Source of the DNA: a bacterium
GTDB taxonomy: Bacteria > BMS3Abin14
Direction: 5' to 3'
DNA: 64,000 bases
Assembly: GCA_029210965.1 (NCBI GenBank)
Contig: JARGFZ010000011.1
Location: 1-64,000, forward strand
Positions 1 through 64,000 of this stretch are shown here, in pieces (the stretch's first letter is position 1; every line of letters begins with the position of its first letter). The notes under the pieces are model-generated. The model did not search any database. It was given only the letters and a program-made list of their open reading frames with translations, and had not been told where the DNA came from. The translations under genes and the position numbers were made by a program.

Positions 1-290
1 GGACCCCGTTAAAAGTTGGGAGCTATTTTAGCATCCCGTTGACAGGTGGTACCGGCCTACTTCATCCCATCTGTGGTGAAATCATCGTTGTTGCGGGAAC
101 TGTTTTAACCGGGATTGCCGCGTCGTCCACCAGCGGTGCGACTCCTCGCAATGACCTGTATCACCGTGTCGCCGTGGCACGCGGATCACGGATTACGGAT
201 TACGGATCATGAATTATTCACCGCCCCATCCCGCCCGCCAGGGGGCGGGACGAAGCGATCCCGGATGCATCTGGTTGCGGAAAGTTTTTT
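1..290. repeat. Intergenic repeat sequence
   Basis: No gene is supported here. The stretch holds fragments of dispersed repeat families seen elsewhere in the window: 'gggattgccgcgtcg' followed by 'ctcctcgcaatgac' (about 111-153), tandem 'ggattac' words near 190-205, and a GC-rich hairpin near 224-250 (cccgcccgcc facing gggcggg). The hairpin lies beyond the stop codon of the minus-strand sugar transferase but has no clear T-run. Confidence 0.5.
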
Positions 291-1628
291 CTACAGGAAC
301 ATCTGGCGGATAAGGTCGTTTATGGACCACTTACGCGAGATGCGAACTTCTGGCTCAGGGGAAGCAGTGGCAAGCTTTGAAGACACCGCATCCTTAACCT
401 GTCCCAATATGGCCGGAACTGTTTTGAACGATATGGCCAAATCCATGGCCGCGTTCTTCCGGTTTGCGTACCTGATATCAAGGCGCATCATCTCCTTGAA
501 AGTCAGGCGGTTCTTACCCGACACCTGCCACAGTCCGGTCATACCAGGAACGGTATGAAAACGCTTGCGCTGCCACAGAGCAAACTCCCGGGCCTCGTAA
601 TCCAGACAAGGTCTCGGGCCCACCAGGCTCATATCGCCCTTGAAAACGTTAATCAGTTGTGGGAGTTCGTCGATGCAGCCTCTCCGCAGGATCCCGGCAA
701 AAGGGATCAACCGGTTGTCTTTTCCGGTATCAAGCTTCGTCATGGCCTTGCCGTCGGTGCTGATGAGCTCCTTGAGGTAGTCCTTGTGTACGCTGATGTT
801 GTCGGAATCCATCCTCATGGTGCGGAACTTGATCATGGTGAAGGGGCGGCCAAGGTAACCGATCCTTTCCTGCCGGAAGAACACCGGCCCTGGGGATACG
901 ATCTTGATGTAAAGAGCTACCACGGCTAAAAGCGGTGAAAAGGCTATGAGCAGTACCGTTGAGCCGATAATGTCGTAGACCCTTTTCCATGCAGGAGCGC
1001 GGTCAGGCATGACCAACTCCTCGATAGTTTTCGTTGAATCCGAACGACTCTTATTAACTGCCGCTTCGCTCGCAGTATCATTCTTAGCGGTTTTTTCGTT
1101 ATGAAGGGTCAACTGCTCTTCCCTGTCAGCACTTTCGCCGATGCCCTCAAAAGAACCCTCTTCCGAACATCTTCTGTCTTCCCTGCCATTATCTCTGCGA
1201 CGGGAGTTGCCGCCATCAATATCATCGCCAAAATTGCTGAGCCACGGATAGATATAAATCTGGTGGGCGAACCCCTGGCAGGCATCCCTGGCAAGACTTC
1301 GGGCACCGTCCATGCCGGTCTCGGGGAGGAAGACACCGATACTGTGCCCGTCCAGCCACCCGATCTCGTCGGTGGTGCGCATGCGCTGAACCAGGGTTCT
1401 TGACAACTGGCGGACAGCAGGACCCCGGCTCTTAACATTATCACCGTTACTGCCCCGCAGGTCGATATGAATGAGGGAAAAAGCGTGGGCATTCCGGTCG
1501 CATCGGGCGCACTCGTGCAGGATCAGGGTTCGGAACTGGTCGGCCGGCAGCAGGAGTTCGCCTCCCTGGCCGTTTCCGTTTCCGAACACCTTTTTGAGAA
1601 TACCCAAAGCCATTTTAGATAGGTCCAC
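291..1628 (-). CDS. GGDEF-like/sugar transferase fusion (undecaprenyl-phosphate sugar phosphotransferase)
   Basis: Probably the initiating enzyme of exopolysaccharide synthesis, moving a sugar-1-phosphate from a nucleotide sugar to undecaprenyl phosphate at the inner membrane. Residues about 218-445 form a typical bacterial sugar-transferase domain: an amphipathic/membrane helix after PAWKRVYDIIGS, then GPVFFRQERIG, MIKFRTM, DELPQLINVFKGDMS, LVGPRP and PGMTGLWQVSGK. Residues about 27-130 resemble a degenerate GGDEF-type fold (FRTLILHECAR, DEIGWLDGHSIGVFLPET) without a GGDEF signature. A charged linker of about 80 residues joins the two. The frame opens with GTG at 1628; an ATG five codons in (1613) is an alternative, and neither has a clear Shine-Dalgarno. 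The gene shares the strand of the polysaccharide operon but is separated from it by 1 kb of repeats. The sugar substrate is unknown. Confidence 0.88.
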   Translation of the reverse strand: MDLSKMALGILKKVFGNGNGQGGELLLPADQFRTLILHECARCDRNAHAFSLIHIDLRGSNGDNVKSRGPAVRQLSRTLVQRMRTTDEIGWLDGHSIGVFLPETGMDGARSLARDACQGFAHQIYIYPWLSNFGDDIDGGNSRRRDNGREDRRCSEEGSFEGIGESADREEQLTLHNEKTAKNDTASEAAVNKSRSDSTKTIEELVMPDRAPAWKRVYDIIGSTVLLIAFSPLLAVVALYIKIVSPGPVFFRQERIGYLGRPFTMIKFRTMRMDSDNISVHKDYLKELISTDGKAMTKLDTGKDNRLIPFAGILRRGCIDELPQLINVFKGDMSLVGPRPCLDYEAREFALWQRKRFHTVPGMTGLWQVSGKNRLTFKEMMRLDIRYANRKNAAMDLAISFKTVPAILGQVKDAVSSKLATASPEPEVRISRKWSINDLIRQMFL

Positions 1629-2650
1629 TTTCTGTAATAAGGTTCTTACTGAAATTCTTACTGAAATTCGTGCTGAAGTTTGGGGATCGTCCCGAACAGG
1701 AACCGCTTAAACTTCCCCTAAATCTCATCTCGTAGATCCTGCACCCCAAGACCGGTTTGTCCTATTCTATTAACAAGAAGCATGCCAACATCCGGAAATT
1801 ACTCATCTCAATAAAAACCCTTAATATCAATGGGTTGGAAACCTGCGGATCTGGATTGAATTCAACAACTTAATACTGCAACCTCAAAGTGGGAAAACAA
1901 TTACCTATAGTCAGGTGTGAGTGGCAATATATGTAATATTTTACCCATCCAAAATTCCTGGCTACCGTAATTTTGGATGTGGATTCCGGGTCTTCGCCCG
2001 GAATGACATTTGAGGAGGTTTTCCCAGAATCAGATTTTCTCCGCCTGTCTATGCTCGTCACGCCAGAGGCGCGAAAACTCAGTGGTTAAAAACATCGCCC
2101 TCATTGTAACTGGCGTTTACCAAGTTTACCGGTTTCCTCTGCGTCCTTTGCGTCCTCTGCGTTAAAACAACGTCGCCTTTTATAGTAACCGGGATCGCTT
2201 CCACCGTCGCTCTTTGAGCTATGGCGGACAAGTCACACAGGGGACGGATTCCACCTTCGCTTCCACCGTCGCTCTTCGAGCTATGGCGGACAAGAAAGCT
2301 ATGGTGGACAAGCGCGATGACTAAAGCGAATGTCATTGCGAGCCATTTCCCGTGCGAAGTGATCCCGGGATTGCTTCGGCGCAATCGATAGCCTCGCAAT
2401 GACAATACCCCGTACTTCCCTCTTTGGACTTTGGACGTTGGGCTTTGGACTCCTGTCAAAGGCTGGTGCCTTTGGCAGGCATGGCTCCGCCATACCGTGC
2501 ACCCGCCGGCCTGGAAAAAATGGTATGTTGCAGTAAATTCAAATCTTTCTAACCTGGTGACTACGTACTGCTATGTGGTGTTTCTATAAACTTCCATCAG
2601 CTTCACTGCTGTTAGACCCTGCTGCTTGAGGTTTCGGCTTCAAACCCTTT
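1629..2650. repeat. Repeat-filled gap inside the polysaccharide locus
   Basis: About 1 kb with no credible gene between the sugar transferase and the NusG-like gene. It holds a 12-bp tandem pair (aattcttactga twice, about 1646-1670), 'cgtcctttgcgtcctctgcgtt' type words near 2140-2165, 'ggattccgggtcttcgcccgg' near 1980-2003, part of a 96-bp long-distance repeat, and 'tttggacttt ggacgttggg' words near 2425-2450. A promoter for the sugar transferase may lie just upstream of 1630 but I cannot pick one convincingly. Confidence 0.5.
2249..2344 (+). repeat. 96-bp dispersed repeat, copy 1
   Basis: Starts ttccaccttcgcttccaccg and ends tgtcattgcgagcc. The first 73 bases are identical to 33769-33841, and the last 23 differ at only a few positions. 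Both copies lie in intergenic DNA on the same strand about 31.5 kb apart. The element contains the words 'atggcggacaag' and 'atggtggacaag', an internal near-duplication. Confidence 0.8.
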
Positions 2651-3238
2651 CTATAAAGCCTGAACCTGCTGAACCTGATAGATAGGCACCTTGATCGTCG
2701 CCTGATAGAGCAGGTCCATGAGCACGTGGACTCTCTTCTCGGCCGAATCGATCCTGAGAACCGTGCCCACCAGGCCCCTCATGGACTCAGTGAGAAACTC
2801 AACCTTGTCGCCGGGCAGAAGTCCCGGATCTGTTTCAATTATTCCATCTTCGTTCATATTCTCAGCGAAAAACCGCATGATATCGTCATCCACCGCAGGG
2901 GGCGGCGCCTCACCGAACTGCACCAGGTGAAGGACACCCCGCAGCCACCGGACCTTGTGAAAGTCATCCTCGTAGCGAAACCGGCTGAAAACGTAGCCTG
3001 GAAACAGGGGAACAGTCTCCTGCCGTCGGCGGCGCCAGCGGTAGTCCATCCCCATGGGGCAAAGGGCCTCGAACCCGGCCTTTGACAGCTCACCCACACA
3101 AACCGCCTCGTACCGGGGCTTGCTCCGCACCACGTACCATTTTTTCCCATCAGTCTCCGGGGAAAAAATGGCTGGAAGACCTGATTCTTCCTCAGGATCT
3201 TGAGTCAGAGCGTATTTATTTTTGTTGTTATCGCTCAT
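2651..3238 (-). CDS. NusG-family antiterminator (RfaH/UpxY/LoaP-like)
   Basis: Specialised NusG paralogue, expected to ride on RNA polymerase and favour full-length transcription of the long polysaccharide operon. The 195-residue protein begins with a poorly conserved acidic stretch, followed by a NusG N-terminal domain (KKWYVVRSKPRYE, PLFPGYVFSRF, WLRGVLHLVQFG) and a KOW-type C-terminal domain (LLPGDKVEFLTE, GLVGTVLRID). The start at 3238 (MSDNNKNK) is preferred over the longer frame because GGGAG lies about 10 bases upstream. It follows the kinase-like gene by 37 bases on the same strand. The housekeeping nusG sits with ribosomal genes, which are absent here, so a specialised role is likely. 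Confidence 0.88.
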   Translation of the reverse strand: MSDNNKNKYALTQDPEEESGLPAIFSPETDGKKWYVVRSKPRYEAVCVGELSKAGFEALCPMGMDYRWRRRRQETVPLFPGYVFSRFRYEDDFHKVRWLRGVLHLVQFGEAPPPAVDDDIMRFFAENMNEDGIIETDPGLLPGDKVEFLTESMRGLVGTVLRIDSAEKRVHVLMDLLYQATIKVPIYQVQQVQAL

Positions 3239-3275
3239 CTGCTTTCTCCCAGACGTTAATTCCGCAGCTGTGAAA

Positions 3276-4079
3276 TTAACGTTTGCCGTAATATCCGTAG
3301 GCCCCATACCTCTGCCCCGGGGTTTTTTTAACGGCGTTGAGGATAACCCCCATGATGTTGGCCCCTTCCAGCGCTTCCTGAGCCTGGATGAGGTCCCCCT
3401 GGCCGTCCCGGCCAGCCCTCAGAACGATAAAAACTCCGTCACAATGCGGGGCAATGACTGCCGCTTCAGGCATGGGGAAGGCGGGGGGCGCGTCAATGAT
3501 GATGTACTTGAACCTTCGGCGAAGGTTGTCCAGGAGCACTGCCAGCTCCTGGCTGCTGAGGTGGTCCAGGAACGATTCACTGAACTGCCCCGAAGGGAAG
3601 TAGACCATGTCGAACATGCCGCTGTTGACTAGCACCTGGCCGGCCCTTGCCTTCATGTTCAGAACATCGGTAAAGCCCGGCAGGTTTTCTTCCATGATCC
3701 CCAGGTACTTCCTGCTCATGGCCCGGCGCGAGTCCACATCCATGAAGAGGGTCTGCCCCCCGTGGGAGCGGGCAAAGGCAAGGGCCAGATTGATGGCACA
3801 GGTGGTCTTCCCGGCACCAAGGTTGGGACCGGTGACCATGATCACCCTGCCCTTTGCTCCCTTATCGCCGCTTCCAAACTCCTGCTCCACGCGCGACTTT
3901 AAAAACCGGAAATACTCGCTCTCCATGGAACGGGGGCGATGATATACCACCAGCCGTTCATCAATACGCTTCTTGTCAATGTTCGCGATAACCCGGCCGC
4001 CGCTTTCGTAACTGTCGCCGCCCAGGTTATATAGCTTGATGGTCTCGGACACAGCTTTGCCCAGATCGTGATCACCCAT
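3276..4079 (-). CDS. Bacterial tyrosine-kinase-like ATPase of capsule/exopolysaccharide synthesis (CpsD/CapB family)
   Basis: Cytoplasmic P-loop ATPase that normally pairs with a Wzz-type membrane protein and controls polymer export through its autophosphorylation state. Visible motifs are Walker A (TGPNLGAGKTT), the A' motif (LFMDVDSRR) and Walker B (YIIIDAPPAF). The C-terminus is tyrosine-rich (YGAYGYYGKR), as expected of the phospho-acceptor tail of BY-kinases. At 267 residues it has the size of the separate-kinase form rather than the fused Wzc form. Its start codon overlaps the stop of the chain-length gene, so the two are translationally coupled. Kinase activity is inferred from family motifs; a related non-kinase ATPase cannot be excluded. 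Confidence 0.88.
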   Translation of the reverse strand: MGDHDLGKAVSETIKLYNLGGDSYESGGRVIANIDKKRIDERLVVYHRPRSMESEYFRFLKSRVEQEFGSGDKGAKGRVIMVTGPNLGAGKTTCAINLALAFARSHGGQTLFMDVDSRRAMSRKYLGIMEENLPGFTDVLNMKARAGQVLVNSGMFDMVYFPSGQFSESFLDHLSSQELAVLLDNLRRRFKYIIIDAPPAFPMPEAAVIAPHCDGVFIVLRAGRDGQGDLIQAQEALEGANIMGVILNAVKKTPGQRYGAYGYYGKR

Positions 4080-5725
4080 TACAGCATCCCCTTCACGTTG
4101 GTTTTGACCACATTCATGAACTCTCCCAGGTCAACCACATAGCGGTTGAGGAGATAGATCGACAAACCAGAGACTCCCACGAAAAGGAGCAACCCCACCG
4201 CTGCCCTGCGCCTGCTCCGGGTACGCTCTGCCTGGCTGGAGATGTGCGGGATGGCAAAGGCGATGGGCATGTCGCTTACCTGCAGCTGCACCTGTTTTAA
4301 AGAGTAAAAGGCCGGAAAAAGCGCTTCGAGGAGAAGGGCCAGCCCCATGCCGGCGCCCATGCCCCCGGCAAAACCCATGGCCATGATTTTGGGTCGGTTG
4401 GGAAGGTACGGTTTTTCCGGAAAATTGGCCGCGTCTAAAATCTGGAACTTCTCGCCTTTCTGGCGCTTTTCCAGGTTCTCGGACATCTGGGCTTCCATCC
4501 TCTTGTTGAGAAGGTCCTCGTAGCTCGTCTTGGTGTTCTCGTAATCCCTGGTTAGCTGGGTCAGCTGCTGCTCTCTCCGGGGCGCCGCCTCGACGCGCCG
4601 CTGGTACTGGGTGATCCTCCCGTGCAGTGCCGTCTCCTCCTGCTGAAGGGAAGCCAGACGGGGCCTGATCTCGGTGAGCTGGCGGCGAAGGTTGTTAAGC
4701 TCCATGGAGTACCCGGGGCCAGGTGCTACAATCACCGGGGCCCGGGAGGAGGGCTGAACCATGGCCAGTTCCTCCCTGGCCGACTTCAGACTGTTCTCCA
4801 CGCGAGACAGTTCCCGGCGCGCGGCCAGAAGGTCGGGGTGCTGGTCTGTGTACATGGACTCCATGTTGGCGATGCGCTGACGAAGGGCGTCCCGCCGGGC
4901 GACCAACTGGTTAAGGGTCGTGCTGGTGACGGGAGCCTCCCCTTCCCCTGTGGAAATGGAGTTGGCCGCATCCATTTCCCCCTCCAGGCGGCTTATCTCC
5001 TGCTCCAGCATCATGAGCCTGCCGTCCAGCTCACGCTGGGACTCCTGGTTGCTGGTAAGCTGAAGCTGGAGGTTGTCGAGCATCCTGAGGTTTGCGTCCA
5101 GCTGATCGGGAAGCTCCCCCATGTACCTCGCCTTGTAGCTCTGCACCGCCTGCTCCTGCTCCTCGAGGATGGTTTTGAGCTTTTCCAACTCATCTTCGAT
5201 GAACTTCGTGGTGCCCTCGGCCTGGAGCTCCCGGACCTGCAGGCTCTCTTCCACGAACAGGGATACCAGGTTGGAGACCGCCAGCATGGCCTTGGTGGCG
5301 TCACGGTGGACAAAGTGGACCACGAAGAAGTTGGCGTCCCTCCGGTTGGTGGGAATCTCCACCTCCAGGTCCTTCTGCATGGCGGCCACGAGCACCTCGC
5401 TGGGAGCACCCTTTTCCACGAGCTCGGGGTAAAGATCGAGCTTCTTAATAACGGTGAGCAGCTTTGTCCGGCTGGTCAGCCGCTGGTTGATGGATCTCAT
5501 GCGTGTCTGGATGTCGTCGGTTATGGTTGACCGCACATAGTCAGCGGGAACCTCCTGGGCCTCCACGAACATGGAAGAGCTGCTCCTGTACAAGTTGGGC
5601 TGATAGAGGGCCCACAAGGTCACCAGGAGGAAAATAGACACAAAGGGGACCAGGATGATCCACTTGCGTCTCCAGGCGATCTCGAAGACCCTTTGCAGTT
5701 CGTTCGTTGACTCTTCAGGGGGCAT
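4079..5725 (-). CDS. Polysaccharide chain-length determinant (Wzz/GNVR family)
   Basis: Inner-membrane polysaccharide co-polymerase thought to set chain length and to activate the partner ATPase. The 548-residue protein has a Wzz domain with a first membrane helix near residues 16-37 (WKIILVPFVSIFLLVTLWAL begins one residue inside), a long periplasmic coiled coil (about 150-420, rich in leucine heptads and LxxLT repeats), the proline-rich PEKPYLPNRPK motif and a second helix (about 450-470). A third hydrophobic segment near 510-530 is unusual and would put the extreme C-terminus back in the periplasm. The first gene downstream is the kinase, which overlaps it by one base. Confidence 0.88.
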   Translation of the reverse strand: MPPEESTNELQRVFEIAWRRKWIILVPFVSIFLLVTLWALYQPNLYRSSSSMFVEAQEVPADYVRSTITDDIQTRMRSINQRLTSRTKLLTVIKKLDLYPELVEKGAPSEVLVAAMQKDLEVEIPTNRRDANFFVVHFVHRDATKAMLAVSNLVSLFVEESLQVRELQAEGTTKFIEDELEKLKTILEEQEQAVQSYKARYMGELPDQLDANLRMLDNLQLQLTSNQESQRELDGRLMMLEQEISRLEGEMDAANSISTGEGEAPVTSTTLNQLVARRDALRQRIANMESMYTDQHPDLLAARRELSRVENSLKSAREELAMVQPSSRAPVIVAPGPGYSMELNNLRRQLTEIRPRLASLQQEETALHGRITQYQRRVEAAPRREQQLTQLTRDYENTKTSYEDLLNKRMEAQMSENLEKRQKGEKFQILDAANFPEKPYLPNRPKIMAMGFAGGMGAGMGLALLLEALFPAFYSLKQVQLQVSDMPIAFAIPHISSQAERTRSRRRAAVGLLLFVGVSGLSIYLLNRYVVDLGEFMNVVKTNVKGML

Positions 5726-5774
5726 CTAAAAGTTCCTTCATCTCATTTCCGGTTTCATGTCCTGATAACTTCCC

Positions 5775-7046
5775 TTAAAAGAAAGCCGCCGACAGCGTGA
5801 GGTCCAGCCTGTTTTCGGAAAGATCCCGGAAGGCCTCCGTACTGTCTATCGTTTCGCTCACAGCGGCAGCCTCCAGGCTCAAGGTCCTTGAGGGCGACCA
5901 GCTCATTGCCAACTCAAAAAACCAGGTTATGTCTGTCCTGTCAGCGGCAGCGTTGCCGTACACCTCGGCATAACGGTACTGAATGCGAGGTTCCACAGAA
6001 TAGGCGCTGGTAAGGTTCCACATCAGACCAGCCTGGATCTGGCCTGCCCTGGTCCAGGCAACATCCCCTTCTTCCGGGTCCCGAATAGAAGAGAAAACAG
6101 ACAGGGAGCTGTCGAACTGAACACGCCTGTCCGGCAAGCCCGTAACACCTAATTCAACCCTGGGCTCCCAACGCCTTTCATCCACGATGGGCTTGATCCC
6201 GTCCACCCCCACTTCGCTGGTGAAGGTCCAGTCGGTGGACATTTCAACAACGTAAAGGGCTACCACACTGACCATATTGGAATGTTCCCTCGCTCCATCA
6301 GATCTTTCCAGCTGCGAGCTTTCCCAATCGAGACGGTAGCCTGTGGAGGTCGATCGATCCGTTTGATTCGTCATATTGAAACTCAGGGAAGATCCGGTCC
6401 AGGAGTCTGCCTCCACGGCATCCGAACCTTCGTGATATCCTACATCAATAGTGAGGGAACGTCTCCGGTTCAAAGTCAGGCCCCAACCAAGGCCTCCCCG
6501 GGTTTCCTCCAGGTCAAGATCGATATTGCGCTGGGTTCTGGCATCGACATTTCCGTGCCACTGGAAGGTCTGTGAAGACCTTCGCCCGGCGCCAACACTC
6601 ACATTGGATCTCCTGGTTCGAAGCCTCCCCTGGTTGATGTCCCCAAGCTCCGGATTTTCCGTCTCTTCCGAGAAGTTCGCCGACCCTTCCACATAACCTG
6701 TGGTGGCCCAGGGGAACCTCATGTTCAGCCGGAAACGGTAATTGTCCGAATTGCTGAAATCATCACTCTTCCGGGTCTCCACTCCCCCTCCCGCGAGGAA
6801 GTTCACCGTACCTGTGCCCGGCTCCCCCGAAATATTGAGATCACCTTCCATTGTGAGCAGGTACCCCTCTATTTCCTGGCCAACAGGCGCCCGGTCGATG
6901 TTGTCGCTCACAGTCAACCTGCTGCGACCCAAAAGCTGAAAATCCAGAGCTGTCGCCATATCAGCCACTCCCAAAACCATCGCACACACCAGGCACATGG
7001 TCATGCCCCTGCCGGCTTTGCATTTATTCTTCATCTCACGGAACAA
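5775..7046 (-). CDS. Outer-membrane beta-barrel protein of the polysaccharide locus
   Basis: Likely outer-membrane porin-like protein of the export machinery. The first about 34 residues form a signal peptide (basic start, then MCLVCAMVLGVADMATA). The rest alternates polar and aromatic residues in a beta-strand pattern with many Arg, Asn, Ser and Thr, and ends in phenylalanine (LSAAFF), typical of outer-membrane barrels. The start overlaps the end of the Wza-like gene by 11 bases, so they are co-translated. It resembles outer-membrane proteins found in exosortase-linked polysaccharide loci, but no exosortase or PEP-CTERM gene is in this window. Function within the pathway is inferred from position only. 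Confidence 0.7.
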   Translation of the reverse strand: MFREMKNKCKAGRGMTMCLVCAMVLGVADMATALDFQLLGRSRLTVSDNIDRAPVGQEIEGYLLTMEGDLNISGEPGTGTVNFLAGGGVETRKSDDFSNSDNYRFRLNMRFPWATTGYVEGSANFSEETENPELGDINQGRLRTRRSNVSVGAGRRSSQTFQWHGNVDARTQRNIDLDLEETRGGLGWGLTLNRRRSLTIDVGYHEGSDAVEADSWTGSSLSFNMTNQTDRSTSTGYRLDWESSQLERSDGAREHSNMVSVVALYVVEMSTDWTFTSEVGVDGIKPIVDERRWEPRVELGVTGLPDRRVQFDSSLSVFSSIRDPEEGDVAWTRAGQIQAGLMWNLTSAYSVEPRIQYRYAEVYGNAAADRTDITWFFELAMSWSPSRTLSLEAAAVSETIDSTEAFRDLSENRLDLTLSAAFF

Positions 7047-7650
7047 CCAGCGTGTCCCCGCGCTCTAAAACCGGGTTGAACTTAACATCCGGTTCCCTGA
7101 GCATCTTCGTGTAGCTCAAGGGGATATTCCTCTGGCTCTCACCCACCCCCCTGACCAGGACCATTTTCTCCCTGCTGGCGAACTCGGTAAAACCGCCCGC
7201 CAGGGCCAGAGCCTGGAGCGCCGTCAGGGATCCATCAATGGCGTAGGTTCCAGGGTTGGTCACCTCCCCCAGAATGTAGATCCGGTTGGAGGCAGCCTCC
7301 ACAACAATGATGCTCACATAGGGTGCTTCGATGAAAAGCTTTAGTTTCTGCTCGATCTGCATGCTGGTGCCATCGGTGGTGTTGCCCTGGGCAAGGATGT
7401 CTCCGATAAGGGGCATGGAGAATTTGCCGTCAGGCCGAACCCGAAACTCTCCTGAAACCTCTTCATTTTTCCAGACGACTACCTGGATGAGGTCGCCGGC
7501 TCCCAGCTGGTAATCCCCAGCGGGTTTATTACGTGCCGCCGGAACTTTCTCCTTGCCAAAAGTGGCAGACGGGACACTCACAAGTAATGCTCCGCAAAAG
7601 AACAGGGTCAGTAAGGCTGCCAGTGCCGCTTTTCCCTTTCTAGTTTTCAT
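7036..7650 (-). CDS. Polysaccharide export protein (Wza family)
   Basis: Periplasmic or outer-membrane-associated export protein that would form part of the channel for the polymer. A signal peptide (LAALLTLFFCGALLVSVPSA) is followed by the polysaccharide-export domain (DYQLGAGDLIQVVVWKNEE, GKFSMPLIGDI) and a SLBB domain (YILGEVTNPGTYAI, LTALQALALAGG). The start at 7650 (MKTRKGK) is chosen over the longer frame because the signal peptide follows it directly. It overlaps the upstream activator gene by 11 bases. I see no lipobox cysteine in the expected position, so it is probably not a lipoprotein. At 204 residues it is a short member of the family. Confidence 0.88.
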   Translation of the reverse strand: MKTRKGKAALAALLTLFFCGALLVSVPSATFGKEKVPAARNKPAGDYQLGAGDLIQVVVWKNEEVSGEFRVRPDGKFSMPLIGDILAQGNTTDGTSMQIEQKLKLFIEAPYVSIIVVEAASNRIYILGEVTNPGTYAIDGSLTALQALALAGGFTEFASREKMVLVRGVGESQRNIPLSYTKMLREPDVKFNPVLERGDTLVVP

Positions 7651-9202
7651 CGAGTCCCGTCTCCTTGATCTTGGTGAGCAGAGTCTTGTAACTGACACTG
7701 AGGATCTGCGCCGTTTTTTTCCTGTTCCAACGCGTCTGCTGCAGAACCCTGGCAATGGCCTCCCTTTCGGCAGCAAGAGCAGCCTCCTTGGCGATCTCCT
7801 TCAGGTTAAGACCATTGGGGAAAACTGTGTTTTCATCGTTACCAGAGATTTTGGGAGAGCTTTGATCCAGGGCAGCGTCTGCTGGAAAAGGGTTATTTGT
7901 TGGATTAGTGCTTTTTGGATAGGTGTCTTTTGGAAGAGTGCCTGGTGGAAGGGTGCCTGGTGGATAGGCGCCTGGAAGATCGGCTTTGTTGTAAGGAACC
8001 GGAAATTGATCCGGATGCTGGGCTGTCGTTATCTGATCCAGACCGTTCATGTGCCCCCGGAGGTTTGCGCCTCCCAATACCGTTGCCCGACGAATGGTGT
8101 TCTCCAGTTCCCGTATGTTGCCGGGCCACCGATAGTTGAAAAGAAAGTTTTTCGCGTCGTCGTCCAGGTGGACCGGAGTTTTGTTGTACTGCCGCGCGAA
8201 CTTGTCCCTGAAATAGTCGATAAGAGTTTCCAGCTGCCTGAGACGTTCGCGGAGCGGAGGCACATTGATATGGACAACGTTGAGACGGAAGAACAGGTCG
8301 TCACGGAAAGATCCTCTTTGAACGCACTCTTCAAGGTCCTGATTGGTGGCAACAATGATACGGACATCTACCTTCACTTCCCTTGTGGAACCCAGTGTGG
8401 TAACCGTCCCATCCTGAAGAACGTGGAGCAGCTTGGACTGAAGGGGATAGAAAAGTTCGCTGATCTCGTCCAGGAACAGAACCCCCCCATCAGCCGCTTC
8501 GAACTTCCCGGGCTTGCGGCGATAGGCGCCCGTAAAAGCGCCGCGTTCATATCCGAAAAGTTCACTTTCAAGCAATTCCGAAGGAATGGCAGCGCAGTTC
8601 ACCTTGATGAAAGGGCCCTTGCGACTGGATTTACCGTGGATGTATTTGGCTACGATCTCCTTGCCGGTCCCGCTTTCCCCCGTAATAAGAACCGGGAGAT
8701 CAACATCCAGGATCTTGTCCACCACCTGACCCACAGCGGCCATTTTTGCGGACCCTTCAAAAATAACCTCATATGGAAGAGGCTCCCGATCGTTCTCCTC
8801 CTCTTTAGAACCAGACTCCAGTGCTTCCTCTGGCCCCCTTTTGCGGCGGTCAACATCCAGGATCCCCTGAACACTTGAGAATAAACGGTCCTTTCTCACC
8901 GGCTTTATCAGGTAATCCGCAACACCCAGCCGCATGACCTCGATAGCGTCCTGGGCGGTATCTCCACAGATGACGATGACAGGGAGGGTCGGATGCTCCA
9001 TTTTCAATGACCGGATGAGCTCCTCAACCCGGAAATCGCAGTTGGTGTGGTCGAGGATCAAGAGATTCCAGACGCTGCTCCCCAGTGTGGAGTCCAGATG
9101 ATCAAAGTTCTCCAGCAGTTGGATCTCCCCGGGAAACTTTTCCATTATCCAGGATCTATACTCAGCCGTCTCTTTTTGTGGCCCCGCCACGAGTATCCTC
9201 AA
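7640..9202 (-). CDS. Sigma-54-dependent activator with degenerate receiver domain (NtrC family)
   Basis: Transcription activator that remodels RpoN holoenzyme at promoters and is the likely activator of this operon. Residues 1-125 are receiver-like, with LLILDHTNCDF carrying the phosphorylatable aspartate position and YLIKPV the conserved lysine. The N-terminal acidic pair is absent (MRILVAGPQKE) and the switch Thr/Ser is not evident (VIVICGDT). Next comes an AAA+ domain with Walker A (GESGTGKE), GAFTGA and VLFLDEI, then a Fis-type helix-turn-helix at the C-terminus (RKKTAQILSVSYKTLLTKIK). A Pro/Thr repeat linker separates the last two. It is the first gene of the polysaccharide operon and lies about 85 bases downstream of a sigma-54 promoter, so autoregulation is plausible. 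Confidence 0.9.
   Translation of the reverse strand: MRILVAGPQKETAEYRSWIMEKFPGEIQLLENFDHLDSTLGSSVWNLLILDHTNCDFRVEELIRSLKMEHPTLPVIVICGDTAQDAIEVMRLGVADYLIKPVRKDRLFSSVQGILDVDRRKRGPEEALESGSKEEENDREPLPYEVIFEGSAKMAAVGQVVDKILDVDLPVLITGESGTGKEIVAKYIHGKSSRKGPFIKVNCAAIPSELLESELFGYERGAFTGAYRRKPGKFEAADGGVLFLDEISELFYPLQSKLLHVLQDGTVTTLGSTREVKVDVRIIVATNQDLEECVQRGSFRDDLFFRLNVVHINVPPLRERLRQLETLIDYFRDKFARQYNKTPVHLDDDAKNFLFNYRWPGNIRELENTIRRATVLGGANLRGHMNGLDQITTAQHPDQFPVPYNKADLPGAYPPGTLPPGTLPKDTYPKSTNPTNNPFPADAALDQSSPKISGNDENTVFPNGLNLKEIAKEAALAAEREAIARVLQQTRWNRKKTAQILSVSYKTLLTKIKETGLDEN
7885..7980 (-). repeat. Pentapeptide-coding 15-bp repeats in activator linker
   Basis: On the coding (minus) strand about six 15-bp units encode PGAYP, PGTLP, PGTLP, KDTYP, KSTNP and a longer TNNPFP. 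Each proline at the unit end is encoded by CCA. The units sit between the AAA+ and Fis domains, a place where linkers normally vary. Confidence 0.7.
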
Positions 9203-9286
9203 TTTCAGGATCTCTCCTTTCCGAGTTTTATCCGGTTATAATCTTCCGTTTTCATCCGAGCAGGTAGCAGTTGGAGATGATTATAA

Positions 9287-9302
9287 GGCAAGATGTATGC
9301 CA
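9287..9302 (-). promoter_or_regulatory. Sigma-54 (-24/-12) promoter of the polysaccharide operon
   Basis: On the minus strand the sequence reads TGGCAT-ACATC-TTGCC, matching the RpoN consensus TGGCAC-N5-TTGC at all but one core position, with correct spacing. It lies about 85 bases upstream of the first operon gene, a sigma-54 activator. A short palindrome CACTATAGTG (9301-9310) abuts it. Confidence 0.75.
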
Positions 9303-9450
9303 CTATAGTGAAAACTTTTACATATGGCTTGGAAAGGGGGCTTATGAGGGAAGCTGGGTCCTACTTGATAGTCGTGAAAGGGGTGTAATGAGATATACTT
9401 ATGTATATATGTGTAAATATTTTCCCACTAGGAACAATTTTACCCAAAAA

Positions 9451-9618
9451 CTAGGAGCCTGTCGGAGAACCCCATTCAGGCTCCTAGCTGGAGTTTGCCG
9501 GAAAATAGCGTTCTTAAAAGGCCGGGTAAATTAAGCAGTTAGAATCACCTTTATTAAAGGACACGCCTTCCGGCAAACATATCTAGCAGCGTGGGACGGT
9601 TTCCCGACACGCTGCTAG
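9451..9618. mobile_element. MITE-like element with hairpin-forming ends
   Basis: A 168-bp element. The left end forms an 11-bp perfect hairpin (ctaggagcctg at 9451, caggctcctag at 9477) and the right end forms another (ctagcagcgtg at 9583, cacgctgctag at 9608). Read inward, the two ends are similar (CTAGGAGCCTGTCGGAGAAC against CTAGCAGCGTGTCGGGAAAC), giving imperfect terminal inverted repeats. A further inverted pair, gtttgccgga and tccggcaaac, lies inside. No transposase is encoded. The right end supplies the TAG stop codon of the neighbouring activator gene. Confidence 0.6.
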
Positions 9619-11108
9619 GGTATCACAATACCACAATCCTTGATCTTGTAGAGGAGAGCCTTGTAACTGATCTTGAGGATCAGGGCCGCCCTGGATCGGT
9701 TCCACCGGGTGGCCTCAAGAACACTGAGGATAGCCTTCCTCTCCGCTTTGCGGGCCGCAATTCGGGCTATCTCTTTCAGGGGCATGCCCTCGTGAGGGTG
9801 CTTCTGGTTTACTTCAGAACCTTCGATTTTCTCTGGAGCTGATCCCACATCAGGATCCAGGGTACTGTCCGGCTTTTCAACAGATTCAGGAAGTTCGATC
9901 CGGGGCGCTCCGGCAAGTTCAAACCCGCTGCCCAGCTTACCCAGAACCACGTATCTGCTCACAGCGTTTTCAAGCTCTCTGACGTTACCAGGCCACCGGT
10001 GCCTCAGGAGATAATATCTTGTCTCATCGTCAAATTCCACACTCTTTCCGAACTTCTGATTGGTGCGATGAAGGAAATGGTCGGCAAGGACCATGATGTC
10101 CGAGGGGCGCTCACACAGGGGAGGAACGTGGATCCGGATGACGTTGAGCCGATAATACAGATCGGAACGAAACTCACCCTTATTGACCGCACTCTCTATA
10201 TTACGGTTGGTGGCGACAACCATCCTCGCCCTGGATTTGAGCATCCTGTTGCTGCCAAGCCTTGTAAAACTCCCATCCTGGAGAACGTGAAGGAGTTTTG
10301 ACTGGAGTTCCAGTTCCAGTTCGCCGATCTCGTCTAAAAAAAATGTACCGTCGTTTGCCCTTTCGAATTTGGCCGGTTTGGATTTAACCGCGCCCGTAAA
10401 GGCACCCTTCTCAAACCCGAAAAGCTCTCCCTCCAGCAAATTAGCAGGCAAGGCCGCGCAGTTCACCTTCACAAAGGGACCATTTCTCCGGTCCGAACGC
10501 TGATGGATCTCCCGAGCCACCAACTCCTTACCCACCCCGCTCGCCCCGGTTATGAGCACCGGAACAGTGGTGGAGGCGACCCGCTGAATAGTTTCCATGA
10601 TCGACGCCATGGCGCTGCTTGTGTACAGGAAACACGCATCGTCGTGAAAAGCGTTGCGCTGCTGGCCCCGGTCGATCTCCACCTGGAGCTGGCGATACTG
10701 AAGCGCCTCGTTAACTGCGATACGCACATTTTCCAGCTTGAACGGCTTAGGAATAAAATCCAGCGCCCCCAGCCTCATGGCTTCAACGATGGTGTCCACT
10801 CCATCGTCAGCTGACAGGACGATAGCCCTGATCAAAGGGTAACGTTGACGAACGACCTTCAGGAACTCTATACCGCCCATCCCCGGCAGAGAAAGGTCCA
10901 GGAGGATTATCTCCGGCACTGATCCCGAATCGATCTGGGCAAAGGCTTCTTCACAGCTCGCAGCCATGAACAGCTTTCGACCGCCTTCTTCAAGACCTGC
11001 CTGAAGAAGTTTTCGTACCATCGGATCATCCTCGATGACCATGACGGCGTTAACTTTTCTGATTTGCGGGTCGTTTGGCATGGGAAGAAAGCCTACAGTA
11101 CGTTTCAC
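9615..11108 (-). CDS. Sigma-54-dependent response regulator (NtrC family), canonical receiver
   Basis: Second RpoN activator. The receiver domain is complete: acidic pair VIEDDP, phospho-acceptor ILLDLSLPGM, switch serine in IVLSADD and lysine in FIPKPF. The AAA+ domain has Walker A (GASGVGKE), GAFTGA and FFLDEIGE, and the C-terminus has a Fis-type helix-turn-helix (RSRAALILKISYKALLYKIK). The frame can open at GTG 11108 or ATG 11081; neither has a convincing Shine-Dalgarno, so the start is uncertain. The stop codon lies in the end of a MITE-like element that separates it from the polysaccharide operon. No cognate kinase is adjacent. It and the following activator share architecture and probably arose by duplication. 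Confidence 0.9.
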   Translation of the reverse strand: MKRTVGFLPMPNDPQIRKVNAVMVIEDDPMVRKLLQAGLEEGGRKLFMAASCEEAFAQIDSGSVPEIILLDLSLPGMGGIEFLKVVRQRYPLIRAIVLSADDGVDTIVEAMRLGALDFIPKPFKLENVRIAVNEALQYRQLQVEIDRGQQRNAFHDDACFLYTSSAMASIMETIQRVASTTVPVLITGASGVGKELVAREIHQRSDRRNGPFVKVNCAALPANLLEGELFGFEKGAFTGAVKSKPAKFERANDGTFFLDEIGELELELQSKLLHVLQDGSFTRLGSNRMLKSRARMVVATNRNIESAVNKGEFRSDLYYRLNVIRIHVPPLCERPSDIMVLADHFLHRTNQKFGKSVEFDDETRYYLLRHRWPGNVRELENAVSRYVVLGKLGSGFELAGAPRIELPESVEKPDSTLDPDVGSAPEKIEGSEVNQKHPHEGMPLKEIARIAARKAERKAILSVLEATRWNRSRAALILKISYKALLYKIKDCGIVIP

Positions 11109-11147
11109 CTCTGTTAGAATTAGTAAAATACTATAAACTTACGGGCT

Positions 11148-11176
11148 ATTGTGTAAAAAAGCATCCTATTTGTAAA
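11148..11176 (-). promoter_or_regulatory. Candidate sigma-70 promoter of the second activator
   Basis: Minus-strand TTTACA, 17-base spacer, CACAAT. The -35 box matches the consensus at 5 of 6 positions, the -10 at 4 of 6. It lies 40-70 bases upstream of the start codon in an AT-rich stretch. Confidence 0.35.
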
Positions 11177-11229
11177 CAATATTACATGATTTATCTTACA
11201 ATTTCATTTTTATGGATTTTCAGGATAAT

Positions 11230-11700
11230 GCGTGTATGGGCGATCTCACGCCAAAACCCGGAAGGCTTATTCACCACAGAGCTCACAGAGGTCACTGAGA
11301 AAATAATGGAAATGGGGCAATAGGCACCAGGCAATGGGCAATGGAGGGAGGGGGAAGAAGATGGATGTGGACAATATTAGCCCCCTCACCAGGGGGTGGA
11401 AGGATATGGAAAGGTGACTATTATTCGGTCCGGAATGACAACCGTTTCTGTCATCGCGAATCACGTCCACAGCGTGATGAAGCGATCTCGGCACCGGGAT
11501 TGCCGCGTCGCCCTCGCCCCTCACGACGCTCCTCGCAATGACAGGTGCGGCATGGATTCCGGCTCACGACTTCATCGCGTCCGGAATGACGGTAAAAAGT
11601 GGAAGAATTTTCATGTTTAACCTTTCAGGTTATACCCTGTGGTGCTGTCTACAAATGGCAGCGCTATGGTAAATCAGCTTTAACCGTTTTCACAGGAACT
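11230..11700. repeat. Intergenic repeat cluster
   Basis: No gene is supported. Repeat words include 'accacagagctcacagagg' (about 11274), 'caccaggcaatgggcaatgg' (about 11327-11345), the 'gattgccgcgtcg ... ctcctcgcaatgac' family (about 11500-11541) and 'ggattccggctcacgacttc' followed by 'cggaatgacgg' (about 11556-11592). Confidence 0.5.
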
Positions 11701-11721
11701 GTTGTTTCCCCTGCTTTCTTC

Positions 11722-11750
11722 TTCCCACTTCCCTCGATCTTTCCTATAAT
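11722..11750 (+). promoter_or_regulatory. Promoter of tRNA-Leu
   Basis: A perfect TATAAT (11745-11750) begins 15 bases before the mature tRNA. A weak -35 (TTCCCA, 11722-11727) lies 17 bases upstream of it. Confidence 0.6.
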
Positions 11751-11759
11751 AGCGCCCGT

Positions 11760-11846
11760 GCCGGAGTGGCGGAACTGGTAGACGCAGGGGACTCAAAATC
11801 CCCCGGGGGTAACCCCATCCCGGTTCGATTCCGGGCTTCGGCACCA
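11760..11846 (+). tRNA. tRNA-Leu(CAA)
   Basis: 87-base class II tRNA with an encoded CCA end. The acceptor stem GCCGGAG pairs with CTTCGGC with one G-T pair. The anticodon arm is GGGGA-CTCAAAA-TCCCC, giving anticodon CAA for UUG codons. A long variable arm (CGGGGGTAACCCCATCCCG region) and a T-arm with GGTTCGATTCC are present. It is followed at once by a strong terminator, so it is a single-gene unit. Confidence 0.95.
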
Positions 11847-11857
11847 CTCGACGCATA

Positions 11858-11892
11858 AAAAGCTCGCCATGATATGGCGAGTTTTTTTATTT
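11858..11892 (+). terminator. Intrinsic terminator of tRNA-Leu
   Basis: An 8-bp perfect stem (ctcgccat / atggcgag) with a three-base loop is followed by seven T residues. A run of A residues precedes the stem, so it could also work on the other strand. Confidence 0.85.
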
Positions 11893-12276
11893 GCTCGTGG
11901 CAGGCCATTTCAAGTCAGCCCGGATGAGAACCCGCCTTCGCCGATCCAGCAAGGCTACGGCGGACAAGCGCGATGACCCATCTTCGTTCTGTGTTCTACA
12001 TTCTGTAGTTTCGCCCTTTCACCAGGTCGGTCAGTCGGATGCTCCTTCCGTCCTGTCTTCGCCACCTGCCAAAATAATATCACCCGTTATGGAGTCTACA
12101 TATTTTGAAATTCCAGATCCCAGGTTGGGAATGCTCGTAGGTGCGTATGGCTAGAATGAGTTAGATCTGATGGTATTACAAATACACGCTCCACGCACAC
12201 ACGATGTTATTCCTGTCTCCATGTCGCCTGAATTCCAGGTACTGCATTCTGAAGCCTCATCTGCTATCTTCCTCCC
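11893..12276. repeat. Intergenic stretch with repeat words
   Basis: No gene is supported. It contains 'gctacggcggacaagcgcgatgac' type words (about 11950-11976), shared with 26770 and 33830, and 'tctgtgttctacattctgta' words near 11988-12008. The last about 200 bases show nothing recognisable. Confidence 0.4.
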
Positions 12277-12729
12277 ATGAATACATTCCTTATCATAATA
12301 GCTGTCGCTGGTGGAGGCTGGGTCCTTCTTATGCTTGGCCTCAAGGGCATGGCTGCTCTCCTCCGCAAGAGCGCCGTTAAAGCAACCAAAAATGCTCTGG
12401 CAGGCGAGAACATCCTCAAGATGACCGACAACGTCAGTTTCCTTGGAGCTGACTTCCCAGGTCCCAACCTGCCCCCCAGGACCAGCGGTGTCCTGGCAGT
12501 TTCAGACAGCCGGGTTATTTTTCTCCCCTGGTTCCCGCGCCGGGCCATCACATTGCCAAGGGAAACCATCGCCGAGGTCACCCTTATGGACCGGTATGGT
12601 GATATGGCCTATAACATTCCTGTGCTCTCACTGAAGATCAAAGGAGTAGGTGATCCTCATGGAAACATGGCGTGGCTGACTCACGAACCGGAGGAGTGGG
12701 AGCGGGTGGTCAAGTCTATCCTCAAATGA
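12277..12729 (+). CDS. Membrane-anchored hypothetical protein, possible PH-like domain
   Basis: 150-residue protein I do not recognise. Residues 2-22 form a membrane helix (TFLIIIAVAGGGWVLLMLGL). The rest looks like a small beta-rich cytoplasmic domain with the pattern 'GVLAVSDSRVIFLPWFPRRAITLPRETIAEVTL', reminiscent of bacterial GRAM/PH-like domains that carry 'lT..Ri.f' strands. The reading frame has codon use like its neighbours and the stop is followed by a repeat-filled gap. No good Shine-Dalgarno precedes the ATG. It stands alone between tRNA-Leu and a methyltransferase on the opposite strand, so context gives no function. Confidence 0.6.
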   Translation: MNTFLIIIAVAGGGWVLLMLGLKGMAALLRKSAVKATKNALAGENILKMTDNVSFLGADFPGPNLPPRTSGVLAVSDSRVIFLPWFPRRAITLPRETIAEVTLMDRYGDMAYNIPVLSLKIKGVGDPHGNMAWLTHEPEEWERVVKSILK

Positions 12730-12992
12730 GGATCGGCAATGAGGAAATCGGCGACATCACGCCTCTGGCGTGACAGGCTTTCGACACGGTGAAGGGGAGA
12801 CACGGGGTAAAGTCTGGTGATGGGTAAGCCGTTACGAGTGATAGGTGAAAGCAACGACCCTGCGAGCTTTAAATTCAAACCGAAAAGTGAATGAGGAAAG
12901 TGGAAGGTGGGAGAAAATTACAAAAACAAAGCGGCTCTGCGCCGCTTGCTCTACTTCACAATTCCACATTCCTCCTTCTTTATTCCGATCCT

Positions 12993-13574
12993 CTACTTAC
13001 GTCCCACCCTCTTCGCTGTCAGCGCGTAGTGACCAACGAACACGAAGTGGTCTTTCACATTGACGAACCCGGCAAACCCCAGGTTCTGCAGAACGTGCTC
13101 CCTGGATATACGATCGCCGATGGGGGGGCCTACTCCCAGATCCTCCTCCGGGTCCCAGTCGATGAGAAGCAGGGTACCCCCAGGTTTCAGGATCCGGTGG
13201 ACCTCCTTGAGGAAAGCCAGGCGTCCTTTAACCTCATGATAAACGTTACCGAGGTTAACAAGGTCAATGGACGCATCCTCGATAGGGATCCTGTCGCTCA
13301 CGGTCTGGAGGATCTGGACATTGGTCAGTTCCAGATTGTCCACACGCTTATCCAGTTCCTCCAGCACGGGTGTACTGCGATCCACGGCGATAACCTTACG
13401 TGAATTTCTCCACTGTTCGGCAATGGGAAGTGTGTAGTACCCAATCCCGCACCCGATATCCGCACAGGTCCGCCAACGCAAGCTGCGCACCAGACCAAGG
13501 AAATCGTCTATGTTCTGGAGAGACTTTCGCTCAGGGGATTCAAGTTTGGTCAAGTCACGAGCACTGATCACCAA
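12993..13574 (-). CDS. Class I SAM-dependent methyltransferase
   Basis: 193-residue methyltransferase of the small Rossmann type. The SAM-binding glycine motif is ADIGCGIGYYTLPIA, followed by the acidic end of strand 2 (KVIAVDRS), motif II region (SIDLVNLGNVYHEV) and the motif III region (RILKPGGTLLLIDW). No substrate-specific domain is visible, so the acceptor is unknown. It is convergent with the hypothetical membrane protein and is not in an obvious operon. Start at 13574 gives the expected length for the family. Function beyond methyl transfer is not inferable. Confidence 0.82.
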   Translation of the reverse strand: MVISARDLTKLESPERKSLQNIDDFLGLVRSLRWRTCADIGCGIGYYTLPIAEQWRNSRKVIAVDRSTPVLEELDKRVDNLELTNVQILQTVSDRIPIEDASIDLVNLGNVYHEVKGRLAFLKEVHRILKPGGTLLLIDWDPEEDLGVGPPIGDRISREHVLQNLGFAGFVNVKDHFVFVGHYALTAKRVGRK

Positions 13575-14017
13575 TTTGCAAACCTCGAAACTATTAGGAT
13601 AAGGAAAGTATAGTGCCTGCCGGTCACCCTTCGCAAGTCCTTTATGAGAAGCTGCTTCATCCCGGGACTAGGGCGAAACCGAACGAGCGAACCCGCCGAG
13701 TTCGTATGGCACTGATAATTTATCCGGAGAGAAAGCAGTCAGGATACCGATAATAAAGGATATTCAGGTAAGCCAACGTCCCCTGCACATACTACTGTGC
13801 ACCTTTAATTACTCAAAACTCTCTGCGGTTAAACATCCTGTCAAATGGTCCGACCACTACAGGGGACTATGGTAAATTGCTCATTCTTGAAGTAAAGTCA
13901 ACCCCGAGATTCGAAATTCTGCTACAGGGAGAGGCTGGCCGAATTTCGAATATGGATAAAACTTCTGCCTGCAATCGCTATGGCAAGCAGATCTGAAAAA
14001 AATAATCCCGGATAAAC
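13575..14017. other. Intergenic region with a long hairpin
   Basis: No gene is supported. The main visible structure is a perfect 11-bp inverted repeat ATTCGAAATTC (13909-13919) and GAATTTCGAAT (13941-13951) around a 21-base spacer, 67 bases before the radical SAM gene. It could be an operator or RNA leader hairpin; there is no T-run. Confidence 0.45.
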
Positions 14018-15001
14018 ATGCTTACTAAAGATTTGAAGAAAGATATTAAGAAGGTCACGGCCAGATACCCTGCACTGATAAACGACTACTACAATGAACT
14101 GGCCAGTATCGCTGGAACACCGATCGTCAGGCAGGTGATGCCCGACATTGAGGAGTTATCGCCCGACAATGAGATGATGGCTGAAGATCCCGTGGGCGAG
14201 GATCTTTACTCCCCTGTACCAAACCTGACCCATCGCTACCAGGACAGAGTGCTCCTGCTCATATCCGATCGCTGCCCTATCTATTGCCGGTTCTGCACCA
14301 GGAAAAGAAAAGTAGGCCGGTCACTGCGCGTTACTGATGAAACAGTTCGGGAGGGGATCGATTACATAAAAAAGCATCCCGGGATCAGAGACGTGCTTCT
14401 ATCGGGCGGCGACCCCCTCATGCTGGAAAATGAACGGCTGGATCAGATCCTTTCAGAGATCAGGGATATCCCCCATGTGGAGATCCTTCGGATCGGAACA
14501 CGAGTCCCGGCCGCATATCCGGAAAGGGTATCGGCTGATCTTGCAGCCTTGCTCGGCGGCTTTTCGCCCCTGTACATTCATACCCACTTTAATCACCCCG
14601 CCGAGATAACCACCCAGTCCAGGGAAGCCTGCAGAGTTCTTGCCGATGCCGGGATCCCTCTGGGTAACCAGACCGTCCTTCTGGGGGGCATCAACGACGA
14701 CCCCGATACATTGGAAAAACTTTTCAGGGAACTGCTCCTGATGAGGGTAAGACCCTACTATCTGTTCCAGATGGATGCAGTCAGGGGAACCAGGCACTTT
14801 AGCACCCCTCTCATGACAGGTGTCAGGATCATGGAAGAACTGCACAGAAGAACCTCTCCCATGGCCTTGCCCACCTTTGTTGTGGACCTGCCTGACGGCC
14901 AGGGAAAAGTCTTCCCGACCCACACTTCGATCCTCTTTCCAGGCACCCCGGAGCAGGCCATTATCACATGGGACGGGAAGGTGGTGCCATACCCGGACTG
15001 A
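14018..15001 (+). CDS. KamA-family radical SAM protein (lysine 2,3-aminomutase-like)
   Basis: Radical SAM, PLP-dependent aminomutase family. The cluster-binding motif is CPIYCRFC, followed by LLSGGDPLML. The residues equivalent to the lysine-binding aspartates of lysine 2,3-aminomutase appear present (FQMDAVRGTRHF and PTFVVDLPDGQGK). At 327 residues it is shorter than clostridial aminomutases (about 415) and close to the EF-P-modifying EpmB/YjeK type. No efp or epmA gene is nearby, so the choice between beta-lysine formation (for example an osmolyte) and EF-P modification is open. The start has a weak Shine-Dalgarno. It is a single-gene unit followed by repeats. Confidence 0.85.
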   Translation: MLTKDLKKDIKKVTARYPALINDYYNELASIAGTPIVRQVMPDIEELSPDNEMMAEDPVGEDLYSPVPNLTHRYQDRVLLLISDRCPIYCRFCTRKRKVGRSLRVTDETVREGIDYIKKHPGIRDVLLSGGDPLMLENERLDQILSEIRDIPHVEILRIGTRVPAAYPERVSADLAALLGGFSPLYIHTHFNHPAEITTQSREACRVLADAGIPLGNQTVLLGGINDDPDTLEKLFRELLLMRVRPYYLFQMDAVRGTRHFSTPLMTGVRIMEELHRRTSPMALPTFVVDLPDGQGKVFPTHTSILFPGTPEQAIITWDGKVVPYPD

Positions 15002-15530
15002 GGAACGGTATGGGGGTGTCGGAGTATCGGGGTATCGGAGTGTCAGGGAAAGACCGCCTGACGCGGAGACGCGATGACGCGGAGACACGGGGGAAAGGCG
15101 GAAGAACTGTAACTAGGTATCCAGGTGAAAACTTGAATAGCCAGCCTGTCACGGCGACCGGTCACGGCATAGCCAAGGCGACGACGGAAGCTGAATGCGA
15201 AGACGGAAGTTCGACATGTGGGGGCATAGCATTGCCATCAGCGACGCCCCAAGAACGAAGACGGGTGGTATTCCTATAAAGTACGATAAAAGCTTTAACG
15301 CAGGGTACGCACCCCTCCCTTCGCCCTGCCTCTCCTCCTGGCTACTGGCTCCTGGATTCTGGCTCCGGCTCTAAACGCCCTGCGCCCTGTTTTCCTTCCC
15401 CCCCTCCATTTCTACTTCTACTTTCACTTCTACCGATCACGGTTCACGGATCACAGTTCACCCGTCTTCGCTTTCAGCTACGCCGCGGCAAGCGGATCGC
15501 GGATCACGGCTTTTAACCTTGTGAAACTTC
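15002..15530. repeat. Intergenic repeat cluster before the octaheme gene
   Basis: No gene is supported. It starts with tandem words 'gtgtcggagtatcggggtatcgg' (about 15017-15045), then 'gacgcggagacgcgatgacg' (about 15059-15085), then one arm of the 72-bp inverted repeat, then 'cctggattctggctccgg' and 'gatcacggttcacggatcac' words (about 15350-15510). Confidence 0.5.
15197..15268 (-). repeat. 72-bp inverted repeat, left arm
   Basis: The reverse complement is identical over 72 bases to 17716-17787. The two arms point toward each other and enclose the octaheme cytochrome gene and the ArsR-type regulator. Confidence 0.85.
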
Positions 15531-15558
15531 TTGACAATCATTCCCTGCATAGGATAAA
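15531..15558 (+). promoter_or_regulatory. Candidate promoter of the octaheme cytochrome gene
   Basis: A perfect TTGACA (15531-15536) with GATAAA 16 bases downstream. A very AT-rich leader follows, containing 'taattgtttaattaac' (about 15568-15583), a near-palindrome that could be an operator for the neighbouring ArsR-type regulator. Confidence 0.4.
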
Positions 15559-15646
15559 AACGCCAATAGTTAATTGTTTAATTAACTTTTTAATTTATCT
15601 AATTAGCAAAACAATACTGCAGCATAGCCAGAAAGGAGAAAGGCTC

Positions 15647-17011
15647 ATGTACACAAAAATAGTACGAACCGTTTCGGTACTGGCCGTATTATCGGTTCTC
15701 CTCGTACCGGCAGCAGGCTGGGCAGCCTACGATCACAGCAAGATCGAAGGCCCCTTTGCCAGCGGCCCTGAGGTGACCAAGGCATGCCTCCAGTGCCACG
15801 ATGATCAGGCCATGGATGTCATGAAGACATCCCACTGGACCTGGACCGTTAAGCAGAAGATCGAAGGCAGCGGCACCGTGGACAGAGGGAAGAAGAACGT
15901 CATCAATAACTTCTGCGTCGCGGTGACCTCCAACGAACCCCGATGCACCAGCTGTCACATCGGATACGGCTGGAAGGACGCTTCTTTCGACTTCACCGAC
16001 AAAACAAGGGTGGACTGCCTCGTGTGCCACGACACTACCGGCAGCTACAAGAAAAACCCCATGGGCGCAGGCATGCCCAATGACGACGTGGATCTGCTTA
16101 AGGTAGCCCGGAACGTTGGCACCCCATCACGGATCAATTGCGGATCCTGCCACTTCTACGGCGGCGGCGGTGACAAGGTCAAGCATGGGGATCTGGACAG
16201 CTCCATGGGCAGCCCCTCCCTGGATCTGGATGTTCACATGTCTCCTGATGGGCAGGACATGAGCTGTCAGGGCTGCCACGAAGCTAAAGACCATCAGATC
16301 AAGGGCAACGCCCTGGTGGTTTCCCCCAGCGGTTTCAACCACCTGGACTGCTCCGCCTGTCACGATGGGGTACCCCACAGTGAAGGTCGCCTCAACAAAC
16401 ACATTTCCAGGGTGGCTTGCCAGACCTGTCACATACCCAGCTTTGCCCGAGAGTTCCCCACCAAGGTATTCTGGGACTGGTCAACAGCCGGCGAGGACAG
16501 GGATCCTGAAACCGACGCCAACGGCATGCCCACATATCAAAAGAAGAAGGGCAGCTTCCGCTGGGCTAAAAACATCGTGCCCGCCTATGCCTGGTATAAT
16601 GGACAGGCTGGGGTCTACACCCTGGGCGACAAGATCGATCCCGAAGAGGTTACCTCTCTAAGCTGGCCCATCGGGAAAAAGAAGGATAAGGACTCAAAGA
16701 TCTTCCCCTTCAAGGTCATGGAAGGACGCCAGCAGTACGACCTCAAGAACAAGACCCTCATCGTTCCCAAACTGTTCGGCAAGGGCGGTTACTGGAAGAC
16801 CTACGACTGGAACCAGACCGCCAGGCTGGGCATGGAAGCCGTAGGACAGCCCTATAGCGGCGAGTACGGCTGGACCAATACGGTCATGTACTGGAAGATC
16901 AATCACATGGTAGCGCCAGCTGAAGATTCACTGGATTGTCTTGATTGTCACGGTGACGAGGGACGGATGGACTGGAAGGCCCTCGGTTACAAAAAGGACC
17001 CCATGAACTGA
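15647..17011 (+). CDS. Octaheme c-type cytochrome, tetrathionate reductase (OTR) family
   Basis: Secreted multiheme protein of the octaheme tetrathionate reductase family; known members reduce tetrathionate, nitrite or hydroxylamine in vitro. The 454-residue precursor has a signal peptide (VLAVLSVLLVPAAGWA) and exactly eight heme motifs: CLQCH, CTSCH, CLVCH, CGSCH, CQGCH, CSACH, CQTCH and CLDCH, the last near the C-terminus. The start at 15647 is chosen because AAAGGAG lies 8 bases upstream and the signal peptide follows; a longer frame from 15521 lacks both. It has its own terminator at 17031. No quinol dehydrogenase or electron-transfer partner is adjacent. The ResB/CcsA pair at 24-26 kb could supply heme attachment. 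The physiological substrate is unknown. Confidence 0.92.
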   Translation: MYTKIVRTVSVLAVLSVLLVPAAGWAAYDHSKIEGPFASGPEVTKACLQCHDDQAMDVMKTSHWTWTVKQKIEGSGTVDRGKKNVINNFCVAVTSNEPRCTSCHIGYGWKDASFDFTDKTRVDCLVCHDTTGSYKKNPMGAGMPNDDVDLLKVARNVGTPSRINCGSCHFYGGGGDKVKHGDLDSSMGSPSLDLDVHMSPDGQDMSCQGCHEAKDHQIKGNALVVSPSGFNHLDCSACHDGVPHSEGRLNKHISRVACQTCHIPSFAREFPTKVFWDWSTAGEDRDPETDANGMPTYQKKKGSFRWAKNIVPAYAWYNGQAGVYTLGDKIDPEEVTSLSWPIGKKKDKDSKIFPFKVMEGRQQYDLKNKTLIVPKLFGKGGYWKTYDWNQTARLGMEAVGQPYSGEYGWTNTVMYWKINHMVAPAEDSLDCLDCHGDEGRMDWKALGYKKDPMN

Positions 17012-17030
17012 TCCACGTAAACTGATAAAG

Positions 17031-17066
17031 CAAAAGGGGGGGAGGTTTATTTCTCCCCCCTTTTTT
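17031..17066 (+). terminator. Intrinsic terminator of the octaheme gene
   Basis: Stem of about 11 bp (aaaggggggga side facing ctcccccctttt side) with an eight-base loop and a six-T run. The A-run on the other flank would allow bidirectional action. Confidence 0.85.
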
Positions 17067-17151
17067 CATAACTTTATTAACAGTGCACTTAAGTGTATAA
17101 ATCATCGAAGAGACAGATAATACTCCTATATCAACCTGGGAGAATAAACAC

Positions 17152-17487
17152 ATGCCCGAGTTCAAGTTGGAAGAGCTGAGAAATATTCAGGCCGAAGCCT
17201 GTAAAACCTTCGGTAACCCCAAGCGGCTCCTCATACTGGAATCGATCTGGGACAAGAAAATAACTTACAAGAAACTTCTTGAGATAACCGAACTGGACAA
17301 GGTCACCCTTACTCAGCAGACCTCCTTCATGCGCCGTAAAGGCATCATTAAAGGAGAACGCACATCTGAAGGTCTGGTCTTTTCGGTGTCAAACCCTAAA
17401 ATTCTAGCGGCTTTCGGGCTTATGCGTGAAGTCGTGATCGACAAGATAAAGAAGGACAGCGAACTTCTGTCCCTTGTAACAAAGTAA
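17152..17487 (+). CDS. ArsR-type winged-helix transcriptional regulator
   Basis: 111-residue regulator with an ArsR-like winged helix: AEACKTFGNPKRLLILESI (helices 1-2), TYKKLLEITELDKVTLTQQTSFMRRKGII (recognition helix region) and a wing at GERTSEGLVFSVSNPKI. It lacks the ELCVCDL metal site and has a single cysteine, so it is probably not a classic metal sensor. It follows the octaheme gene on the same strand but behind a terminator, so it has its own promoter. Control of the cytochrome gene is a reasonable inference because both lie inside the same inverted repeats. Confidence 0.75.
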   Translation: MPEFKLEELRNIQAEACKTFGNPKRLLILESIWDKKITYKKLLEITELDKVTLTQQTSFMRRKGIIKGERTSEGLVFSVSNPKILAAFGLMREVVIDKIKKDSELLSLVTK

Positions 17488-17715
17488 CGCCCCACCCCTT
17501 TCTTAACTGCACATTCTGTTTCCAACTGCTTTTTCTGGTCCTGGTTCCCGGGTTCACATACCTGTTTGGCTTCCGGCATGACGTCAGTTTTAAAACAGAC
17601 TAAAGCCTTCCTCCACCCATCGCCAAGGCTATGGGTGGCAAGCTGCGCCCGAAGCCTGTCACGCCAGAGGCGTGACGACCTCTGCGTTCAAACAATGTCT
17701 GTTATTATAGAGATG

Positions 17716-17787
17716 CCACCCGTCTTCGTTCTTGGGGCGTCGCTGATGGCAATGCTATGCCCCCACATGTCGAACTTCCGTCTTCGC
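17716..17787 (+). repeat. 72-bp inverted repeat, right arm
   Basis: Starts ccacccgtcttcgttcttgg and is identical to the reverse complement of 15197-15268 over all 72 bases. Lies between the ArsR-type regulator and the fibronectin-III genes. Confidence 0.85.
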
Positions 17788-17847
17788 TTTTAGCTACGAC
17801 GTGACAAGTCGCCGCGGCCTGAATGGCTGGATTCCGGCATGCTCCCC

Positions 17848-17882
17848 GAAAATGAAAGAGGGGCCGCCGTAAGGGCCGCCCC
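17848..17882 (-). terminator. Terminator downstream of the fibronectin-III genes
   Basis: On the minus strand GGGGCGGCC, a short loop, GGCGGCCCC and then TCTTTCATTTT. The stem has one mismatch, and the T-tract is interrupted. Confidence 0.55.
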
Positions 17883-17913
17883 GCATATTGCATCTTGTAT
17901 TGAAGATCTGTGC

Positions 17914-18303
17914 TTATTGGATCGTACCTGTAAAACCCGTCGGAGGACTGGGTGGAACTGCGCCAAAGGAAATGGCGACCTCGTTGCTGGGGCCGCATCC
18001 GCCATTATCGTCAGATCGGTTACCCGAACTGTCCACTGATACGCTGGTGAAGTACAGGGTGATGTTTTCTACCGAACCCACGTTGATACTGGCTGAAGTA
18101 GCCAGGGCATCATCAACGTTATGCTAATTGAGATAGGGGCCTCCAGGGGTCGTACCCCAGAGAACAACGTACCCGGCCAGATCGTCCAGGGTAGACCCGT
18201 CACAGGAAAAAACCGGCGGGTTCCAGCTAAGGGTTACGCTTGCGCCCTGAGCAAAGCATGGAAAAAACAAGAGCATAATCAGCGCGATGGTATACTTTGT
18301 CAT
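17914..18303 (-). pseudogene. Fibronectin-III secreted protein with in-frame amber codon
   Basis: The frame starts at ATG 18303 after AAAGGAG, encodes a signal peptide (IALIMLLFFPCFAQGAS) and a single fibronectin type III domain (VTLSWNPP, LDDLAGYVVLWGTTPGG, YFTSVSVDSSGNRSD, SNEVAISF), and ends at TAA 17914. Codon 60 is TAG (18124-18126, after GGPYLN); the frame is otherwise intact for 129 residues, the same length class as its 130-residue neighbour. This is either a recent nonsense mutation or a site of readthrough. It lies downstream of the lipoprotein paralogue on the same strand, 104 bases away. Role would be extracellular or surface binding. Confidence 0.7.
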
Positions 18304-18348
18304 GATAATCTCCTTTACTTTTTTTACATTTCAGATTTTTGACACACG

Positions 18349-18385
18349 AACGGGACACGCGGTGAAAGAAAACTGCGGTCCCGTT
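18349..18385. other. Hairpin between the two fibronectin-III genes
   Basis: An 8-bp perfect stem AACGGGAC (18349-18356) and GTCCCGTT (18378-18385) around a 21-base loop. The T-run lies on the plus-strand side, so it is not a good terminator for the minus-strand gene upstream; it might stabilise mRNA. Confidence 0.45.
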
Positions 18386-18407
18386 TTTAACTGCAGACTG
18401 GGTTTAT

Positions 18408-18800
18408 TTAATTGAAGGTGTAGTTGATCTCGTTGGAAAAGTCGCTCTCGTTGCCGTAAATGTCGTAAGCCGTGACAGTGAGATAATAGGTCCCGGTTCC
18501 AAGATCACCGATCTCCGCCGTCGTATAGGAACCAACCGTGACAACCTGGGTATACTGTCCAGGCTGTGTCCCGTAGTGAAGTTTGTACCCGGCCAGATCA
18601 TCAAGGGGACTGCCATCCTCGTTGGTGGTGGGAGCTGCCCAGCTGAGCATGAGGCTGTTTGTCCCCCCACCTCCGGTATCGATACCCCCAACACTGGCCA
18701 CATCGCCGCAGCCCATGAGGGACAGGCTGACAAGGAATATCAGCGTACCTGTGATCAGAGCTTTTAACCTGCAATTTTTTCTGGCGATCTCCGTTTTCAT
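18408..18800 (-). CDS. Fibronectin type III lipoprotein
   Basis: 130-residue lipoprotein. The signal sequence ends in a lipobox (SLSLMGC, cysteine near residue 31), followed by a Gly-rich spacer and one fibronectin type III domain (LMLSWAAPTTNEDGSPL, LAGYKLHYGTQPGQYTQ, GTYYLTVTAYDIYGNESDFS). Such small lipoproteins are common in deltaproteobacteria and are thought to act in adhesion or extracellular complexes. AAAGGAGAG precedes the start. A sigma-54-like promoter and an upstream palindrome lie 70-130 bases before it, linking it to the RpoN activators at 7.6-11.1 kb by inference. It is a paralogue of the amber-interrupted gene just downstream. Confidence 0.82.
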   Translation of the reverse strand: MKTEIARKNCRLKALITGTLIFLVSLSLMGCGDVASVGGIDTGGGGTNSLMLSWAAPTTNEDGSPLDDLAGYKLHYGTQPGQYTQVVTVGSYTTAEIGDLGTGTYYLTVTAYDIYGNESDFSNEINYTFN

Positions 18801-18870
18801 CTTCGTTCTCTCCTTTTTTCAACCCCATTTTGAGGATGGAATATGCATACTGTTATCGCGGTCACTAAAT

Positions 18871-18886
18871 TCAATAGGTGTGCCAA
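18871..18886 (-). promoter_or_regulatory. Sigma-54-like promoter of the fibronectin-III lipoprotein
   Basis: Minus-strand TTGGCAC-ACCTA-TTGA. The -24 box is perfect and spacing is correct; the -12 box is TTGA rather than TTGC. About 70 bases upstream of the start codon. Confidence 0.55.
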
Positions 18887-18911
18887 CTTCAGAGGGGTTA
18901 CTGAATATGGA

Positions 18912-18930
18912 AACTGACAAATTGTCAGTT
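18912..18930. promoter_or_regulatory. Palindrome upstream of sigma-54-like promoter
   Basis: Perfect 9-bp arms AACTGACAA and TTGTCAGTT around one base. It sits about 26 bases upstream of the sigma-54-like promoter, suitable for an activator binding site. I did not find a second copy in the window. Confidence 0.5.
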
Positions 18931-18989
18931 TTCGGGATCCCTTGGATATTAGGGGTTTTCAGAAAATCAAAGTAACAACAGGTTACGAA

Positions 18990-20044
18990 AGCGTAACTTT
19001 TTTAGTAATTTAAAGGGCTACAGACTCGGATCGATCCATGGGGAGACCCGCAATTTTTTCATAGAAAACTTGAAAAGGTGTCAAAGTTGGAGAGGAGGAA
19101 GGGGGGAAGATGAAGGAGGAAGGTGGAAAATGGGAACGCAGAATGCAGAACGCTGAACGCAGGAGAAACCCTTGACTTGGCGACCCGTCTTCGTCCTTCG
19201 GACTTCACCGTGGCAGGCTGAGCGACTGAGCGAAAGGACAAGATTCAAAGCCAAAAACGTGGTTTCTATGAAAGCGACAGGTGCTGTCTCTCGCCCTTCG
19301 ACAAGCTCAGGGCAGGCTGAGGACACTGAGAATACCTTTTTCTGGACAGGATCAACAGGATCTACAGGACCAGGTTTGGTAAAAAACCCTGTTAATCATG
19401 TAAATCCTGTCAAAACCACCCTTTGATCAAGTATCAGATTACCTACCACAAACAACGTCATTCCGGGCCGATCAACAGTCCATTTCTTTACTCTTCCTCC
19501 CCCTGCTTGGCACGGCGTAGCTTAATGCGAAGACGGCTGAGGGGGGCTTCAGAATGTAGGATAGGATTTCACCCTCCCCTCAATCCCCTCCCCTCGAGGG
19601 AGGGGAAGATTTCGGAAGAGGACTCCTGAGAGGAGGACCGAGGTGGGGGTGAAAGGGAAGACTCGGAGTCCAGTCGCACTTGCTTGCCACGTCGTAGCTG
19701 AAAGCGAAGACGGGTCATCGCGCTTGTCCGCCGTAGCCTTTGGCGAAGGAGGAAACCGTCACCCATGTGAAGCGATCCCGCTCTTTATAAAAAGAGACTA
19801 AAGCTTTAACGCAGAGTTTCGCAGAGCGACCGATCATGGTCGCACCGCAGAGGGCCGCAGCTTGTCATGGCGCAGTCACGCAAGTCGCATGACGAAGACG
19901 GAAGGAAAACGTTAAATCAGGGGGGAAGACACGAAATTCAGTGCAAAAGTGCACCCGCACCTATGGTGAGGCTTTCGTGCATGAATATTATGCACTACTG
20001 CACTTGCCGTTCTTCCACCTTCCACCTTCCTCCTTCACTATTCG
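18990..20044. repeat. 1-kb intergenic mosaic of repeat words
   Basis: No gene is supported. Recognisable units are 'gaatgcagaacgctgaacgc' (about 19139), 'cccttcgacaagctcagggc' (about 19295, also at 32289 and similar at 47117), 'ggatcaacaggatctacagg' (about 19349), 'ctcaatcccctcccctcgag' followed by 'gaccgaggtgggggtgaaag' (about 19578-19652, shared with the 107-bp family), 'cttaacgcagagtttcgcag' like words (about 19805) and 'ttccaccttccaccttcctcc' (about 20010-20033). Confidence 0.55.
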
Positions 20045-21211
20045 TTATTTTCTTCCTCCTTCCTTTCTTTGATAAACCGTTCCCCTCCATTTCACCCCCC
20101 CATGGACATAGTAGAGAACCAGGGAACGGATGATGGTCCATACGAGAAGGATCGTACCGGCAGGGAAGGTCAGAAAATAGAATCTGCTGACCCCCATACC
20201 TCGAGAAGCCAGGGCATAAAGGAAAGCGAAGGAAACCCATACCCCCGCACCGGCTGCCACAGAAGGGATATTGATCCCGCTTTCCGGAAGGATCACATGA
20301 AGGAAGGGTAAAAGTCCTGGTACTGCGGTTATCAGTATCAGGGCAATGCAGCCGATCACCGTAAGAACCGGACTGTAATCGAAGCCCGCAAATGCGTTCT
20401 TCTCCAGACCTTTTATGAGGCCCCCTAACCCCTCGTGCCACCTGACCTGCAGGCAGCGCTCTCCGGAGACGACATACTGTTTCCCCCCGGACCTTTTGAT
20501 AAGGCGACCCAGGAGAAGATCGTCCACCACCTCTCCCTTGATGGCCGAGTGGGTACCGGCTTTTTCATAGGCTGTTCGTCTGACCAGGTTGAAGGCCCCG
20601 ATACCGGCAAAAAAGCTTGAACCCTGGATGGATGCTCTCCAGATCCTGAACCGGGACATAAGCAAGATGGCAAAATGTAATACAAAAACCCGTTCCCAGA
20701 AACTCTTTGTGACCATAAGGGGCGTGGCCACCAGGTGGTCTATCCCCTCACTTTTGCAAAACTGGACTGCCCGCGCCAGGCAGCCCGGCTGGAACACGAC
20801 ATCCGCATCGGTGAAAAGGATGAACTCCCCGGTGGTCACACTGTAACCCGCCTGCATGGCGTGGGTCTTCCCCAGCCACCCCTCGGGCACCTTGGTTATG
20901 TCCATCACCTTAAGTCTGGCATCCTGGCTTGCGAGACGGTGAGCGATGACCCCGGTTCCATCTGTTGATCGGTCGTTGACGAGAAGCACCTCCCCGCCCT
21001 CTGGAAGGGCCTTAAGGAGACTCCCCAGAGCCTGTTCGATATTCTTTTCCTCGTTGCGGGCCGGAACGACAACTGAAAGGCTCACATTGGCCGACGGCTG
21101 AGGCAGATCGGCCAGGTCCAGTCCCACCCTGGCGGCTATCCACCACTCAAGGGCAAGCTCCGCCCACCACAAAAAAGACACGACGCTAATGAAAGTGATA
21201 AATAGCTCCAC
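20045..21211 (-). CDS. Membrane glycosyltransferase family 2 (HpnB/CrtQ-like)
   Basis: 388-residue membrane-bound GT2 enzyme. A membrane helix opens the protein, followed by the GT-A fold: SVVVPARNEEKNIEQAL, LLVNDRSTDGT, the metal-binding DADVVF, the acceptor region VVDDLLLGRLIKRSGG and QVRWHEG. Three or more helices follow, and the C-terminus has GGVKWRGTVY, a sequence characteristic of hopene-associated (HpnB) and CrtQ-like carotenoid glycosyltransferases. No hopanoid, carotenoid or squalene genes are nearby, so the acceptor lipid is unknown. The gene is monocistronic within repeat-rich DNA. Confidence 0.8.
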   Translation of the reverse strand: MELFITFISVVSFLWWAELALEWWIAARVGLDLADLPQPSANVSLSVVVPARNEEKNIEQALGSLLKALPEGGEVLLVNDRSTDGTGVIAHRLASQDARLKVMDITKVPEGWLGKTHAMQAGYSVTTGEFILFTDADVVFQPGCLARAVQFCKSEGIDHLVATPLMVTKSFWERVFVLHFAILLMSRFRIWRASIQGSSFFAGIGAFNLVRRTAYEKAGTHSAIKGEVVDDLLLGRLIKRSGGKQYVVSGERCLQVRWHEGLGGLIKGLEKNAFAGFDYSPVLTVIGCIALILITAVPGLLPFLHVILPESGINIPSVAAGAGVWVSFAFLYALASRGMGVSRFYFLTFPAGTILLVWTIIRSLVLYYVHGGVKWRGTVYQRKEGGRK

Positions 21212-21380
21212 AGCATCTAGGTAGCACAGTTAGAACCCCGGTCCAAAGCCCAAAGTCTAATGTCCAAAAGGGACAGAGTCATTATTATTGATTCGCGATT
21301 AGTAAAATCCTCTCTCTTCGTCATTCCGGACGCGACGAAGTCGTGATCCGGGATCCAGTGGCACTAGTGTAACAAATGCG

Positions 21381-21487
21381 ACTGGACTCCGGGTCTTCGC
21401 TTTCACCCCCACCTCGGTCCTCCCCCCTCCGCAGGGGGAGGAAGAGTAAGGAACGGGGCTTATTGTTAGGCTCTGCCCGGAATGACG
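21381..21487 (-). repeat. 107-bp dispersed repeat, inverted copy
   Basis: Near-identical to the reverse complement of 26423-26529. Core words on the other strand are gcagagcctaacaataagcc and gaccgaggtgggggtgaaag. A partial copy lies near 19485-19675. Confidence 0.75.
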
Positions 21488-21636
21488 AAAGCTTATGATC
21501 TTATTCTGCGTCGGTGATCAGAATATTCTACGTTCTACATTCAACATTCTCCATCCAGCCCCACCCCAGACGGTTCTTCCTCGCTTCAGTCCGTGATATA
21601 TTGGTGTAAACAGCCAATCAGATCAGGGGAGAGCAC

Positions 21637-22410
21637 ATGATGAGGTTTTACATATTCACAGGGGTCCTGTTTATCGCTTTGACAGCGGCGGCCTTGCCGG
21701 TTCACTCAAGCAGCCCCCTTCCGTTCACCAAGAGCAACCGATTCGCCTCCAATCTGCAGTACACAGGGGGGACCGGAACAGGGTACACCCTCGAACAGAT
21801 CCGATGGGGGGATCACCATAATTTTGAACGGATCGTTCTGGAGTTCCGTTCGCCCCAACCAGACAGTGGAGAGGACCTCCCCCGAATGAAGGTGGAGACC
21901 GAATTCTACCCCATGGGAATGGCCATACGTCTGCCGGGTTCAAAGACCAGGAGTGAGGGTTCCCTTTTCACCGGGGACCTTTTCACGAAAAGCAAGCTTA
22001 TATCCGGTGTCGACATTTTCGATGAATGCGAGGGAGGGCAGCACCTCACAATTATCCCTGCCCGCCCCGTTGAGTTCGAGGTGTTCACCCTTACATCCCC
22101 GCCCCGACTGGTCGTCGACGTGATGCTGAGCCGTATGCCGGCCATGAGGGAGGAGCAGAAGTATTCTGTGCGGACCCTTCCCCTGTACGGAGATCAGATC
22201 TGTATCCTCCTCGAAAAAGCTGCCGATACCGGGATCACTCCCAGGCTTATTACCGACGCCGACGGAAATGTTTTCGGGGAACTGGGGCTTTTCAATGAAG
22301 CGGACGAGGCCTTCGCCGCTTTGAACCGGCTTAAAGGGTCCCTGGGCGATCGGTTCTCACTGAGTGTGAAGTCGAGAGGGATGATGACGGTCCCGGCGGT
22401 TTTACCTTAA
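21637..22410 (+). CDS. Periplasmic AMIN-like/SPOR-like hypothetical protein
   Basis: 257-residue secreted protein with a signal peptide (FTGVLFIALTAAALPVHS). The middle resembles an AMIN-type beta domain that binds the cell wall: WGDHHNFERIVLEF, FYPMGMAIRLPGS, LTIIPARPVEFEVFTLTSPPRLVVDV. The last 60 residues (LFNEADEAFAALNRLKGSLG) have the spacing of a SPOR-type peptidoglycan-binding repeat. Neither assignment is firm without a profile search. GGGGAGAG lies before the double ATG (21637 or 21640). Its neighbours are repeats on both sides, so context adds nothing. Confidence 0.65.
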   Translation: MMRFYIFTGVLFIALTAAALPVHSSSPLPFTKSNRFASNLQYTGGTGTGYTLEQIRWGDHHNFERIVLEFRSPQPDSGEDLPRMKVETEFYPMGMAIRLPGSKTRSEGSLFTGDLFTKSKLISGVDIFDECEGGQHLTIIPARPVEFEVFTLTSPPRLVVDVMLSRMPAMREEQKYSVRTLPLYGDQICILLEKAADTGITPRLITDADGNVFGELGLFNEADEAFAALNRLKGSLGDRFSLSVKSRGMMTVPAVLP

Positions 22411-22516
22411 GCAGGGACACGGGAACGGAGGAGCGTGGGAGCGTAAGGCTATCTACGTGGCATAGCAAGTTTCAAGACCATTCGTCCCTCACCCTTTCGC
22501 CCCCTCACCCACTCCG

Positions 22517-22685
22517 ATATCAGCATATATTAGGAGGCTGCGGGAGTAACGAACGGCTCGAGTCCGTAGGATTTTGACTGGCATTAAGGCTCAGGAGAAG
22601 AGTCCAGCCGTTCGATCCCGCCATCGGCGGGACAGATGGGCCCTTATCGTGAGCCGCATTAACCCTACCTAATATATGCTGATAT
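22517..22685. mobile_element. MITE-like element with 18-bp perfect terminal inverted repeats
   Basis: Left end ATATCAGCATATATTAGG (22517-22534) and right end CCTAATATATGCTGATAT (22668-22685) are perfect inverted copies around a 133-base core that encodes no transposase. The core has its own inverted words (cgaacggctcgagtcc and gagtccagccgttcg) and a GC hairpin (cccgccatcggcggg). The right end supplies the last codons and TAG stop of the acetyltransferase-like gene. Confidence 0.7.
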
Positions 22686-23241
22686 ACCCTTCCGGTTTCT
22701 CTATTACAAACAACAGCGACGGCGCCTGGTCCGGGTCAAAATCCCGGACATACTTGGCCTCGGTCAAGATACTCTCCCCGCCATGGGAAACAAAACCGGA
22801 GGCTACCATCAGCTCATAGGCCGTAGCATAACTGTACACCGCGTCGTATCCCCTGGTCCAGGCGATGTCAAGGGTACGCTTGAGGAGTTCAATCCCTATC
22901 CCCAGCCCCCGGGACTTTACCTGGGCATCCTCCCTCACAACAACAAAAGTGAACCTCATGACCTGCTTGTCTTGGGAAAAGGGGCTTCCCTTGGATGCAT
23001 CAGGCGTGAAGGCCTGATAGCCGATCACGACCTTGCCAAGAAGACAGATCATGACCTTCCCACGGCATTTATCCAGGGAGGAAAAAACATCCTGCCAGGC
23101 CCCGAAATGCTTCCTTTGAAGGACATCTACCTGCTTGCGGTTTCGATCTTCATGCATAGTCCTGTAGACCAGAAGCTCATGGTCTTTAGCCCACTTCAAC
23201 TGCTTGCGGGTGAAAGTTTTTGAAGGAAGTTTGCCAACCAT
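22669..23241 (-). CDS. GNAT-like acetyltransferase family protein
   Basis: 190-residue protein with the outline of a GNAT fold: central strands (VMICLLGKVVIGYQAF, VMRFTFVVVRED), the CoA-binding segment SRGLGIGIELLKRTLDIAW in place of the classic Q/RxxGxG/A, then YDAVYSYATAYELMVASGFV. The match is moderate, so the substrate and even the activity are uncertain. The last residues (YISIY) and the stop codon are encoded by the terminal repeat of a MITE-like element, so the native C-terminus may have been replaced. Start at 23241 is the only good ATG. Confidence 0.6.
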   Translation of the reverse strand: MVGKLPSKTFTRKQLKWAKDHELLVYRTMHEDRNRKQVDVLQRKHFGAWQDVFSSLDKCRGKVMICLLGKVVIGYQAFTPDASKGSPFSQDKQVMRFTFVVVREDAQVKSRGLGIGIELLKRTLDIAWTRGYDAVYSYATAYELMVASGFVSHGGESILTEAKYVRDFDPDQAPSLLFVIEKPEGYISIY

Positions 23242-23365
23242 AAATTAAAGGTTAAAGGGTAAAGGGGAAAGGTTCAAGGTAGAAAGTGAAAGTAAGGGGT
23301 ACAGGGTCCAGGGTACAGGTTCCAGCAGTCAGCTTATCGATTCTACGTTCTACGTTCTACATTCT

Positions 23366-24028
23366 TTAAGGGATGATCTCCCCGAAGTCCCGGACAGAGA
23401 AAAAGCTCTCGGAATCCAGGGGTGACCTGGCGCTGCTGGAGTTTGAAACAAACACCAGATAGCGAATCCCGTATCCGTAGGCCGACCGCAAAACGGCCTC
23501 CGTATCCTCGCCAAGGAGGGTCCTTTCAGGGTTGAAGGGAACGACCTTTTGCAGTTTGTCCCAGAAGGCGGGATCCTCCTTGGGCATGCCTATCTCGTGG
23601 GAGGTGATAATGCCGTCGAACCGATGAGCCAGCGCCGTTCTTTCCATTTTAAGGTCCAGGGTCTTACCGTGGGCGTTAGTCACCATGAAAATCTCTTTGC
23701 CCGCGGCTTTCACTCTTTCCAGAAACTCGATAACGTTGGGATGGATAGCGATCAGGTGCTGAATTTTCCTTTTCAGAGCAGGGATGTCCAGGTCCAGTTG
23801 ATGGGACCAGAAGTCAAGGTTGGCCCAGTCGAGAGTTTCCTCCTGGGACCTGTAGCGGGGCATGAGTTCCTCTACGGCCTCTTCTCCGGAGATACCGTTC
23901 TTAAGGGCGTACTGCGCCGGCACGAACTCCTCCCAGAAGTGGTCGTCAAAATGTTTATCCAGAAGGGTCCCGTCCATGTCCAGCAGGACCGTATCGATGT
24001 TGTTCCAATCGGGGGGTGTTTTATTCAT
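23366..24028 (-). CDS. HAD-family hydrolase, GMP/IMP nucleotidase (YrfG)-like
   Basis: 220-residue HAD phosphatase with motif I DMDGTLLD, motif II MVTNAH, motif III lysine in the SHEIGMPKEDPAFW segment and motif IV LLGEDTEAVL. The overall pattern (FWEEFVPAQYALKNG, HQLDLDIPALKR, LALAHRFD-like region) fits YrfG, which dephosphorylates purine mononucleotides, an inference from similarity. The start codon directly abuts a run of 'gagatctgagatttgagatatg' repeat words (24029-24060), so upstream control sequences are masked. It is not in an operon with the acetyltransferase-like gene, 124 bases away. Confidence 0.78.
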   Translation of the reverse strand: MNKTPPDWNNIDTVLLDMDGTLLDKHFDDHFWEEFVPAQYALKNGISGEEAVEELMPRYRSQEETLDWANLDFWSHQLDLDIPALKRKIQHLIAIHPNVIEFLERVKAAGKEIFMVTNAHGKTLDLKMERTALAHRFDGIITSHEIGMPKEDPAFWDKLQKVVPFNPERTLLGEDTEAVLRSAYGYGIRYLVFVSNSSSARSPLDSESFFSVRDFGEIIP

Positions 24029-24360
24029 ATCTCATATCTCAAATCTCAGATCTCAGATCTCCGGAAAGCTGGAATGGTGAATATGGAATAGGGGAGGTGG
24101 AATGAGGGCACACTTGTTTTTTCTCCTCATCTTTGGGTGATACTGCTTTGTCGTTTGTCATCGCGAACCGCATTCTGTGTGAAGCGATCCCGATGCCTGA
24201 GATTGCTTCATCACGCCGATGGCGTGATTCGCAATGACACCGTTGGACATTGGGCGTTGGACGTTAACCTAATCTCTCCGCCCTGCGCACCTGGCGAGTC
24301 AGGCGAGCCGCCCTTCGCCCTGTCCCTCCAGACCCTAGACGCCAGACACTAGCCACTGGG

Positions 24361-24394
24361 ATCATTCAGGATCCCGAGAGGGATCCTGAATGAT
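24361..24394 (-). terminator. 15-bp hairpin spanning the resB stop codon
   Basis: Perfect 15-bp stem (atcattcaggatccc / gggatcctgaatgat) with a GAGA loop. It encodes the last residues IIQDPSRDPE of ResB and its TGA stop. No T-run follows, so it may be an mRNA-stabilising hairpin rather than a strict terminator. Confidence 0.6.
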
Positions 24395-25444
24395 CCCAAG
24401 GAACCCTGCAAGTGCCCAGACAGTCCCCAAAGCCAGGATCACCGAACCCAGGATCACCAGCCACACACCCGGATCGTAGTGGACCCTGAAGACGCCGCGG
24501 GGGGAATCAAGGAGCTGACCCAGGGTTATCTGGATACCTCCCAGCAAAGCCGAACTTTGCATCCCGGGAGCGTTGGAAAGGTAGGCTGAACCGGATACCC
24601 TCCCACCCCTGTCCCGAAGGAGAAGAAGGATCCCCGGGCCAACAGTTCCTCCCCTTCGCTGACCCTCCTGGAGGACGCCACCGATGGAAAGAGTGCGTCC
24701 ATCCTTCAGAAAAGCATCCTGACCTGCTTTGACTGTCATCGCCCCGGAGGTGGAGGTGCCAAGGACACCGCCTGTCACACCCTGTTCGTAATCGTCAGGA
24801 GGGTATATGACTGTACTGCCGTGAAGAAGAGGGTGGTTGGTCCTGATAGTTCCCGCAGCGACCTCCCTGTCCCCTTCAAAAACGGTCACATCGCTGAGGG
24901 TATCCATAGGCCGGCCGCCCGGGGATTGTACGACCTCGAGATCGTTGAGCTTCAGGGAAACTCCCATCTCCTTTACCGGCACCACCTGGCCAGCTTCAAG
25001 GACAACCCTCGTGCGGGTGCCGAGGGAACTTCCCAGAACGAACCCGGCGAAGATCAAAAGAAACCCCAGGTGGACAAGGACCTCTCCGTACCCTTTTAGC
25101 CTTTTCCTTCTCTTTGCGAACCAGTTGACGGTACACAGGAGAAGGCTGATGACCATGATGTAGGAAAGGGCCACGAGGATATACACCCAGAGGGACACCG
25201 GGAAGGTCTTCGGCGCGACCTGTTTCATCCACAGGTTGAAGGGGTAGGAGTCCATCTTCTGCCAGAACTGGGGATCGTTGAAATAGGCTGCTATGGAGCC
25301 CCCGGCCAGGTCCACACACCACAAGATGGACAGGACAACGAAGGTCACCGGGTGGACTAAAACCGCCCACAATCTGGCCGCTATCGCTATATGCGGGCGG
25401 TTTTCAGTTCCAGGTTTCATGTTCCAGGTTCCAGGTTCATTCAT
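24362..25444 (-). CDS. Cytochrome c biogenesis protein ResB (short form)
   Basis: System II heme-attachment partner of CcsA, at the inner membrane with a large periplasmic domain. Membrane helices lie near 28-48 (PVTFVVLSILWCVDLAGGSI), 82-103 and 116-134 (LVHLGFLLIFAGFVLGSS), and near 335-355 (WLVILGSVILALGTVWALAG). The periplasmic part has the family-like KEMGVSLKLNDLEV. At 360 residues it is shorter than Bacillus ResB. The first about 14 residues (MNEPGTWNMKPGTE) are encoded by a dispersed 'ggaacctggaac' repeat, so the true start may have been recruited from it. It lies 116 bases after ccsA in the same direction. It could mature the octaheme cytochrome at 15.6 kb. Confidence 0.82.
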   Translation of the reverse strand: MNEPGTWNMKPGTENRPHIAIAARLWAVLVHPVTFVVLSILWCVDLAGGSIAAYFNDPQFWQKMDSYPFNLWMKQVAPKTFPVSLWVYILVALSYIMVISLLLCTVNWFAKRRKRLKGYGEVLVHLGFLLIFAGFVLGSSLGTRTRVVLEAGQVVPVKEMGVSLKLNDLEVVQSPGGRPMDTLSDVTVFEGDREVAAGTIRTNHPLLHGSTVIYPPDDYEQGVTGGVLGTSTSGAMTVKAGQDAFLKDGRTLSIGGVLQEGQRRGGTVGPGILLLLRDRGGRVSGSAYLSNAPGMQSSALLGGIQITLGQLLDSPRGVFRVHYDPGVWLVILGSVILALGTVWALAGFLGIIQDPSRDPE

Positions 25445-25560
25445 TTCAACCAGGTTTCCTCAACATCATCGATCTCCCAATACGACTAGTACACTTCCTG
25501 TTATGCTCCCCACACCTGGAACGCGGAAGGTGGAACGTGGAACTCTCCTTCCGGGGCATC

Positions 25561-26349
25561 CTACTCCGGAAGAAGGGGGTGGGAGGTTGTAAACAGAAGT
25601 CCCAGACCCAGATAGGTGAACAGAACCAGGATAAAGCCGGCCACTGCAAGAACGTTCAGGGGCCACCCCTGCCATCTGGGCCGGTTCCGGACATGAAGCA
25701 CTCCCGAATAGTAGAACCACAGGATCCACGACCACAGCCCCTTGATCCTCCATGTCCAGTAGGAACCCCATGCCAGATAGGCCCAGAGACTCCCGGCGAT
25801 CATGCACCATGTGAAAAGTATGTAGCCGATATACAGGCTCTCGTCCATCATCCGGCGCTCGTTCCCCAGGGGCGAACCTGGCCAGTGGAAAGTCCTGTAG
25901 ATCGCCATGAGGGCGGCAATACCGAACAAGCCATAGGCGGCAAAAGAAGTGGCAACGTGGATCAGGAAAAGAGGCGTGTCGATGGCGGGGGTCAGGGGCG
26001 CGACGTTCATGGGACCCTTGCCTGCAAAAAGCAGGGATGCCACAGTTAGCGCCATAGCCGCCGGCATGAAGGAGTCGGCACGGTATCGAAAGCTGAAATA
26101 AACAGCAACAGCCGCCACCCAAAGGGCCAGAAAGTGCTGTGTCTCGAAGAGACCTGTGACAGGCAGGTGGGATCCGGCGTTCCAGCGCAGAACGAGAAGG
26201 ACCAGTTGTGTCACAACACCTGCAAGTGCCGCCAGCCTTCCCACGAAAAGGGGGAGCCGACGGACAAGCAGGGCCGCGGCTGAATAGATCGCCGCTGCCG
26301 CATAAAGGCCCAGGGAAAGGTTATGGAGGATGAAGGTCGTTTTTATCAT
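25561..26349 (-). CDS. Cytochrome c assembly protein CcsA/ResC-like, variant WWD motif
   Basis: Heme-handling membrane protein of System II cytochrome c biogenesis. The 262 residues contain about eight hydrophobic helices and the family landmarks: LFLIHVATSFAAYGLFGIAAL with the conserved histidine, WGSYWTWRIKGLWSWILWF as the tryptophan-rich heme loop, a histidine after it (GVLHVR), and the terminal helix VLFTYLGLGLLFTTSH. The tryptophan loop normally reads WGxYWxWDxKExW; here the D and E are replaced by R and G while tryptophans stay. It forms a pair with resB downstream. Confidence 0.83.
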   Translation of the reverse strand: MIKTTFILHNLSLGLYAAAAIYSAAALLVRRLPLFVGRLAALAGVVTQLVLLVLRWNAGSHLPVTGLFETQHFLALWVAAVAVYFSFRYRADSFMPAAMALTVASLLFAGKGPMNVAPLTPAIDTPLFLIHVATSFAAYGLFGIAALMAIYRTFHWPGSPLGNERRMMDESLYIGYILFTWCMIAGSLWAYLAWGSYWTWRIKGLWSWILWFYYSGVLHVRNRPRWQGWPLNVLAVAGFILVLFTYLGLGLLFTTSHPLLPE

Positions 26350-26860
26350 GGGTCAGAATCCACCTTTTCGGAGGAGGATAATAACAAAGGAAAGTAGAAA
26401 GGGGAACCGCATCTACCACTTCCGTCATTCCGGGCAGAGCCTAACAATAAGCCCCGTTCCTTACTCTTCCTCCCCCTGCGGAGGGGGGAGGACCGAGGTG
26501 GGGGTGAAAGCGAGGACCCGGAATCCAGTGGCATTCTAATAAAAAACGATTAAAGCTTTAACGCAAAGTTGCGCAGAGGTTATCATAATGTCCAAATTCC
26601 AAAAACTGTCCACCGTTGACTTGTCCAGACGTTTGCGCTCTTTCCCCGACACTCCGCCACACCCATACGTCCATATTAGCTCTTTCCATCCCCTGTATCC
26701 CCTTCATCCCTGTTAACAGGTTTTGCCTGAGATCGCTTCGCATGGTATCGGCTTCCTCCTTCGCCAAAGGCTACGGCGGACAAGCGCGATGACCCATCTT
26801 CGCTCTGCGTTAAAAAGGCGTTTGCCCTATCAATGGTTATGATTACAGAATACAGGTAAA
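26350..26860. repeat. Intergenic repeat cluster
   Basis: No gene is supported. It holds the plus-strand copy of the 107-bp repeat (26423-26529), 'gctttaacgcaaagttgcgc' (about 26554), 'cacccatacgtccatattag' followed by 'cccctgtatccccttcatcc' (about 26660-26712, similar to 33645-33700), and 'gctacggcggacaagcgcga' (about 26770). Confidence 0.5.
26423..26529 (+). repeat. 107-bp dispersed repeat, direct copy
   Basis: Starts cgtcattccgggcagagcc and ends cccggaatccagt. Its reverse complement is nearly identical to 21381-21487. Contains an internal GC hairpin (cctccccctgcgg facing ggggggagg). Confidence 0.75.
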
Positions 26861-26890
26861 CTATTGAATGACTTTCTCATGGAGGTGATT

Positions 26891-28999
26891 TTGGATAATC
26901 CCGGAAAGGTAAAAACGAACCGGCTGGCCGGATCCGGCAGCCCCTACCTGCTCCAGCACGCCGGAAACCCGGTAGACTGGCACCCCTGGTCCCCGGAAGT
27001 TTTCCTTAAGGCCCGATCCGAGGACAAGCCGGTCTTCCTGTCCATCGGCTACTCTACCTGCCACTGGTGTCACGTCATGGAAAAGGAGTCCTTCAGCGAC
27101 CCGGAGGTCGCGGCCTTGATGAACGAGACCTTCGTGTGCGTAAAGGTTGACCGTGAGGAACGTCCCGATGTCGATCACCTCTACATGACCGTCTGTCAAC
27201 TCCTGACAGGTTCGGGCGGCTGGCCCCTGACCATCGTCATGACCCCGGATGGGGAGCCGTTCTTTGCTGGCACCTATTTCCCCCGTGAGGATCGTTACGG
27301 CCAGCCGGGCATGATGCAGATCATCCCGGAGATCCGTGAGCTTTGGGAAGGTGACAGAGAGAAAGTGTACTCCAATGCCCGGGAGATATCCGAGGGAATT
27401 CAGGCCTTCATGGACCCTGACCTGCCAGCATCACCCGGCGGCCACCTTTCCGAGAGGACCTATCTCTCCCTGGCGGACCAGTACGACAGCCGTCACGGCG
27501 GGTTCGGCTCGGCCCCCAAATTCCCCGTCTTTTCTAACCTCCTGTTTCTTATGAGGTATTGGGGCAGGACCGGGGAAGAGCAGGCCCTTGCCATGGTCCG
27601 TCAGACCCTTGATGCCATGCGTATGGGCGGGATCTACGACCACATGGGATACGGTCTTCACCGCTACTCCACAGATGAAAGGTGGTTCGCCCCTCACTTC
27701 GAGAAGATGCTGTACGATCAGGCTCTGGCCGCCTTGACCTACACCGAGGCTTTTGGCGCCACCGGGGAGAAACAGTTCAGGGAGACGGCCGAGGAGATCC
27801 TCTCCTATGTTCTCCGGGACCTCCAGTCCCCGGACGGGGGCTTTTATTCAGCAGAGGATGCCGACAGCGAAGGAGAAGAGGGCAAATTCTACACCTGGAC
27901 TGCCGGGGAACTCGACGAACTCCTGGACGAGGAAGAGGCTTTGGTGGTCAAAGAGGTCTACAATACGTCGGACGCCGGAAACTTCCTCACAGGACCGGGG
28001 CAGCCCACCGGGCGCAACATCCTCTTCCTGAACTTTGATGCCCATGACTCTGCCGGACGTCTGGGAATGAGCACGCAAAACCGGGATAAGATCCTGAACA
28101 GGGTCAGGGAAAAGCTCATGGCTGCCAGGGATTCTCGCGTCAGGCCCATGAGAGACGACAAGATCATGACCGACTGGAACGGGCTTATGATAGCGGCGCT
28201 GGCAAAAGCCGCCGGAGCTTTTCAGGAAAATTCCTACGCAGACGCTGCCGAAAAGGCTCTCGGGTTTATCCAGCGCAACTTGATGGATAAAAAGGGGGGA
28301 CTGCTGCATCTACATTACAGGGAAGGGGAGGAGGTGGCGGCCTTTCTGGATGATCACGCCTACCTGCTGTGGGGCGTTCTGGAACTGCACCAGTACACAT
28401 ACCGGGCAGACCTGCTCACTTTTGCCCTCAGCATTGCCTCAGAGATGGTGGACCTTTTCGGGGATACTGAAAACGGCGGTTTCTTTCTCACCCCCGGTGA
28501 TAACGACTCCCCCCTTACCCGCCAGAAGCCCTCCTTCGACGGTGCCATACCTTCGGGCAATGCAGTGGCCGCCATGAGTCTGCTCCGTTTCAGCCGTCTC
28601 ACTGCCCGCCAGGACCTTGAGGAGGCGGCCCACAAAACCCTTCGGGCCTTTGCCACAGAGATAGAAACCGGCCCCGCCGGCTTTACCCATATGATAAGCG
28701 CTCTTGATATGGCACAGCACGGCACCGCGGAGGTTATCATCGTTGGAGACCCTCACAAGGATGATACGAAGCAGTTCATCCACACTCTGCAGCGTTCTTA
28801 CCTGCCCGCCGTCACCGCTGCACTGTTTGACCCCGGGGCACCGGACCCTGTTGTTCAGGAACTTATCCCCTACGCATCGGACATGAAAACCGTGGACGGC
28901 AAAGCCGCGGCTTATGTCTGCAGACACTTCGCATGCCTCGCACCCACTACCGATCCCAAGGAGATGTTAAGAACCTTGGCCAGGAGGAAGGGTTCCTGA
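26891..28999 (+). CDS. Thioredoxin-domain protein of the YyaL/SSP411 family (DUF255)
   Basis: About 702-residue cytosolic protein. The N-terminal DUF255 thioredoxin-like domain shows [19 protein letters not shown], the redox pair [16 protein letters not shown] and GGWPLTI. The rest is an alpha-helical toroid of the six-hairpin glycosidase type ([12 protein letters not shown]-like [59 protein letters not shown]). The cellular role of this family is unsettled. I prefer a TTG start at 26891 because a full GGAGGTGAT Shine-Dalgarno ends just before it; ATG codons at 26864 or 26879 would place that sequence inside the gene. The DUF3047 gene follows within a few bases. Confidence 0.88.
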
Positions 29000-29001
29000 T
29001 C

Positions 29002-29817
29002 GTGAAAATGGGCGTTTCCAACCTGATGTCAAAACAAGCCCTGGGCGCCGCCATGGCGGCAGCGGCACTGGCCATTCTGGCTTCAGGGGTGCTGCAGTCC
29101 CCCGCCCCGGTCTTTGGTGATCCTTCCGGTGCAATTCTGTTCAGAGAAGAGTTCAATACCCTGGAAAAGTGGAAACCGCTCAAGTTCAGAAATATTGAAA
29201 ACATGAGCTCCTACACACTGGATCAGCAGGAGGACGGGGAGAGTTTCGTCAAGGCACACAGCAGCAGCTCGGCCTCAGGAATGATCTGGCTGAATGAATT
29301 CCATGTTTACGAGTATCCCCTGATCCGATGGCGCTGGAAAGTTTCCAATGTTTACAGCAAAGGGGACGCCCTGCAAAAGGCGGGGGACGATTATCCCGTG
29401 CGTATCTACGTCATTTTCAAGTACGACACCAAAGATCCCCGGGTAAAAAAGAAGTTCAAATACGGGCTGGCGAAACTCCTTTACGGGGAATACCCTTTCT
29501 ATTCAAGCCTGAACTACATATGGGCCAACCGGGAGCACCAGCAGCGGTTTATACCCAACCCCTTCGCCAAAGAAGCCATTATGATCCCCTTGCGATCCGG
29601 TTTTGCGCTTGCCGGCCAGTGGCTTACCGAGGAGCGTAATATCCTGGAGGATTATCGTGAGGCGTTTGGGGAGGACCCCCCGGCAACAGCCGGTCTGGCT
29701 TTCATGAACGACTCGGACAACACGGGGGAAGCTTCCGAGTCGTGGATCGATTGGATCGAGATATTTCGAGATCAGAATGTAGAACCCAGAACGCAGAACA
29801 CAGAAGTTGAAAAATGA
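29002..29817 (+). CDS. DUF3047 secreted protein
   Basis: About 271-residue protein with a signal peptide (ALGAAMAAAALAILASGVLQ) and a DUF3047 domain: REEFNTLEKWKPLKF, IRWRWKVSNVYSKGDALQKAGDDYPVRIYVIF, LNYIWANREHQ, SESWIDWIEIF. The fold is probably a beta-sandwich; function is unknown. Starts GTG 29002 and ATG 29008 are both possible; AGGAGG lies within the end of the preceding gene, so the two genes are coupled. The last residues (DQNVEPRTQNTEVEK) are encoded by a dispersed 'gaatgtagaacccagaacg' repeat, so the original C-terminus has been extended or replaced. Confidence 0.78.
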   Translation: MKMGVSNLMSKQALGAAMAAAALAILASGVLQSPAPVFGDPSGAILFREEFNTLEKWKPLKFRNIENMSSYTLDQQEDGESFVKAHSSSSASGMIWLNEFHVYEYPLIRWRWKVSNVYSKGDALQKAGDDYPVRIYVIFKYDTKDPRVKKKFKYGLAKLLYGEYPFYSSLNYIWANREHQQRFIPNPFAKEAIMIPLRSGFALAGQWLTEERNILEDYREAFGEDPPATAGLAFMNDSDNTGEASESWIDWIEIFRDQNVEPRTQNTEVEK

Positions 29818-30016
29818 AAAACGATTAGAAACACGCCTCAGTCCACGCTTTGCCGCCCTTTATTGTTATTCTACGTTCTACATTCTGCATTCTGCTCTTC
29901 TTGACACCCCACCACCCTCCTGCTAGGAAGACAGCAGGGAAATTAATTTTCTATTCCCTATTCCAAAACCCAAATGCACCGGACCTTAAAGCTTCCAGGA
30001 AGGGTCCAGATGCAAG

Positions 30017-30175
30017 GCCAGAATCCTGAGGAAACCGGAGGCGTATATGCCGACATACGTCGAGGCTTTCCGAAGGGTGATAACGCAGCAGATGATGTGC
30101 TATTGAGGGCCGCCCCTAACTTCTGAAATATTTGAGGATTACCGAGGAGAAATTACGACGTAGATAGCGTGCTAT
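30017..30175 (+). repeat. Two diverged copies of a structured repeat before transketolase
   Basis: Copy 1 (about 30031-30110) reads gaggaaaccggaggcgtata and on to gatgtgctattgagggccg; copy 2 (about 30130-30175) reads gaggattaccgaggagaaat and on to agcgtgctattgacggccg. Copy 1 contains a small hairpin (cgtat / atacg). I see no coding frame. The rest of 29818-30219 is repeat words (ttctacgttctacattctgc at 29868). Confidence 0.6.
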
Positions 30176-30219
30176 TGACGGCCGAACCAACACTTTTATT
30201 GAAAATTAAGGAGTAATTC

Positions 30220-32211
30220 ATGAGTAATATCGAGATTCTAGCCATTAACACAATTCGTACATTGTCTATGGACGCCGTTCAAAAAGCCAACAGCGGCCAC
30301 CCCGGCATGCCCATGGGAGCGGCCGCCATGTCCTACGTCCTGTGGACCAGGTTCATGCGTCATAACCCGAAAAACCCCCAGTGGCCCAACCGGGACAGGT
30401 TCATCCTTTCGGCCGGGCACGGTTCCGCTCTGTTATATTCCCTGCTTCACCTCACCGGTTACGACCTGTCCATGGAGGACCTGAAGAGCTTCCGCCAGTG
30501 GGAATCCAGGACACCAGGTCACCCGGAGAATTTCAAGACTCCGGGCGTTGAAGTCACCACCGGGCCTCTGGGCCAGGGGATAGCCAACGGAGTGGGCATG
30601 GCCATTGCCGAAGCGCACCTTTCCGCAAAGTTCAACAGGCCCGGCTACGCAGTCCTGGAACACTTCACCTACGTTATTGCCAGCGACGGCGATCTCATGG
30701 AGGGTGTCGCTTCCGAGGCCTGCTCCCTGGCCGGACATCTGGGGCTGGGCAAGCTCATCGTTCTTTACGATGACAACCACATCTCCATTGACGGTTCCAC
30801 CGACCTCGCCTTTACCGAAGACCGAATGGGTCGATTTTCAGCTTACGGCTGGCACACTCTGGAAGTTGCCGACGGCAACGACACCGATGCCATCGCCAGA
30901 GCCATTGAAAAGGCACAGGGGGAGGAAAGCAGACCGTCCATCATCGCCGTCAGGACCCACATCGGTTACGGCAGCCCCAACAAGCAGGACACATCGGATG
31001 CCCACGGATCTCCCCTGGGTGAAGAGGAGATCCGCCTCACCAAGGAGAAGCTGGGCTGGCCTGTTGATCGATCTTTTTATGTCCCGGAAGAGGCCGCGGC
31101 CCATTTTAAAACGGTGGCCGATACCGGGAAGAAGGAAGAGGCCACGTGGCAGGGGATCTTCTCCGCCTACCAGAATGAGCACCCTGACCTTGCCGCCATG
31201 TGGAAACAGATGTGGAGCGCCGAACTGCCCCAGGGCTGGCAGGAAGCCCTTCCCGACCTGTCCGGACAAAGCATGGCCACCCGGTCGGCCTCGGGGAAGG
31301 TCATTAACGCCCTCGCCCCCATACTGCCCAGGCTCATGGGAGGGTCAGCTGATCTGGCCCCTTCCAATAACACCATGATCACAGGTGAAGGGACCTTTTC
31401 GAAGGAAAACAGGCTGGGGAGGAACTTTCACTTTGGAGTCCGGGAGCACGGCATGGCTGCCATCGCCAACGGGATGTCCCTCCACGGCGCGCTGCACCCT
31501 TACGTCGCCACCTTCATGATCTTCTCGGATTACATGAAACCGGTCATCAGGCTTTCGGTCCTGTCCCGATGTCCCGTCACTTTTATTTTCACCCACGACA
31601 GTATAGGGCTCGGGGAGGATGGCCCCACCCATCAGCCCATTGAACAACTGGCTGGCTTAAGGGCCATTCCAGGACTCATCGACATCAGGCCAGCCGACGC
31701 TTCGGAGACAGTGGAGGCCTGGAGGATCGCCCTTGAGACCAATGAACCCACCGCACTGATCCTGAGCCGCCAGAACCTGCCTGCCATCGACCGGACGGTC
31801 CACCCATCTGCAAGGGCAATAGAAAAGGGCGCCTACGTCCTCGCCGAGACCGGGTACGATCAAAGAGCCATCATTATGGCATCCGGTTCGGAGGTGGACC
31901 CGGCCCTGAAAGCCATGGAGATCCTGGATGCCAAAGGGATCCACGTCCGTGTCGTTAACGTAGCCAGCTTTGAACTTTTTGAACGGCAGTCCGAATCCTA
32001 CAAGCGCGAAGTACTGCCCCGCGAGATAACCGCCCGAGTCGCCGTGGAAGCTGCCTCATCTTTCGGTTGGGATCGCTACACTGGCACCGACGGCAGGATC
32101 ATCGGCATCGACCGGTTCGGTTCCTCCGCCCCCGGCGGCCTGAACATGGAGAAGTTCGGGTTCACAGCGGAGAATATTGCGAAAATTGTTGAAGAACTTC
32201 TTCAAGACTGA
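30220..32211 (+). CDS. tkt: Transketolase
   Basis: Thiamine-diphosphate enzyme of the non-oxidative pentose-phosphate pathway that exchanges two-carbon units between ketoses and aldoses in the cytosol. Full length at 663 residues. Landmarks are [27 protein letters not shown], the TPP/metal motif [16 protein letters not shown] to [14 protein letters not shown], the pyrimidine-domain [23 protein letters not shown] and [27 protein letters not shown] precedes the ATG. It is monocistronic; the upstream region carries two copies of a structured repeat. Confidence 0.96.
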
Positions 32212-32591
32212 CTAAACGCAGAGGAAGGCTTCAACCTGGGGTAAAAACCGGTTACCATAAATGCGATATTTTTTACCGCAGGGTACGCCCTTCGACAAGC
32301 TCAGGGCAGGCTGAGAAAACCTGAAAAAAGGTTCGCAGGGGAAAATTATTTCCTTATATTCAAATTTCACTCTGATCGATCAGATTATCTCTGCGTTCTC
32401 TGCGCCTCTAGTGAGTCATTACGCCAGTGTTTTGATGGGCGTGACGAACGAGCGAGAGAAATTTTATTTTGAGATCTGAGATTTGAGATCTGAGATTATT
32501 CCAGACACTTTACACACTAGACCCTGGACACCTGGATACCTGGATACTTATGTATCCCTTCCCTATTCCTCCTTCCCTATTCCTTCTTCAC
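32212..32591. repeat. Intergenic repeat cluster
   Basis: No gene is supported. Units include 'cccttcgacaagctcagggc' (about 32287), 'ctctgcgttctctgcgcctc' (about 32391), 'tgagatctgagatttgagat' (about 32470-32495) and 'ctggatacctggatacttatg' (about 32530-32550). Confidence 0.5.
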
Positions 32592-33156
32592 TCAAAGGGA
32601 CCGCTCATACCTTGCTGCCCTGGCCACCTCCCTGTCCAGCACTTCCTTAAAGCGACGATGGTTGAACAACCCCGTCAATCCGTCTCGAATGACAAGTTCC
32701 TTAAGCTCCTGGTTGGACTCCTCCATTTTCAGGTTGTTCTGCTCAAGATGCTCCATGAGGCCGCGTTTCTCATGGAGAAGAGCGATCTTGTGCATGCCCC
32801 GGTTGACGACCTCGGTGACTGTTTCCAGATCCTGGAACGGTTTGAAGATGTAATCGAAGGCGCCGGCCTTGACAGTGGCCACCGCATTGTCTAATGAGGC
32901 GTGGCTGGTGATTATGATGACCAGGGCATGCTCATCCAGTTTTTTGACCTCCCCTGATAGCTGGACCCCACTCATCCCCCCCCATCCTGATATCGGTGAT
33001 CACCAGGTGGTTCGGATCCTCCCTGAAAACCTCCAGGGCCGCTTCACCGCTGGGGACAGCAACAACGCTGAACCCCTCGTCGGTGAGATGCTCCTTCAGC
33101 ATGTTCCTGATGACTGCCTCGTCATCGGCAATGAGGATCTTGATCTACTCCTTCAC
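32592..33156 (-). pseudogene. Decayed response-regulator/diguanylate cyclase paralogue
   Basis: Clear relic of the intact gene at 34020-34988. The frame would start at GTG 33156 after GGAGGGAG, but codon 4 is TAG (33145-33147), where the intact paralogue has a lysine region (VKGKFKIL against VKE-stop-IKIL). The receiver part follows (LIADDEAVIRNMLKEHLTDEG). A run of eight C (32976-32983) shifts the frame by one base where the paralogue reads RMGGMSGVQL. Downstream the frame resumes (VKKLDEHALVIIITSHASL) through the coiled coil and the RDGLTGLFNHRRFKEVLDRE start of the GGDEF domain, then ends at TGA. The catalytic half of the domain is missing. Confidence 0.85.
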
Positions 33157-34019
33157 CCTGCTCCCTCCCCGCTAGCCCGCATTATTCATGATGGTGATGA
33201 GATGTGAGCTAACTGTTTGGCAAATATGGATAAATGGGAATGGCACGATAAACATCATGAATTATGCGGGGTTGTCCGGACATAGTCACGAGAGGAGTTT
33301 TTCGTTCCGGCAAGGCGACTGTCCAGGGAGCGCGGAGGCATACTTTAGTATTCCGCACAAGCGAACGACACAGCAACGCCGCCAGAACGGAAAAGAACCT
33401 CGTGAATAGTCCGGGCTAGGTGCTCTTACCCTTTTGCAGTACCTGTCAAACTCTTTTAACCCTCCAATACCAAAACACAAAGGCGAGTTTAACAGGGATG
33501 AAGGGGATGAAAGAGATGGGGAAAATCTGTGCAGAGTGCAAAGTGCAGGGTGCAGAGAAAAAATAAAATCCAATGTCCGAATTCCCAAAACTGCCCACCG
33601 TAGACTTATCCAGACGTTTGCGCTCTTTCCCCGGCACTCCGACACCCCTATACGCCCATATTAGCTCTTTCAATCCCCTATATCCCCTGTATCCCTGATA
33701 GAAAATCGAATTTTAAATCTCAGATCCCGGATCTCAAAAACCCGAGATCGCTTCACATAGGTGACGGTTTCCACCTTCGCTTCCACCGTCGCTCTTCGAG
33801 CTATGGCGGACAAGAAAGCTATGGTGGACAAGCGCGATGACATAAGCGTATGTCATTGCGAGCCCTGTGTCTTTTCAGTGGGCGCGGCAATCTCGGCTGG
33901 ATACCCGGTTACCTGGATACATGAGCATTACCTCCTTGCTTCCAGGCTCCCTCGCCCCCACGCCGTGTCTCCCCGTCACCGAGTCACCCTATCAGGCGGT
34001 ATTTCGCCAGATCGATGGA
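33157..34019. repeat. Intergenic repeat cluster between the two cyclase copies
   Basis: No gene is supported. It contains 'agggatgaaggggatgaaag' (about 33495), 'gtgcaaagtgcagggtgcag' (about 33536), 'cccaaaactgcccaccgtag' followed by 'cttatccagacgtttgcgct' (similar to 26600-26640), 'tttcaatcccctatatcccc' (about 33667), the second 96-bp repeat copy and 'tacccggttacctggataca' (about 33901). Confidence 0.5.
33769..33864 (+). repeat. 96-bp dispersed repeat, copy 2
   Basis: Identical to 2249-2321 over its first 73 bases, diverging slightly over the last 23. Same orientation as copy 1. Confidence 0.8.
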
Positions 34020-34988
34020 TCAATCCTGCTGCGTGATACAAACGACCCGGTTGCGACCCCGGCTTTTGGCCCGGTAGAGAGCTTCATCCGATTTTTCTAC
34101 CACGGAAGAGGCATCCCCGCAGTCTGCGGGAAATTCGGCCACACCGAGACTGACGGTAACTTTTCCAAGGGGCTGTGATTCCCTGCCCTGGAACGGGTAG
34201 TTCTCCACCTGGGCCCGGATGTCCTCAGCCACCAGGGTACCGGCCTTTCTGTCTGTTTCAGGAAGCAAAACCGCAAACTCCTCCCCACCGTACCTGGCGG
34301 AAGTGTCCACGTTTCGAAGGCGGGTCGTAATAATGTCAGCCAGGGTCTTTAGCACCTCATCCCCCGCGGGATGCCCGTGGGTATCGTTGTAGTTCTTAAA
34401 TTGATCCACATCCAGCATGAGCATGCAAAGGGGCCGATCGTACCTTTCTGCCCTGGTAAGCTCTCTGTCCAGAACATCCTTGAAGTGGCGATGGTTGAAC
34501 AATCCGGTAAGCCCGTCGCGAATAGCCAGCTCCCTGAGCGCCTCGTTGGACTGCTCCATCCTCAGGTTGCTCTGCTCCAGGTCCTCCAGGAGCATACGAT
34601 TTTGATGGAGCAGGGCGACCTTGTCCATGGCGCGCGTGACGACCTCGGTGACCAGGTCCAGATCCTCGAACGGTTTGAAGATGTAATCGTAAGCCCCTGC
34701 GCGCAGGGTGGTGATGGCGGAATCTAAAGAGGCGTGGCTGGTGATCATGATGACCATGGCATCAGAGTCAAGTTTTTTGACTTCCTCTAATAGCTGGACC
34801 CCGCTCATCCCGCCCATCCTGATATCCGTGATCACCAGATGTGCCTGATCGTTTTTAAAAACCTCCAGCGCCTCCTCGCCGCTGGGAACAGCCACTACGC
34901 TGTACCCTTCGTCGGTGAGGTGCTCCGTCAGCAGACTCCTGATGATCTCCTCGTCATCCACAACCAGGATCTTGAATTTACCCTTCAC
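34020..34988 (-). CDS. Response regulator with GGDEF diguanylate cyclase output
   Basis: Makes cyclic di-GMP in response to phosphorylation. The receiver domain is canonical (VVDDEE acidic pair, LVITDIRMGG, VIMITSHASL, YIFKPF). A coiled coil (about 125-155) leads to a GGDEF domain beginning RDGLTGLFNHRHF, with the active site YGGEEFAVLLPE and the inhibitory I-site RNVD five residues upstream, so product feedback is expected. GTG at 34988 follows AAGGAG. Its decayed tandem paralogue lies downstream. The FecR and sensor-kinase genes are divergent just beyond, making the kinase a candidate partner. Confidence 0.93.
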   Translation of the reverse strand: MKGKFKILVVDDEEIIRSLLTEHLTDEGYSVVAVPSGEEALEVFKNDQAHLVITDIRMGGMSGVQLLEEVKKLDSDAMVIMITSHASLDSAITTLRAGAYDYIFKPFEDLDLVTEVVTRAMDKVALLHQNRMLLEDLEQSNLRMEQSNEALRELAIRDGLTGLFNHRHFKDVLDRELTRAERYDRPLCMLMLDVDQFKNYNDTHGHPAGDEVLKTLADIITTRLRNVDTSARYGGEEFAVLLPETDRKAGTLVAEDIRAQVENYPFQGRESQPLGKVTVSLGVAEFPADCGDASSVVEKSDEALYRAKSRGRNRVVCITQQD

Positions 34989-35318
34989 GATGCTCCTTCC
35001 ATGAGGGGACCCATGCCCCTTTGCAGCCTGCGTTCCGGACTTGACCTTCTTTCATTACTGCAATTACAGTATTTGTAGCTTTTTTCCCCCGGTGAGGCAA
35101 CACCCCAGAGAACACTCCACGGAATCCGCCAGGGACTGTTGATAACGTCAGATAACGTTGGCCCGGTCAAAGCCCGAACACCTTTGACCTTATAACAGCA
35201 CCATTTTTCAAGTAAAACTCGAGAAAATTCAAAAGTATGAAAAGGAAAAAACCTGTGCCAGCATGTTACAGATTTGTAATCTAGGTGCAGATAAGCTTCT
35301 TTCACTGTGGAGTACAAA

Positions 35319-36377
35319 ATGAAGTTTTCCTTCAAAACCACAACCAAAAAAGCTGTTGAAGCGATACTTGTGCTGTCCCTCGTCCTGCTTTTCTTCCTGG
35401 CGATCCTGTTTACTCTCAATAAGGTGTTTCCCACTGGTCTTAAACTTCTGAACCTTGTCAGACCAGGGGCGCAAGACTCTTCACCTTACAGTGATCATCT
35501 CGCATCGAGGGAACTTCGATTAAACACAGGCACAGGAGAGTTCGGTCTTGGCGACGGAGACACAGTCACCGCTGTCCTCTCCAGCTTGAACAACCAGGTG
35601 AAGGCAAAGCGCGCCAACCAGATAGCGTGGCAGGGCGCCGAAAAGGGGATGACCTTTCACGACAGGGACGCCATCCAGAGCTTTAGAAAAAGCTTCGCCA
35701 CCGTCTTCTTTAAAAAGGGCAACTTCCTGGAACTTCATGAAAACTCCCTCATCGTATTGAGGAGCCTGGAACGGGACGTTTTCATCCGGGAAAACCACAT
35801 GACCGTAGTCCTGGTGAACGGGCAGCTCAACGGCCGGATAGGGATACAGGATCAGGAAAATTACAACCTTGAGGTTATCGCACCCGGGGTTGTCGCTCGA
35901 GCCCCCTCCAGGGGCAATAAGGATCAGCCATCCCAATTTCAGATGTCAGTGGGGCCTGATGACACCTCCATTCTCACCGTCCACGAGGGAACCGTTGATT
36001 TCCTTATTGATGGAAAGACAATAGGAGTAGGCACCGACCAGGTCGTCAAGATCCAGCCTGGCAAAGCGCTGGTTTACCTCCGTCCGCCGCCCCGGGCGCC
36101 AGCCCTGACCTCTCCGGCAAACGATGAGACATTTACCGTCCGTGACATCCCACCCAGAGTGTCCTTTGGGTGGCACAAGGGCGGCAATGTCCAAGGTTAC
36201 CACTTTGTGCTGGCAAGGGATCCCGGCTACCAGGATATTTTCTACGAAGGCAGGTTCGAGGATAACCAATTTTTCCACGGGAACCTGAACCAGGGGGATT
36301 ATTACTGGCGAGTAAGTTCCGTCAGCAGCAACGGAGAGGGTGCATTCGGCCGTGCACGGCACCTTCGTTTGATTTAG
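35319..36377 (+). CDS. FecR-domain membrane protein, first part (ends at in-frame TAG)
   Basis: 352-residue protein. A membrane helix near residues 17-37 (ILVLSLVLLFFLAILFTL) leaves a short cytosolic N-terminus and a large periplasmic part. The periplasmic region contains a FecR-type domain (FATVFFKKGNFLELHENSLIVL, MTVVLVNGQLNGRIG, ILTVHEGTVDFLIDG) and then a fibronectin/Ig-like domain (PALTSPANDETF, VSFGWHKGGNVQGYHFVLARD, GDYYWRVSSVSSNGEG). The TAG at 36375-36377 falls at a domain boundary, and the same frame continues for 84 further codons of an Ig-like domain. ATG 35319 has GGAG six bases upstream. Possibly couples envelope signals to the downstream kinase, an inference from position. Confidence 0.8.
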   Translation: MKFSFKTTTKKAVEAILVLSLVLLFFLAILFTLNKVFPTGLKLLNLVRPGAQDSSPYSDHLASRELRLNTGTGEFGLGDGDTVTAVLSSLNNQVKAKRANQIAWQGAEKGMTFHDRDAIQSFRKSFATVFFKKGNFLELHENSLIVLRSLERDVFIRENHMTVVLVNGQLNGRIGIQDQENYNLEVIAPGVVARAPSRGNKDQPSQFQMSVGPDDTSILTVHEGTVDFLIDGKTIGVGTDQVVKIQPGKALVYLRPPPRAPALTSPANDETFTVRDIPPRVSFGWHKGGNVQGYHFVLARDPGYQDIFYEGRFEDNQFFHGNLNQGDYYWRVSSVSSNGEGAFGRARHLRLI

Positions 36378-36632
36378 GACCTCGAACTGCCCACCCTTGT
36401 GGTTAACTATAATAGTGACACCGTAGAGGATGGCGACAAATTCGAACTGAGAGGAAGAACTGACCCGGATGTCAGGATCTTTGTAGGAGGCATTCCTGTA
36501 AAGATAGACGAGAGTGGGGAGTTCGTGCATGACCTCTTTTTAAAACGCGGGTTTAACGTTATCGTGGTGGAAGCGGTGGACAAAGTGGGAAACGTGAACT
36601 ATTTTTCCAAGGTCGTTAACGTGGAATTCTAG
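36378..36632 (+). pseudogene. Ig-like C-terminal continuation of the FecR protein
   Basis: Directly in frame after the TAG of the FecR gene. It reads DLELPTLVVNYNSDTVEDGD and then an Ig-like/glucodextranase-B type module: FELRGRTDPDVRIFVGGIPV, DESGEFVHDLFLKRGFNVI, VVEAVDKVGN. A GTG at 36399 could restart translation but lacks a Shine-Dalgarno. Best read as the severed end of the upstream gene, or as its natural extension if the amber codon is read through. Confidence 0.7.
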
Positions 36633-36708
36633 GAAACCCGAAATTACTGCGGGCCTGTTTTTGATCTACTGCATTACGGTTCACCTCCCTTGAGGGGGAG
36701 GAAGGAAG

Positions 36709-38667
36709 TTGAAGGATGATCATTCAGAAAAGAGAGGAACAGGCAAACAGATGAGCAAACAGATAAGCAAGCAGCTTTTCATACCGCTCAGGTTCAAGAT
36801 CCTGGTTGCTCTTCTCCTTGGGATCGCGATCGTAGTTGGTGTGATCACCTTCACCATGGCCAACCTGTTCCACAAAGACAAGATAGCCTATATCAACGAC
36901 CTCATCTCCTCAAACACCATCCACACCGCCCAGGAAACGTACGCCCTGATCCAGAATTACCATGAAAGGATCAAGACTATCTCCAGGGTGGCCTACGATG
37001 TCGGCGTAACCCAGGACAAAAAATCAAGAATGCTCGATAACCTCTTGCTGGACTTTCCGGAGATGTTGGCCCTCACCTTTTATGAGGATGGGATCGAACA
37101 GATCTCCGTTCTCGATGAACAGGTACTAACATCTGCCGGACTGTCAAAAGACGAATTCAACACTCACCGCACCCAGAACCCGATCACGTCCCTGGACCTT
37201 GACTCCGAACAAGTGTACATCTGGAACTCAACCTTCAGCGAAGCGCTTCCTCTTATGACCATGGTCAGCACCATAACGATCCCGGGACTGGAATCCGAGC
37301 TTGTTCTGGAAGCCATAATCCGTACGGAAAGGCTCATGTCCGTAGTCAGCCGGTCCGTCCTTTTCGAGGCTTTCATCCTCGAAAAGGACGGCCGTATTCT
37401 AGCCCACAGGAACCCTCAGCGGGTCCTTACCCACAGCCTGGAGAACTGGCGTCCGGACAAACAGGACCTGCCGGTAGGATCGAGGCTGGCCGCTACCTTC
37501 GAATATGTCGTGGATGGGGTTGAAATGATCGGGGGATTTGCGCGGGTGGAGATCAGTGACCTCATGGTGGGAGTACAGATCCCTAAAATGGCGGCGTTTC
37601 TGAGCACCAGAAAGCTCATCGACAACCTTATTATTATTTCCTTCATCATCCTTCTTACAGCGGCGACCATCGCCCTTATCTGGTCCTACGGCCTCACCCG
37701 GCCACTCATAAGGCTTACCAAGGCGGCCCAGGACATCGGAAGGGGAGAGTTTGGAGTTTCCCTGAAAGCAACCTCCAGGGACGAGATCGGAAGCCTCACC
37801 CGGTCCGTGAACCACATGGCTTACGAACTTAGCGATCGTGAGAGGGCCCTGGAGGAGGCTAATTCCGCTCTCATCCAGTCCGAGAAAATGTCCGCCTTCG
37901 GGCAGCTTAGCGCCGGCATCGCTCACGAGGTAAAGAACCCCCTGGCCGGGATCCTGGGCTATACCCAGCTCTCACTGAAAAAGATGGAAGACGACCCCGC
38001 TATTTACAAGAACCTGAAGATCATCGAGCAGGAGACCAGGCGCTGCAACTCCATTATCGAAAACCTTATGAAGTTCGCACGGCAGGACAAACTGGAACTC
38101 AAACCCCTCACCCTGAACGATGTTATCGAGGATTCCCTTGTCCTCGTTGACCATCAGATGGGCATAAACCAGATAACCCTTGAAAAGAACCTGGCTGACG
38201 GCCTGCCCAACGTGAAGGGGGACGCCAACCAGCTCATCCAGGTACTGATGAACCTCATGATCAACGCCCAACAGGCCATGGACGGGGGAGAGGGAACCGT
38301 TACGGTCACGAGCGGTTCCCCCAATGCCGGCGTTGTCGAGATAAGGGTCGCGGACACAGGTCCGGGGATGCCTGAAGAGGTCAGTCAGAAGATCTTCGAA
38401 CCTTTCTTTACCACCAAAGCGGCCGGTAAGGGCACTGGCCTTGGCCTTGCCGTGACCTACGGGATCATCAAGGACCACGGTGGAAATATCAGGGTCGAAA
38501 GTAAACCTGGGCAAGGGGCGACATTTATCATCACCCTTCCTGTGACAACGTCGGCAGCTTCTGAGGACACCTCGGAAGATATTTCCGGGGAATCACCTGA
38601 CGACCCTCAGCAGGCCGGGAAAGAGGGGGGGGCTCCCGACCTGGCGACCGAGCGACCTGGCGGCTAA
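36709..38667 (+). CDS. Membrane sensor histidine kinase
   Basis: 652-residue kinase. Helix 1 near residues 27-48 (KILVALLLGIAIVVGVITF) and helix 2 near 305-327 (LIIISFIILLTAATIALIWS) flank a large periplasmic sensor of the Cache type. A HAMP domain follows (LIRLTKAAQDIGRGEFGVSL), then a HisKA helix pair with the phospho-acceptor (FGQLSAGIAHEVKNPLAG) and the ATPase domain (N box NQLIQVLMNLMINAQQAMD, G1 DTGPGMPEE, F box IFEPFFTTK, G2 GKGTGLGLAVTYGI). The last about 40 residues are acidic and unstructured. TTG 36709 is preferred because GGGGGAGG lies 7 bases upstream; ATG 36751 is the alternative. It could pair with the cyclase at 34 kb, the HD-GYP regulator at 41.5 kb or the orphan RpoN activators. 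Confidence 0.9.
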   Translation: MKDDHSEKRGTGKQMSKQISKQLFIPLRFKILVALLLGIAIVVGVITFTMANLFHKDKIAYINDLISSNTIHTAQETYALIQNYHERIKTISRVAYDVGVTQDKKSRMLDNLLLDFPEMLALTFYEDGIEQISVLDEQVLTSAGLSKDEFNTHRTQNPITSLDLDSEQVYIWNSTFSEALPLMTMVSTITIPGLESELVLEAIIRTERLMSVVSRSVLFEAFILEKDGRILAHRNPQRVLTHSLENWRPDKQDLPVGSRLAATFEYVVDGVEMIGGFARVEISDLMVGVQIPKMAAFLSTRKLIDNLIIISFIILLTAATIALIWSYGLTRPLIRLTKAAQDIGRGEFGVSLKATSRDEIGSLTRSVNHMAYELSDRERALEEANSALIQSEKMSAFGQLSAGIAHEVKNPLAGILGYTQLSLKKMEDDPAIYKNLKIIEQETRRCNSIIENLMKFARQDKLELKPLTLNDVIEDSLVLVDHQMGINQITLEKNLADGLPNVKGDANQLIQVLMNLMINAQQAMDGGEGTVTVTSGSPNAGVVEIRVADTGPGMPEEVSQKIFEPFFTTKAAGKGTGLGLAVTYGIIKDHGGNIRVESKPGQGATFIITLPVTTSAASEDTSEDISGESPDDPQQAGKEGGAPDLATERPGG

Positions 38668-38890
38668 GCGACTTTGCGAAAGAACAAGATCAAAAGCTGA
38701 AAATGCGGTCTATATAAAGACGATGCTTTGATACTACTGTATGCGTGCTCTTGTTTTTCAACGCACTACGCACTACGCACCACGCACTAAGCACTGCTCT
38801 ATTCCCTTCCCCCACTCCCTTCCCCCACTGTTTCAAATATTTAGTCCAGGGTTTATACTTATATGTCTGTTTTCGGTTCCAACCTTGATA

Positions 38891-39040
38891 GGGTCGCAAA
38901 AAGTCCATTATTGGCTTTTTGCTCCACGGAAAGCGAAAAATGTCATTTTCGCTTTCCATACAAATCAATGACTTATACTGCAGGTCATTGATTTGGGCGC
39001 CCCGACAGGGGCGCATTGATGACTTTTTGCGAAGTCATCA
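38891..39040. mobile_element. Modular hairpin element, copy 1
   Basis: 150-bp element whose ends are inverted copies (tcgcaaaaagtc near 38894; gactttttgcga near 39021). Inside are successive hairpins: ggaaagcgaaaa / ttttcgctttcc (38928-38957, 12 bp perfect), atcaatgac / gtcattgat (38964-38992, 9 bp perfect) and gcgcccc / ggggcgc (about 38997-39014). The module order matches, in reverse complement, the array at 63655-63920. No coding frame; it lies upstream of a secreted-protein gene. Confidence 0.65.
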
Positions 39041-39092
39041 ACCTTGCACGTTCATCTTAACTCAAGTTTTCACAGTATTTGGGGATACCGTT

Positions 39093-39821
39093 ATGAGAAC
39101 CAGACCTGCCCTTTCAGTTTTTGTCCTGACTGCCTTATTTTCAACTTTTTCGTTGGCAGCGATCCAACATTCCCAGGCGGCTGGCAGAAGGGGATCCGAT
39201 GTTCAGATCTACAGTCTCCAGACCCTTATCAACCAGGCCTACCAGATGACCCTGGAAGGAGCCAGCCTGGTCATACTTGACCAGATGGGCAAAGGGGGAG
39301 TTTTCGAAGGGGTGATCAACAAGCGGGGCTGGAGCATGATCGACCTGGGTGAACGCATCATTTCGGAGGTTGTGAACGGTGAGGAAATCAAGCAGTTGAT
39401 AAGTGAGGGGAAGGGCAGCGATCCGCTCTTAAACAACGTTAAGGAGAATGCAGCCCAGATCCTGGAAGCTGTGGCCGGGATACGTACATATCTCAAAACG
39501 GACTCAGCCGAACCCCGGCTATCCCAGATGCACTCACTTTTCACCCTGCTCAATCATGGTATGAAGATGGCCACTGACGGTGCTGACATGATCATGCTTG
39601 GCAGGATCGGTGAACCTGGGGGAGCCAAGGACACCTTGCAGAAACATGGGCGAGCCATGATGCAGGACGGACGGGTCCTGATAATCCGGCTATCCGACAA
39701 CGATACCATGAAGGATCTTCATAAAGCCGGCTACACCATCCAACAAAATCCCGCCATGGCCTCCCTGCACAACTCCATCACGCAAGCCCTCAGGATAATC
39801 GACCGGTTGGCGAGAATGTAG
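39093..39821 (+). CDS. Secreted protein of unknown function
   Basis: 242-residue protein with a signal peptide (LSVFVLTALFSTFSLAAI). I do not recognise a family. The mature part is alpha-helical and looks like a tandem duplication: LQTLINQAYQMTLEGASLVILDQMG and LFTLLNHGMKMATDGADMIMLGRIG share the spacing L..L.n...m...gA..i.lg..G, each followed by a segment ending in RGWSMIDLGERII or HGRAMMQDGRVLI. ATG 39093 is chosen because the signal peptide follows; a longer frame reads into the hairpin element. It has no close operon partner. A four-helix sensor or metal-binding domain would fit but is speculation. Confidence 0.7.
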   Translation: MRTRPALSVFVLTALFSTFSLAAIQHSQAAGRRGSDVQIYSLQTLINQAYQMTLEGASLVILDQMGKGGVFEGVINKRGWSMIDLGERIISEVVNGEEIKQLISEGKGSDPLLNNVKENAAQILEAVAGIRTYLKTDSAEPRLSQMHSLFTLLNHGMKMATDGADMIMLGRIGEPGGAKDTLQKHGRAMMQDGRVLIIRLSDNDTMKDLHKAGYTIQQNPAMASLHNSITQALRIIDRLARM

Positions 39822-40070
39822 TGCTCTAAAAGCAGTGTTTAGTGTCTGGGGTCTGGAAAAAGCAGAGCGAAAAGCAGGGCGTAGGGTGGAGGGCGGAGGG
39901 CGTGGAAAAGCTGGAGTCAGGAGCCGGGAGCCAGGAGGAAGAACTGTATCGGAGTGCCGGAGTAATCACGCCTTTGGCGTGAAAGGCTGTGTATCGGGGT
40001 AAGTTCTGGAACTTGAAACCTAAAACTTGACACCCGAAACTTGAAATCTGAACAACGGGTCACGGAATCT

Positions 40071-41252
40071 ATGAAAAAAACGATTGCCTCATACGTGCCC
40101 GAGCTTATCGCCCTCAGGCACGACCTGCACCAACACCCGGAGCTGGGCTTTGAAGAAATATGGACCGCCAAAACCGTGGCCGGGGTGCTGGAAAGGTACG
40201 GTTTGGAGGTGCACACGGGGTGGGCGAAAACCGGCGTCCTTGGCATTCTCAGGAAAGGAAGTTCAACCAGGACTATCGCTTTGCGGGCCGACATGGATGC
40301 CCTCCCTGTACAGGAAAGGTCCGACCTTGAATATCGCTCCGTCAACAAGGGGATAATGCACGCCTGCGGTCACGACGGGCACATGGTTATGCTGCTGGGC
40401 GCTGCTCGATACCTGGCGGAAAGAGGGGACTTTGACGGGACTGTGGTTTTCATTTTCCAACCTGCCGAGGAGGGCGGCGGCGGCGGGCGCCTCATGGTGA
40501 AGGAGGGGATAGTAGAGACGTTCGGGATCCAGGCTGTCTACGGGATGCACAACCGCTCCGGGCTGGAGGCCGGATGGATCTCCACCCACACCGGACCCAT
40601 AATGGCGGCCACGGACAACTTTGAGATCATCGTAAACGGCGAGGGAACCCACGCAGCTCTTCCTCACACCGGGGTGGATCCCATCGTCACCGCTTCTGAA
40701 CTGGTAACCTCCCTTCAGACTGCAGTAACAAGGAAGATCGAAGCTCTTGATAGCGTTGTGCTATCAATCACACAGTTCACCTCGGGTACCACCTTCAACA
40801 TTATTCCGGATGACGCCCTGCTAAGAGGCTGCACACGGTATCAGTCAACCGAAACAGGTGTATTGCTCAGAGAGGCCATGGAGCGCATAACAGCCGGAGT
40901 GTGCGCTGCCCACCATGCCCACTATTTCTTCAACTACATGCCCGGTTACCCGCCCACCGTGAATACTCTCACCGAAACCGAAGCCGCGGTCCGGGCTGCC
41001 AGGAAGGCTGTGGGGGCGGAAAATGTGGACGATAACTGCTCCCCTCTTATGGCCTCTGAAGACTTTTCCTATTTCCTTGAAAAGATCCCCGGGTGTTACA
41101 TTTTCCTGGGTAACGGCACTCACACCCAAAGCCACAGGTCTGATTACGATTTTAACGATGAGATCATCCCTGTAGGGGTCCGCTACTGGTGCATCCTGGT
41201 GGAGCAGGAATTGGGGGGAATACCAGGACACGGCAACTCGGAGACGCGGTGA
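40071..41252 (+). CDS. M20-family amidohydrolase (hippurate hydrolase/N-acyl amino acid deacylase type)
   Basis: 393-residue metal-dependent amidohydrolase releasing an acyl group from an N-acylated amino acid. Motifs are ALRADMDALPV, HACGHDGHMVMLLGAA (metal histidine and aspartate), FQPAEEGGGGGRLMVKEG (metal glutamate), YGMHNRSG, and EDFSYFLEKIPG near the C-terminus; the dimerisation insert lies near 175-290. The start ATG 40071 gives the normal family beginning (LIALRHDLHQHPELGFEE). It is a single gene between repeat clusters. Substrate specificity cannot be told from sequence. Confidence 0.9.
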   Translation: MKKTIASYVPELIALRHDLHQHPELGFEEIWTAKTVAGVLERYGLEVHTGWAKTGVLGILRKGSSTRTIALRADMDALPVQERSDLEYRSVNKGIMHACGHDGHMVMLLGAARYLAERGDFDGTVVFIFQPAEEGGGGGRLMVKEGIVETFGIQAVYGMHNRSGLEAGWISTHTGPIMAATDNFEIIVNGEGTHAALPHTGVDPIVTASELVTSLQTAVTRKIEALDSVVLSITQFTSGTTFNIIPDDALLRGCTRYQSTETGVLLREAMERITAGVCAAHHAHYFFNYMPGYPPTVNTLTETEAAVRAARKAVGAENVDDNCSPLMASEDFSYFLEKIPGCYIFLGNGTHTQSHRSDYDFNDEIIPVGVRYWCILVEQELGGIPGHGNSETR

Positions 41253-41566
41253 CACGGTGTTCATTATCAGATCTCAGAAGTTTAATCACATAACTCAGCT
41301 TCAAGATTTTCATCGCTTTTAATTGCTGAATCCCGGGTCTTCAGATCCTCCCCTGGCATTGAATTTTTCAGGGTCCTCATTTTCCTATGTGGTGAAAACC
41401 ATCGCCTCTATAGCATTCGGGATCACTTTTTAAGCTAAGGGCACAAGTCACACGGGGGACGCTTTTGACAACAGTATGCCGTTAACATACAAAATCTTTT
41501 CATCCGGCCGCCACATATGATAATATGCAAGCTGTTTCGCTTTTTACCCTTACGATTAAAAAAAAC

Positions 41567-42676
41567 ATGACTGAAAAAGACGTTTCAACTCGCGCACTTA
41601 AAATTCTCCTTGTTGAGGATGACGGATTTCTTCTCAGGACGATATCTGACTATCTCAGCGCCAGGGGGATGGAGGTACAGACCGCCTCCAACGGCAGGGA
41701 GGCCATCGACCACCTTTCAGCGGGCCCCATTGATCTCATTCTGACCGACATTATCATGCCTGAGATGGACGGCATCGAGTTGCTCAAATATGTTAGGAAA
41801 AGGATGCATGACCTTCCCGTCATCATCATCACTTCTTCCGATGACATCAATTACAGCATTGAAGCTCTGCGAGCCAACGCCAACGATTACATCCTTAAGC
41901 CGATTCCCATGGAGGAGTTGGCCACCAGGATCGCCCTGACCTTCATGAAAACGGAAGCCCTCAAAAGAGAAAAAGTACAGCAGTTCCGGATGGTTGAGAA
42001 GGTAATGGAAAAGGATAAGAGGGTGGAGCAAACATTCCTTCGGTCCATTCGATCTTTCATTAACGCCATCGAGGCAAGAGACCGCTACACCAAGGGCCAC
42101 TCCATCCGCGTGTCTGACCTGGTAGAGCAGCTTTTGAGAAAGCTCGGCATCAACTCGGACATATCCTACGACATCGCCCTCGCGTCCCAACTGCACGACA
42201 TTGGCAAGATGGGTGTCAGTGACATCATCCTGAATAAGCACGCAGGGTTGTCTAACGACGAGTTCCACATCATGAAAACCCATCCGGAAGTAGGATATTT
42301 CATCCTCAAGCCCATCCTTTCCGAGAAGGGGCTCAAGGGAATCCTGCACCACCATGAAAGATGGGACGGAGAAGGATATCCCATGAACCTCTCAGGTCAA
42401 GAGATCCCATTGGGCGCCCGCATTATAAACCTGGCCGACTCCTTCGACGCCATGGTTTCGGACCGCAACTACCGCCGGTCAAAGGACGTTCCCCAAGCAC
42501 TGTCTGAGGTCGAAAGGTGCGCAGGCACCCAGTTCGACCCCGATCTGGTGCCTGCATTTGTAGAGGTCGTTCGTGAAAACCACCGTAAGGAAATGGAAAG
42601 GGCCGCAATCAGCATTGTTCCATCACCAGACGATCTGCCGGCTGCCGTTATCGCCGGTCACCGTAACTCTTTCTGA
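41567..42676 (+). CDS. Response regulator with HD-GYP phosphodiesterase output
   Basis: Likely degrades cyclic di-GMP when phosphorylated. The receiver is canonical (LLVEDDG, LILTDIIMPEMDG, VIIITSSDD, YILKPIP). A helical linker leads to the HD-GYP domain: AIEARDRYTKGHSIRVS, the HD pair in SQLHDIGKMGVSDIILNK, and HHHERWDGEGYPMNLSGQEIPLGARI with GYP. ATG 41567 gives MTEKDVSTRALKILLVEDD, the usual distance to the receiver; ATG 41525 adds 14 residues of no clear role. Neither has a strong Shine-Dalgarno. With the diguanylate cyclase at 34 kb it makes a synthesis/breakdown pair in one region. Confidence 0.93.
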   Translation: MTEKDVSTRALKILLVEDDGFLLRTISDYLSARGMEVQTASNGREAIDHLSAGPIDLILTDIIMPEMDGIELLKYVRKRMHDLPVIIITSSDDINYSIEALRANANDYILKPIPMEELATRIALTFMKTEALKREKVQQFRMVEKVMEKDKRVEQTFLRSIRSFINAIEARDRYTKGHSIRVSDLVEQLLRKLGINSDISYDIALASQLHDIGKMGVSDIILNKHAGLSNDEFHIMKTHPEVGYFILKPILSEKGLKGILHHHERWDGEGYPMNLSGQEIPLGARIINLADSFDAMVSDRNYRRSKDVPQALSEVERCAGTQFDPDLVPAFVEVVRENHRKEMERAAISIVPSPDDLPAAVIAGHRNSF

Positions 42677-42746
42677 AAAACCGTTTTTTCCCTTTGCCCT
42701 GTCGTTGACTGCTCTGAAAACAATGTGTTAAAAAATTCCTGACATT

Positions 42747-42796
42747 TTCGGTGGTGGAGTTCGCCTCAACCGCTCGCAAGAGCCGATGACTCCTGT
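42747..42796 (+). ncRNA. Fluoride riboswitch (crcB motif)
   Basis: The sequence carries the conserved parts of the crcB/fluoride aptamer in order: GGTGGTGGAGTTCGCC, TCAACCGC, a short CTCGCAAGAG hairpin, then CCGATGACTCCTG. The 5' GGAGT region can pair with the 3' ACTCC to close the outer helix. An intrinsic terminator begins inside the last bases of the aptamer. The downstream gene is a cation/proton antiporter, one of the classes known to be controlled by fluoride riboswitches. Confidence 0.85.
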
Positions 42797-42817
42797 CCCA
42801 GGGGACGGGTTTTTTTG
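42792..42817 (+). terminator. Riboswitch-controlled intrinsic terminator
   Basis: CCTGTCC, loop CAGG, GGACGGG, then seven T residues. The left arm overlaps the 3' end of the fluoride aptamer (CTCCTG), so aptamer and terminator should be mutually exclusive: fluoride binding would allow readthrough into the antiporter gene. Confidence 0.85.
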
Positions 42818-42913
42818 TGCAAAAAAAGTGAACCGTGAACAAGAAACTGACCGTATGTAATTTTCCCGGTTCACTATTCACACTTCACTGTTCACTGCAG
42901 GGGAGAAACCTTC

Positions 42914-44374
42914 ATGGCCCTCAGCCTTGCCTTCATAGTCCTCGCCGGTCTACTGGCCGACGCCCTTTTTCGCAGGATGCGCTTGCCCGGGCTTGTGGGA
43001 ATGCTTATCGTTGGTGTGCTGGTGGGCCCTCATATGCTGGACATCCTCAGGCCGGACATGATGGCGGTCTCGGGGGATTTCCGTAAGATAGCCCTTATTG
43101 TTATCCTGCTCCGTGCAGGCCTTGAGCTGCGAAGGGACATTCTGCACAAGGTTGGGCCCTACGCCGTGACCATGAGCGCCGTTCCCGCTATTTTCGAGAT
43201 CACGGCAATCACTCTTCTGGCTCCCCCTCTTCTGGGGCTTTCCTGGCCGGAGGCGGCTATTCTTGGGAGTATCCTCGGCGCCGTTTCCCCCGCTGTCGTC
43301 GTCCCCCTCATGATCGATTTCATGGAAAGGGGCAAGGGCTCGGAAAAAGGGATCCCCACCCTTATTCTGGGGGCATCGGCAATTGACGATGTTTTTGTCA
43401 TTGTCATCTTTACAGTACTCCTGGGGATGTACGGTGGGGGACCGGTCAACTGGGTTTGGCAGGCCGCTTCCATTCCCATTTCCATAATTCTCGGCATCCT
43501 TCTCGGCCTGGCGGTCGGTTATCTGCTTTACCGGCTGTTTCGCCGGTACGATCTCAAACCTCCACGGAGAACGATCATCCTTATGGGGGTGGCTATTCTC
43601 CTGACATGGGTGGAGGATATTCTTCACGGCATCCTCCCGATCTCCGCACTCCTTGGCGTCATGGCCATGGGATTCATAATCCTTGAAAAACAGGAGGCAA
43701 TCGCACACATCATCTCCTCCAAGCTCAAGCACCTCTGGGTCTTTGCGGAGCTGCTGCTGTTCGTCCTTGTAGGTGCTCAGGTGAACATAAAGGTCGCCTG
43801 GGAGGCCGGTCTTGCCGGGGGTCTACTGATCCTGGCAGGCCTTGCTGCCCGCAGTGTGGGAACCTGGATATCTCTCGCGGGCAGCGGACTGGACGCCAGG
43901 GAAAAGCTGTTCGCCGTTGTCGCCTATATTCCCAAGGCCACCGTGCAGGCGGCCATCGGGGCCATCCCTCTCGCCGCTGGGCTTCCCGGTGGTGAGGTCA
44001 TTCTGGCCGTAGCTGTCCTTTCCATCCTTATCACAGCGCCCACCGGGGCCATCGGCATCAAGTTCCTGGGGGAACGGATCCTTCAAGAGAGTAAACGTTC
44101 ACCCTACAGCTTCAAGGAACTGCGTCAAAGTCTGGGCCTTCCCCATGTGGGTGAGCGTATTATGGAAATCGCTACAGGCCATATGTGGAAGGTCATCGAG
44201 GAGAAGGAGTCCTGGCACGAATCCGAGTCCGGCGATCCGATACCGGCCATCGTTCTGAGGATATGGGAAAAAGGTGATGAAACGGCGATCGGCAGCGGTC
44301 CCACACGGTACCTGAAATACACACCTCTGGAAGAACCCTTCGGGAGGAAGTGGGAGGTTGTGTATGGGAAATAG
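42914..44374 (+). CDS. Cation/proton antiporter (CPA family) under fluoride riboswitch
   Basis: 486-residue inner-membrane antiporter with about 12-13 helices. The ion-binding pair appears as ASAIDDVFVIVIFTVL, the DD form typical of CPA2 and related exchangers; other conserved blocks are LRAGLELRRDILHKVG and LGSILGAVSPAVVVPLM, and IPKATVQAAIG near helix 11. The last about 90 residues form a cytosolic tail (WKVIEEKESWHESESGD) longer than the minimal transporter core and of unknown role. GGGGAG precedes the ATG. The fluoride aptamer and terminator 100-170 bases upstream suggest a role in fluoride or acid tolerance. Direct transport of fluoride by this family is not established. Confidence 0.87.
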   Translation: MALSLAFIVLAGLLADALFRRMRLPGLVGMLIVGVLVGPHMLDILRPDMMAVSGDFRKIALIVILLRAGLELRRDILHKVGPYAVTMSAVPAIFEITAITLLAPPLLGLSWPEAAILGSILGAVSPAVVVPLMIDFMERGKGSEKGIPTLILGASAIDDVFVIVIFTVLLGMYGGGPVNWVWQAASIPISIILGILLGLAVGYLLYRLFRRYDLKPPRRTIILMGVAILLTWVEDILHGILPISALLGVMAMGFIILEKQEAIAHIISSKLKHLWVFAELLLFVLVGAQVNIKVAWEAGLAGGLLILAGLAARSVGTWISLAGSGLDAREKLFAVVAYIPKATVQAAIGAIPLAAGLPGGEVILAVAVLSILITAPTGAIGIKFLGERILQESKRSPYSFKELRQSLGLPHVGERIMEIATGHMWKVIEEKESWHESESGDPIPAIVLRIWEKGDETAIGSGPTRYLKYTPLEEPFGRKWEVVYGK

Positions 44375-44674
44375 CCAGAATGCAGAATGTAGAACGCAGA
44401 ACGCAGGAGAAGTTCTGAAACCGGGAAAGGGAGAATCGGGGAAGCGGTGAAAACGTATGACATTCCTGGCCCAGACCCGGAATCCAGTCGCACTTGCATA
44501 CCGCATCGTAGTTATAATCTTTCACCTAGACACCTAGACACCTTCATACTTAGATACCGTTTCATTTGTCATCGCGAACTGTCACCCATGTGACTTGTCA
44601 CGGCGAAGTTCATAGAACGAAGACGGAAGCGATCCCGGTTACTATAATAAGCGATATTGTTTTAACGGTAGAGT
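44375..44674. repeat. Intergenic repeat cluster
   Basis: No gene is supported. Units include 'gaatgtagaacgcagaacgc' (about 44385), 'ccggaatccagtcgcacttg' (about 44478), 'cacctagacacctagacacc' (about 44523) and 'gtcatcgcgaactgtcaccc' (about 44568). Confidence 0.5.
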
Positions 44675-46539
44675 AGCCGCAGGCATGCGCGAGAGAACCA
44701 GCGATACGCCTCATAAATTCACCAGACCAAGGTCAATGAAGTGACGGTAGAGGCTCACGTTCTTCGGAGGGCGATAACGCCGCTGGCTCCGCCGCCCAGG
44801 GTAGACGGCCAGACGATGCTGTGTGTGCCGGTTGAAGTCACGCATGACCTTTCGAGAGTAACCAAACTCGAAGTAGTTGGCCCAGCCGCGCCGATGTCTG
44901 TTGAGCATCAGGATGAGCGCCGATATCGGCAGGAAACAGATTTTACTGCTGGTCATGTCCCGCAACCTCCCGCGTTCCTTCAGTACGGCCTTCTTCGACG
45001 GGGTCACGTTCAGATAGTTGTGGCTCCGACCGCGAAGATCCCGATCGTACCGGAACGTGAAACCGAGGAACTACAGACTGGACCTCGCTGTCTTCAGATC
45101 GACCACTCTGGTCTTGTCACGGTTGACCTCCAGCCCCATTCGGGCTACCAGGACCTTTTTCATTCACGTCTGCAACCGGACTCCCTGATAACGCGCCATG
45201 ACTACAAAGTCATCGGCGTACCGTACCAGTTTCGCGTTCGCCCACCGCGCCGGACCTCCCGGACCATGGAAAAACGTGTCGAACCAGTGCAAAAAGATAT
45301 TTGCCAGCAAAGGGGATATTACTCCTTCTTGAGGCGTTCCCTTGCGGCTGCGCCGAGGGGGACTGCCGTCCTGCTCCACCACGGGCGCCTCAAGCCACAT
45401 CCGGATCAACTTCAGGACCGACCGGTCCACGATCCGCATGCGCAACGCCGCCATGAGCTTGTCGTGCGGAATCGAATCAAAGTAACCTTTCAGGTCCGCG
45501 TCATATACCTCCCGAAACCCGGAATGGATATGGTCCCGAATCGCGGTGAGCGCCTGGTGGGCCGAACGACCCGGCCGAAAACCGTACGAACAATCCAGAA
45601 AGTCCGCTTCAAAGATCGGTTCGAGCACCAGCACTGCCGCCGTCTGAACCACTCGATCCCTCACGGTCGGGATGCCCAGAGGACGTTCCTTTTCGTTGGG
45701 TTTGGGTATATAGACGCGACGCACGGCCTGGGGACGGTACCTCCTGGAACGAAGCTCCTTGTGGAGTTCCTCCACAAGACCCTCGGGGCCTCCCTCCGCA
45801 TGCTCGATCTGGGCGATCGTCACGCCATCGACTACGGGCGCACCCTTGTTGGCGCGCACCTGATCCCAGGCCGCCTTCAGCACATCCCGCCGATAGATCC
45901 GGTCATACAGCACGTAGAACCGGAACTTCGGCTCCCGCTTGGTTTTTTGGTACAGCTTCTGTCGCAGGGAGGAGAGTTTGGGCGGAAGGTCGCGCCGCTC
46001 ACCCCACTTGGGAGGTTCGTCCAGCTTCCATTCCCATTCGTCCGTAGTGCAGCTTCTGCTGAAGCGGCACTCCTCTCTTTGTCCACCAGCGTGCACCCGA
46101 CAGGGTCCCTTCGCTCCACGGGCATTACCCCGCTTCCTCACGACTATGAACCCCGCCGACTCCCAAACGGTCCCGACATCTCGCTTATGGCTTCGCAAAA
46201 TGCGTTGGGTTCCACCCAAACCGATGGGCCTCCCAGGTTCCTCGATCAATCTTTCGACACGCGCCGTCCCCAACCACCCCGGGATGCCCCACGGGTGCAT
46301 ACGCTCGTTGCTTCCCCGCGGATTACAGGCTTCAGCAACTCTGGAAGATTGACCGCATCCACTTTGCGTAATGAGGCCGAATCGGGTTCGCTTGCGCTAC
46401 GGCTCGCGCCTTCGCGTCAGGAGGCTTCGACGTACAGGTTACCCCAATACGCCGCTCCATCGGCTACATGTGCGTACGAGCAATTCACACGGTGGGCTCC
46501 TTTCATCTTACGGGATTGACCAGGCTTAACCTGGCGCAC
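44675..46539 (-). mobile_element. Degenerate bacterial group II intron
   Basis: The minus strand begins with GTGCGCCAGG (46539 downward), a normal 5' end of bacterial group II introns, and continues through a structured region into the reverse-transcriptase/maturase frame. The frame is interrupted by two stop codons. After the maturase ends near 44711 I cannot find the domain V hairpin (the usual GAGCCG...CGGTTC element), so the 3' ribozyme end is lost or heavily changed. The exact 3' boundary is therefore a guess. The 5' junction lies in a 'ctctgcgacctct' repeat word, so the intron landed in intergenic repeat DNA. A dead, non-splicing copy is the best reading. Confidence 0.75.
44711..46300 (-). 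pseudogene. ltrA: Group II intron reverse transcriptase/maturase, interrupted
   Basis: One frame runs the whole length with two stops. The N-terminal RT0-RT7 region is intact: [88 protein letters not shown], and the catalytic [11 protein letters not shown] follows GVRLQT (45164-45166). The frame continues NRDKTRVVDLKTARSSL to TAG (45071-45073), where homologues have a residue before FLGFTFRYDRDL. The maturase X domain (NRHRRGWANYFEFGYS, LYRHFIDLGLVNL) closes the protein. All these parts are in the same frame, so no indel is involved. Loss of function is expected. Confidence 0.85.
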
Positions 46540-46606
46540 CAGAGGTCGCAGAGGAAACCTTATACAACCTGTCCCAATTTGTTCCGTCGATCGAAGGAGA
46601 TTAACA

Positions 46607-46970
46607 ATGGATAGGAAAACAAAGATCAGAGAATATAAAGATACACCCCTTCCCCATGGGTGTTTTCCAGATAATAAACAAGGCAAACGGAAAGATTTTT
46701 ATCGGATCCAGTGTTAATCTGCCGGCAATACTTAATCGCAGTAAAGTCGAGCTCAAAATGGGCAGCCACCGTAATGGAATTGTACAGAAGGAATGGAAAC
46801 AGTTTGGGCACGAGAATTTCCAATTCAATGAACTGGAGATACTTGAACCGGCAGATGACCCAACTTATAACCCTGCTGAAGATCTTCGTGTTCTTGAAAA
46901 GCTCTGGATCGAGAAGCTGACTCCTTTTGGCGACAAAGGATATAACAAACCGTCAAAGACTGATATCTGA
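46607..46970 (+). pseudogene. GIY-YIG-like family small protein, frameshifted near its start
   Basis: The start ATG 46607 after GAAGGAG encodes MDRKTKIREYKDTPLP, then the frame slips by one base at the C-rich stretch ccccttcccc (about 46645-46656). The second frame, from ATG 46656, gives MGVFQIINKANGKIFIGSS, then ILNRSKVELKMGSHRN, QKEWKQFGHENFQFNELEIL, LEKLWIEKLTPFGDKGYN. This matches a family of short proteins related to GIY-YIG nucleases, with GVF and FIG in place of GIY and YIG. The role of the family is unclear. Restart at 46656 could still give a 104-residue product. It lies next to the group II intron. Confidence 0.65.
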
Positions 46971-47344
46971 GAGCAATTTATGGACCCAATTTAAGGGATT
47001 GTTTTAACAGAGGGTTGTACAAGGGATCGTGCAGAAAAAAGTCCTAGTCCAAGACCTGGTCCCAGGTTAAGGGCAATATCCAGTTCTAATCCCCCCCAGA
47101 TTCAAGTTTTACACTGCCCTTCGACAGGCTCAGGGTCCCGAGCAAGTGAAACGCGTCGAGGGACGATGCGGCCATGAATTGGCCGCGCTGCGTACCCTGC
47201 GGTAAAAGCTTTAATCGTTTTTATTGGAAGACGAGTGGATTCCGGATCACGATTTCATCGTGTCCGGAATGACAGAGAATTTTCGCCCACTCTCCCTCTC
47301 GCCCCCTCTCCCCCTCTGGTGGTCCTTCCGCGTCAGATGGTTCT
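46971..47344. repeat. Intergenic repeat cluster
   Basis: No gene is supported. Units include 'cccttcgacaggctcagggt' (about 47116), 'cgtaccctgcggtaaaagct' (about 47191) and 'gattccggatcacgatttca' followed by 'ccggaatgacagag' (about 47237-47276). Confidence 0.5.
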
Positions 47345-48124
47345 TTATTCACTCCCCCACTTCTCCAACTTCCCCTGAATAAACCGCACTACCTCCTCGT
47401 GCTCATCCCTGCCGGAACCGGTCACCCTCAGGGGCTCACCGAAGCAGATATGCACCTCCTTTTCCGGCCTAATGGGACCGAAATCCTTGATGATACTTCC
47501 TTTTCCCCATGCGTCTGTTTTCAGGGCGACAGGGACCACCGGCACACCGGCGCGGCGGGAAAGCTTTACTCCAATGGTGTTAAATTGCGCAGGATCGAAA
47601 GTTCTGCTTCGTGTTGTCTGGGGAAACACGATCACCGAGGTACCGCTGTCGAGGTGCTTCTGTCCTCCCTCAAGGACCGCTCTGAGATCTTCCCGGGGAT
47701 CCTTTCTACCAACCGTGATGGGATCCCTGGAGCGCATTATCGGTCCAAATACCGGGAACCTTGTCAGCGCTTTTTTAACAATGAAGGTAGTGTTGCGGGC
47801 GGGTTGAACGAGGCATGGCAAGACCATGGTCTCAAGGGTGCTCATATGGTTGCCGACATAGACACATGGCCCTGAAAGGCTGTACAGCATATCCATATTC
47901 TCGATCTCAAACCGGACCCCCACACTTTCCAGGAGCCTGAAAACCTCCAGACTGCTCAGTGCCCACTGCTCACCGTCATACCTGCCCTTTACAGCCATTC
48001 GGCTGGAACGCAAATAGATGGGAAGCATCCTCAGGTGGAAGATCAGGCTGGTGCAGCAACTGTTGCGGCACTTCACATCCTCCAGGGAGGTCTGGTAGTT
48101 ATCCCCTTTGACGAGCCTTTCCAT
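47345..48124 (-). CDS. PlsC-like lysophospholipid acyltransferase
   Basis: 259-residue membrane-associated acyltransferase of the 1-acylglycerol-3-phosphate type. The catalytic block reads VYVGNHMSTLETMVLP, so the usual HX4D is HX4E. The substrate-binding block is VIVFPQTTRSR where most members have FPEGTRS. Later blocks (GVKLSRRAGVPVVPVAL, GSIIKDFGP) are normal. The N-terminal 50 residues contain a hydrophobic segment and three cysteines. A distinct subfamily rather than a broken gene is likely because the rest is well kept. It is divergent from the small gene at 48253. Confidence 0.8.
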   Translation of the reverse strand: MERLVKGDNYQTSLEDVKCRNSCCTSLIFHLRMLPIYLRSSRMAVKGRYDGEQWALSSLEVFRLLESVGVRFEIENMDMLYSLSGPCVYVGNHMSTLETMVLPCLVQPARNTTFIVKKALTRFPVFGPIMRSRDPITVGRKDPREDLRAVLEGGQKHLDSGTSVIVFPQTTRSRTFDPAQFNTIGVKLSRRAGVPVVPVALKTDAWGKGSIIKDFGPIRPEKEVHICFGEPLRVTGSGRDEHEEVVRFIQGKLEKWGSE

Positions 48125-48252
48125 GAGGATATGAATACACTAACTGCATTTTCCGGTCATCCCCTTTGTTCAATCAGCAGCTTCTTTAGCTGTCTTTAAA
48201 GGATGCTATACTGTTAATGATAGATCCTGGAGATCAGAAGGGGGGTATTTCC

Positions 48253-48528
48253 ATGGGCAGGGAAGACAAAATCCGCCAGGTTGCCAAGCTCCTTGGGCAG
48301 ACCGATTCCGCCCATCATTCCTATGAGATAAAGGTTCTTAATGGAGATCGTGACAGCCATTGGCCGGAGTGGTTCGCCGAAGACCTTATCGGCCACGGGT
48401 TCGATATGGTCCTGGAGGACAGGCTGGCAAGGTTCCTGGAAACCCTGGACGAGGTTCGTAAGGGCAGTTCAAACCTCATGGATTGGCGTGACGGTACGGC
48501 CAGGAGGATGGTGGACACACTCGTTTAG
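48253..48528 (+). CDS. Small hypothetical protein
   Basis: 91-residue soluble protein without recognised domains: MGREDKIRQVAKLLGQTDSA, a central HHSYEIKVLNGDRDSHWPEWFAEDLI, and a helical end (DMVLEDRLARFLETLDEVR). ATG 48253 follows AGAAGGGGGG at a suitable distance. The stop codon lies inside a perfect 10-bp hairpin. The coding look (third-position GC, clean Shine-Dalgarno) is good even though I cannot name it. Confidence 0.6.
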   Translation: MGREDKIRQVAKLLGQTDSAHHSYEIKVLNGDRDSHWPEWFAEDLIGHGFDMVLEDRLARFLETLDEVRKGSSNLMDWRDGTARRMVDTLV

Positions 48529-48546
48529 CTGAAAGCTAAACGAGTG
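48518..48546 (+). terminator. Hairpin containing the stop codon of the small gene
   Basis: Perfect stem actcgtttag (48519-48528) and ctaaacgagt (48536-48545), loop ctgaaag, extended by one further pair. The TAG stop is the last three bases of the left arm. No T-run follows. Confidence 0.55.
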
Positions 48547-48586
48547 CAAGTACGGAATCCTCAGTAATTTCAGTAGCTTATGTGCT

Positions 48587-49021
48587 TGTACACCGCACGA
48601 CATCCAACGTTATCGGCAACGACTTTCCGGCCCACTGCTCGATAGAATCGATTTGCAGATCGAGGTCCCACTGGTGCCGCACAAGGATCTGGCCGATCCG
48701 GTAGACGCTGAATCTTCAGCAACCATCCGTGCCCGGGTAGAAACAGCCTGCTGCATCCAGCGAAAGCGTCTTGCGCCTTATGGATTGCACGCCAAAGCCG
48801 CCATGGCCGCCCGGCATATCCTCAAGTTCTGCCCGCTTGATGAAGAAGGGCAAAAACTGCTGGAAATGGTGGTCGACAAACTCGGTATGTCAGCACGCTC
48901 ATACAGCCGTATTCTGAAGATGGCACGGACGATTGCCGATCTGGCTGGCGAAGAAAATATCCGGCAGCCGCATCTGGCCGAGGCGGTTCAGTACCGGGGG
49001 CTGGATCGGAGGCCAGCCTGA
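48587..49021 (+). pseudogene. ComM/YifB Mg-chelatase-like protein, C-terminal fragment
   Basis: The 3' end of a comM-type gene: CTPHDIQRYRQRLSGPLLDRI, then DLQIEVPLVP, RARVETACCIQRKR and the Mg-chelatase C-terminal domain (LGMSARSYSRILKMARTIADLAG, IRQPHLAEAVQYRGLD). The first two-thirds, including the AAA+ core, are missing, and no start codon is present at the break. Intact ComM is about 500 residues and acts as a helicase in natural transformation. The break point lies just after the hairpin at 48518-48546. It marks the left edge of the foreign-looking ABC/kinase cassette. Confidence 0.8.
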
Positions 49022-49310
49022 GGCTGAGACAATTCATTTTCTAGAAAATAATTTGAACGAATCCGGCTATCTGCTATATTGAAGAGTCGCCGTTACACTT
49101 GTTGATGGAGGCGGCACATATGCGAAGGCTGGATTTCCATAAACTTCTAGTTTTGAAAATTGGATAGAACCACCTTCCTTTGAGGTTCCTGGCTATGATT
49201 TAAACAACCCCGGGCATGGCACAAAGATCTCAGCGGGTGCGCCAACTTCACCTATATGATTGACGTGCCTCATGCTCACGATTAAAATAACTTTTTAAAA
49301 GAAGAGGTGT

Positions 49311-50363
49311 ATGGATAAACCAACAACCAAAGATCTTGCCAGGGTGGCAGGTGTAAGCCTAGCAACCGTGGACAGGGTAATCAATGGGCGAGGAGGGGTG
49401 CGACAGCTTACGGTTGAGCGGGTCACTGCTGCGATCAAGGAGCTGAACTATGTGCGCGACATCTCGGCGGCTAATCTGGCGCGCAGAACGGAATATAAAC
49501 TCGTTTTCTTACTGCCTGACCATGACGATGAATTCACCGACATGATCCATGTGGCAATAAATGAAGCCAATGATACCATGGTGCATGAGCGCACAACCGT
49601 CACCATAATCCGCGTGCTAGCAAACGATCCACACCGTATTGCTCAAGAGATTGAAGGCCTGTCGTCGAACAATGTGGATGGCGTGGCTATCATGGCGCCC
49701 GAAACCGCTCAGGTGCGTGATGCTATTTTGCAATTGGACGCTCGTGGTATCGCCGTGGTTGCCTTAGCTTCCAGCCAACCCAACGCTCAAAATGCTTATT
49801 TTATGGGTATTAATAACGAGGCTGCAGGGCGCACCGCCGGACAACTTCTCGCGCGATTTATTGGCGAGCAGCCTGGTACGGTTCTGGCCATCACCGAGAC
49901 CATGCAGTCGCGTGACAGTCTGGAGCGCCGGTTGGGCTTTGATGCAATTATGTCAAAATACGCGCCACAGCTGCATGTGCTTCCTTCAGTGGAAACCTAC
50001 GCGGATGCAGTCCGCACGGAGAAAATTGTCGCGACAGCTTTTCACAACAGCCCGGATATCGTTGGCATCTACCTGATGCATCACGATATTTCGGAAACCA
50101 TTCAGGCGATAGAGACACATGGAATACCGCAAAAATATGTCATCATTGGCCATGAGCTGACTCAATACACCCGCGCTCGGCTTGTTGATAGTACCATGGA
50201 CGCTGTCATAGCGCAGGATGTTGGTCATTTAGTTCGTAGCTCCATTCGTGTCTTGAAGGCTCGTATAACACGAATCGGCACGGTAGCTTCACAAGAGCGC
50301 ATTCGCATCGAAATCATTCTCCGTGAAAACTTACCAGAAGATATAAAAACCAGCAGCTTATAA
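49311..50363 (+). CDS. LacI-family transcriptional regulator
   Basis: 350-residue sugar-responsive repressor, probable regulator of the ABC transporter/kinase genes that follow. The N-terminal helix-turn-helix is typical (TTKDLARVAGVSLATVDRVINGRGGV) with the hinge helix near ISAANLARR. The periplasmic-binding-like core contains VDGVAIMAPETAQVRDAI, YFMGINNEAAGRTAGQLLARFIG and SRDSLERRLGFDAIM. The pattern 'VSLATVDRVING' is common in regulators of polyol and pentose genes in alphaproteobacteria, which supports transfer. Start at 49311 follows GAAGAGG. Confidence 0.88.
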   Translation: MDKPTTKDLARVAGVSLATVDRVINGRGGVRQLTVERVTAAIKELNYVRDISAANLARRTEYKLVFLLPDHDDEFTDMIHVAINEANDTMVHERTTVTIIRVLANDPHRIAQEIEGLSSNNVDGVAIMAPETAQVRDAILQLDARGIAVVALASSQPNAQNAYFMGINNEAAGRTAGQLLARFIGEQPGTVLAITETMQSRDSLERRLGFDAIMSKYAPQLHVLPSVETYADAVRTEKIVATAFHNSPDIVGIYLMHHDISETIQAIETHGIPQKYVIIGHELTQYTRARLVDSTMDAVIAQDVGHLVRSSIRVLKARITRIGTVASQERIRIEIILRENLPEDIKTSSL

Positions 50364-50461
50364 CTTTATTGGTTCTGAACCACGATTGTAACCGCTGTAA
50401 AATGATGTACGCACCTCTTTTATGTATTGACCGTAGACCATGCCTCACTTATATTTAATAT

Positions 50462-50490
50462 CGCAATTAATATTGCGGGAAATGGCATTT
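50462..50490. promoter_or_regulatory. Candidate LacI-type operator region
   Basis: Two inverted repeats upstream of the transporter: CGCAAT-TAAT-ATTGCG (50462-50477) and GAAAT-GGC-ATTTC (about 50479-50491). Either may bind the LacI-type regulator encoded just upstream; this is inference from position. Confidence 0.35.
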
Positions 50491-50510
50491 CGCCAACATC
50501 CGCCATCAAT

Positions 50511-50554
50511 GATCTGGGAGGAAGCTATGAGAGATCTGGGAGGAAGCTATGAGA
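50511..50554 (+). repeat. Perfect 22-bp tandem duplication of ribosome binding site and start codon
   Basis: gatctgggaggaagctatga plus 'ga' occurs twice in a row (50511-50532 and 50533-50554). Each unit has GGGAGGAAGCT and ATG. The first ATG (50527) opens an 11-codon frame (MRDLGGSYENF, stop TAA 50560-50562) that overlaps the true start of the binding-protein gene at 50549 in another frame. Confidence 0.9.
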
Positions 50555-51871
50555 ATTTCTAAATTTCTAATCTCGACGGCTGTGTTCGCCATGAGCGTCG
50601 TAGGCGCGACCAGCGCTTTAGCGGAAGATCTTACTGTTTGCTGGGCGTCGTGGGATCCGGCTAACGCACTAGTGGAAATGAGCAAAGATTTTGAAATCAA
50701 AAGCGGCAACACAATGCATTTTGAGTTCGTGCCCTGGCCCAATTTTGCCGACCGCATGCTCAACGAACTGAACTCGGGTGGCCATCTGTGCGATCTTATG
50801 ATCGGAGACAGCCAGTGGATTGGCGGCGCAGCTGAAAATGGTCAGTATGTCAAACTTAATGACTTCTTCAAGGCTAACAGCATTTCAATGGATGATTTCC
50901 TGCCGGCAACAGTGACTGGTTATGCCGAATGGCCGAAGAATACACCGAATTACTGGGCTCTGCCGGCTTATGCGGATGTGGTTGGCTGGACCTATCGCAA
51001 GGACTGGTTTAACCGACCCGAGCTACAAAAGCAATTCAAGGCCAAATACGGCTATGACTTGGATGTCCCTGCCAGCCTTGAGCAGCTCAAAGATATCGCC
51101 CAATTCTTCCAAGGACGCGAAATCGACGGCAAGAAAGTTTACGGTGCTGCGATCTATACTGAGCGTGGATCAGAAGGTATCACCATGGGTATAACAAATG
51201 CCCTGTATAACTATGGATTCAAGTATGAGAACCCGAATAAACCGTATGATATTGAAGGCTATGTTAACTCACCAGGTGCAGTGAAGGCGCTTGAATATTA
51301 CAAGGCGCTTTATGAAAGCGGCACGCCGCCAGGCTCGTCGGACTGGTACATGTCTGAGAACATAGACGCCTATAAATCAGGTCAGGTCGCCATGCAGATG
51401 AACTTTGCTTTCATTTGGCCCGGCGTGAACGCCGACCCGAACGTCGGCGGAGATCGTACGGGATATTTTGCTAATCCGGCGGGACCAGCTGGTCAATTCG
51501 CCCAGCTTGGTGGACAGGGTATTTCGGTCGTTGCCAATACCGCACACATGGATGCTGCGTTAGAGTACATCAAGTGGTTTGCTAAGCCAGAAACTCAAGC
51601 CCGTTGGACTGAGATGGGTGGCGCGTCAGCAATGCGTTCGATAGTCGAAGCCCCGGATTTCCCCAGCAAGAAGCCATACAACAAGGCGTTCTTGAAATCC
51701 ATGTCGATTGTCAAGGACTTTTGGGCCGAGCCGTCCTATGCCTCGTTACTTCTAGCTATGCAAGCCCGGGTGCACAATTATGTTATCGCGGGTCAAGGTA
51801 CAGCTAAAGAGGCGCTTGACGGTCTTGTCAAAGACTGGACAGAAATATTCGAAGATGAAGGTAAGCTCTGA
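50549..51871 (+). CDS. ABC transporter substrate-binding protein (family 1)
   Basis: 440-residue periplasmic binding protein of the MalE-like family. The signal peptide (ISTAVFAMSVVGATSALAED) cleaves near residue 25. The mature part has VCWASWDPANALVEMSKDFE, CDLMIGDSQWIGGAAENGQY, YWALPAYADVVGWTYRKDWF, VAMQMNFAFIWPGV and GGQGISVVANTAHMDAALEYI. The ligand is probably a carbohydrate or polyol; specificity is not readable. It is followed by two permeases, a small membrane protein and two ATPases. Its ribosome binding site and start have been duplicated in tandem. Confidence 0.9.
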   Translation: MRISKFLISTAVFAMSVVGATSALAEDLTVCWASWDPANALVEMSKDFEIKSGNTMHFEFVPWPNFADRMLNELNSGGHLCDLMIGDSQWIGGAAENGQYVKLNDFFKANSISMDDFLPATVTGYAEWPKNTPNYWALPAYADVVGWTYRKDWFNRPELQKQFKAKYGYDLDVPASLEQLKDIAQFFQGREIDGKKVYGAAIYTERGSEGITMGITNALYNYGFKYENPNKPYDIEGYVNSPGAVKALEYYKALYESGTPPGSSDWYMSENIDAYKSGQVAMQMNFAFIWPGVNADPNVGGDRTGYFANPAGPAGQFAQLGGQGISVVANTAHMDAALEYIKWFAKPETQARWTEMGGASAMRSIVEAPDFPSKKPYNKAFLKSMSIVKDFWAEPSYASLLLAMQARVHNYVIAGQGTAKEALDGLVKDWTEIFEDEGKL

Positions 51872-51983
51872 TATTTACTCTCTATCCCCGCCCATACCTT
51901 GGGCGGGGTGTTCCGATTGATCCAAGTTCAAAGATGCACATCTCTGGATTCAAGCCAATATTTCTCAACGCAAGGGCAGCGTA

Positions 51984-52931
51984 ATGGCCGACAAGACTAT
52001 AGACCGTATCGCTCGGGCGACTCCTCCGGGGGTTGCCAAGCGGGTCCGAGGGCTTTCTGATCGGACGATCGCCTGGTTGTTTGTGGGGCCAAGCATTTTT
52101 TTACTTCTGGCGATCAATATCTTCCCCCTGATTTGGACAATCCGACTGAGCTTTACCAATTTCCGGGTTAATCGCGTCAACGCCCCGATCAAGTCGATCG
52201 GTCTGCGCAATTATGAACGCATCTTGTCCGATCCGGATATCTGGCAAACGATGCAGGCAACAGCACACTTCTTGTTCTGGACGATCTTGCTCCAGGTTCT
52301 GATCGGCTTTACATTGGCTTATCTGATCAACAAGAAATTCAAGGGCAATGACCTTTGGACCACCATTATCGTTCTTCCCATGATGCTTTCGCCTGCCGTG
52401 GTGGGTAACTTCTGGACGTTCCTTTACCAGCCGCAAATCGGACTATTTAATTACGTGGTTGGGTTCTTCTCGGGCATTGACCCCTCGTCTTTCTCGATGA
52501 TCGGTTCAATCAATTTAGCGCCTTGGGCCATCGTGATCGTCGACACATGGATGTGGACCCCGTTTGTGATGCTGATCTGCCTTGCCGGACTGCGGTCAAT
52601 CCCCGATTCAATCTACGAAGCTGCTGAGATCGACCGCGCCAGCAAATGGCGGCAATTCTGGACGCTGACCGTGCCAATGGTGCTGCCGTTCCTAATGCTT
52701 GCTGTCCTGTTTCGCGGCATCGAAAACTTTAAAATGTTTGATCTTGTTGTCCAATTGACTGGCGGGGGGCCGGGCTCGCTCACGACCCTGACCTCGATCG
52801 ACCTTAAACGAGAAGCCTTCGAGAAATGGCGTACCGGCTATGCTTCGGCTTATGCTGTGATCCTGTTCGTTACAGTTTTTGGGATGGCTTCAATCTATGT
52901 CAAAGCTTTGAATAAGGTAAAAGACCGATGA
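51984..52931 (+). CDS. ABC transporter permease (MalF-like)
   Basis: 315-residue inner-membrane permease with six helices. The first helix is WLFVGPSIFLLLAINIFPL, and the ATPase-contacting EAA loop is YEAAEIDRASKWRQFWTLTVPM. It overlaps the second permease gene by four bases (ATGA), indicating translational coupling. Length and order are typical for carbohydrate importers of the CUT1 type. The first codon follows 'aagggcagcgta' with a weak Shine-Dalgarno. Confidence 0.92.
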   Translation: MADKTIDRIARATPPGVAKRVRGLSDRTIAWLFVGPSIFLLLAINIFPLIWTIRLSFTNFRVNRVNAPIKSIGLRNYERILSDPDIWQTMQATAHFLFWTILLQVLIGFTLAYLINKKFKGNDLWTTIIVLPMMLSPAVVGNFWTFLYQPQIGLFNYVVGFFSGIDPSSFSMIGSINLAPWAIVIVDTWMWTPFVMLICLAGLRSIPDSIYEAAEIDRASKWRQFWTLTVPMVLPFLMLAVLFRGIENFKMFDLVVQLTGGGPGSLTTLTSIDLKREAFEKWRTGYASAYAVILFVTVFGMASIYVKALNKVKDR

Positions 52932-53869
52932 GCGGATATTCCATCACCGAGCCGTCAAAGCGGCAAAAATGGGTCGCCGGTTTGTTGGTAACAACCTATG
53001 CGCTGGTTACAATGTTGCCCTTGTTGTGGGTCATCGCAACAGGATTTAAATCGCCTGCGGATTCAATCGCATATCCACCAAAGGTGGTATTTCAGCCCTC
53101 GTTAGAAGGCTATGTTAACCTTTTTACCACTCAGACCCGGATCTCACCAGACATGGAGGCAACGATAGCACCGCCGCAGACATGGTATGAGCAGATCGTA
53201 CGCGACAAAGGCATGGTGATCGCCGGTGCTTCGCGCTATGGACAGAGGTTTCTAAACTCGGTCATCATCGGCTTTGGCTCAACCTTCTTCTCGGTTTTTT
53301 TAGGCACTCTTGCCGCTTATGCATTTTCGCGATTTAAGGTGCCGATTAAGGACGATTTGCTGTTCTTTATTTTGTCAACGCGCATGATGCCACCGGTGGC
53401 AGTAGCTATCCCGATTTACCTGATGTATCGCCAACTTGGCCTCAGCGACACCCATCTGGGCATGATCCTGCTTTATACTGCTGTGAATTTATCCTTGTCT
53501 GTGTGGCTCTTGAAGGGCTTCATCGATGAAATACCGTTGGAATACGAAGAAGCGGCGCTGATTGACGGCTACACTCGCTTTCAGGCGTTTTACAAAGTTG
53601 TGTTGCCGCAAGCGGCCACTGGCATTGCTTCGACAGCGATTTTCTGTCTGATTTTTGCCTGGAATGAATACGCCTTTGCGGTACTGCTCACTTCGGGCAC
53701 CGCGCAAACGGCACCACCCTTTATCCCAACCATCATCGGGGTTGGTGGTCAGGACTGGCCGGCGGTGGCGGCGGGAGCCACGATCTTTCTGCTCCCGGTC
53801 ATGATTTTCACCATCATGCTGCGCAAACACCTGCTGCGCGGAATCACATTCGGGGCGGTGCGCAAATGA
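52928..53869 (+). CDS. ABC transporter permease (MalG-like)
   Basis: 313-residue second permease of the same importer, six helices, with the EAA loop YEEAALIDGYTRFQAFYKVVLPQ. The periplasmic loop between helices 1 and 2 (about residues 45-95) is longer than in MalG of enteric bacteria. It overlaps the first permease by four bases and the small membrane protein gene downstream by four, so the three are co-translated. Confidence 0.92.
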   Translation: MSGYSITEPSKRQKWVAGLLVTTYALVTMLPLLWVIATGFKSPADSIAYPPKVVFQPSLEGYVNLFTTQTRISPDMEATIAPPQTWYEQIVRDKGMVIAGASRYGQRFLNSVIIGFGSTFFSVFLGTLAAYAFSRFKVPIKDDLLFFILSTRMMPPVAVAIPIYLMYRQLGLSDTHLGMILLYTAVNLSLSVWLLKGFIDEIPLEYEEAALIDGYTRFQAFYKVVLPQAATGIASTAIFCLIFAWNEYAFAVLLTSGTAQTAPPFIPTIIGVGGQDWPAVAAGATIFLLPVMIFTIMLRKHLLRGITFGAVRK

Positions 53870-54066
53870 GTGGTTTTATCAGTTGGTTTATTAGCGGTTT
53901 GCTGCGGTTGCGCCGCAGCGCGTGGGAGATGCTTGCCACGATCATAATCGCACTTGGTGTGTTTATGCTGATGCAGCCCTTCTGGATGGTAGCTTTCACC
54001 TATTCATTCATCGTTACACTAACTGGCACAGTGATGTTCATCATTGTCAGCCATTTTCCGGAATAG
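53866..54066 (+). CDS. Small membrane protein of the ABC cassette (DUF2160-like)
   Basis: 66-residue protein with two membrane helices (AWEMLATIIIALGVFMLMQPFW and YSFIVTLTGTVMFIIV). A similar small membrane protein accompanies the two-ATPase glycerol importer GlpSTPQV of rhizobia, where it is annotated GlpU or DUF2160; the link here rests on size, position between permease and ATPase genes, and topology, not on a search. ATG overlaps the preceding stop (ATGA) and the next gene starts three bases after its own stop. Confidence 0.7.
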   Translation: MSGFISWFISGLLRLRRSAWEMLATIIIALGVFMLMQPFWMVAFTYSFIVTLTGTVMFIIVSHFPE

Positions 54067-54069
54067 ATC

Positions 54070-55167
54070 ATGGCGCAAATCATCATCAAAAACCTCCGCA
54101 AAGATTTTGGTAATTTTACTGCCGTCAAGTCTTCGAGTTTCACCATCGAGGACGGCGAGTTTTTCATGCTTCTTGGTCCCTCGGGCTGCGGTAAAACCAC
54201 CACCTTGCGCATGATCGCGGGATTGGAACTGCCGACCTCGGGGGAAATCTACATTGATGGCGAAGATGTAAGCCTCAAGCGTGCCAGCAACCGCGATATC
54301 GCCTTTGTTTTCCAGATGTTTGCTCTTTATCCACACCTGAATGTGCGCCAAAATATCAGCTACCCTCTGAAAAGTCAGGGAATGCCCAAAGCACAGATCA
54401 AGACCAAATTGGCCGAAGTCGCTAAGTTGCTGGGTATCGAGGCCATTCTCGACAAGCCTGTGGGCGGATTTTCCGGTGGCGATCGGCAGCGCATTGCCCT
54501 TGGCCGCGCCATTGTGCGCGAGCCAAAAGCTTTTATGATGGACGAGCCCTTGGGAGCACTTGACGCTGAGTTTCGAGAGCGCATGGCCGAAGAGCTTCGT
54601 GCCCTGCATGACCGCATGGGTGCTACCACGGTTTACGTCACACACGACCAGCTTGAAGCGATGCAAATGGGTGATAAGATCGTGGTCATGAATCACGGCA
54701 GCGTTGAACAATTTGGCGTACCGCAGAATATATACGACTGGCCTGCAACGATGTTTGTGGCCGAGTTCATCGGCTCTCCACCGATGAATTTCTTGCACCT
54801 TCAGGGATCGGTCAATGTCGGAGATTCAGCTATTACAATGGCGGGGCAGGCGTTTGAGATTCCCGTACAGCTGCAAGGTTGCGAAGGAGATATTGTCTTC
54901 GGTGTACGGCCAGAGCATATTTCTTTTGATCAAAACAGCCAGTATCGTGGAGATATCATTGCCACCGAATACTTGGGAACAACTCAGATCGTGACGCTTC
55001 AAACTCAGAACGGAACTGTAAAATCACGTATTTCTTCTGGAGAACCTGCATCCGAAGGAGAAAGTGTGGGGCTGGCTTTCAGCCCTGGGACCGTCACTCT
55101 TTTTGATAAAAAGACCGGTGTGGCGCTGCTGTCGGAGGGAAATAAAGGAGTATTGAGCGATGGCTGA
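54070..55167 (+). CDS. ABC transporter ATP-binding protein 1 (MalK/UgpC-like)
   Basis: 365-residue ATPase with Walker A GPSGCGKTTTLRMI, Q loop VFQMFALYPHL, signature GFSGGDRQRIALGRAI (FSGGD in place of LSGGQ), Walker B AFMMDEPLGALDAEFRERM and H loop VTHDQLEAM. A C-terminal TOBE-type regulatory domain follows (VFGVRPEHISF). Its last codons overlap the second ATPase gene by 8 bases. Two different ATPases in one cassette suggest a heterodimeric engine. Confidence 0.92.
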   Translation: MAQIIIKNLRKDFGNFTAVKSSSFTIEDGEFFMLLGPSGCGKTTTLRMIAGLELPTSGEIYIDGEDVSLKRASNRDIAFVFQMFALYPHLNVRQNISYPLKSQGMPKAQIKTKLAEVAKLLGIEAILDKPVGGFSGGDRQRIALGRAIVREPKAFMMDEPLGALDAEFRERMAEELRALHDRMGATTVYVTHDQLEAMQMGDKIVVMNHGSVEQFGVPQNIYDWPATMFVAEFIGSPPMNFLHLQGSVNVGDSAITMAGQAFEIPVQLQGCEGDIVFGVRPEHISFDQNSQYRGDIIATEYLGTTQIVTLQTQNGTVKSRISSGEPASEGESVGLAFSPGTVTLFDKKTGVALLSEGNKGVLSDG

Positions 55168-56158
55168 AGTGTCCCTACAAAACATTAGCAAATCCTTCGG
55201 TCATCAAGTGGCGCTGGTTGATGTTTCCTTGACTGTGCCAGACGGCTCTTTCGTGGTACTTCTTGGGCCGACCGGCGCGGGGAAGACCACTATCTTACGG
55301 CTGGTTTCGGGACTTGATAAGCCAGATAGTGGTGTAATCATGATCGATGGTGTTGACGCCGTCGCGCAATCCCCAGCACAGCGCAATGTGGCAATGGTTT
55401 TCCAGCAATATTCACTTTATCCACACCTGTCAGTGCGCGAAAATTTAGCCTTTCCGCTGAAATCACCGATACTGCGTACCCCAGTAGACGAGATTGCGCG
55501 CAAGGTGGGCGAAGTCGCCAACACCCTACAAATTTCCCACAAACTTGACAACAAGGCAACCGAGCTCTCGGGTGGGGAAATGCAGCGCGTTTCGATCGGG
55601 CGAGCCTTGGTGCGTAACCCGCGCGTATACCTGATGGACGAGCCGCTCAGTTCGCTTGACGCCAAGTTGCGTTCGGACTTGCGTATCGAACTGAAGCGGA
55701 TTCAGGCCAGCCTTGGTGCGACCATGCTTTACGTCACCCACGATCAGACCGAGGCAATGACAATGGCTACTCACGTTGGGGTGCTTGACTGTGGGAAGTT
55801 GGTACAATTTGGCTCTCCGCGCGAAATTTACGAAGATCCGGTTAGCATTTACGCAGCTAGCCGGTTGGGATCGCCGAAAATCAACATCTTACCTGCCAAT
55901 CTTTTTCCTGGTGCGCCTGCAGGAGCTGTTAACACTGGCTTGCGACCTGAGCATATCCGCCTGGGTGAGGGGCAAGAGGCGCAGGCAATGCGAGTTGAGC
56001 ATTTAGGCGATCAAACCCGCTTACATCTAAAGATCAACGATCTGAACCTGATCACCCTGACCGAGGCGCACACGCACATTCAACCGGGCAGCAGCCTGAA
56101 AATTTCCCCGCAATCCCCGCTTTATTTTGGCGCTAATGGTGATCGCATAAAAAGTTAG
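55160..56158 (+). CDS. ABC transporter ATP-binding protein 2 (MalK/UgpC-like)
   Basis: 332-residue ATPase with Walker A GPTGAGKTTILRLVSG, Q loop VFQQYSLYPHL, a canonical signature ELSGGEMQRVSIGRALV, Walker B VYLMDEPLSSLDAKLRSDL and H loop VTHDQTEAM. A shorter C-terminal TOBE-type domain follows (NTGLRPEHIRLGEG). It pairs with the ATPase encoded upstream, whose signature is degenerate, so this protein may carry the functional site in a mixed dimer. The DhaK-DhaL gene follows after a 10-base gap with its own AGGAGG. Confidence 0.92.
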   Translation: MAEVSLQNISKSFGHQVALVDVSLTVPDGSFVVLLGPTGAGKTTILRLVSGLDKPDSGVIMIDGVDAVAQSPAQRNVAMVFQQYSLYPHLSVRENLAFPLKSPILRTPVDEIARKVGEVANTLQISHKLDNKATELSGGEMQRVSIGRALVRNPRVYLMDEPLSSLDAKLRSDLRIELKRIQASLGATMLYVTHDQTEAMTMATHVGVLDCGKLVQFGSPREIYEDPVSIYAASRLGSPKINILPANLFPGAPAGAVNTGLRPEHIRLGEGQEAQAMRVEHLGDQTRLHLKINDLNLITLTEAHTHIQPGSSLKISPQSPLYFGANGDRIKS

Positions 56159-56168
56159 GAGGCCTATC

Positions 56169-57788
56169 ATAGCACAGTTTATCAATAGTAAAGAAACCCT
56201 TGTGACAGAGGCGATTGATGGCACCCTTTGCACGGCGAATGGGCGGTTGGCACGACTGGACGGCTTTCCTCATATCAAGGTGGTGCTACGCAATGACTGG
56301 GACAAATCCAAAGTAGCACTGGTATCAGGCGGAGGCTCGGGGCACGAACCGGCGCATGTGGGTTATGTCGGCAAGGGGATGCTGACTGCGGCCGTGTGTG
56401 GCGATGTTTTTGCTTCGCCCTCGGTTGATGCTGTGTTGGCCGGTATACTGGCTATTTCCGGCCCGGCCGGTTGTTTGCTGATCGTCAAAAATTATACTGG
56501 TGACCGGTTAAATTTCGGCCTCGCTGCGGAACGGGCGCGGGCTTACGGGATCAAAGTTGCCATGGTGATCGTGGACGATGACATCGCTCTGCCGGATCTG
56601 CCACAGGCCCGTGGTGTTGCGGGAACGCTGTTTGTGCATAAGATTGCTGGCGCATTGGCTGAAGCGGGTGCTGATCTTGATACGGTTTGTGATGCTGCAA
56701 CGAGGGTGATTGGCAACGTGTGCAGTATTGGTATGTCTCTTGATACCTGTAGCGTCCCCGGCTCGCCCAAAGAGGCACGGATCAAGGCTGGCAAAGCGGA
56801 ACTGGGGCTGGGAATTCATGGGGAATCGGGGATAGAGTTGGTCGATTTCGTCAGTGCAAGTGATGCTATGGCGCTGGTGTTGGAGAGGCTGAAGCCCCAC
56901 GCAGGCAGTGCACCTTTGGTTGCACTGCTCAACAATCTGGGCGGGACAACCCCCCTGGAAATGACCGTTCTAGCTAAAGAACTAGCCAAATCCGACACCA
57001 TCGAAGGAATCCAGTATCTGGTTGGCCCAGCTCCCATGATGACCTCACTCGACATGCGCGGATTTTCGGTGTCGCTCATGCCGGTAAGTGGCGATGATCT
57101 GGTACTACTGCAAGCCCCGGTGGACATGGCCGCCTGGCCCGGATGCCTGCCCCTTAACGCCCCGGTCGTTCATCCCATTCCCGACGGGTTGACCCCAATT
57201 ACGCCAATGCCCTCGGAAAATCCGGCAACTGCCTCGTTCATCAAGCGATGCTGTGATGTTTTCATCAATGCCGAATCTGTACTGAATGCATTGGATGCAC
57301 AATCTGGAGATGGAGACACTGGTTCGACTCTGGCGGGGGCTGCACGAGCTTTGAAAGATGCGATTCCCAGACTACCGCAAGCGGATTTGACGCAACTATA
57401 CCGCGCTATTGGGCTAGAGCTGAGTCAGACTATGGGCGGTTCATCCGGGGTATTGCTAGCGATCTTTTTCTCAGCTGTAGGAGATGCCGCATCTGGAGGG
57501 CAGACAAATGCGCAGGCTCTTAAATCTGGACTAGCACGGGTACAGGAGGTGGGCGGTGCTCACTTGGGTGACCGGACCATGATAGACGCACTCACCCCTG
57601 CGCTTAATGCTCTTCCCAAAGGCTTCGTAGCTGCCGCAAAAGCTGCACGTACTGGTGCCGATCACACATCTACGATACTCAAAGCCAAGGCTGGCCGTGC
57701 TAGCTATATTTCCGAAGATCGACTGAAAGGCTATAATGACCCTGGCGCTGAAGCCGTCGCACTGCTTTTCGAAAGTATGACTGAATAA
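56169..57788 (+). CDS. Dihydroxyacetone kinase family protein (DhaK-DhaL fusion) with ATA start
   Basis: 539-residue ATP-dependent kinase for dihydroxyacetone or a related ketose such as erythrulose. The DhaK half has GGGSGHEPAHVGYVGKGML, VKNYTGDRLNF and the covalent-binding histidine in GIHGESGIE. The DhaL half has LDAQSGDGDTGSTLAGAA with the metal aspartates, and TMGGSSGVL. The conserved family beginning (x-AQFINSKETLV) is encoded from 56169, whose codon is ATA, six bases after AGGAGG; GTG 56202 would drop 11 conserved residues and has no Shine-Dalgarno. So initiation at ATA, or loss of an ATG by one base change, is likely. It closes the transport cassette, and no dehydrogenase accompanies it. 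Confidence 0.9.
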   Translation: MAQFINSKETLVTEAIDGTLCTANGRLARLDGFPHIKVVLRNDWDKSKVALVSGGGSGHEPAHVGYVGKGMLTAAVCGDVFASPSVDAVLAGILAISGPAGCLLIVKNYTGDRLNFGLAAERARAYGIKVAMVIVDDDIALPDLPQARGVAGTLFVHKIAGALAEAGADLDTVCDAATRVIGNVCSIGMSLDTCSVPGSPKEARIKAGKAELGLGIHGESGIELVDFVSASDAMALVLERLKPHAGSAPLVALLNNLGGTTPLEMTVLAKELAKSDTIEGIQYLVGPAPMMTSLDMRGFSVSLMPVSGDDLVLLQAPVDMAAWPGCLPLNAPVVHPIPDGLTPITPMPSENPATASFIKRCCDVFINAESVLNALDAQSGDGDTGSTLAGAARALKDAIPRLPQADLTQLYRAIGLELSQTMGGSSGVLLAIFFSAVGDAASGGQTNAQALKSGLARVQEVGGAHLGDRTMIDALTPALNALPKGFVAAAKAARTGADHTSTILKAKAGRASYISEDRLKGYNDPGAEAVALLFESMTE

Positions 57789-58118
57789 AGAACGATGCAT
57801 TTACCGGTAGCAGGAAGTAGGTGGTGAGAAAGTCACCACCTGCAATGCCGTTCTAAGATATGCCCTCTGTGAAGGCATATATAAAAAAAGGTCAGAGCTT
57901 CCATCAACAGAAAAAAGCAGATAAGTATGACAACAAGGGCTAATGATTTATCACATCTTTAAAATGTTCACAACTTTCTGGGTTCCTAAATCTTCCTACC
58001 AAAACTAAGCAGTTCTGAAAAATTATCCGGACCATTAACTGGACTTTTCCCCTTCGTTGTCAAATTTCCTGGCAAAACTGGTTTTCGTAAATCCTCAGAA
58101 ATTTTGTAAGATGGCAAT
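57789..58118. other. Intergenic right edge of the cassette
   Basis: No gene is supported. A perfect 9-bp hairpin lies soon after the kinase (aggtggtga 57819-57827, tcaccacct 57833-57841, loop gaaag); it lacks a T-run. A HipA toxin gene would be expected downstream of the HipB-like gene on the minus strand here, but no such frame is present. Confidence 0.45.
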
Positions 58119-58451
58119 TCAAAAATTGTCGTCCACCGAATTTTGTCTCGTTCGGATACGTTGTGGTAGCAATGCCACTTTGTCTCTGATGTGTTCTACC
58201 TGTCTGTAGAGAGAGTAGGCGTCCTGCTCAAACAGGGGGATGTTCACCAGAATCGCCACCTCGAAGACGAGACTGACGGCACAACTCATATCGTCCTTTT
58301 CCATCTTTTGCAGCGTGGCTCTGGAAATATCGGCACGCTCGGCCAGTTCATTCTCCGTCCATCTTTTTTGTTTGCGCCCCAGTTTGATCTGCTCACCCAT
58401 AAGGCTGGCGGCTTCTTTTGCGTATTTGGAATAGGTCCGTTGTCTTTTCAT
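58119..58451 (-). CDS. HipB-like XRE-family regulator (orphan antitoxin)
   Basis: 110-residue DNA-binding protein with an XRE helix-turn-helix (MGEQIKLGRKQKRWTENELAERADISRATLQKMEKDD) and a C-terminal helical part (DAYSLYRQVEHIRDKVALLPQRIR) typical of antitoxins of the HipB group. ATG 58451 is chosen; TTGGAG just upstream serves as Shine-Dalgarno. In intact loci a hipA toxin follows at once on the same strand; here the next 330 bases hold no such gene and the foreign cassette begins, so the pair was probably broken by the insertion. Confidence 0.78.
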   Translation of the reverse strand: MKRQRTYSKYAKEAASLMGEQIKLGRKQKRWTENELAERADISRATLQKMEKDDMSCAVSLVFEVAILVNIPLFEQDAYSLYRQVEHIRDKVALLPQRIRTRQNSVDDNF

Positions 58452-58469
58452 TTGCTCCAACGTTTATGA

Positions 58470-58822
58470 TTTATTAAATATTCATTAAGCTTCTTAAAGG
58501 CTATTATACTATCCAAAATCTTAAAAGCGAAAGGGTCGTTTGTCTACAACTACTGGGTTGCAGTGAGACCACCTGGATCATGCGGCTGCCAGCTCTTTCA
58601 TTCTCCATAAGTCGAAATTCATTTCTTTATGTCGAAAAGTGGCGTTATTTTCAGCTCGTCAGTCGAAAACCATTGCATCCCGATCGGAAAGAAAGCCCTA
58701 TTCAACTCAAACGCTGAGGCGTTTTCTGGGCTTAATTGACTCAGTGAGCAGGTAGGTTCGGACGCATCATGCTCATATGTATCGTTTGCATATTGTGCCG
58801 AAAAGTGTTTATTTCTGTAAAC
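58470..58822. other. Intergenic region with repeated GTCGAAA motif
   Basis: No gene is supported. GTCGAAA occurs three times in direct orientation (about 58604, 58629 and 58661), twice preceded by a TA-rich word. Such arrays occur at transposon ends and recombinase sites, but no transposase is present, so the meaning is open. A hairpin (acgctgaggcgt) lies near 58708-58722. Confidence 0.35.
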
Positions 58823-58840
58823 AATACATATGGATGCCGC

Positions 58841-59080
58841 ATGTTCTCCGAAATAGTCTCAAAATTCGCTGCCGAGGGGCGATCCTGTTTCAGTTCCGAG
58901 GAACTGAGACAGAGGGTGGAATCTACCCCTTTGGCGCTCCGGTCCACCATCAGGCGTTCGCCCAAGAAAGGCGACACCGCCGACAAAAACAATTCAGGAG
59001 ATGGAAGCAGACCGGAGGTCGCAGCACGAACCAGAGCCAACCTTACGTCCCCATCGAAAGCCCTTCCAGGAAACGCTTAA
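58841..59080 (+). pseudogene. Possible AbiEi-type winged-helix fragment
   Basis: The start MFSEIVSKFAAEGRSCFSSEE, followed by LRQRVESTPLALRSTIRRSPKKGD, resembles the N-terminal helix-turn-helix of AbiEi-type antitoxins. After about 45 residues the sequence loses resemblance, and the frame overlaps the minus-strand HTH gene. Evidence is weak: one short motif, no neighbour AbiEii gene. Confidence 0.25.
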
Positions 59081-59513
59081 TTTCCTCCCGATTTCGCTGG
59101 CAGGGTTTGTGCCGGCCACTCAACCAGTCGGATAGCTGCTCCGGGTCACGGCCCATGTCGGCACCAAGTTTTTCCAAAGACAGTCCGTTGACTTGCTTGT
59201 ACCAAGACAGTCTCCCCATCAGATCATCCGGGCAGAGGATCGGCTTGTAGCCGAGGAATTTGATGACTTTCGGCATGCAACCCATTACGATCGTAGACTA
59301 GCCATTTTTCCAATTCCAGATGGTGTAGGTGGTCACGCCAATCTGAACAGCGACATCTTTTTGATACAATCCAAGTTCAAGACAATGGCGACGCAGGTGG
59401 TCACCAAGGGTGACCGGTTCTTTGGTGAGTTCTTTAGATGGTTGTATTTTAAGGGGAATTTCGATTTTATGTGGGGTGCTGGTTGAATTGGAAAACTTGT
59501 AAAAGATGTTCAA
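59043..59513 (-). pseudogene. XRE-like helix-turn-helix protein with in-frame amber codon
   Basis: One continuous frame of 157 codons. The first part (EIPLKIQPSKELTKEPVTLGD, HLRRHCLELGLYQKDVAVQIGVTTYTIWNWKNG) ends at TAG (59298-59300), and the same frame continues STIVMGCMPKVIKFLGYKPIL, then DDLMGRLSWYKQVNGLSLEKLGADMG and DPEQLSDWLSGRHKPC, matching the usual second half of this regulator family. Homologues have a basic or polar residue at the stop position. The most likely start is TTG 59513. Either a nonsense mutation or readthrough. Confidence 0.75.
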
Positions 59514-59619
59514 ACCCCTGTGGGTTCCAAGTTCTAAGTTCTAAGATTTTGGTCCAGGTCTAAGTCCAGGTCCAGGTCTTGGTCATAGGACACAGTACTT
59601 AGCTCTTAGCTCTGGTTAT

Positions 59620-60492
59620 TTAGCGTTCCGCTAAATAACCCTTCAAACACCCCGCCAAGCGCTTCATCCCCTCCTCGATCGCCTGCTCATCGGCGTTGGA
59701 GAAGTTCAGGCGCATGGTGTTTTTCCCGCTCCCGTCTGCGTAAAACGGCTCACCGGGCACAAAAGCGACACCCTTTTCGATAGCCCGGTTGAAAAGATCT
59801 GTGCTCGAGCAGCCCTCCGGCAGTGTCACCCACAGGAACATGCCGCCCTGGGGTTTGGTGAACCCGATCTCATCCGGAAACTGCTCTTCCAGCATCCTGA
59901 CCATGCAGGAAGCCTGATCCCGGTACCGTTCCCGAATTTCTTCGATATGTTCATCCAGGTCGTTGTCGGCAAGGTACTGCCATGCAAGATGCTGGGTAAA
60001 GGTGCTCGTGTGAAGGTCAGCAGCCTGTTTTGCAATGAGCAACCGTTCCATGATCTCATCAGGAGCCACCACCCAACCCACCCTCAGCCCCGGAGCAGCC
60101 ACCTTGGAGAGGGTGCCCAGCATGATCGAGTGGCCGCCTGCCCAACGTCCTTCTCCCCCGTGGCTGTCTCCACCAAAGCTATCTCCAAACGATCCGATGG
60201 GCGGCAGGTGCTCACCTTCAAAACGCAGCTCTCCGTAAGGATCGTCTTCAAGCAGCACGATCCCGTGTTTGCCGCAAAGGTGGGCCACTTTCCGGCGTTT
60301 TTCCAGGGAGTAGCTCATTCCGGAGGGGTTCTGGAAGTTCGGGATCGCATAAAACAGCTTGCTGTTTACTGACCTGAACTGCCTTTCAAGATCATCGAGG
60401 TCAGGCCCGTCACCCGTCAGTTCAACCTGGCTGATGCTGCCTGTGTAGAGGGAAAACGCCTGTATGGCGCCCAGGTAACCAGGTCTTTCCAT
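59620..60492 (-). pseudogene. PLP-dependent aminotransferase (class I/II, LysN/MocR-core type), 5'-truncated
   Basis: 290 residues against about 390-400 in intact 2-aminoadipate/branched-chain aminotransferases of this group. Present: YLGAIQAFSLYTG, FYAIPNFQNPSGMSYSLEKRR, LLEDDPYGELRFEG, the PLP lysine in MLGTLSKVAAPGLRVGWVV, and GGMFLWVTLP. Missing: the first about 100 residues with the small-domain strand and the glycine-rich GSQQGLD-type motif. Upstream of ATG 60492 only 'HVA' could belong to the native frame before a stop. Without the N-terminal part the enzyme is unlikely to bind substrate normally. Confidence 0.8.
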
Positions 60493-60625
60493 GGCAACAT
60501 GCTATCATTTTAATAGCAATCTACCGCAACTTCCAGACAGTTCGGCTGAGTTTGTTGGATAGCATTTACTTTGGACGGTTTATTCCTCTTTAGATCTGAC
60601 ATTCCGGATCCTCTCCGGTGTGGTG

Positions 60626-62260
60626 TCAGGTAAAGTAGAGGTTATCGATGAACAGATCTTCGAAGTCCGGGTCCCCTGCGACACTGTGATGGATTGTTTT
60701 CTCTACCAGTTTTTCACCCTCAAACTTCGCTTTTTCAGATAACAGGATCATGGAAGCTCCAAGCATAGCTGTATTCCCGGCCAGAACGTACCGGTCCGGC
60801 GGCAGTTCAGGCAGAAGGCCGATCCTGACAGCGTTGGCCAGGTTCAGGCGGCTGCCGAATGCCCCGGCAAGGTACACCTGCTCAAGGTCCCTCTTATCCA
60901 GACCAATACTTTTCAGGAGAAGCTGAAAGGTCGCTGCTATAGCTGCCTTTGCTTTTTGCACCGTGGCCACATCTTCACCTTTCAGAGCCACACTGTTCTT
61001 TTCCAGGTCGTTCTCCCGGGCGTCCTCCCCGCCGATCACGAACTTTCCATCCTTCACCCGTGGGTGAGAACCCTCAACAATCAGTCCCGTGCTGTCCACA
61101 ATGCCGGAACGCAGCATAGAGGCGATGGCATCCACGATCCCTGTCCCGCAAACTCCCTTTGCTGTTCCTTCCCCTATAACCTCTGTGAGGAGGGTCCCCT
61201 CTTTGATTTCAACGCGCCAGACTGCTCCTTCAACCGCCCTCATACCCGACTTTATATGCCCTCCCTCGAAGGCCGGTCCTGAGGGGGCAGTGGCTACGAG
61301 GATCTCATCTCCGTTCCAGACAGCGATCTCGGTGTTCGTTCCAACATCAATGAGGGCCCCAATTTTCACTCCTGTGTTCTTTACAGCCAGAGTAGAGGCC
61401 AGGGCGTCGCTCCCTGCGTAACCGCCTACGAGGGGTGGAAAATAGACTTTCGCATCCCTCCCCAGCCCCATATTAAAGGGGAGATCCAGGGCCCGGTCCG
61501 TGCGCGCAGCTCCATCGAAAGGCACGTAGGGGGGCAGGAGCAGGGTTTTTCCCGGGAGCCCCAATGAAAGGTGGTGCACAGCGCTATTACCCACCGCGGT
61601 CACCCTGGTGACCCTTCCTATGGACACACCGCTTCTCAGGCAAAGAGACCGTATCAACTCCCCTACAGTGGTCCAGATCAGCTCACTAAAACGCGGAACC
61701 AGGGCGCTGTCTGCGTCCGCAGCATCCATTCGGGAGATGATATCCTCCCCCCAGGGTAAATGAGGGTTTGGCGCTGACTTTATATCCAGTGGTCGCGTGT
61801 GGGACATATCGAACAGAGCGGCGACGATGGATGTTGTCCCCATATCTACCGCCACTCCGAAACCGGTGCCATCGGTGGAAATAAGATCCGGCCGCCAGAG
61901 GGGTGAGCCCCAAACCTCTTTCCACCGTCCGGTAAGGTCCACCTCCAGCATACGCTCCTGGTCAATGGAGATATTCAGATCCCCGTTTACAATGACACGG
62001 CAGGCCAGACGATGTTCGTGATCCGCTGACCGCTCTCCCAGCAGGCCGGCTTCCTGAAGGGTGGGTTTTCCGGCATCCCCACTGACAACCCGCACAACAC
62101 AGCGCCCGCAGGTGCCATTGTCGGAACAGGTCCCGTCCACATAAACACCCTCACTTCGCAAAGTCTCACGCAGGTTTCTGCCCGTTGGGACTTGGTAGGA
62201 ACCAATGCCTTCAACGGTTACAACGGCTGCAGGTTGCTTCCGGTTTTTATCATCATTCAT
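60626..62260 (-). CDS. RACo-like corrinoid-protein reductive activator (2Fe-2S + ASKHA, DUF4445)
   Basis: 544-residue iron-sulfur protein that in known cases uses ATP to re-reduce inactive Co(II) corrinoid proteins. The N-terminal 2Fe-2S ferredoxin domain has CSDNGTCGRC and a later LACRV cysteine. The ASKHA ATPase part shows FGVAVDMGTTSIVAALFD, GALIDVGTNTEIAVW, APSGPAFEGGHIKSGM, CGTGIVDAIASML and VYLAGAFGSRLNL. It is RACo-type rather than RamA-type, which carries C-terminal 4Fe-4S clusters. No corrinoid protein or methyltransferase lies within the window. The start ATG follows a weak Shine-Dalgarno. Confidence 0.88.
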   Translation of the reverse strand: MNDDKNRKQPAAVVTVEGIGSYQVPTGRNLRETLRSEGVYVDGTCSDNGTCGRCVVRVVSGDAGKPTLQEAGLLGERSADHEHRLACRVIVNGDLNISIDQERMLEVDLTGRWKEVWGSPLWRPDLISTDGTGFGVAVDMGTTSIVAALFDMSHTRPLDIKSAPNPHLPWGEDIISRMDAADADSALVPRFSELIWTTVGELIRSLCLRSGVSIGRVTRVTAVGNSAVHHLSLGLPGKTLLLPPYVPFDGAARTDRALDLPFNMGLGRDAKVYFPPLVGGYAGSDALASTLAVKNTGVKIGALIDVGTNTEIAVWNGDEILVATAPSGPAFEGGHIKSGMRAVEGAVWRVEIKEGTLLTEVIGEGTAKGVCGTGIVDAIASMLRSGIVDSTGLIVEGSHPRVKDGKFVIGGEDARENDLEKNSVALKGEDVATVQKAKAAIAATFQLLLKSIGLDKRDLEQVYLAGAFGSRLNLANAVRIGLLPELPPDRYVLAGNTAMLGASMILLSEKAKFEGEKLVEKTIHHSVAGDPDFEDLFIDNLYFT

Positions 62261-62294
62261 GATTGTACGTTTATAGCATAAAGGGGGAATCTTC

Positions 62295-62326
62295 GTGTGT
62301 GCGTGTGTGCGTGATTGCGTGATTGC
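62295..62326 (+). repeat. 8-bp tandem repeat array
   Basis: Four consecutive units, gtgtgtgc twice and gtgattgc twice, followed within 40 bases by related words in inverse orientation (acgcaattacgcaaac, about 62344-62360). Intergenic. Confidence 0.8.
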
Positions 62327-62445
62327 GTACCTGTGTCAGATCTTACGCAATTACGCAAACACTCATTCACGAGCGGTCTAGTGGCAGAATTTGAACATTG
62401 ATTTCTCTCTTGCCTAGAGCTGTCATCCACCTATAGAGTGACACG

Positions 62446-63633
62446 ATGCACACCGAGACTGCTCACGCTTCCTCTCCAGCCGTTTCCAGATGGTGGATCC
62501 TTTTTTTGGTCCACCTTTCCGTGCTTGCATTCGGTCTCAATTTGCAGATGATCCCGCCCCTGCTTCCCAGGCTGATCGCTGAAATAGGCCTCACACATAC
62601 ACAGGTGGGAGTTCTCATGGGACTCTTCACCCTGCCCGGTATCTTTCTGGCCATCCCGGGGGGAAGGGTCTCCGATACCATCGGACCCAGGAGTGTCGCC
62701 CTCTGGTCTTTGGCGCTGCTCACTGTGGGGGCCCTTCTCATGGTACCCCTTCACCCGTGGTTCCTCTATCTTGGGAGGCTCTGCTCGGGCATCGGCGGCG
62801 GTGTTCTGGTGGTCGTAGCCCCACAGATCATCGCACGCACTTTTCACGGACGGGAACTGGGAATGGCAATGGGTATTTTCAACACAGCGGTACCCATTGG
62901 GACTATTGCAGCCTTTAACCTTCTCGGCTTTTTTGCCGGCAGGTTCGGCATTCCCGTGGTTTTTATGGCCACGGCCTCCTTCTCCTTTGTGGCGATGACC
63001 GCGTTCTTTCTCACTTATGCCGACCCCCAGCAGGGTTTAAGGCAAGCCCCTGCAGCCGAAAAGGAAAAACCGCCGCCCCTGGGTGGGGCTATCTGGCTGA
63101 TATCCCTGGTGTGGGTCCTCTTTAACATATCCATCCTCGCCTACTTTACCTACGCCATAGATCACTTCACCGGGGGTGGCATGGTGCCTTCTGCGGCGCG
63201 TTTTTCAGGCAGTCTGCCCATGCTTCTTTCCATCTTTCTAACCCCTGTGGCGGGTTTCGCCATGCACCGTTACGGACTGCGATGGTCCCTGCTTATTGCT
63301 GGCTGCGCGGTGGCCTCGGCAGCCATCCTTCTCATTCTGACACCGGACCACACCATGATCATAGTATGGTCTCTTTTCCTGGGCATCGGGATATCCATGG
63401 TTCCGCCTGCTGTGTTCACTATCATCGGGGAGGTGGTTCCTCCAGCCAGGGCAGGGGCCGCCTTCGGTTTGATGACGACGATCTTCAACCTGGGAATCTT
63501 CTTCGGCATCCCTCTCATTGGTCATGTGAGAGACCTGACTTCCACCTACCGGGTCAGCTTTATCCTCATGTCCATCATAATGGCTATGGGTGCAGTTGCT
63601 GCAGCACTTTCAACACGTATGGTATCAAGATGA
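62446..63633 (+). CDS. MFS transporter
   Basis: 395-residue inner-membrane transporter with 12 predicted helices. The loop 2-3 signature is GGRVSDTIGPRSVALW, close to the MFS consensus GxLaDrxGrr, and the second half repeats the pattern (AGFAMHRYGLRWSLLIAGC). Helix 5 has GMGIFNTAVPIGTIAAFNLLG-like spacing (AMGIFNTAVPIGT). A short hydrophilic loop (PQQGLRQAPAAEKEKPPPLGG) separates the halves. The family resembles CynX/NarK-type sugar or anion carriers; the substrate is unknown. ATG 62446 has no clear Shine-Dalgarno. Confidence 0.87.
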   Translation: MHTETAHASSPAVSRWWILFLVHLSVLAFGLNLQMIPPLLPRLIAEIGLTHTQVGVLMGLFTLPGIFLAIPGGRVSDTIGPRSVALWSLALLTVGALLMVPLHPWFLYLGRLCSGIGGGVLVVVAPQIIARTFHGRELGMAMGIFNTAVPIGTIAAFNLLGFFAGRFGIPVVFMATASFSFVAMTAFFLTYADPQQGLRQAPAAEKEKPPPLGGAIWLISLVWVLFNISILAYFTYAIDHFTGGGMVPSAARFSGSLPMLLSIFLTPVAGFAMHRYGLRWSLLIAGCAVASAAILLILTPDHTMIIVWSLFLGIGISMVPPAVFTIIGEVVPPARAGAAFGLMTTIFNLGIFFGIPLIGHVRDLTSTYRVSFILMSIIMAMGAVAAALSTRMVSR

Positions 63634-63654
63634 TATCGCCAATCTTGATTGTAT

Positions 63655-63920
63655 CTTCAAAATCATCAACGCACCCCCGTTTGGGGCGCCCGGATCAATT
63701 ACCAATGCGCCTGGGAACGGCGCCCGGATCGATGATCGATCACAATATCATCGATCCGTGAGGGAACCGAAAACCGCGCGTTACGGTTCCCGTTGAGCGA
63801 AAGACCCGCCTGGACTTTCGCGATATAACAGCAGTCTTCGTGAGGAAAGCGGAAACCACGTTTTTCGCTTTCCGTAGAACAAAAAGCCTATCCTATAATG
63901 GACTTTTTGCGACCCTTTAA
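63655..63920. mobile_element. Modular hairpin array, copy 2 (expanded)
   Basis: Successive perfect or near-perfect hairpins: ggatcgatgat / atcatcgatcc (63726-63757), gggaaccg / cggttccc (63762-63791), gcgaaag / ctttcgc (63797-63821) and ggaaagcggaaa / ttttcgctttcc (63844-63873, one wobble). The end gactttttgcgaccc (63901-63915) matches the reverse complement of the start of the element at 38891. It has two or more hairpin modules that copy 1 lacks. It ends just before the short-chain dehydrogenase gene. Confidence 0.65.
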
Positions 63921-63936
63921 TAGAAAGGAGATCGTC

Positions 63937-64000
63937 ATGACCCTGAAAGGACTGACTGCATTGGTCACAGGAGGCAGCCGGGGGATCGGCGCGGCATGCT
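63937..64000 (+). CDS. Short-chain dehydrogenase/reductase, N-terminus only
   Basis: The gene runs off the window after 21 codons. The visible part, MTLKGLTALVTGGSRGIGAA, is the Rossmann cofactor-binding start (TGGSRGIG) of the SDR superfamily, close to 3-oxoacyl-ACP reductase (FabG) or related dehydrogenases. AAAGGAG lies six bases upstream of the ATG. The enzyme's substrate cannot be told from this fragment. Confidence 0.85.
   Translation, partial: MTLKGLTALVTGGSRGIGAAC

Follow-up and report, generated by a model that had tools for sequence, protein, structure and literature searches.

The 64,000-nucleotide stretch of bacterial DNA analysed here (the window) carries a fluoride riboswitch ahead of a single gene for an NHA2-type cation/proton antiporter (Table 1). 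We consider it likely that fluoride turns this gene on, that its product probably relieves the acid load brought by HF, and that it is the main fluoride-induced defence of the lineage. The locus belongs to a published type, the fluoride riboswitch placed before an Na+/H+ antiporter; after the fluoride exporters, such antiporters are the next-most common class associated with the riboswitch (PMC11139923, which cites Baker et al. 2012). While antiporters are already known as targets, the reason may be pH repair or direct handling of fluoride. A genome in which an NHA2-type antiporter is the sole fluoride-induced gene, and which lacks Fluc and CLC-F, is a clean test case; the exporter-free setting, a rare G-C form of the aptamer and recurrent GTPase and tail neighbours add to the interest of the locus.

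A fluoride aptamer had been called at this place by the sequence-only reading, which proposed running the Rfam model RF01734 on it. In a cmscan of the whole window the model matched with 41.9 bits against a gathering threshold of 34 (E 3.1e-8), and the claim is borne out by the structural elements, all of which are present. P1 pairs 42750-42753 with 42762-42765 (read from the sequence), P2 pairs 42772-42775 with 42780-42783 around a GCAA loop, and the pseudoknot has five pairs (42756-42760/42789-42793, GGAGU/ACUCC). The linchpin A40-U48 (A40 at 42786, U48 at 42794) and the conserved U41 (42787), whose roles have been described (PMC8752731, PMC11077080), are intact. Position 6 is G42754 and position 38 is C42784. 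This was the single match to RF01734 in the genome assembly (3.19 Mb, 99% complete).

The same reading proposed that a terminator reuses the 3' end of the aptamer, and this too held. The terminator RNA reads CCUGUCC-CAGG-GGACGGG-U7, with the hairpin at 42792-42809 followed by seven U. Its left arm starts within the aptamer, using the last three aptamer nucleotides (C46, C47 and U48), so that the folded aptamer and the terminator are predicted to be mutually exclusive. Among 138 aptamers, a helix between the aptamer 3' end and the downstream RNA reached a score of at least 8 in 111 of 138 real cases versus 31 of 138 with shuffled downstream DNA, and a competing helix together with a T-rich tail was found in 52 real versus 2 shuffled cases; the window's own 7-bp hairpin falls slightly under this score cut, yet has the T-rich tail. 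The minimum free energy of the 80-nt leader was unremarkable (z -0.6), in a thermodynamic folding that cannot represent the pseudoknot.

The layout is that of a predicted fluoride-ON transcription switch upstream of one gene. In fluoride-free conditions C46, C47 and U48, the 3' strand of the aptamer, would join the terminator hairpin and transcription would stop before the gene. Binding of fluoride and Mg2+ would lock the pseudoknot and the A40-U48 linchpin, the terminator would not form and the antiporter would be made. The overlap and the studied homologues both point to this direction of switching: in the Bacillus cereus switch, the terminator is blocked once fluoride has locked A40-U48 (PMC8752731, PMC11077080).

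A dedicated promoter upstream of the aptamer is putative. TTGACT with a 17-nt spacer and an A/T-rich TA-like box has the same location in three class-mates (L198, L199 and L099), and a stricter scan gave no consensus promoter. The antiporter gene starts about 100 nt beyond the terminator, behind a spacer made of a dispersed heptamer repeat. With at most one mismatch, GTGAACCGTGAAC has 119 copies in 2.34 Mb of the genome, and the heptamer-repeat spacer is missing from the leader of the class-mate locus L198 (genome G003).

Table 1. Features of the riboswitch-antiporter locus and of related loci (positions are those of the window unless another locus is named).
Feature	Locus	Position	Strand	Basis or detail
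Putative dedicated promoter	window	42705-42734	+	by eye; TTGACT, 17-nt spacer, TTAAAA (or TAAAAA, spacer 18)
Fluoride riboswitch aptamer RF01734, G6-C38 subtype	window	42741-42802	+	Rfam cmscan of whole window
Covaried long-range tertiary pair G6 (42754)-C38 (42784)	window	42754-42784	+	138-aptamer comparison
Intrinsic terminator (expression platform)	window	42792-42816	+	7 bp, 4-nt loop, T7, -10.8 kcal/mol
Leader spacer of dispersed GTGAACC-type heptamer repeat	window	42817-42905	+	repeat search; contexts
NHA2-type (SLC9B-like, CPA) cation/proton antiporter, 486 aa	window	42914-44374	+	Pfam, phmmer, AlphaFold fold match
Antiporter C-tail domain, small beta-rich fold	window	44090-44371	+	no Pfam family; stand-alone copies elsewhere
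Maturase GIIM domain of broken group II intron	window	44711-45007	-	domain match
RVT_1 of broken group II intron	window	45164-46300	-	domain match
Stand-alone C-tail	L048	6146-6433	+	
Stand-alone C-tail	L057	2428-2742	-	
Stand-alone C-tail	L071	457-780	-	
Stand-alone C-tail	L072	447-731	-	
GTPase behind aptamer, antiporter loci	L025, L027, L040, L048, L058, L061, L062, L071, L072, L007			

The regulated gene had been labelled a CPA antiporter, a correct label that homology and fold narrow to the NHA2/SLC9B type. The protein matches Pfam Na_H_Exchanger (E 1.1e-48, 166.5 bits against 26.2), and among solved proteins human and bison NHA2/SLC9B2 are nearest to it (phmmer E 5.3e-45 for human NHA2). 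An AlphaFold model (mean pLDDT 81.6) gave NHA2 structures 7b4l and 7p1i as the best Foldseek matches (E 3.4e-18, TM about 0.69/0.75). Residues 1-390 form the membrane domain and residues from about 393 to 486 the C-tail domain. The ion-site residues D158, D159, E95, R313, K341 and T343 are invariant in 58 relatives and align with bison D277, D278, E214, R431, K459 and T461, the NHA2 residues discussed for electroneutral exchange, most of which are named in PMC8850199. Since all six are kept, the protein is predicted to be a cation/proton exchanger, probably electroneutral, that most likely swaps Na+ (or Li+) for H+. The 14 TM segments with an extra N-terminal helix that mark mammalian NHA2 were not found, the protein starting about 120 residues later, and we therefore call it NHA2-like rather than an NHA2 orthologue. 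Viral contigs yielded no relative of the antiporter.

That the antiporter is the only target, as first proposed, agrees with the one riboswitch in the genome and with the next downstream ORF lying on the other strand. Downstream lies a broken group II intron protein (44711-46300, minus strand) in two separate ORFs; this remnant occupies the spot where class-mates have a GTPase, or nothing, before a convergent acyltransferase.

The link between riboswitch and antiporter is conserved well beyond the window, and the antiporter belongs to a set of fluoride-controlled genes with a wide distribution. We took 80 antiporter relatives, of which about 76 had upstream DNA that could be used. In 31 of these ~76, across Thermodesulfobacteriota, the antiporter orthologue is directly preceded by an aptamer, and in five more the order is aptamer, GTPase gene, antiporter. 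In about 40 nearby orthologues no aptamer stands closer than 450 nt to the gene; fluoride control of the antiporter is therefore not universal. Riboswitch presence clusters on the antiporter tree (12 changes versus 18.4 after shuffling, with 0 of 500 shuffles as low), and the riboswitch appears to have been repeatedly gained or lost along it. Within the window's class, the linkage is found in the class-mates L095, L097 and L099, and TTGACT with a 17-nt spacer precedes all four aptamers, the window's included. In another class-mate locus (L003, genome G009), a half-deleted aptamer at about 2940-2995 retains its 3' half and the terminator, the 5' half having been replaced by the end of an M20 peptidase gene.

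Other targets of the riboswitch were seen as well. In a broad genome sample judged by eye, the commonest fluoride-riboswitch target, above CrcB, was a second antiporter family (like that at 4579-5838 of L071; loci L082, L089, L117, L122, L124, L131, L133, L138, L139 and L140). A protein of ~210 aa with a GCPxC motif stands behind fluoride riboswitches at four loci in two phyla (L086, L100, L118 and L119), and each of L048 and L071 has three separate fluoride riboswitches in one 7-kb locus.

A search of the window's genome with the PF02537 profile returned no CrcB/Fluc, in an assembly where 10 of 14 controls gave a signal. The genome does encode two CLC proteins, both canonical in their motifs (GHGVP, GREGP and GIFAP) and with C-terminal extensions, and neither has CLC-F-type filter motifs; a riboswitch-linked CLC (L137), by contrast, has GNN and GREGT. 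With neither Fluc nor CLC-F found, the antiporter would be the main fluoride-induced defence in the lineage. A search of 56 genomes, of which ~54 carry the antiporter, likewise gave no CRCB; in a related phylum, to which one of the 56 belongs, 176 of 395 genomes (45%) have it. For the 48 genomes reached through the loci, one class-mate of the window included, the contrast gives a Fisher p of about 5e-12 when relatedness is ignored.

The antiporter would probably exchange Na+ or Li+ for H+ and offset the acid load from HF entry. A fluoride or acid-stress role, suggested by the first reading, agrees with the published association of antiporters and riboswitch (PMC11139923).

Raising the internal pH would itself trap more F-, which leaves an explanation by pH alone less than fully satisfactory, and with Fluc and CLC-F absent the antiporter may act more directly in fluoride resistance. 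The antiporter might itself be a primary fluoride-resistance transporter, exporting fluoride or a fluoride-coupled species in place of Fluc and CLC-F. We regard this as unlikely, although it would fit the CRCB counts, the want of a CLC-F-like CLC in the window's genome and the position of the antiporter as the only fluoride-riboswitch gene there. The invariant NHA2 cation-site residues argue for cation/proton exchange and not for anion transport; the exclusion of Fluc could reflect lineage, the 56 genomes being concentrated in few orders; and the CLC-F comparison covers the window's genome alone. The reading that we prefer remains cation/proton exchange under fluoride control.

The neighbourhoods of related antiporters hold two further candidate partners. 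A dynamin-like GTPase of ~600 aa (Dynamin_N) lies directly behind the fluoride aptamer in ten antiporter loci, at four places in the window's class (L084, L087, L088 and L091) and in three loci of other phyla (L125, L136 and L142); it is often a neighbour of the NHA2-type antiporter, and in G009 it directly follows the antiporter. On this gene order the GTPase appears to be a recurrent co-target of the fluoride riboswitch, and its recurrence suggests that fluoride stress has a membrane or GTPase aspect. In the window's genome, a search of 2.34 Mb (73%) found no GTPase homologue. The literature searched, mostly without subscription papers, held no fluoride riboswitch paired with a dynamin, a weak sign of novelty. 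The second candidate is the C-tail domain, which matched no Pfam family and, by fold, nothing significant in the PDB. In L048, L057, L071 and L072 the domain also stands by itself, as a protein of ~95 aa, and in L071 and L072 this protein comes after the GTPase in an operon led by a riboswitch. It is conceivable, if rather doubtful, that NHA2-type antiporter, dynamin-like GTPase and small C-tail protein together compose a fluoride-induced module that replaces Fluc and CLC-F. If true, such a module would be a primary fluoride defence in this lineage and in many Thermodesulfobacteriota, and more than a pH helper.

The aptamer of the window departs from the usual form at one tertiary contact. In the Thermotoga petrophila aptamer, A6-U38 is a long-range reversed Watson-Crick pair, a geometry that admits both A-U and G-C (PMC11586693, PMC10687018). 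We compared 138 distinct aptamers of many families, a count that leaves out two further candidate sequences and whose register allows for an A at position 42; pair 6-38 was A-U in 128, G-C in 10 and mixed in none. This perfect covariation supports the tertiary contact and backs, by sequence alone, what was seen in the crystal structure. The G-C form was found in at least five separate families, and G-C aptamers ahead of the antiporter were also found in three other genera of the window's class. We suggest that G6-C38 is a rare, functional-looking alternative to A6-U38. Two other ideas were set aside: that the G-C pair is unique to the window's lineage, since it is present in four other families, and that it senses pH through a protonated C-G Hoogsteen pair, since 6-38 is reversed Watson-Crick (PMC11586693, PMC10687018). 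The pattern tried on viral contigs returned no G-C aptamer. The rare tertiary pair and the genome without Fluc and CLC-F were both missing from the sequence-only reading.

Because A6 and U38 are conserved in the Rfam consensus and both differ here, the aptamer might instead have decayed or been altered to a constitutive state, with G6-C38 abolishing fluoride sensing and the terminator alone still acting; the half-deleted copy in L003 speaks for it. We think this very improbable. The change is compensated, as the lack of mixed pairs and the recurrence across families indicate, the linchpin, U41, pseudoknot, P1, P2 and terminator are all intact, and copies with the same pair persist before the antiporter in the three other genera. 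Slightly less probable still is a G6-C38 subtype that responds to another ligand or at a shifted threshold: the change falls on a core tertiary pair, and G003 and G011 each have an A-U aptamer before the dynamin-like GTPase and a G-C aptamer before the antiporter, but A-U aptamers control orthologous antiporters elsewhere, which indicates the same ligand, and the contacts to fluoride and Mg2+ come from backbone oxygens, not from the base edges of 6-38 (PMC11586693).

Set beside known systems, the protein has the fold and all six ion-site residues in common with NHA2/SLC9B2 (PDB 7b4l, 7p1i), whereas it is bacterial, is without the N-terminal extension and ends in a beta-rich tail. With the Na+/H+ antiporters already described under fluoride-riboswitch control (PMC11139923) it has the regulator and the broad target class in common; here the antiporter is of the NHA2/SLC9B-like kind, has a C-tail domain in addition and is the sole fluoride-induced gene in a genome without Fluc or CLC-F. 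The CLC-F and Fluc exporters share the setting of fluoride-induced membrane transport, but their protein families are unrelated to it. The Bacillus cereus crcB switch has the same aptamer fold, pseudoknot, A40-U48 linchpin and U41, and likewise a terminator that consumes the 3' strand of the pseudoknot; pair 6-38 is A-U there and G-C here, and the target there is crcB, while here it is the antiporter.
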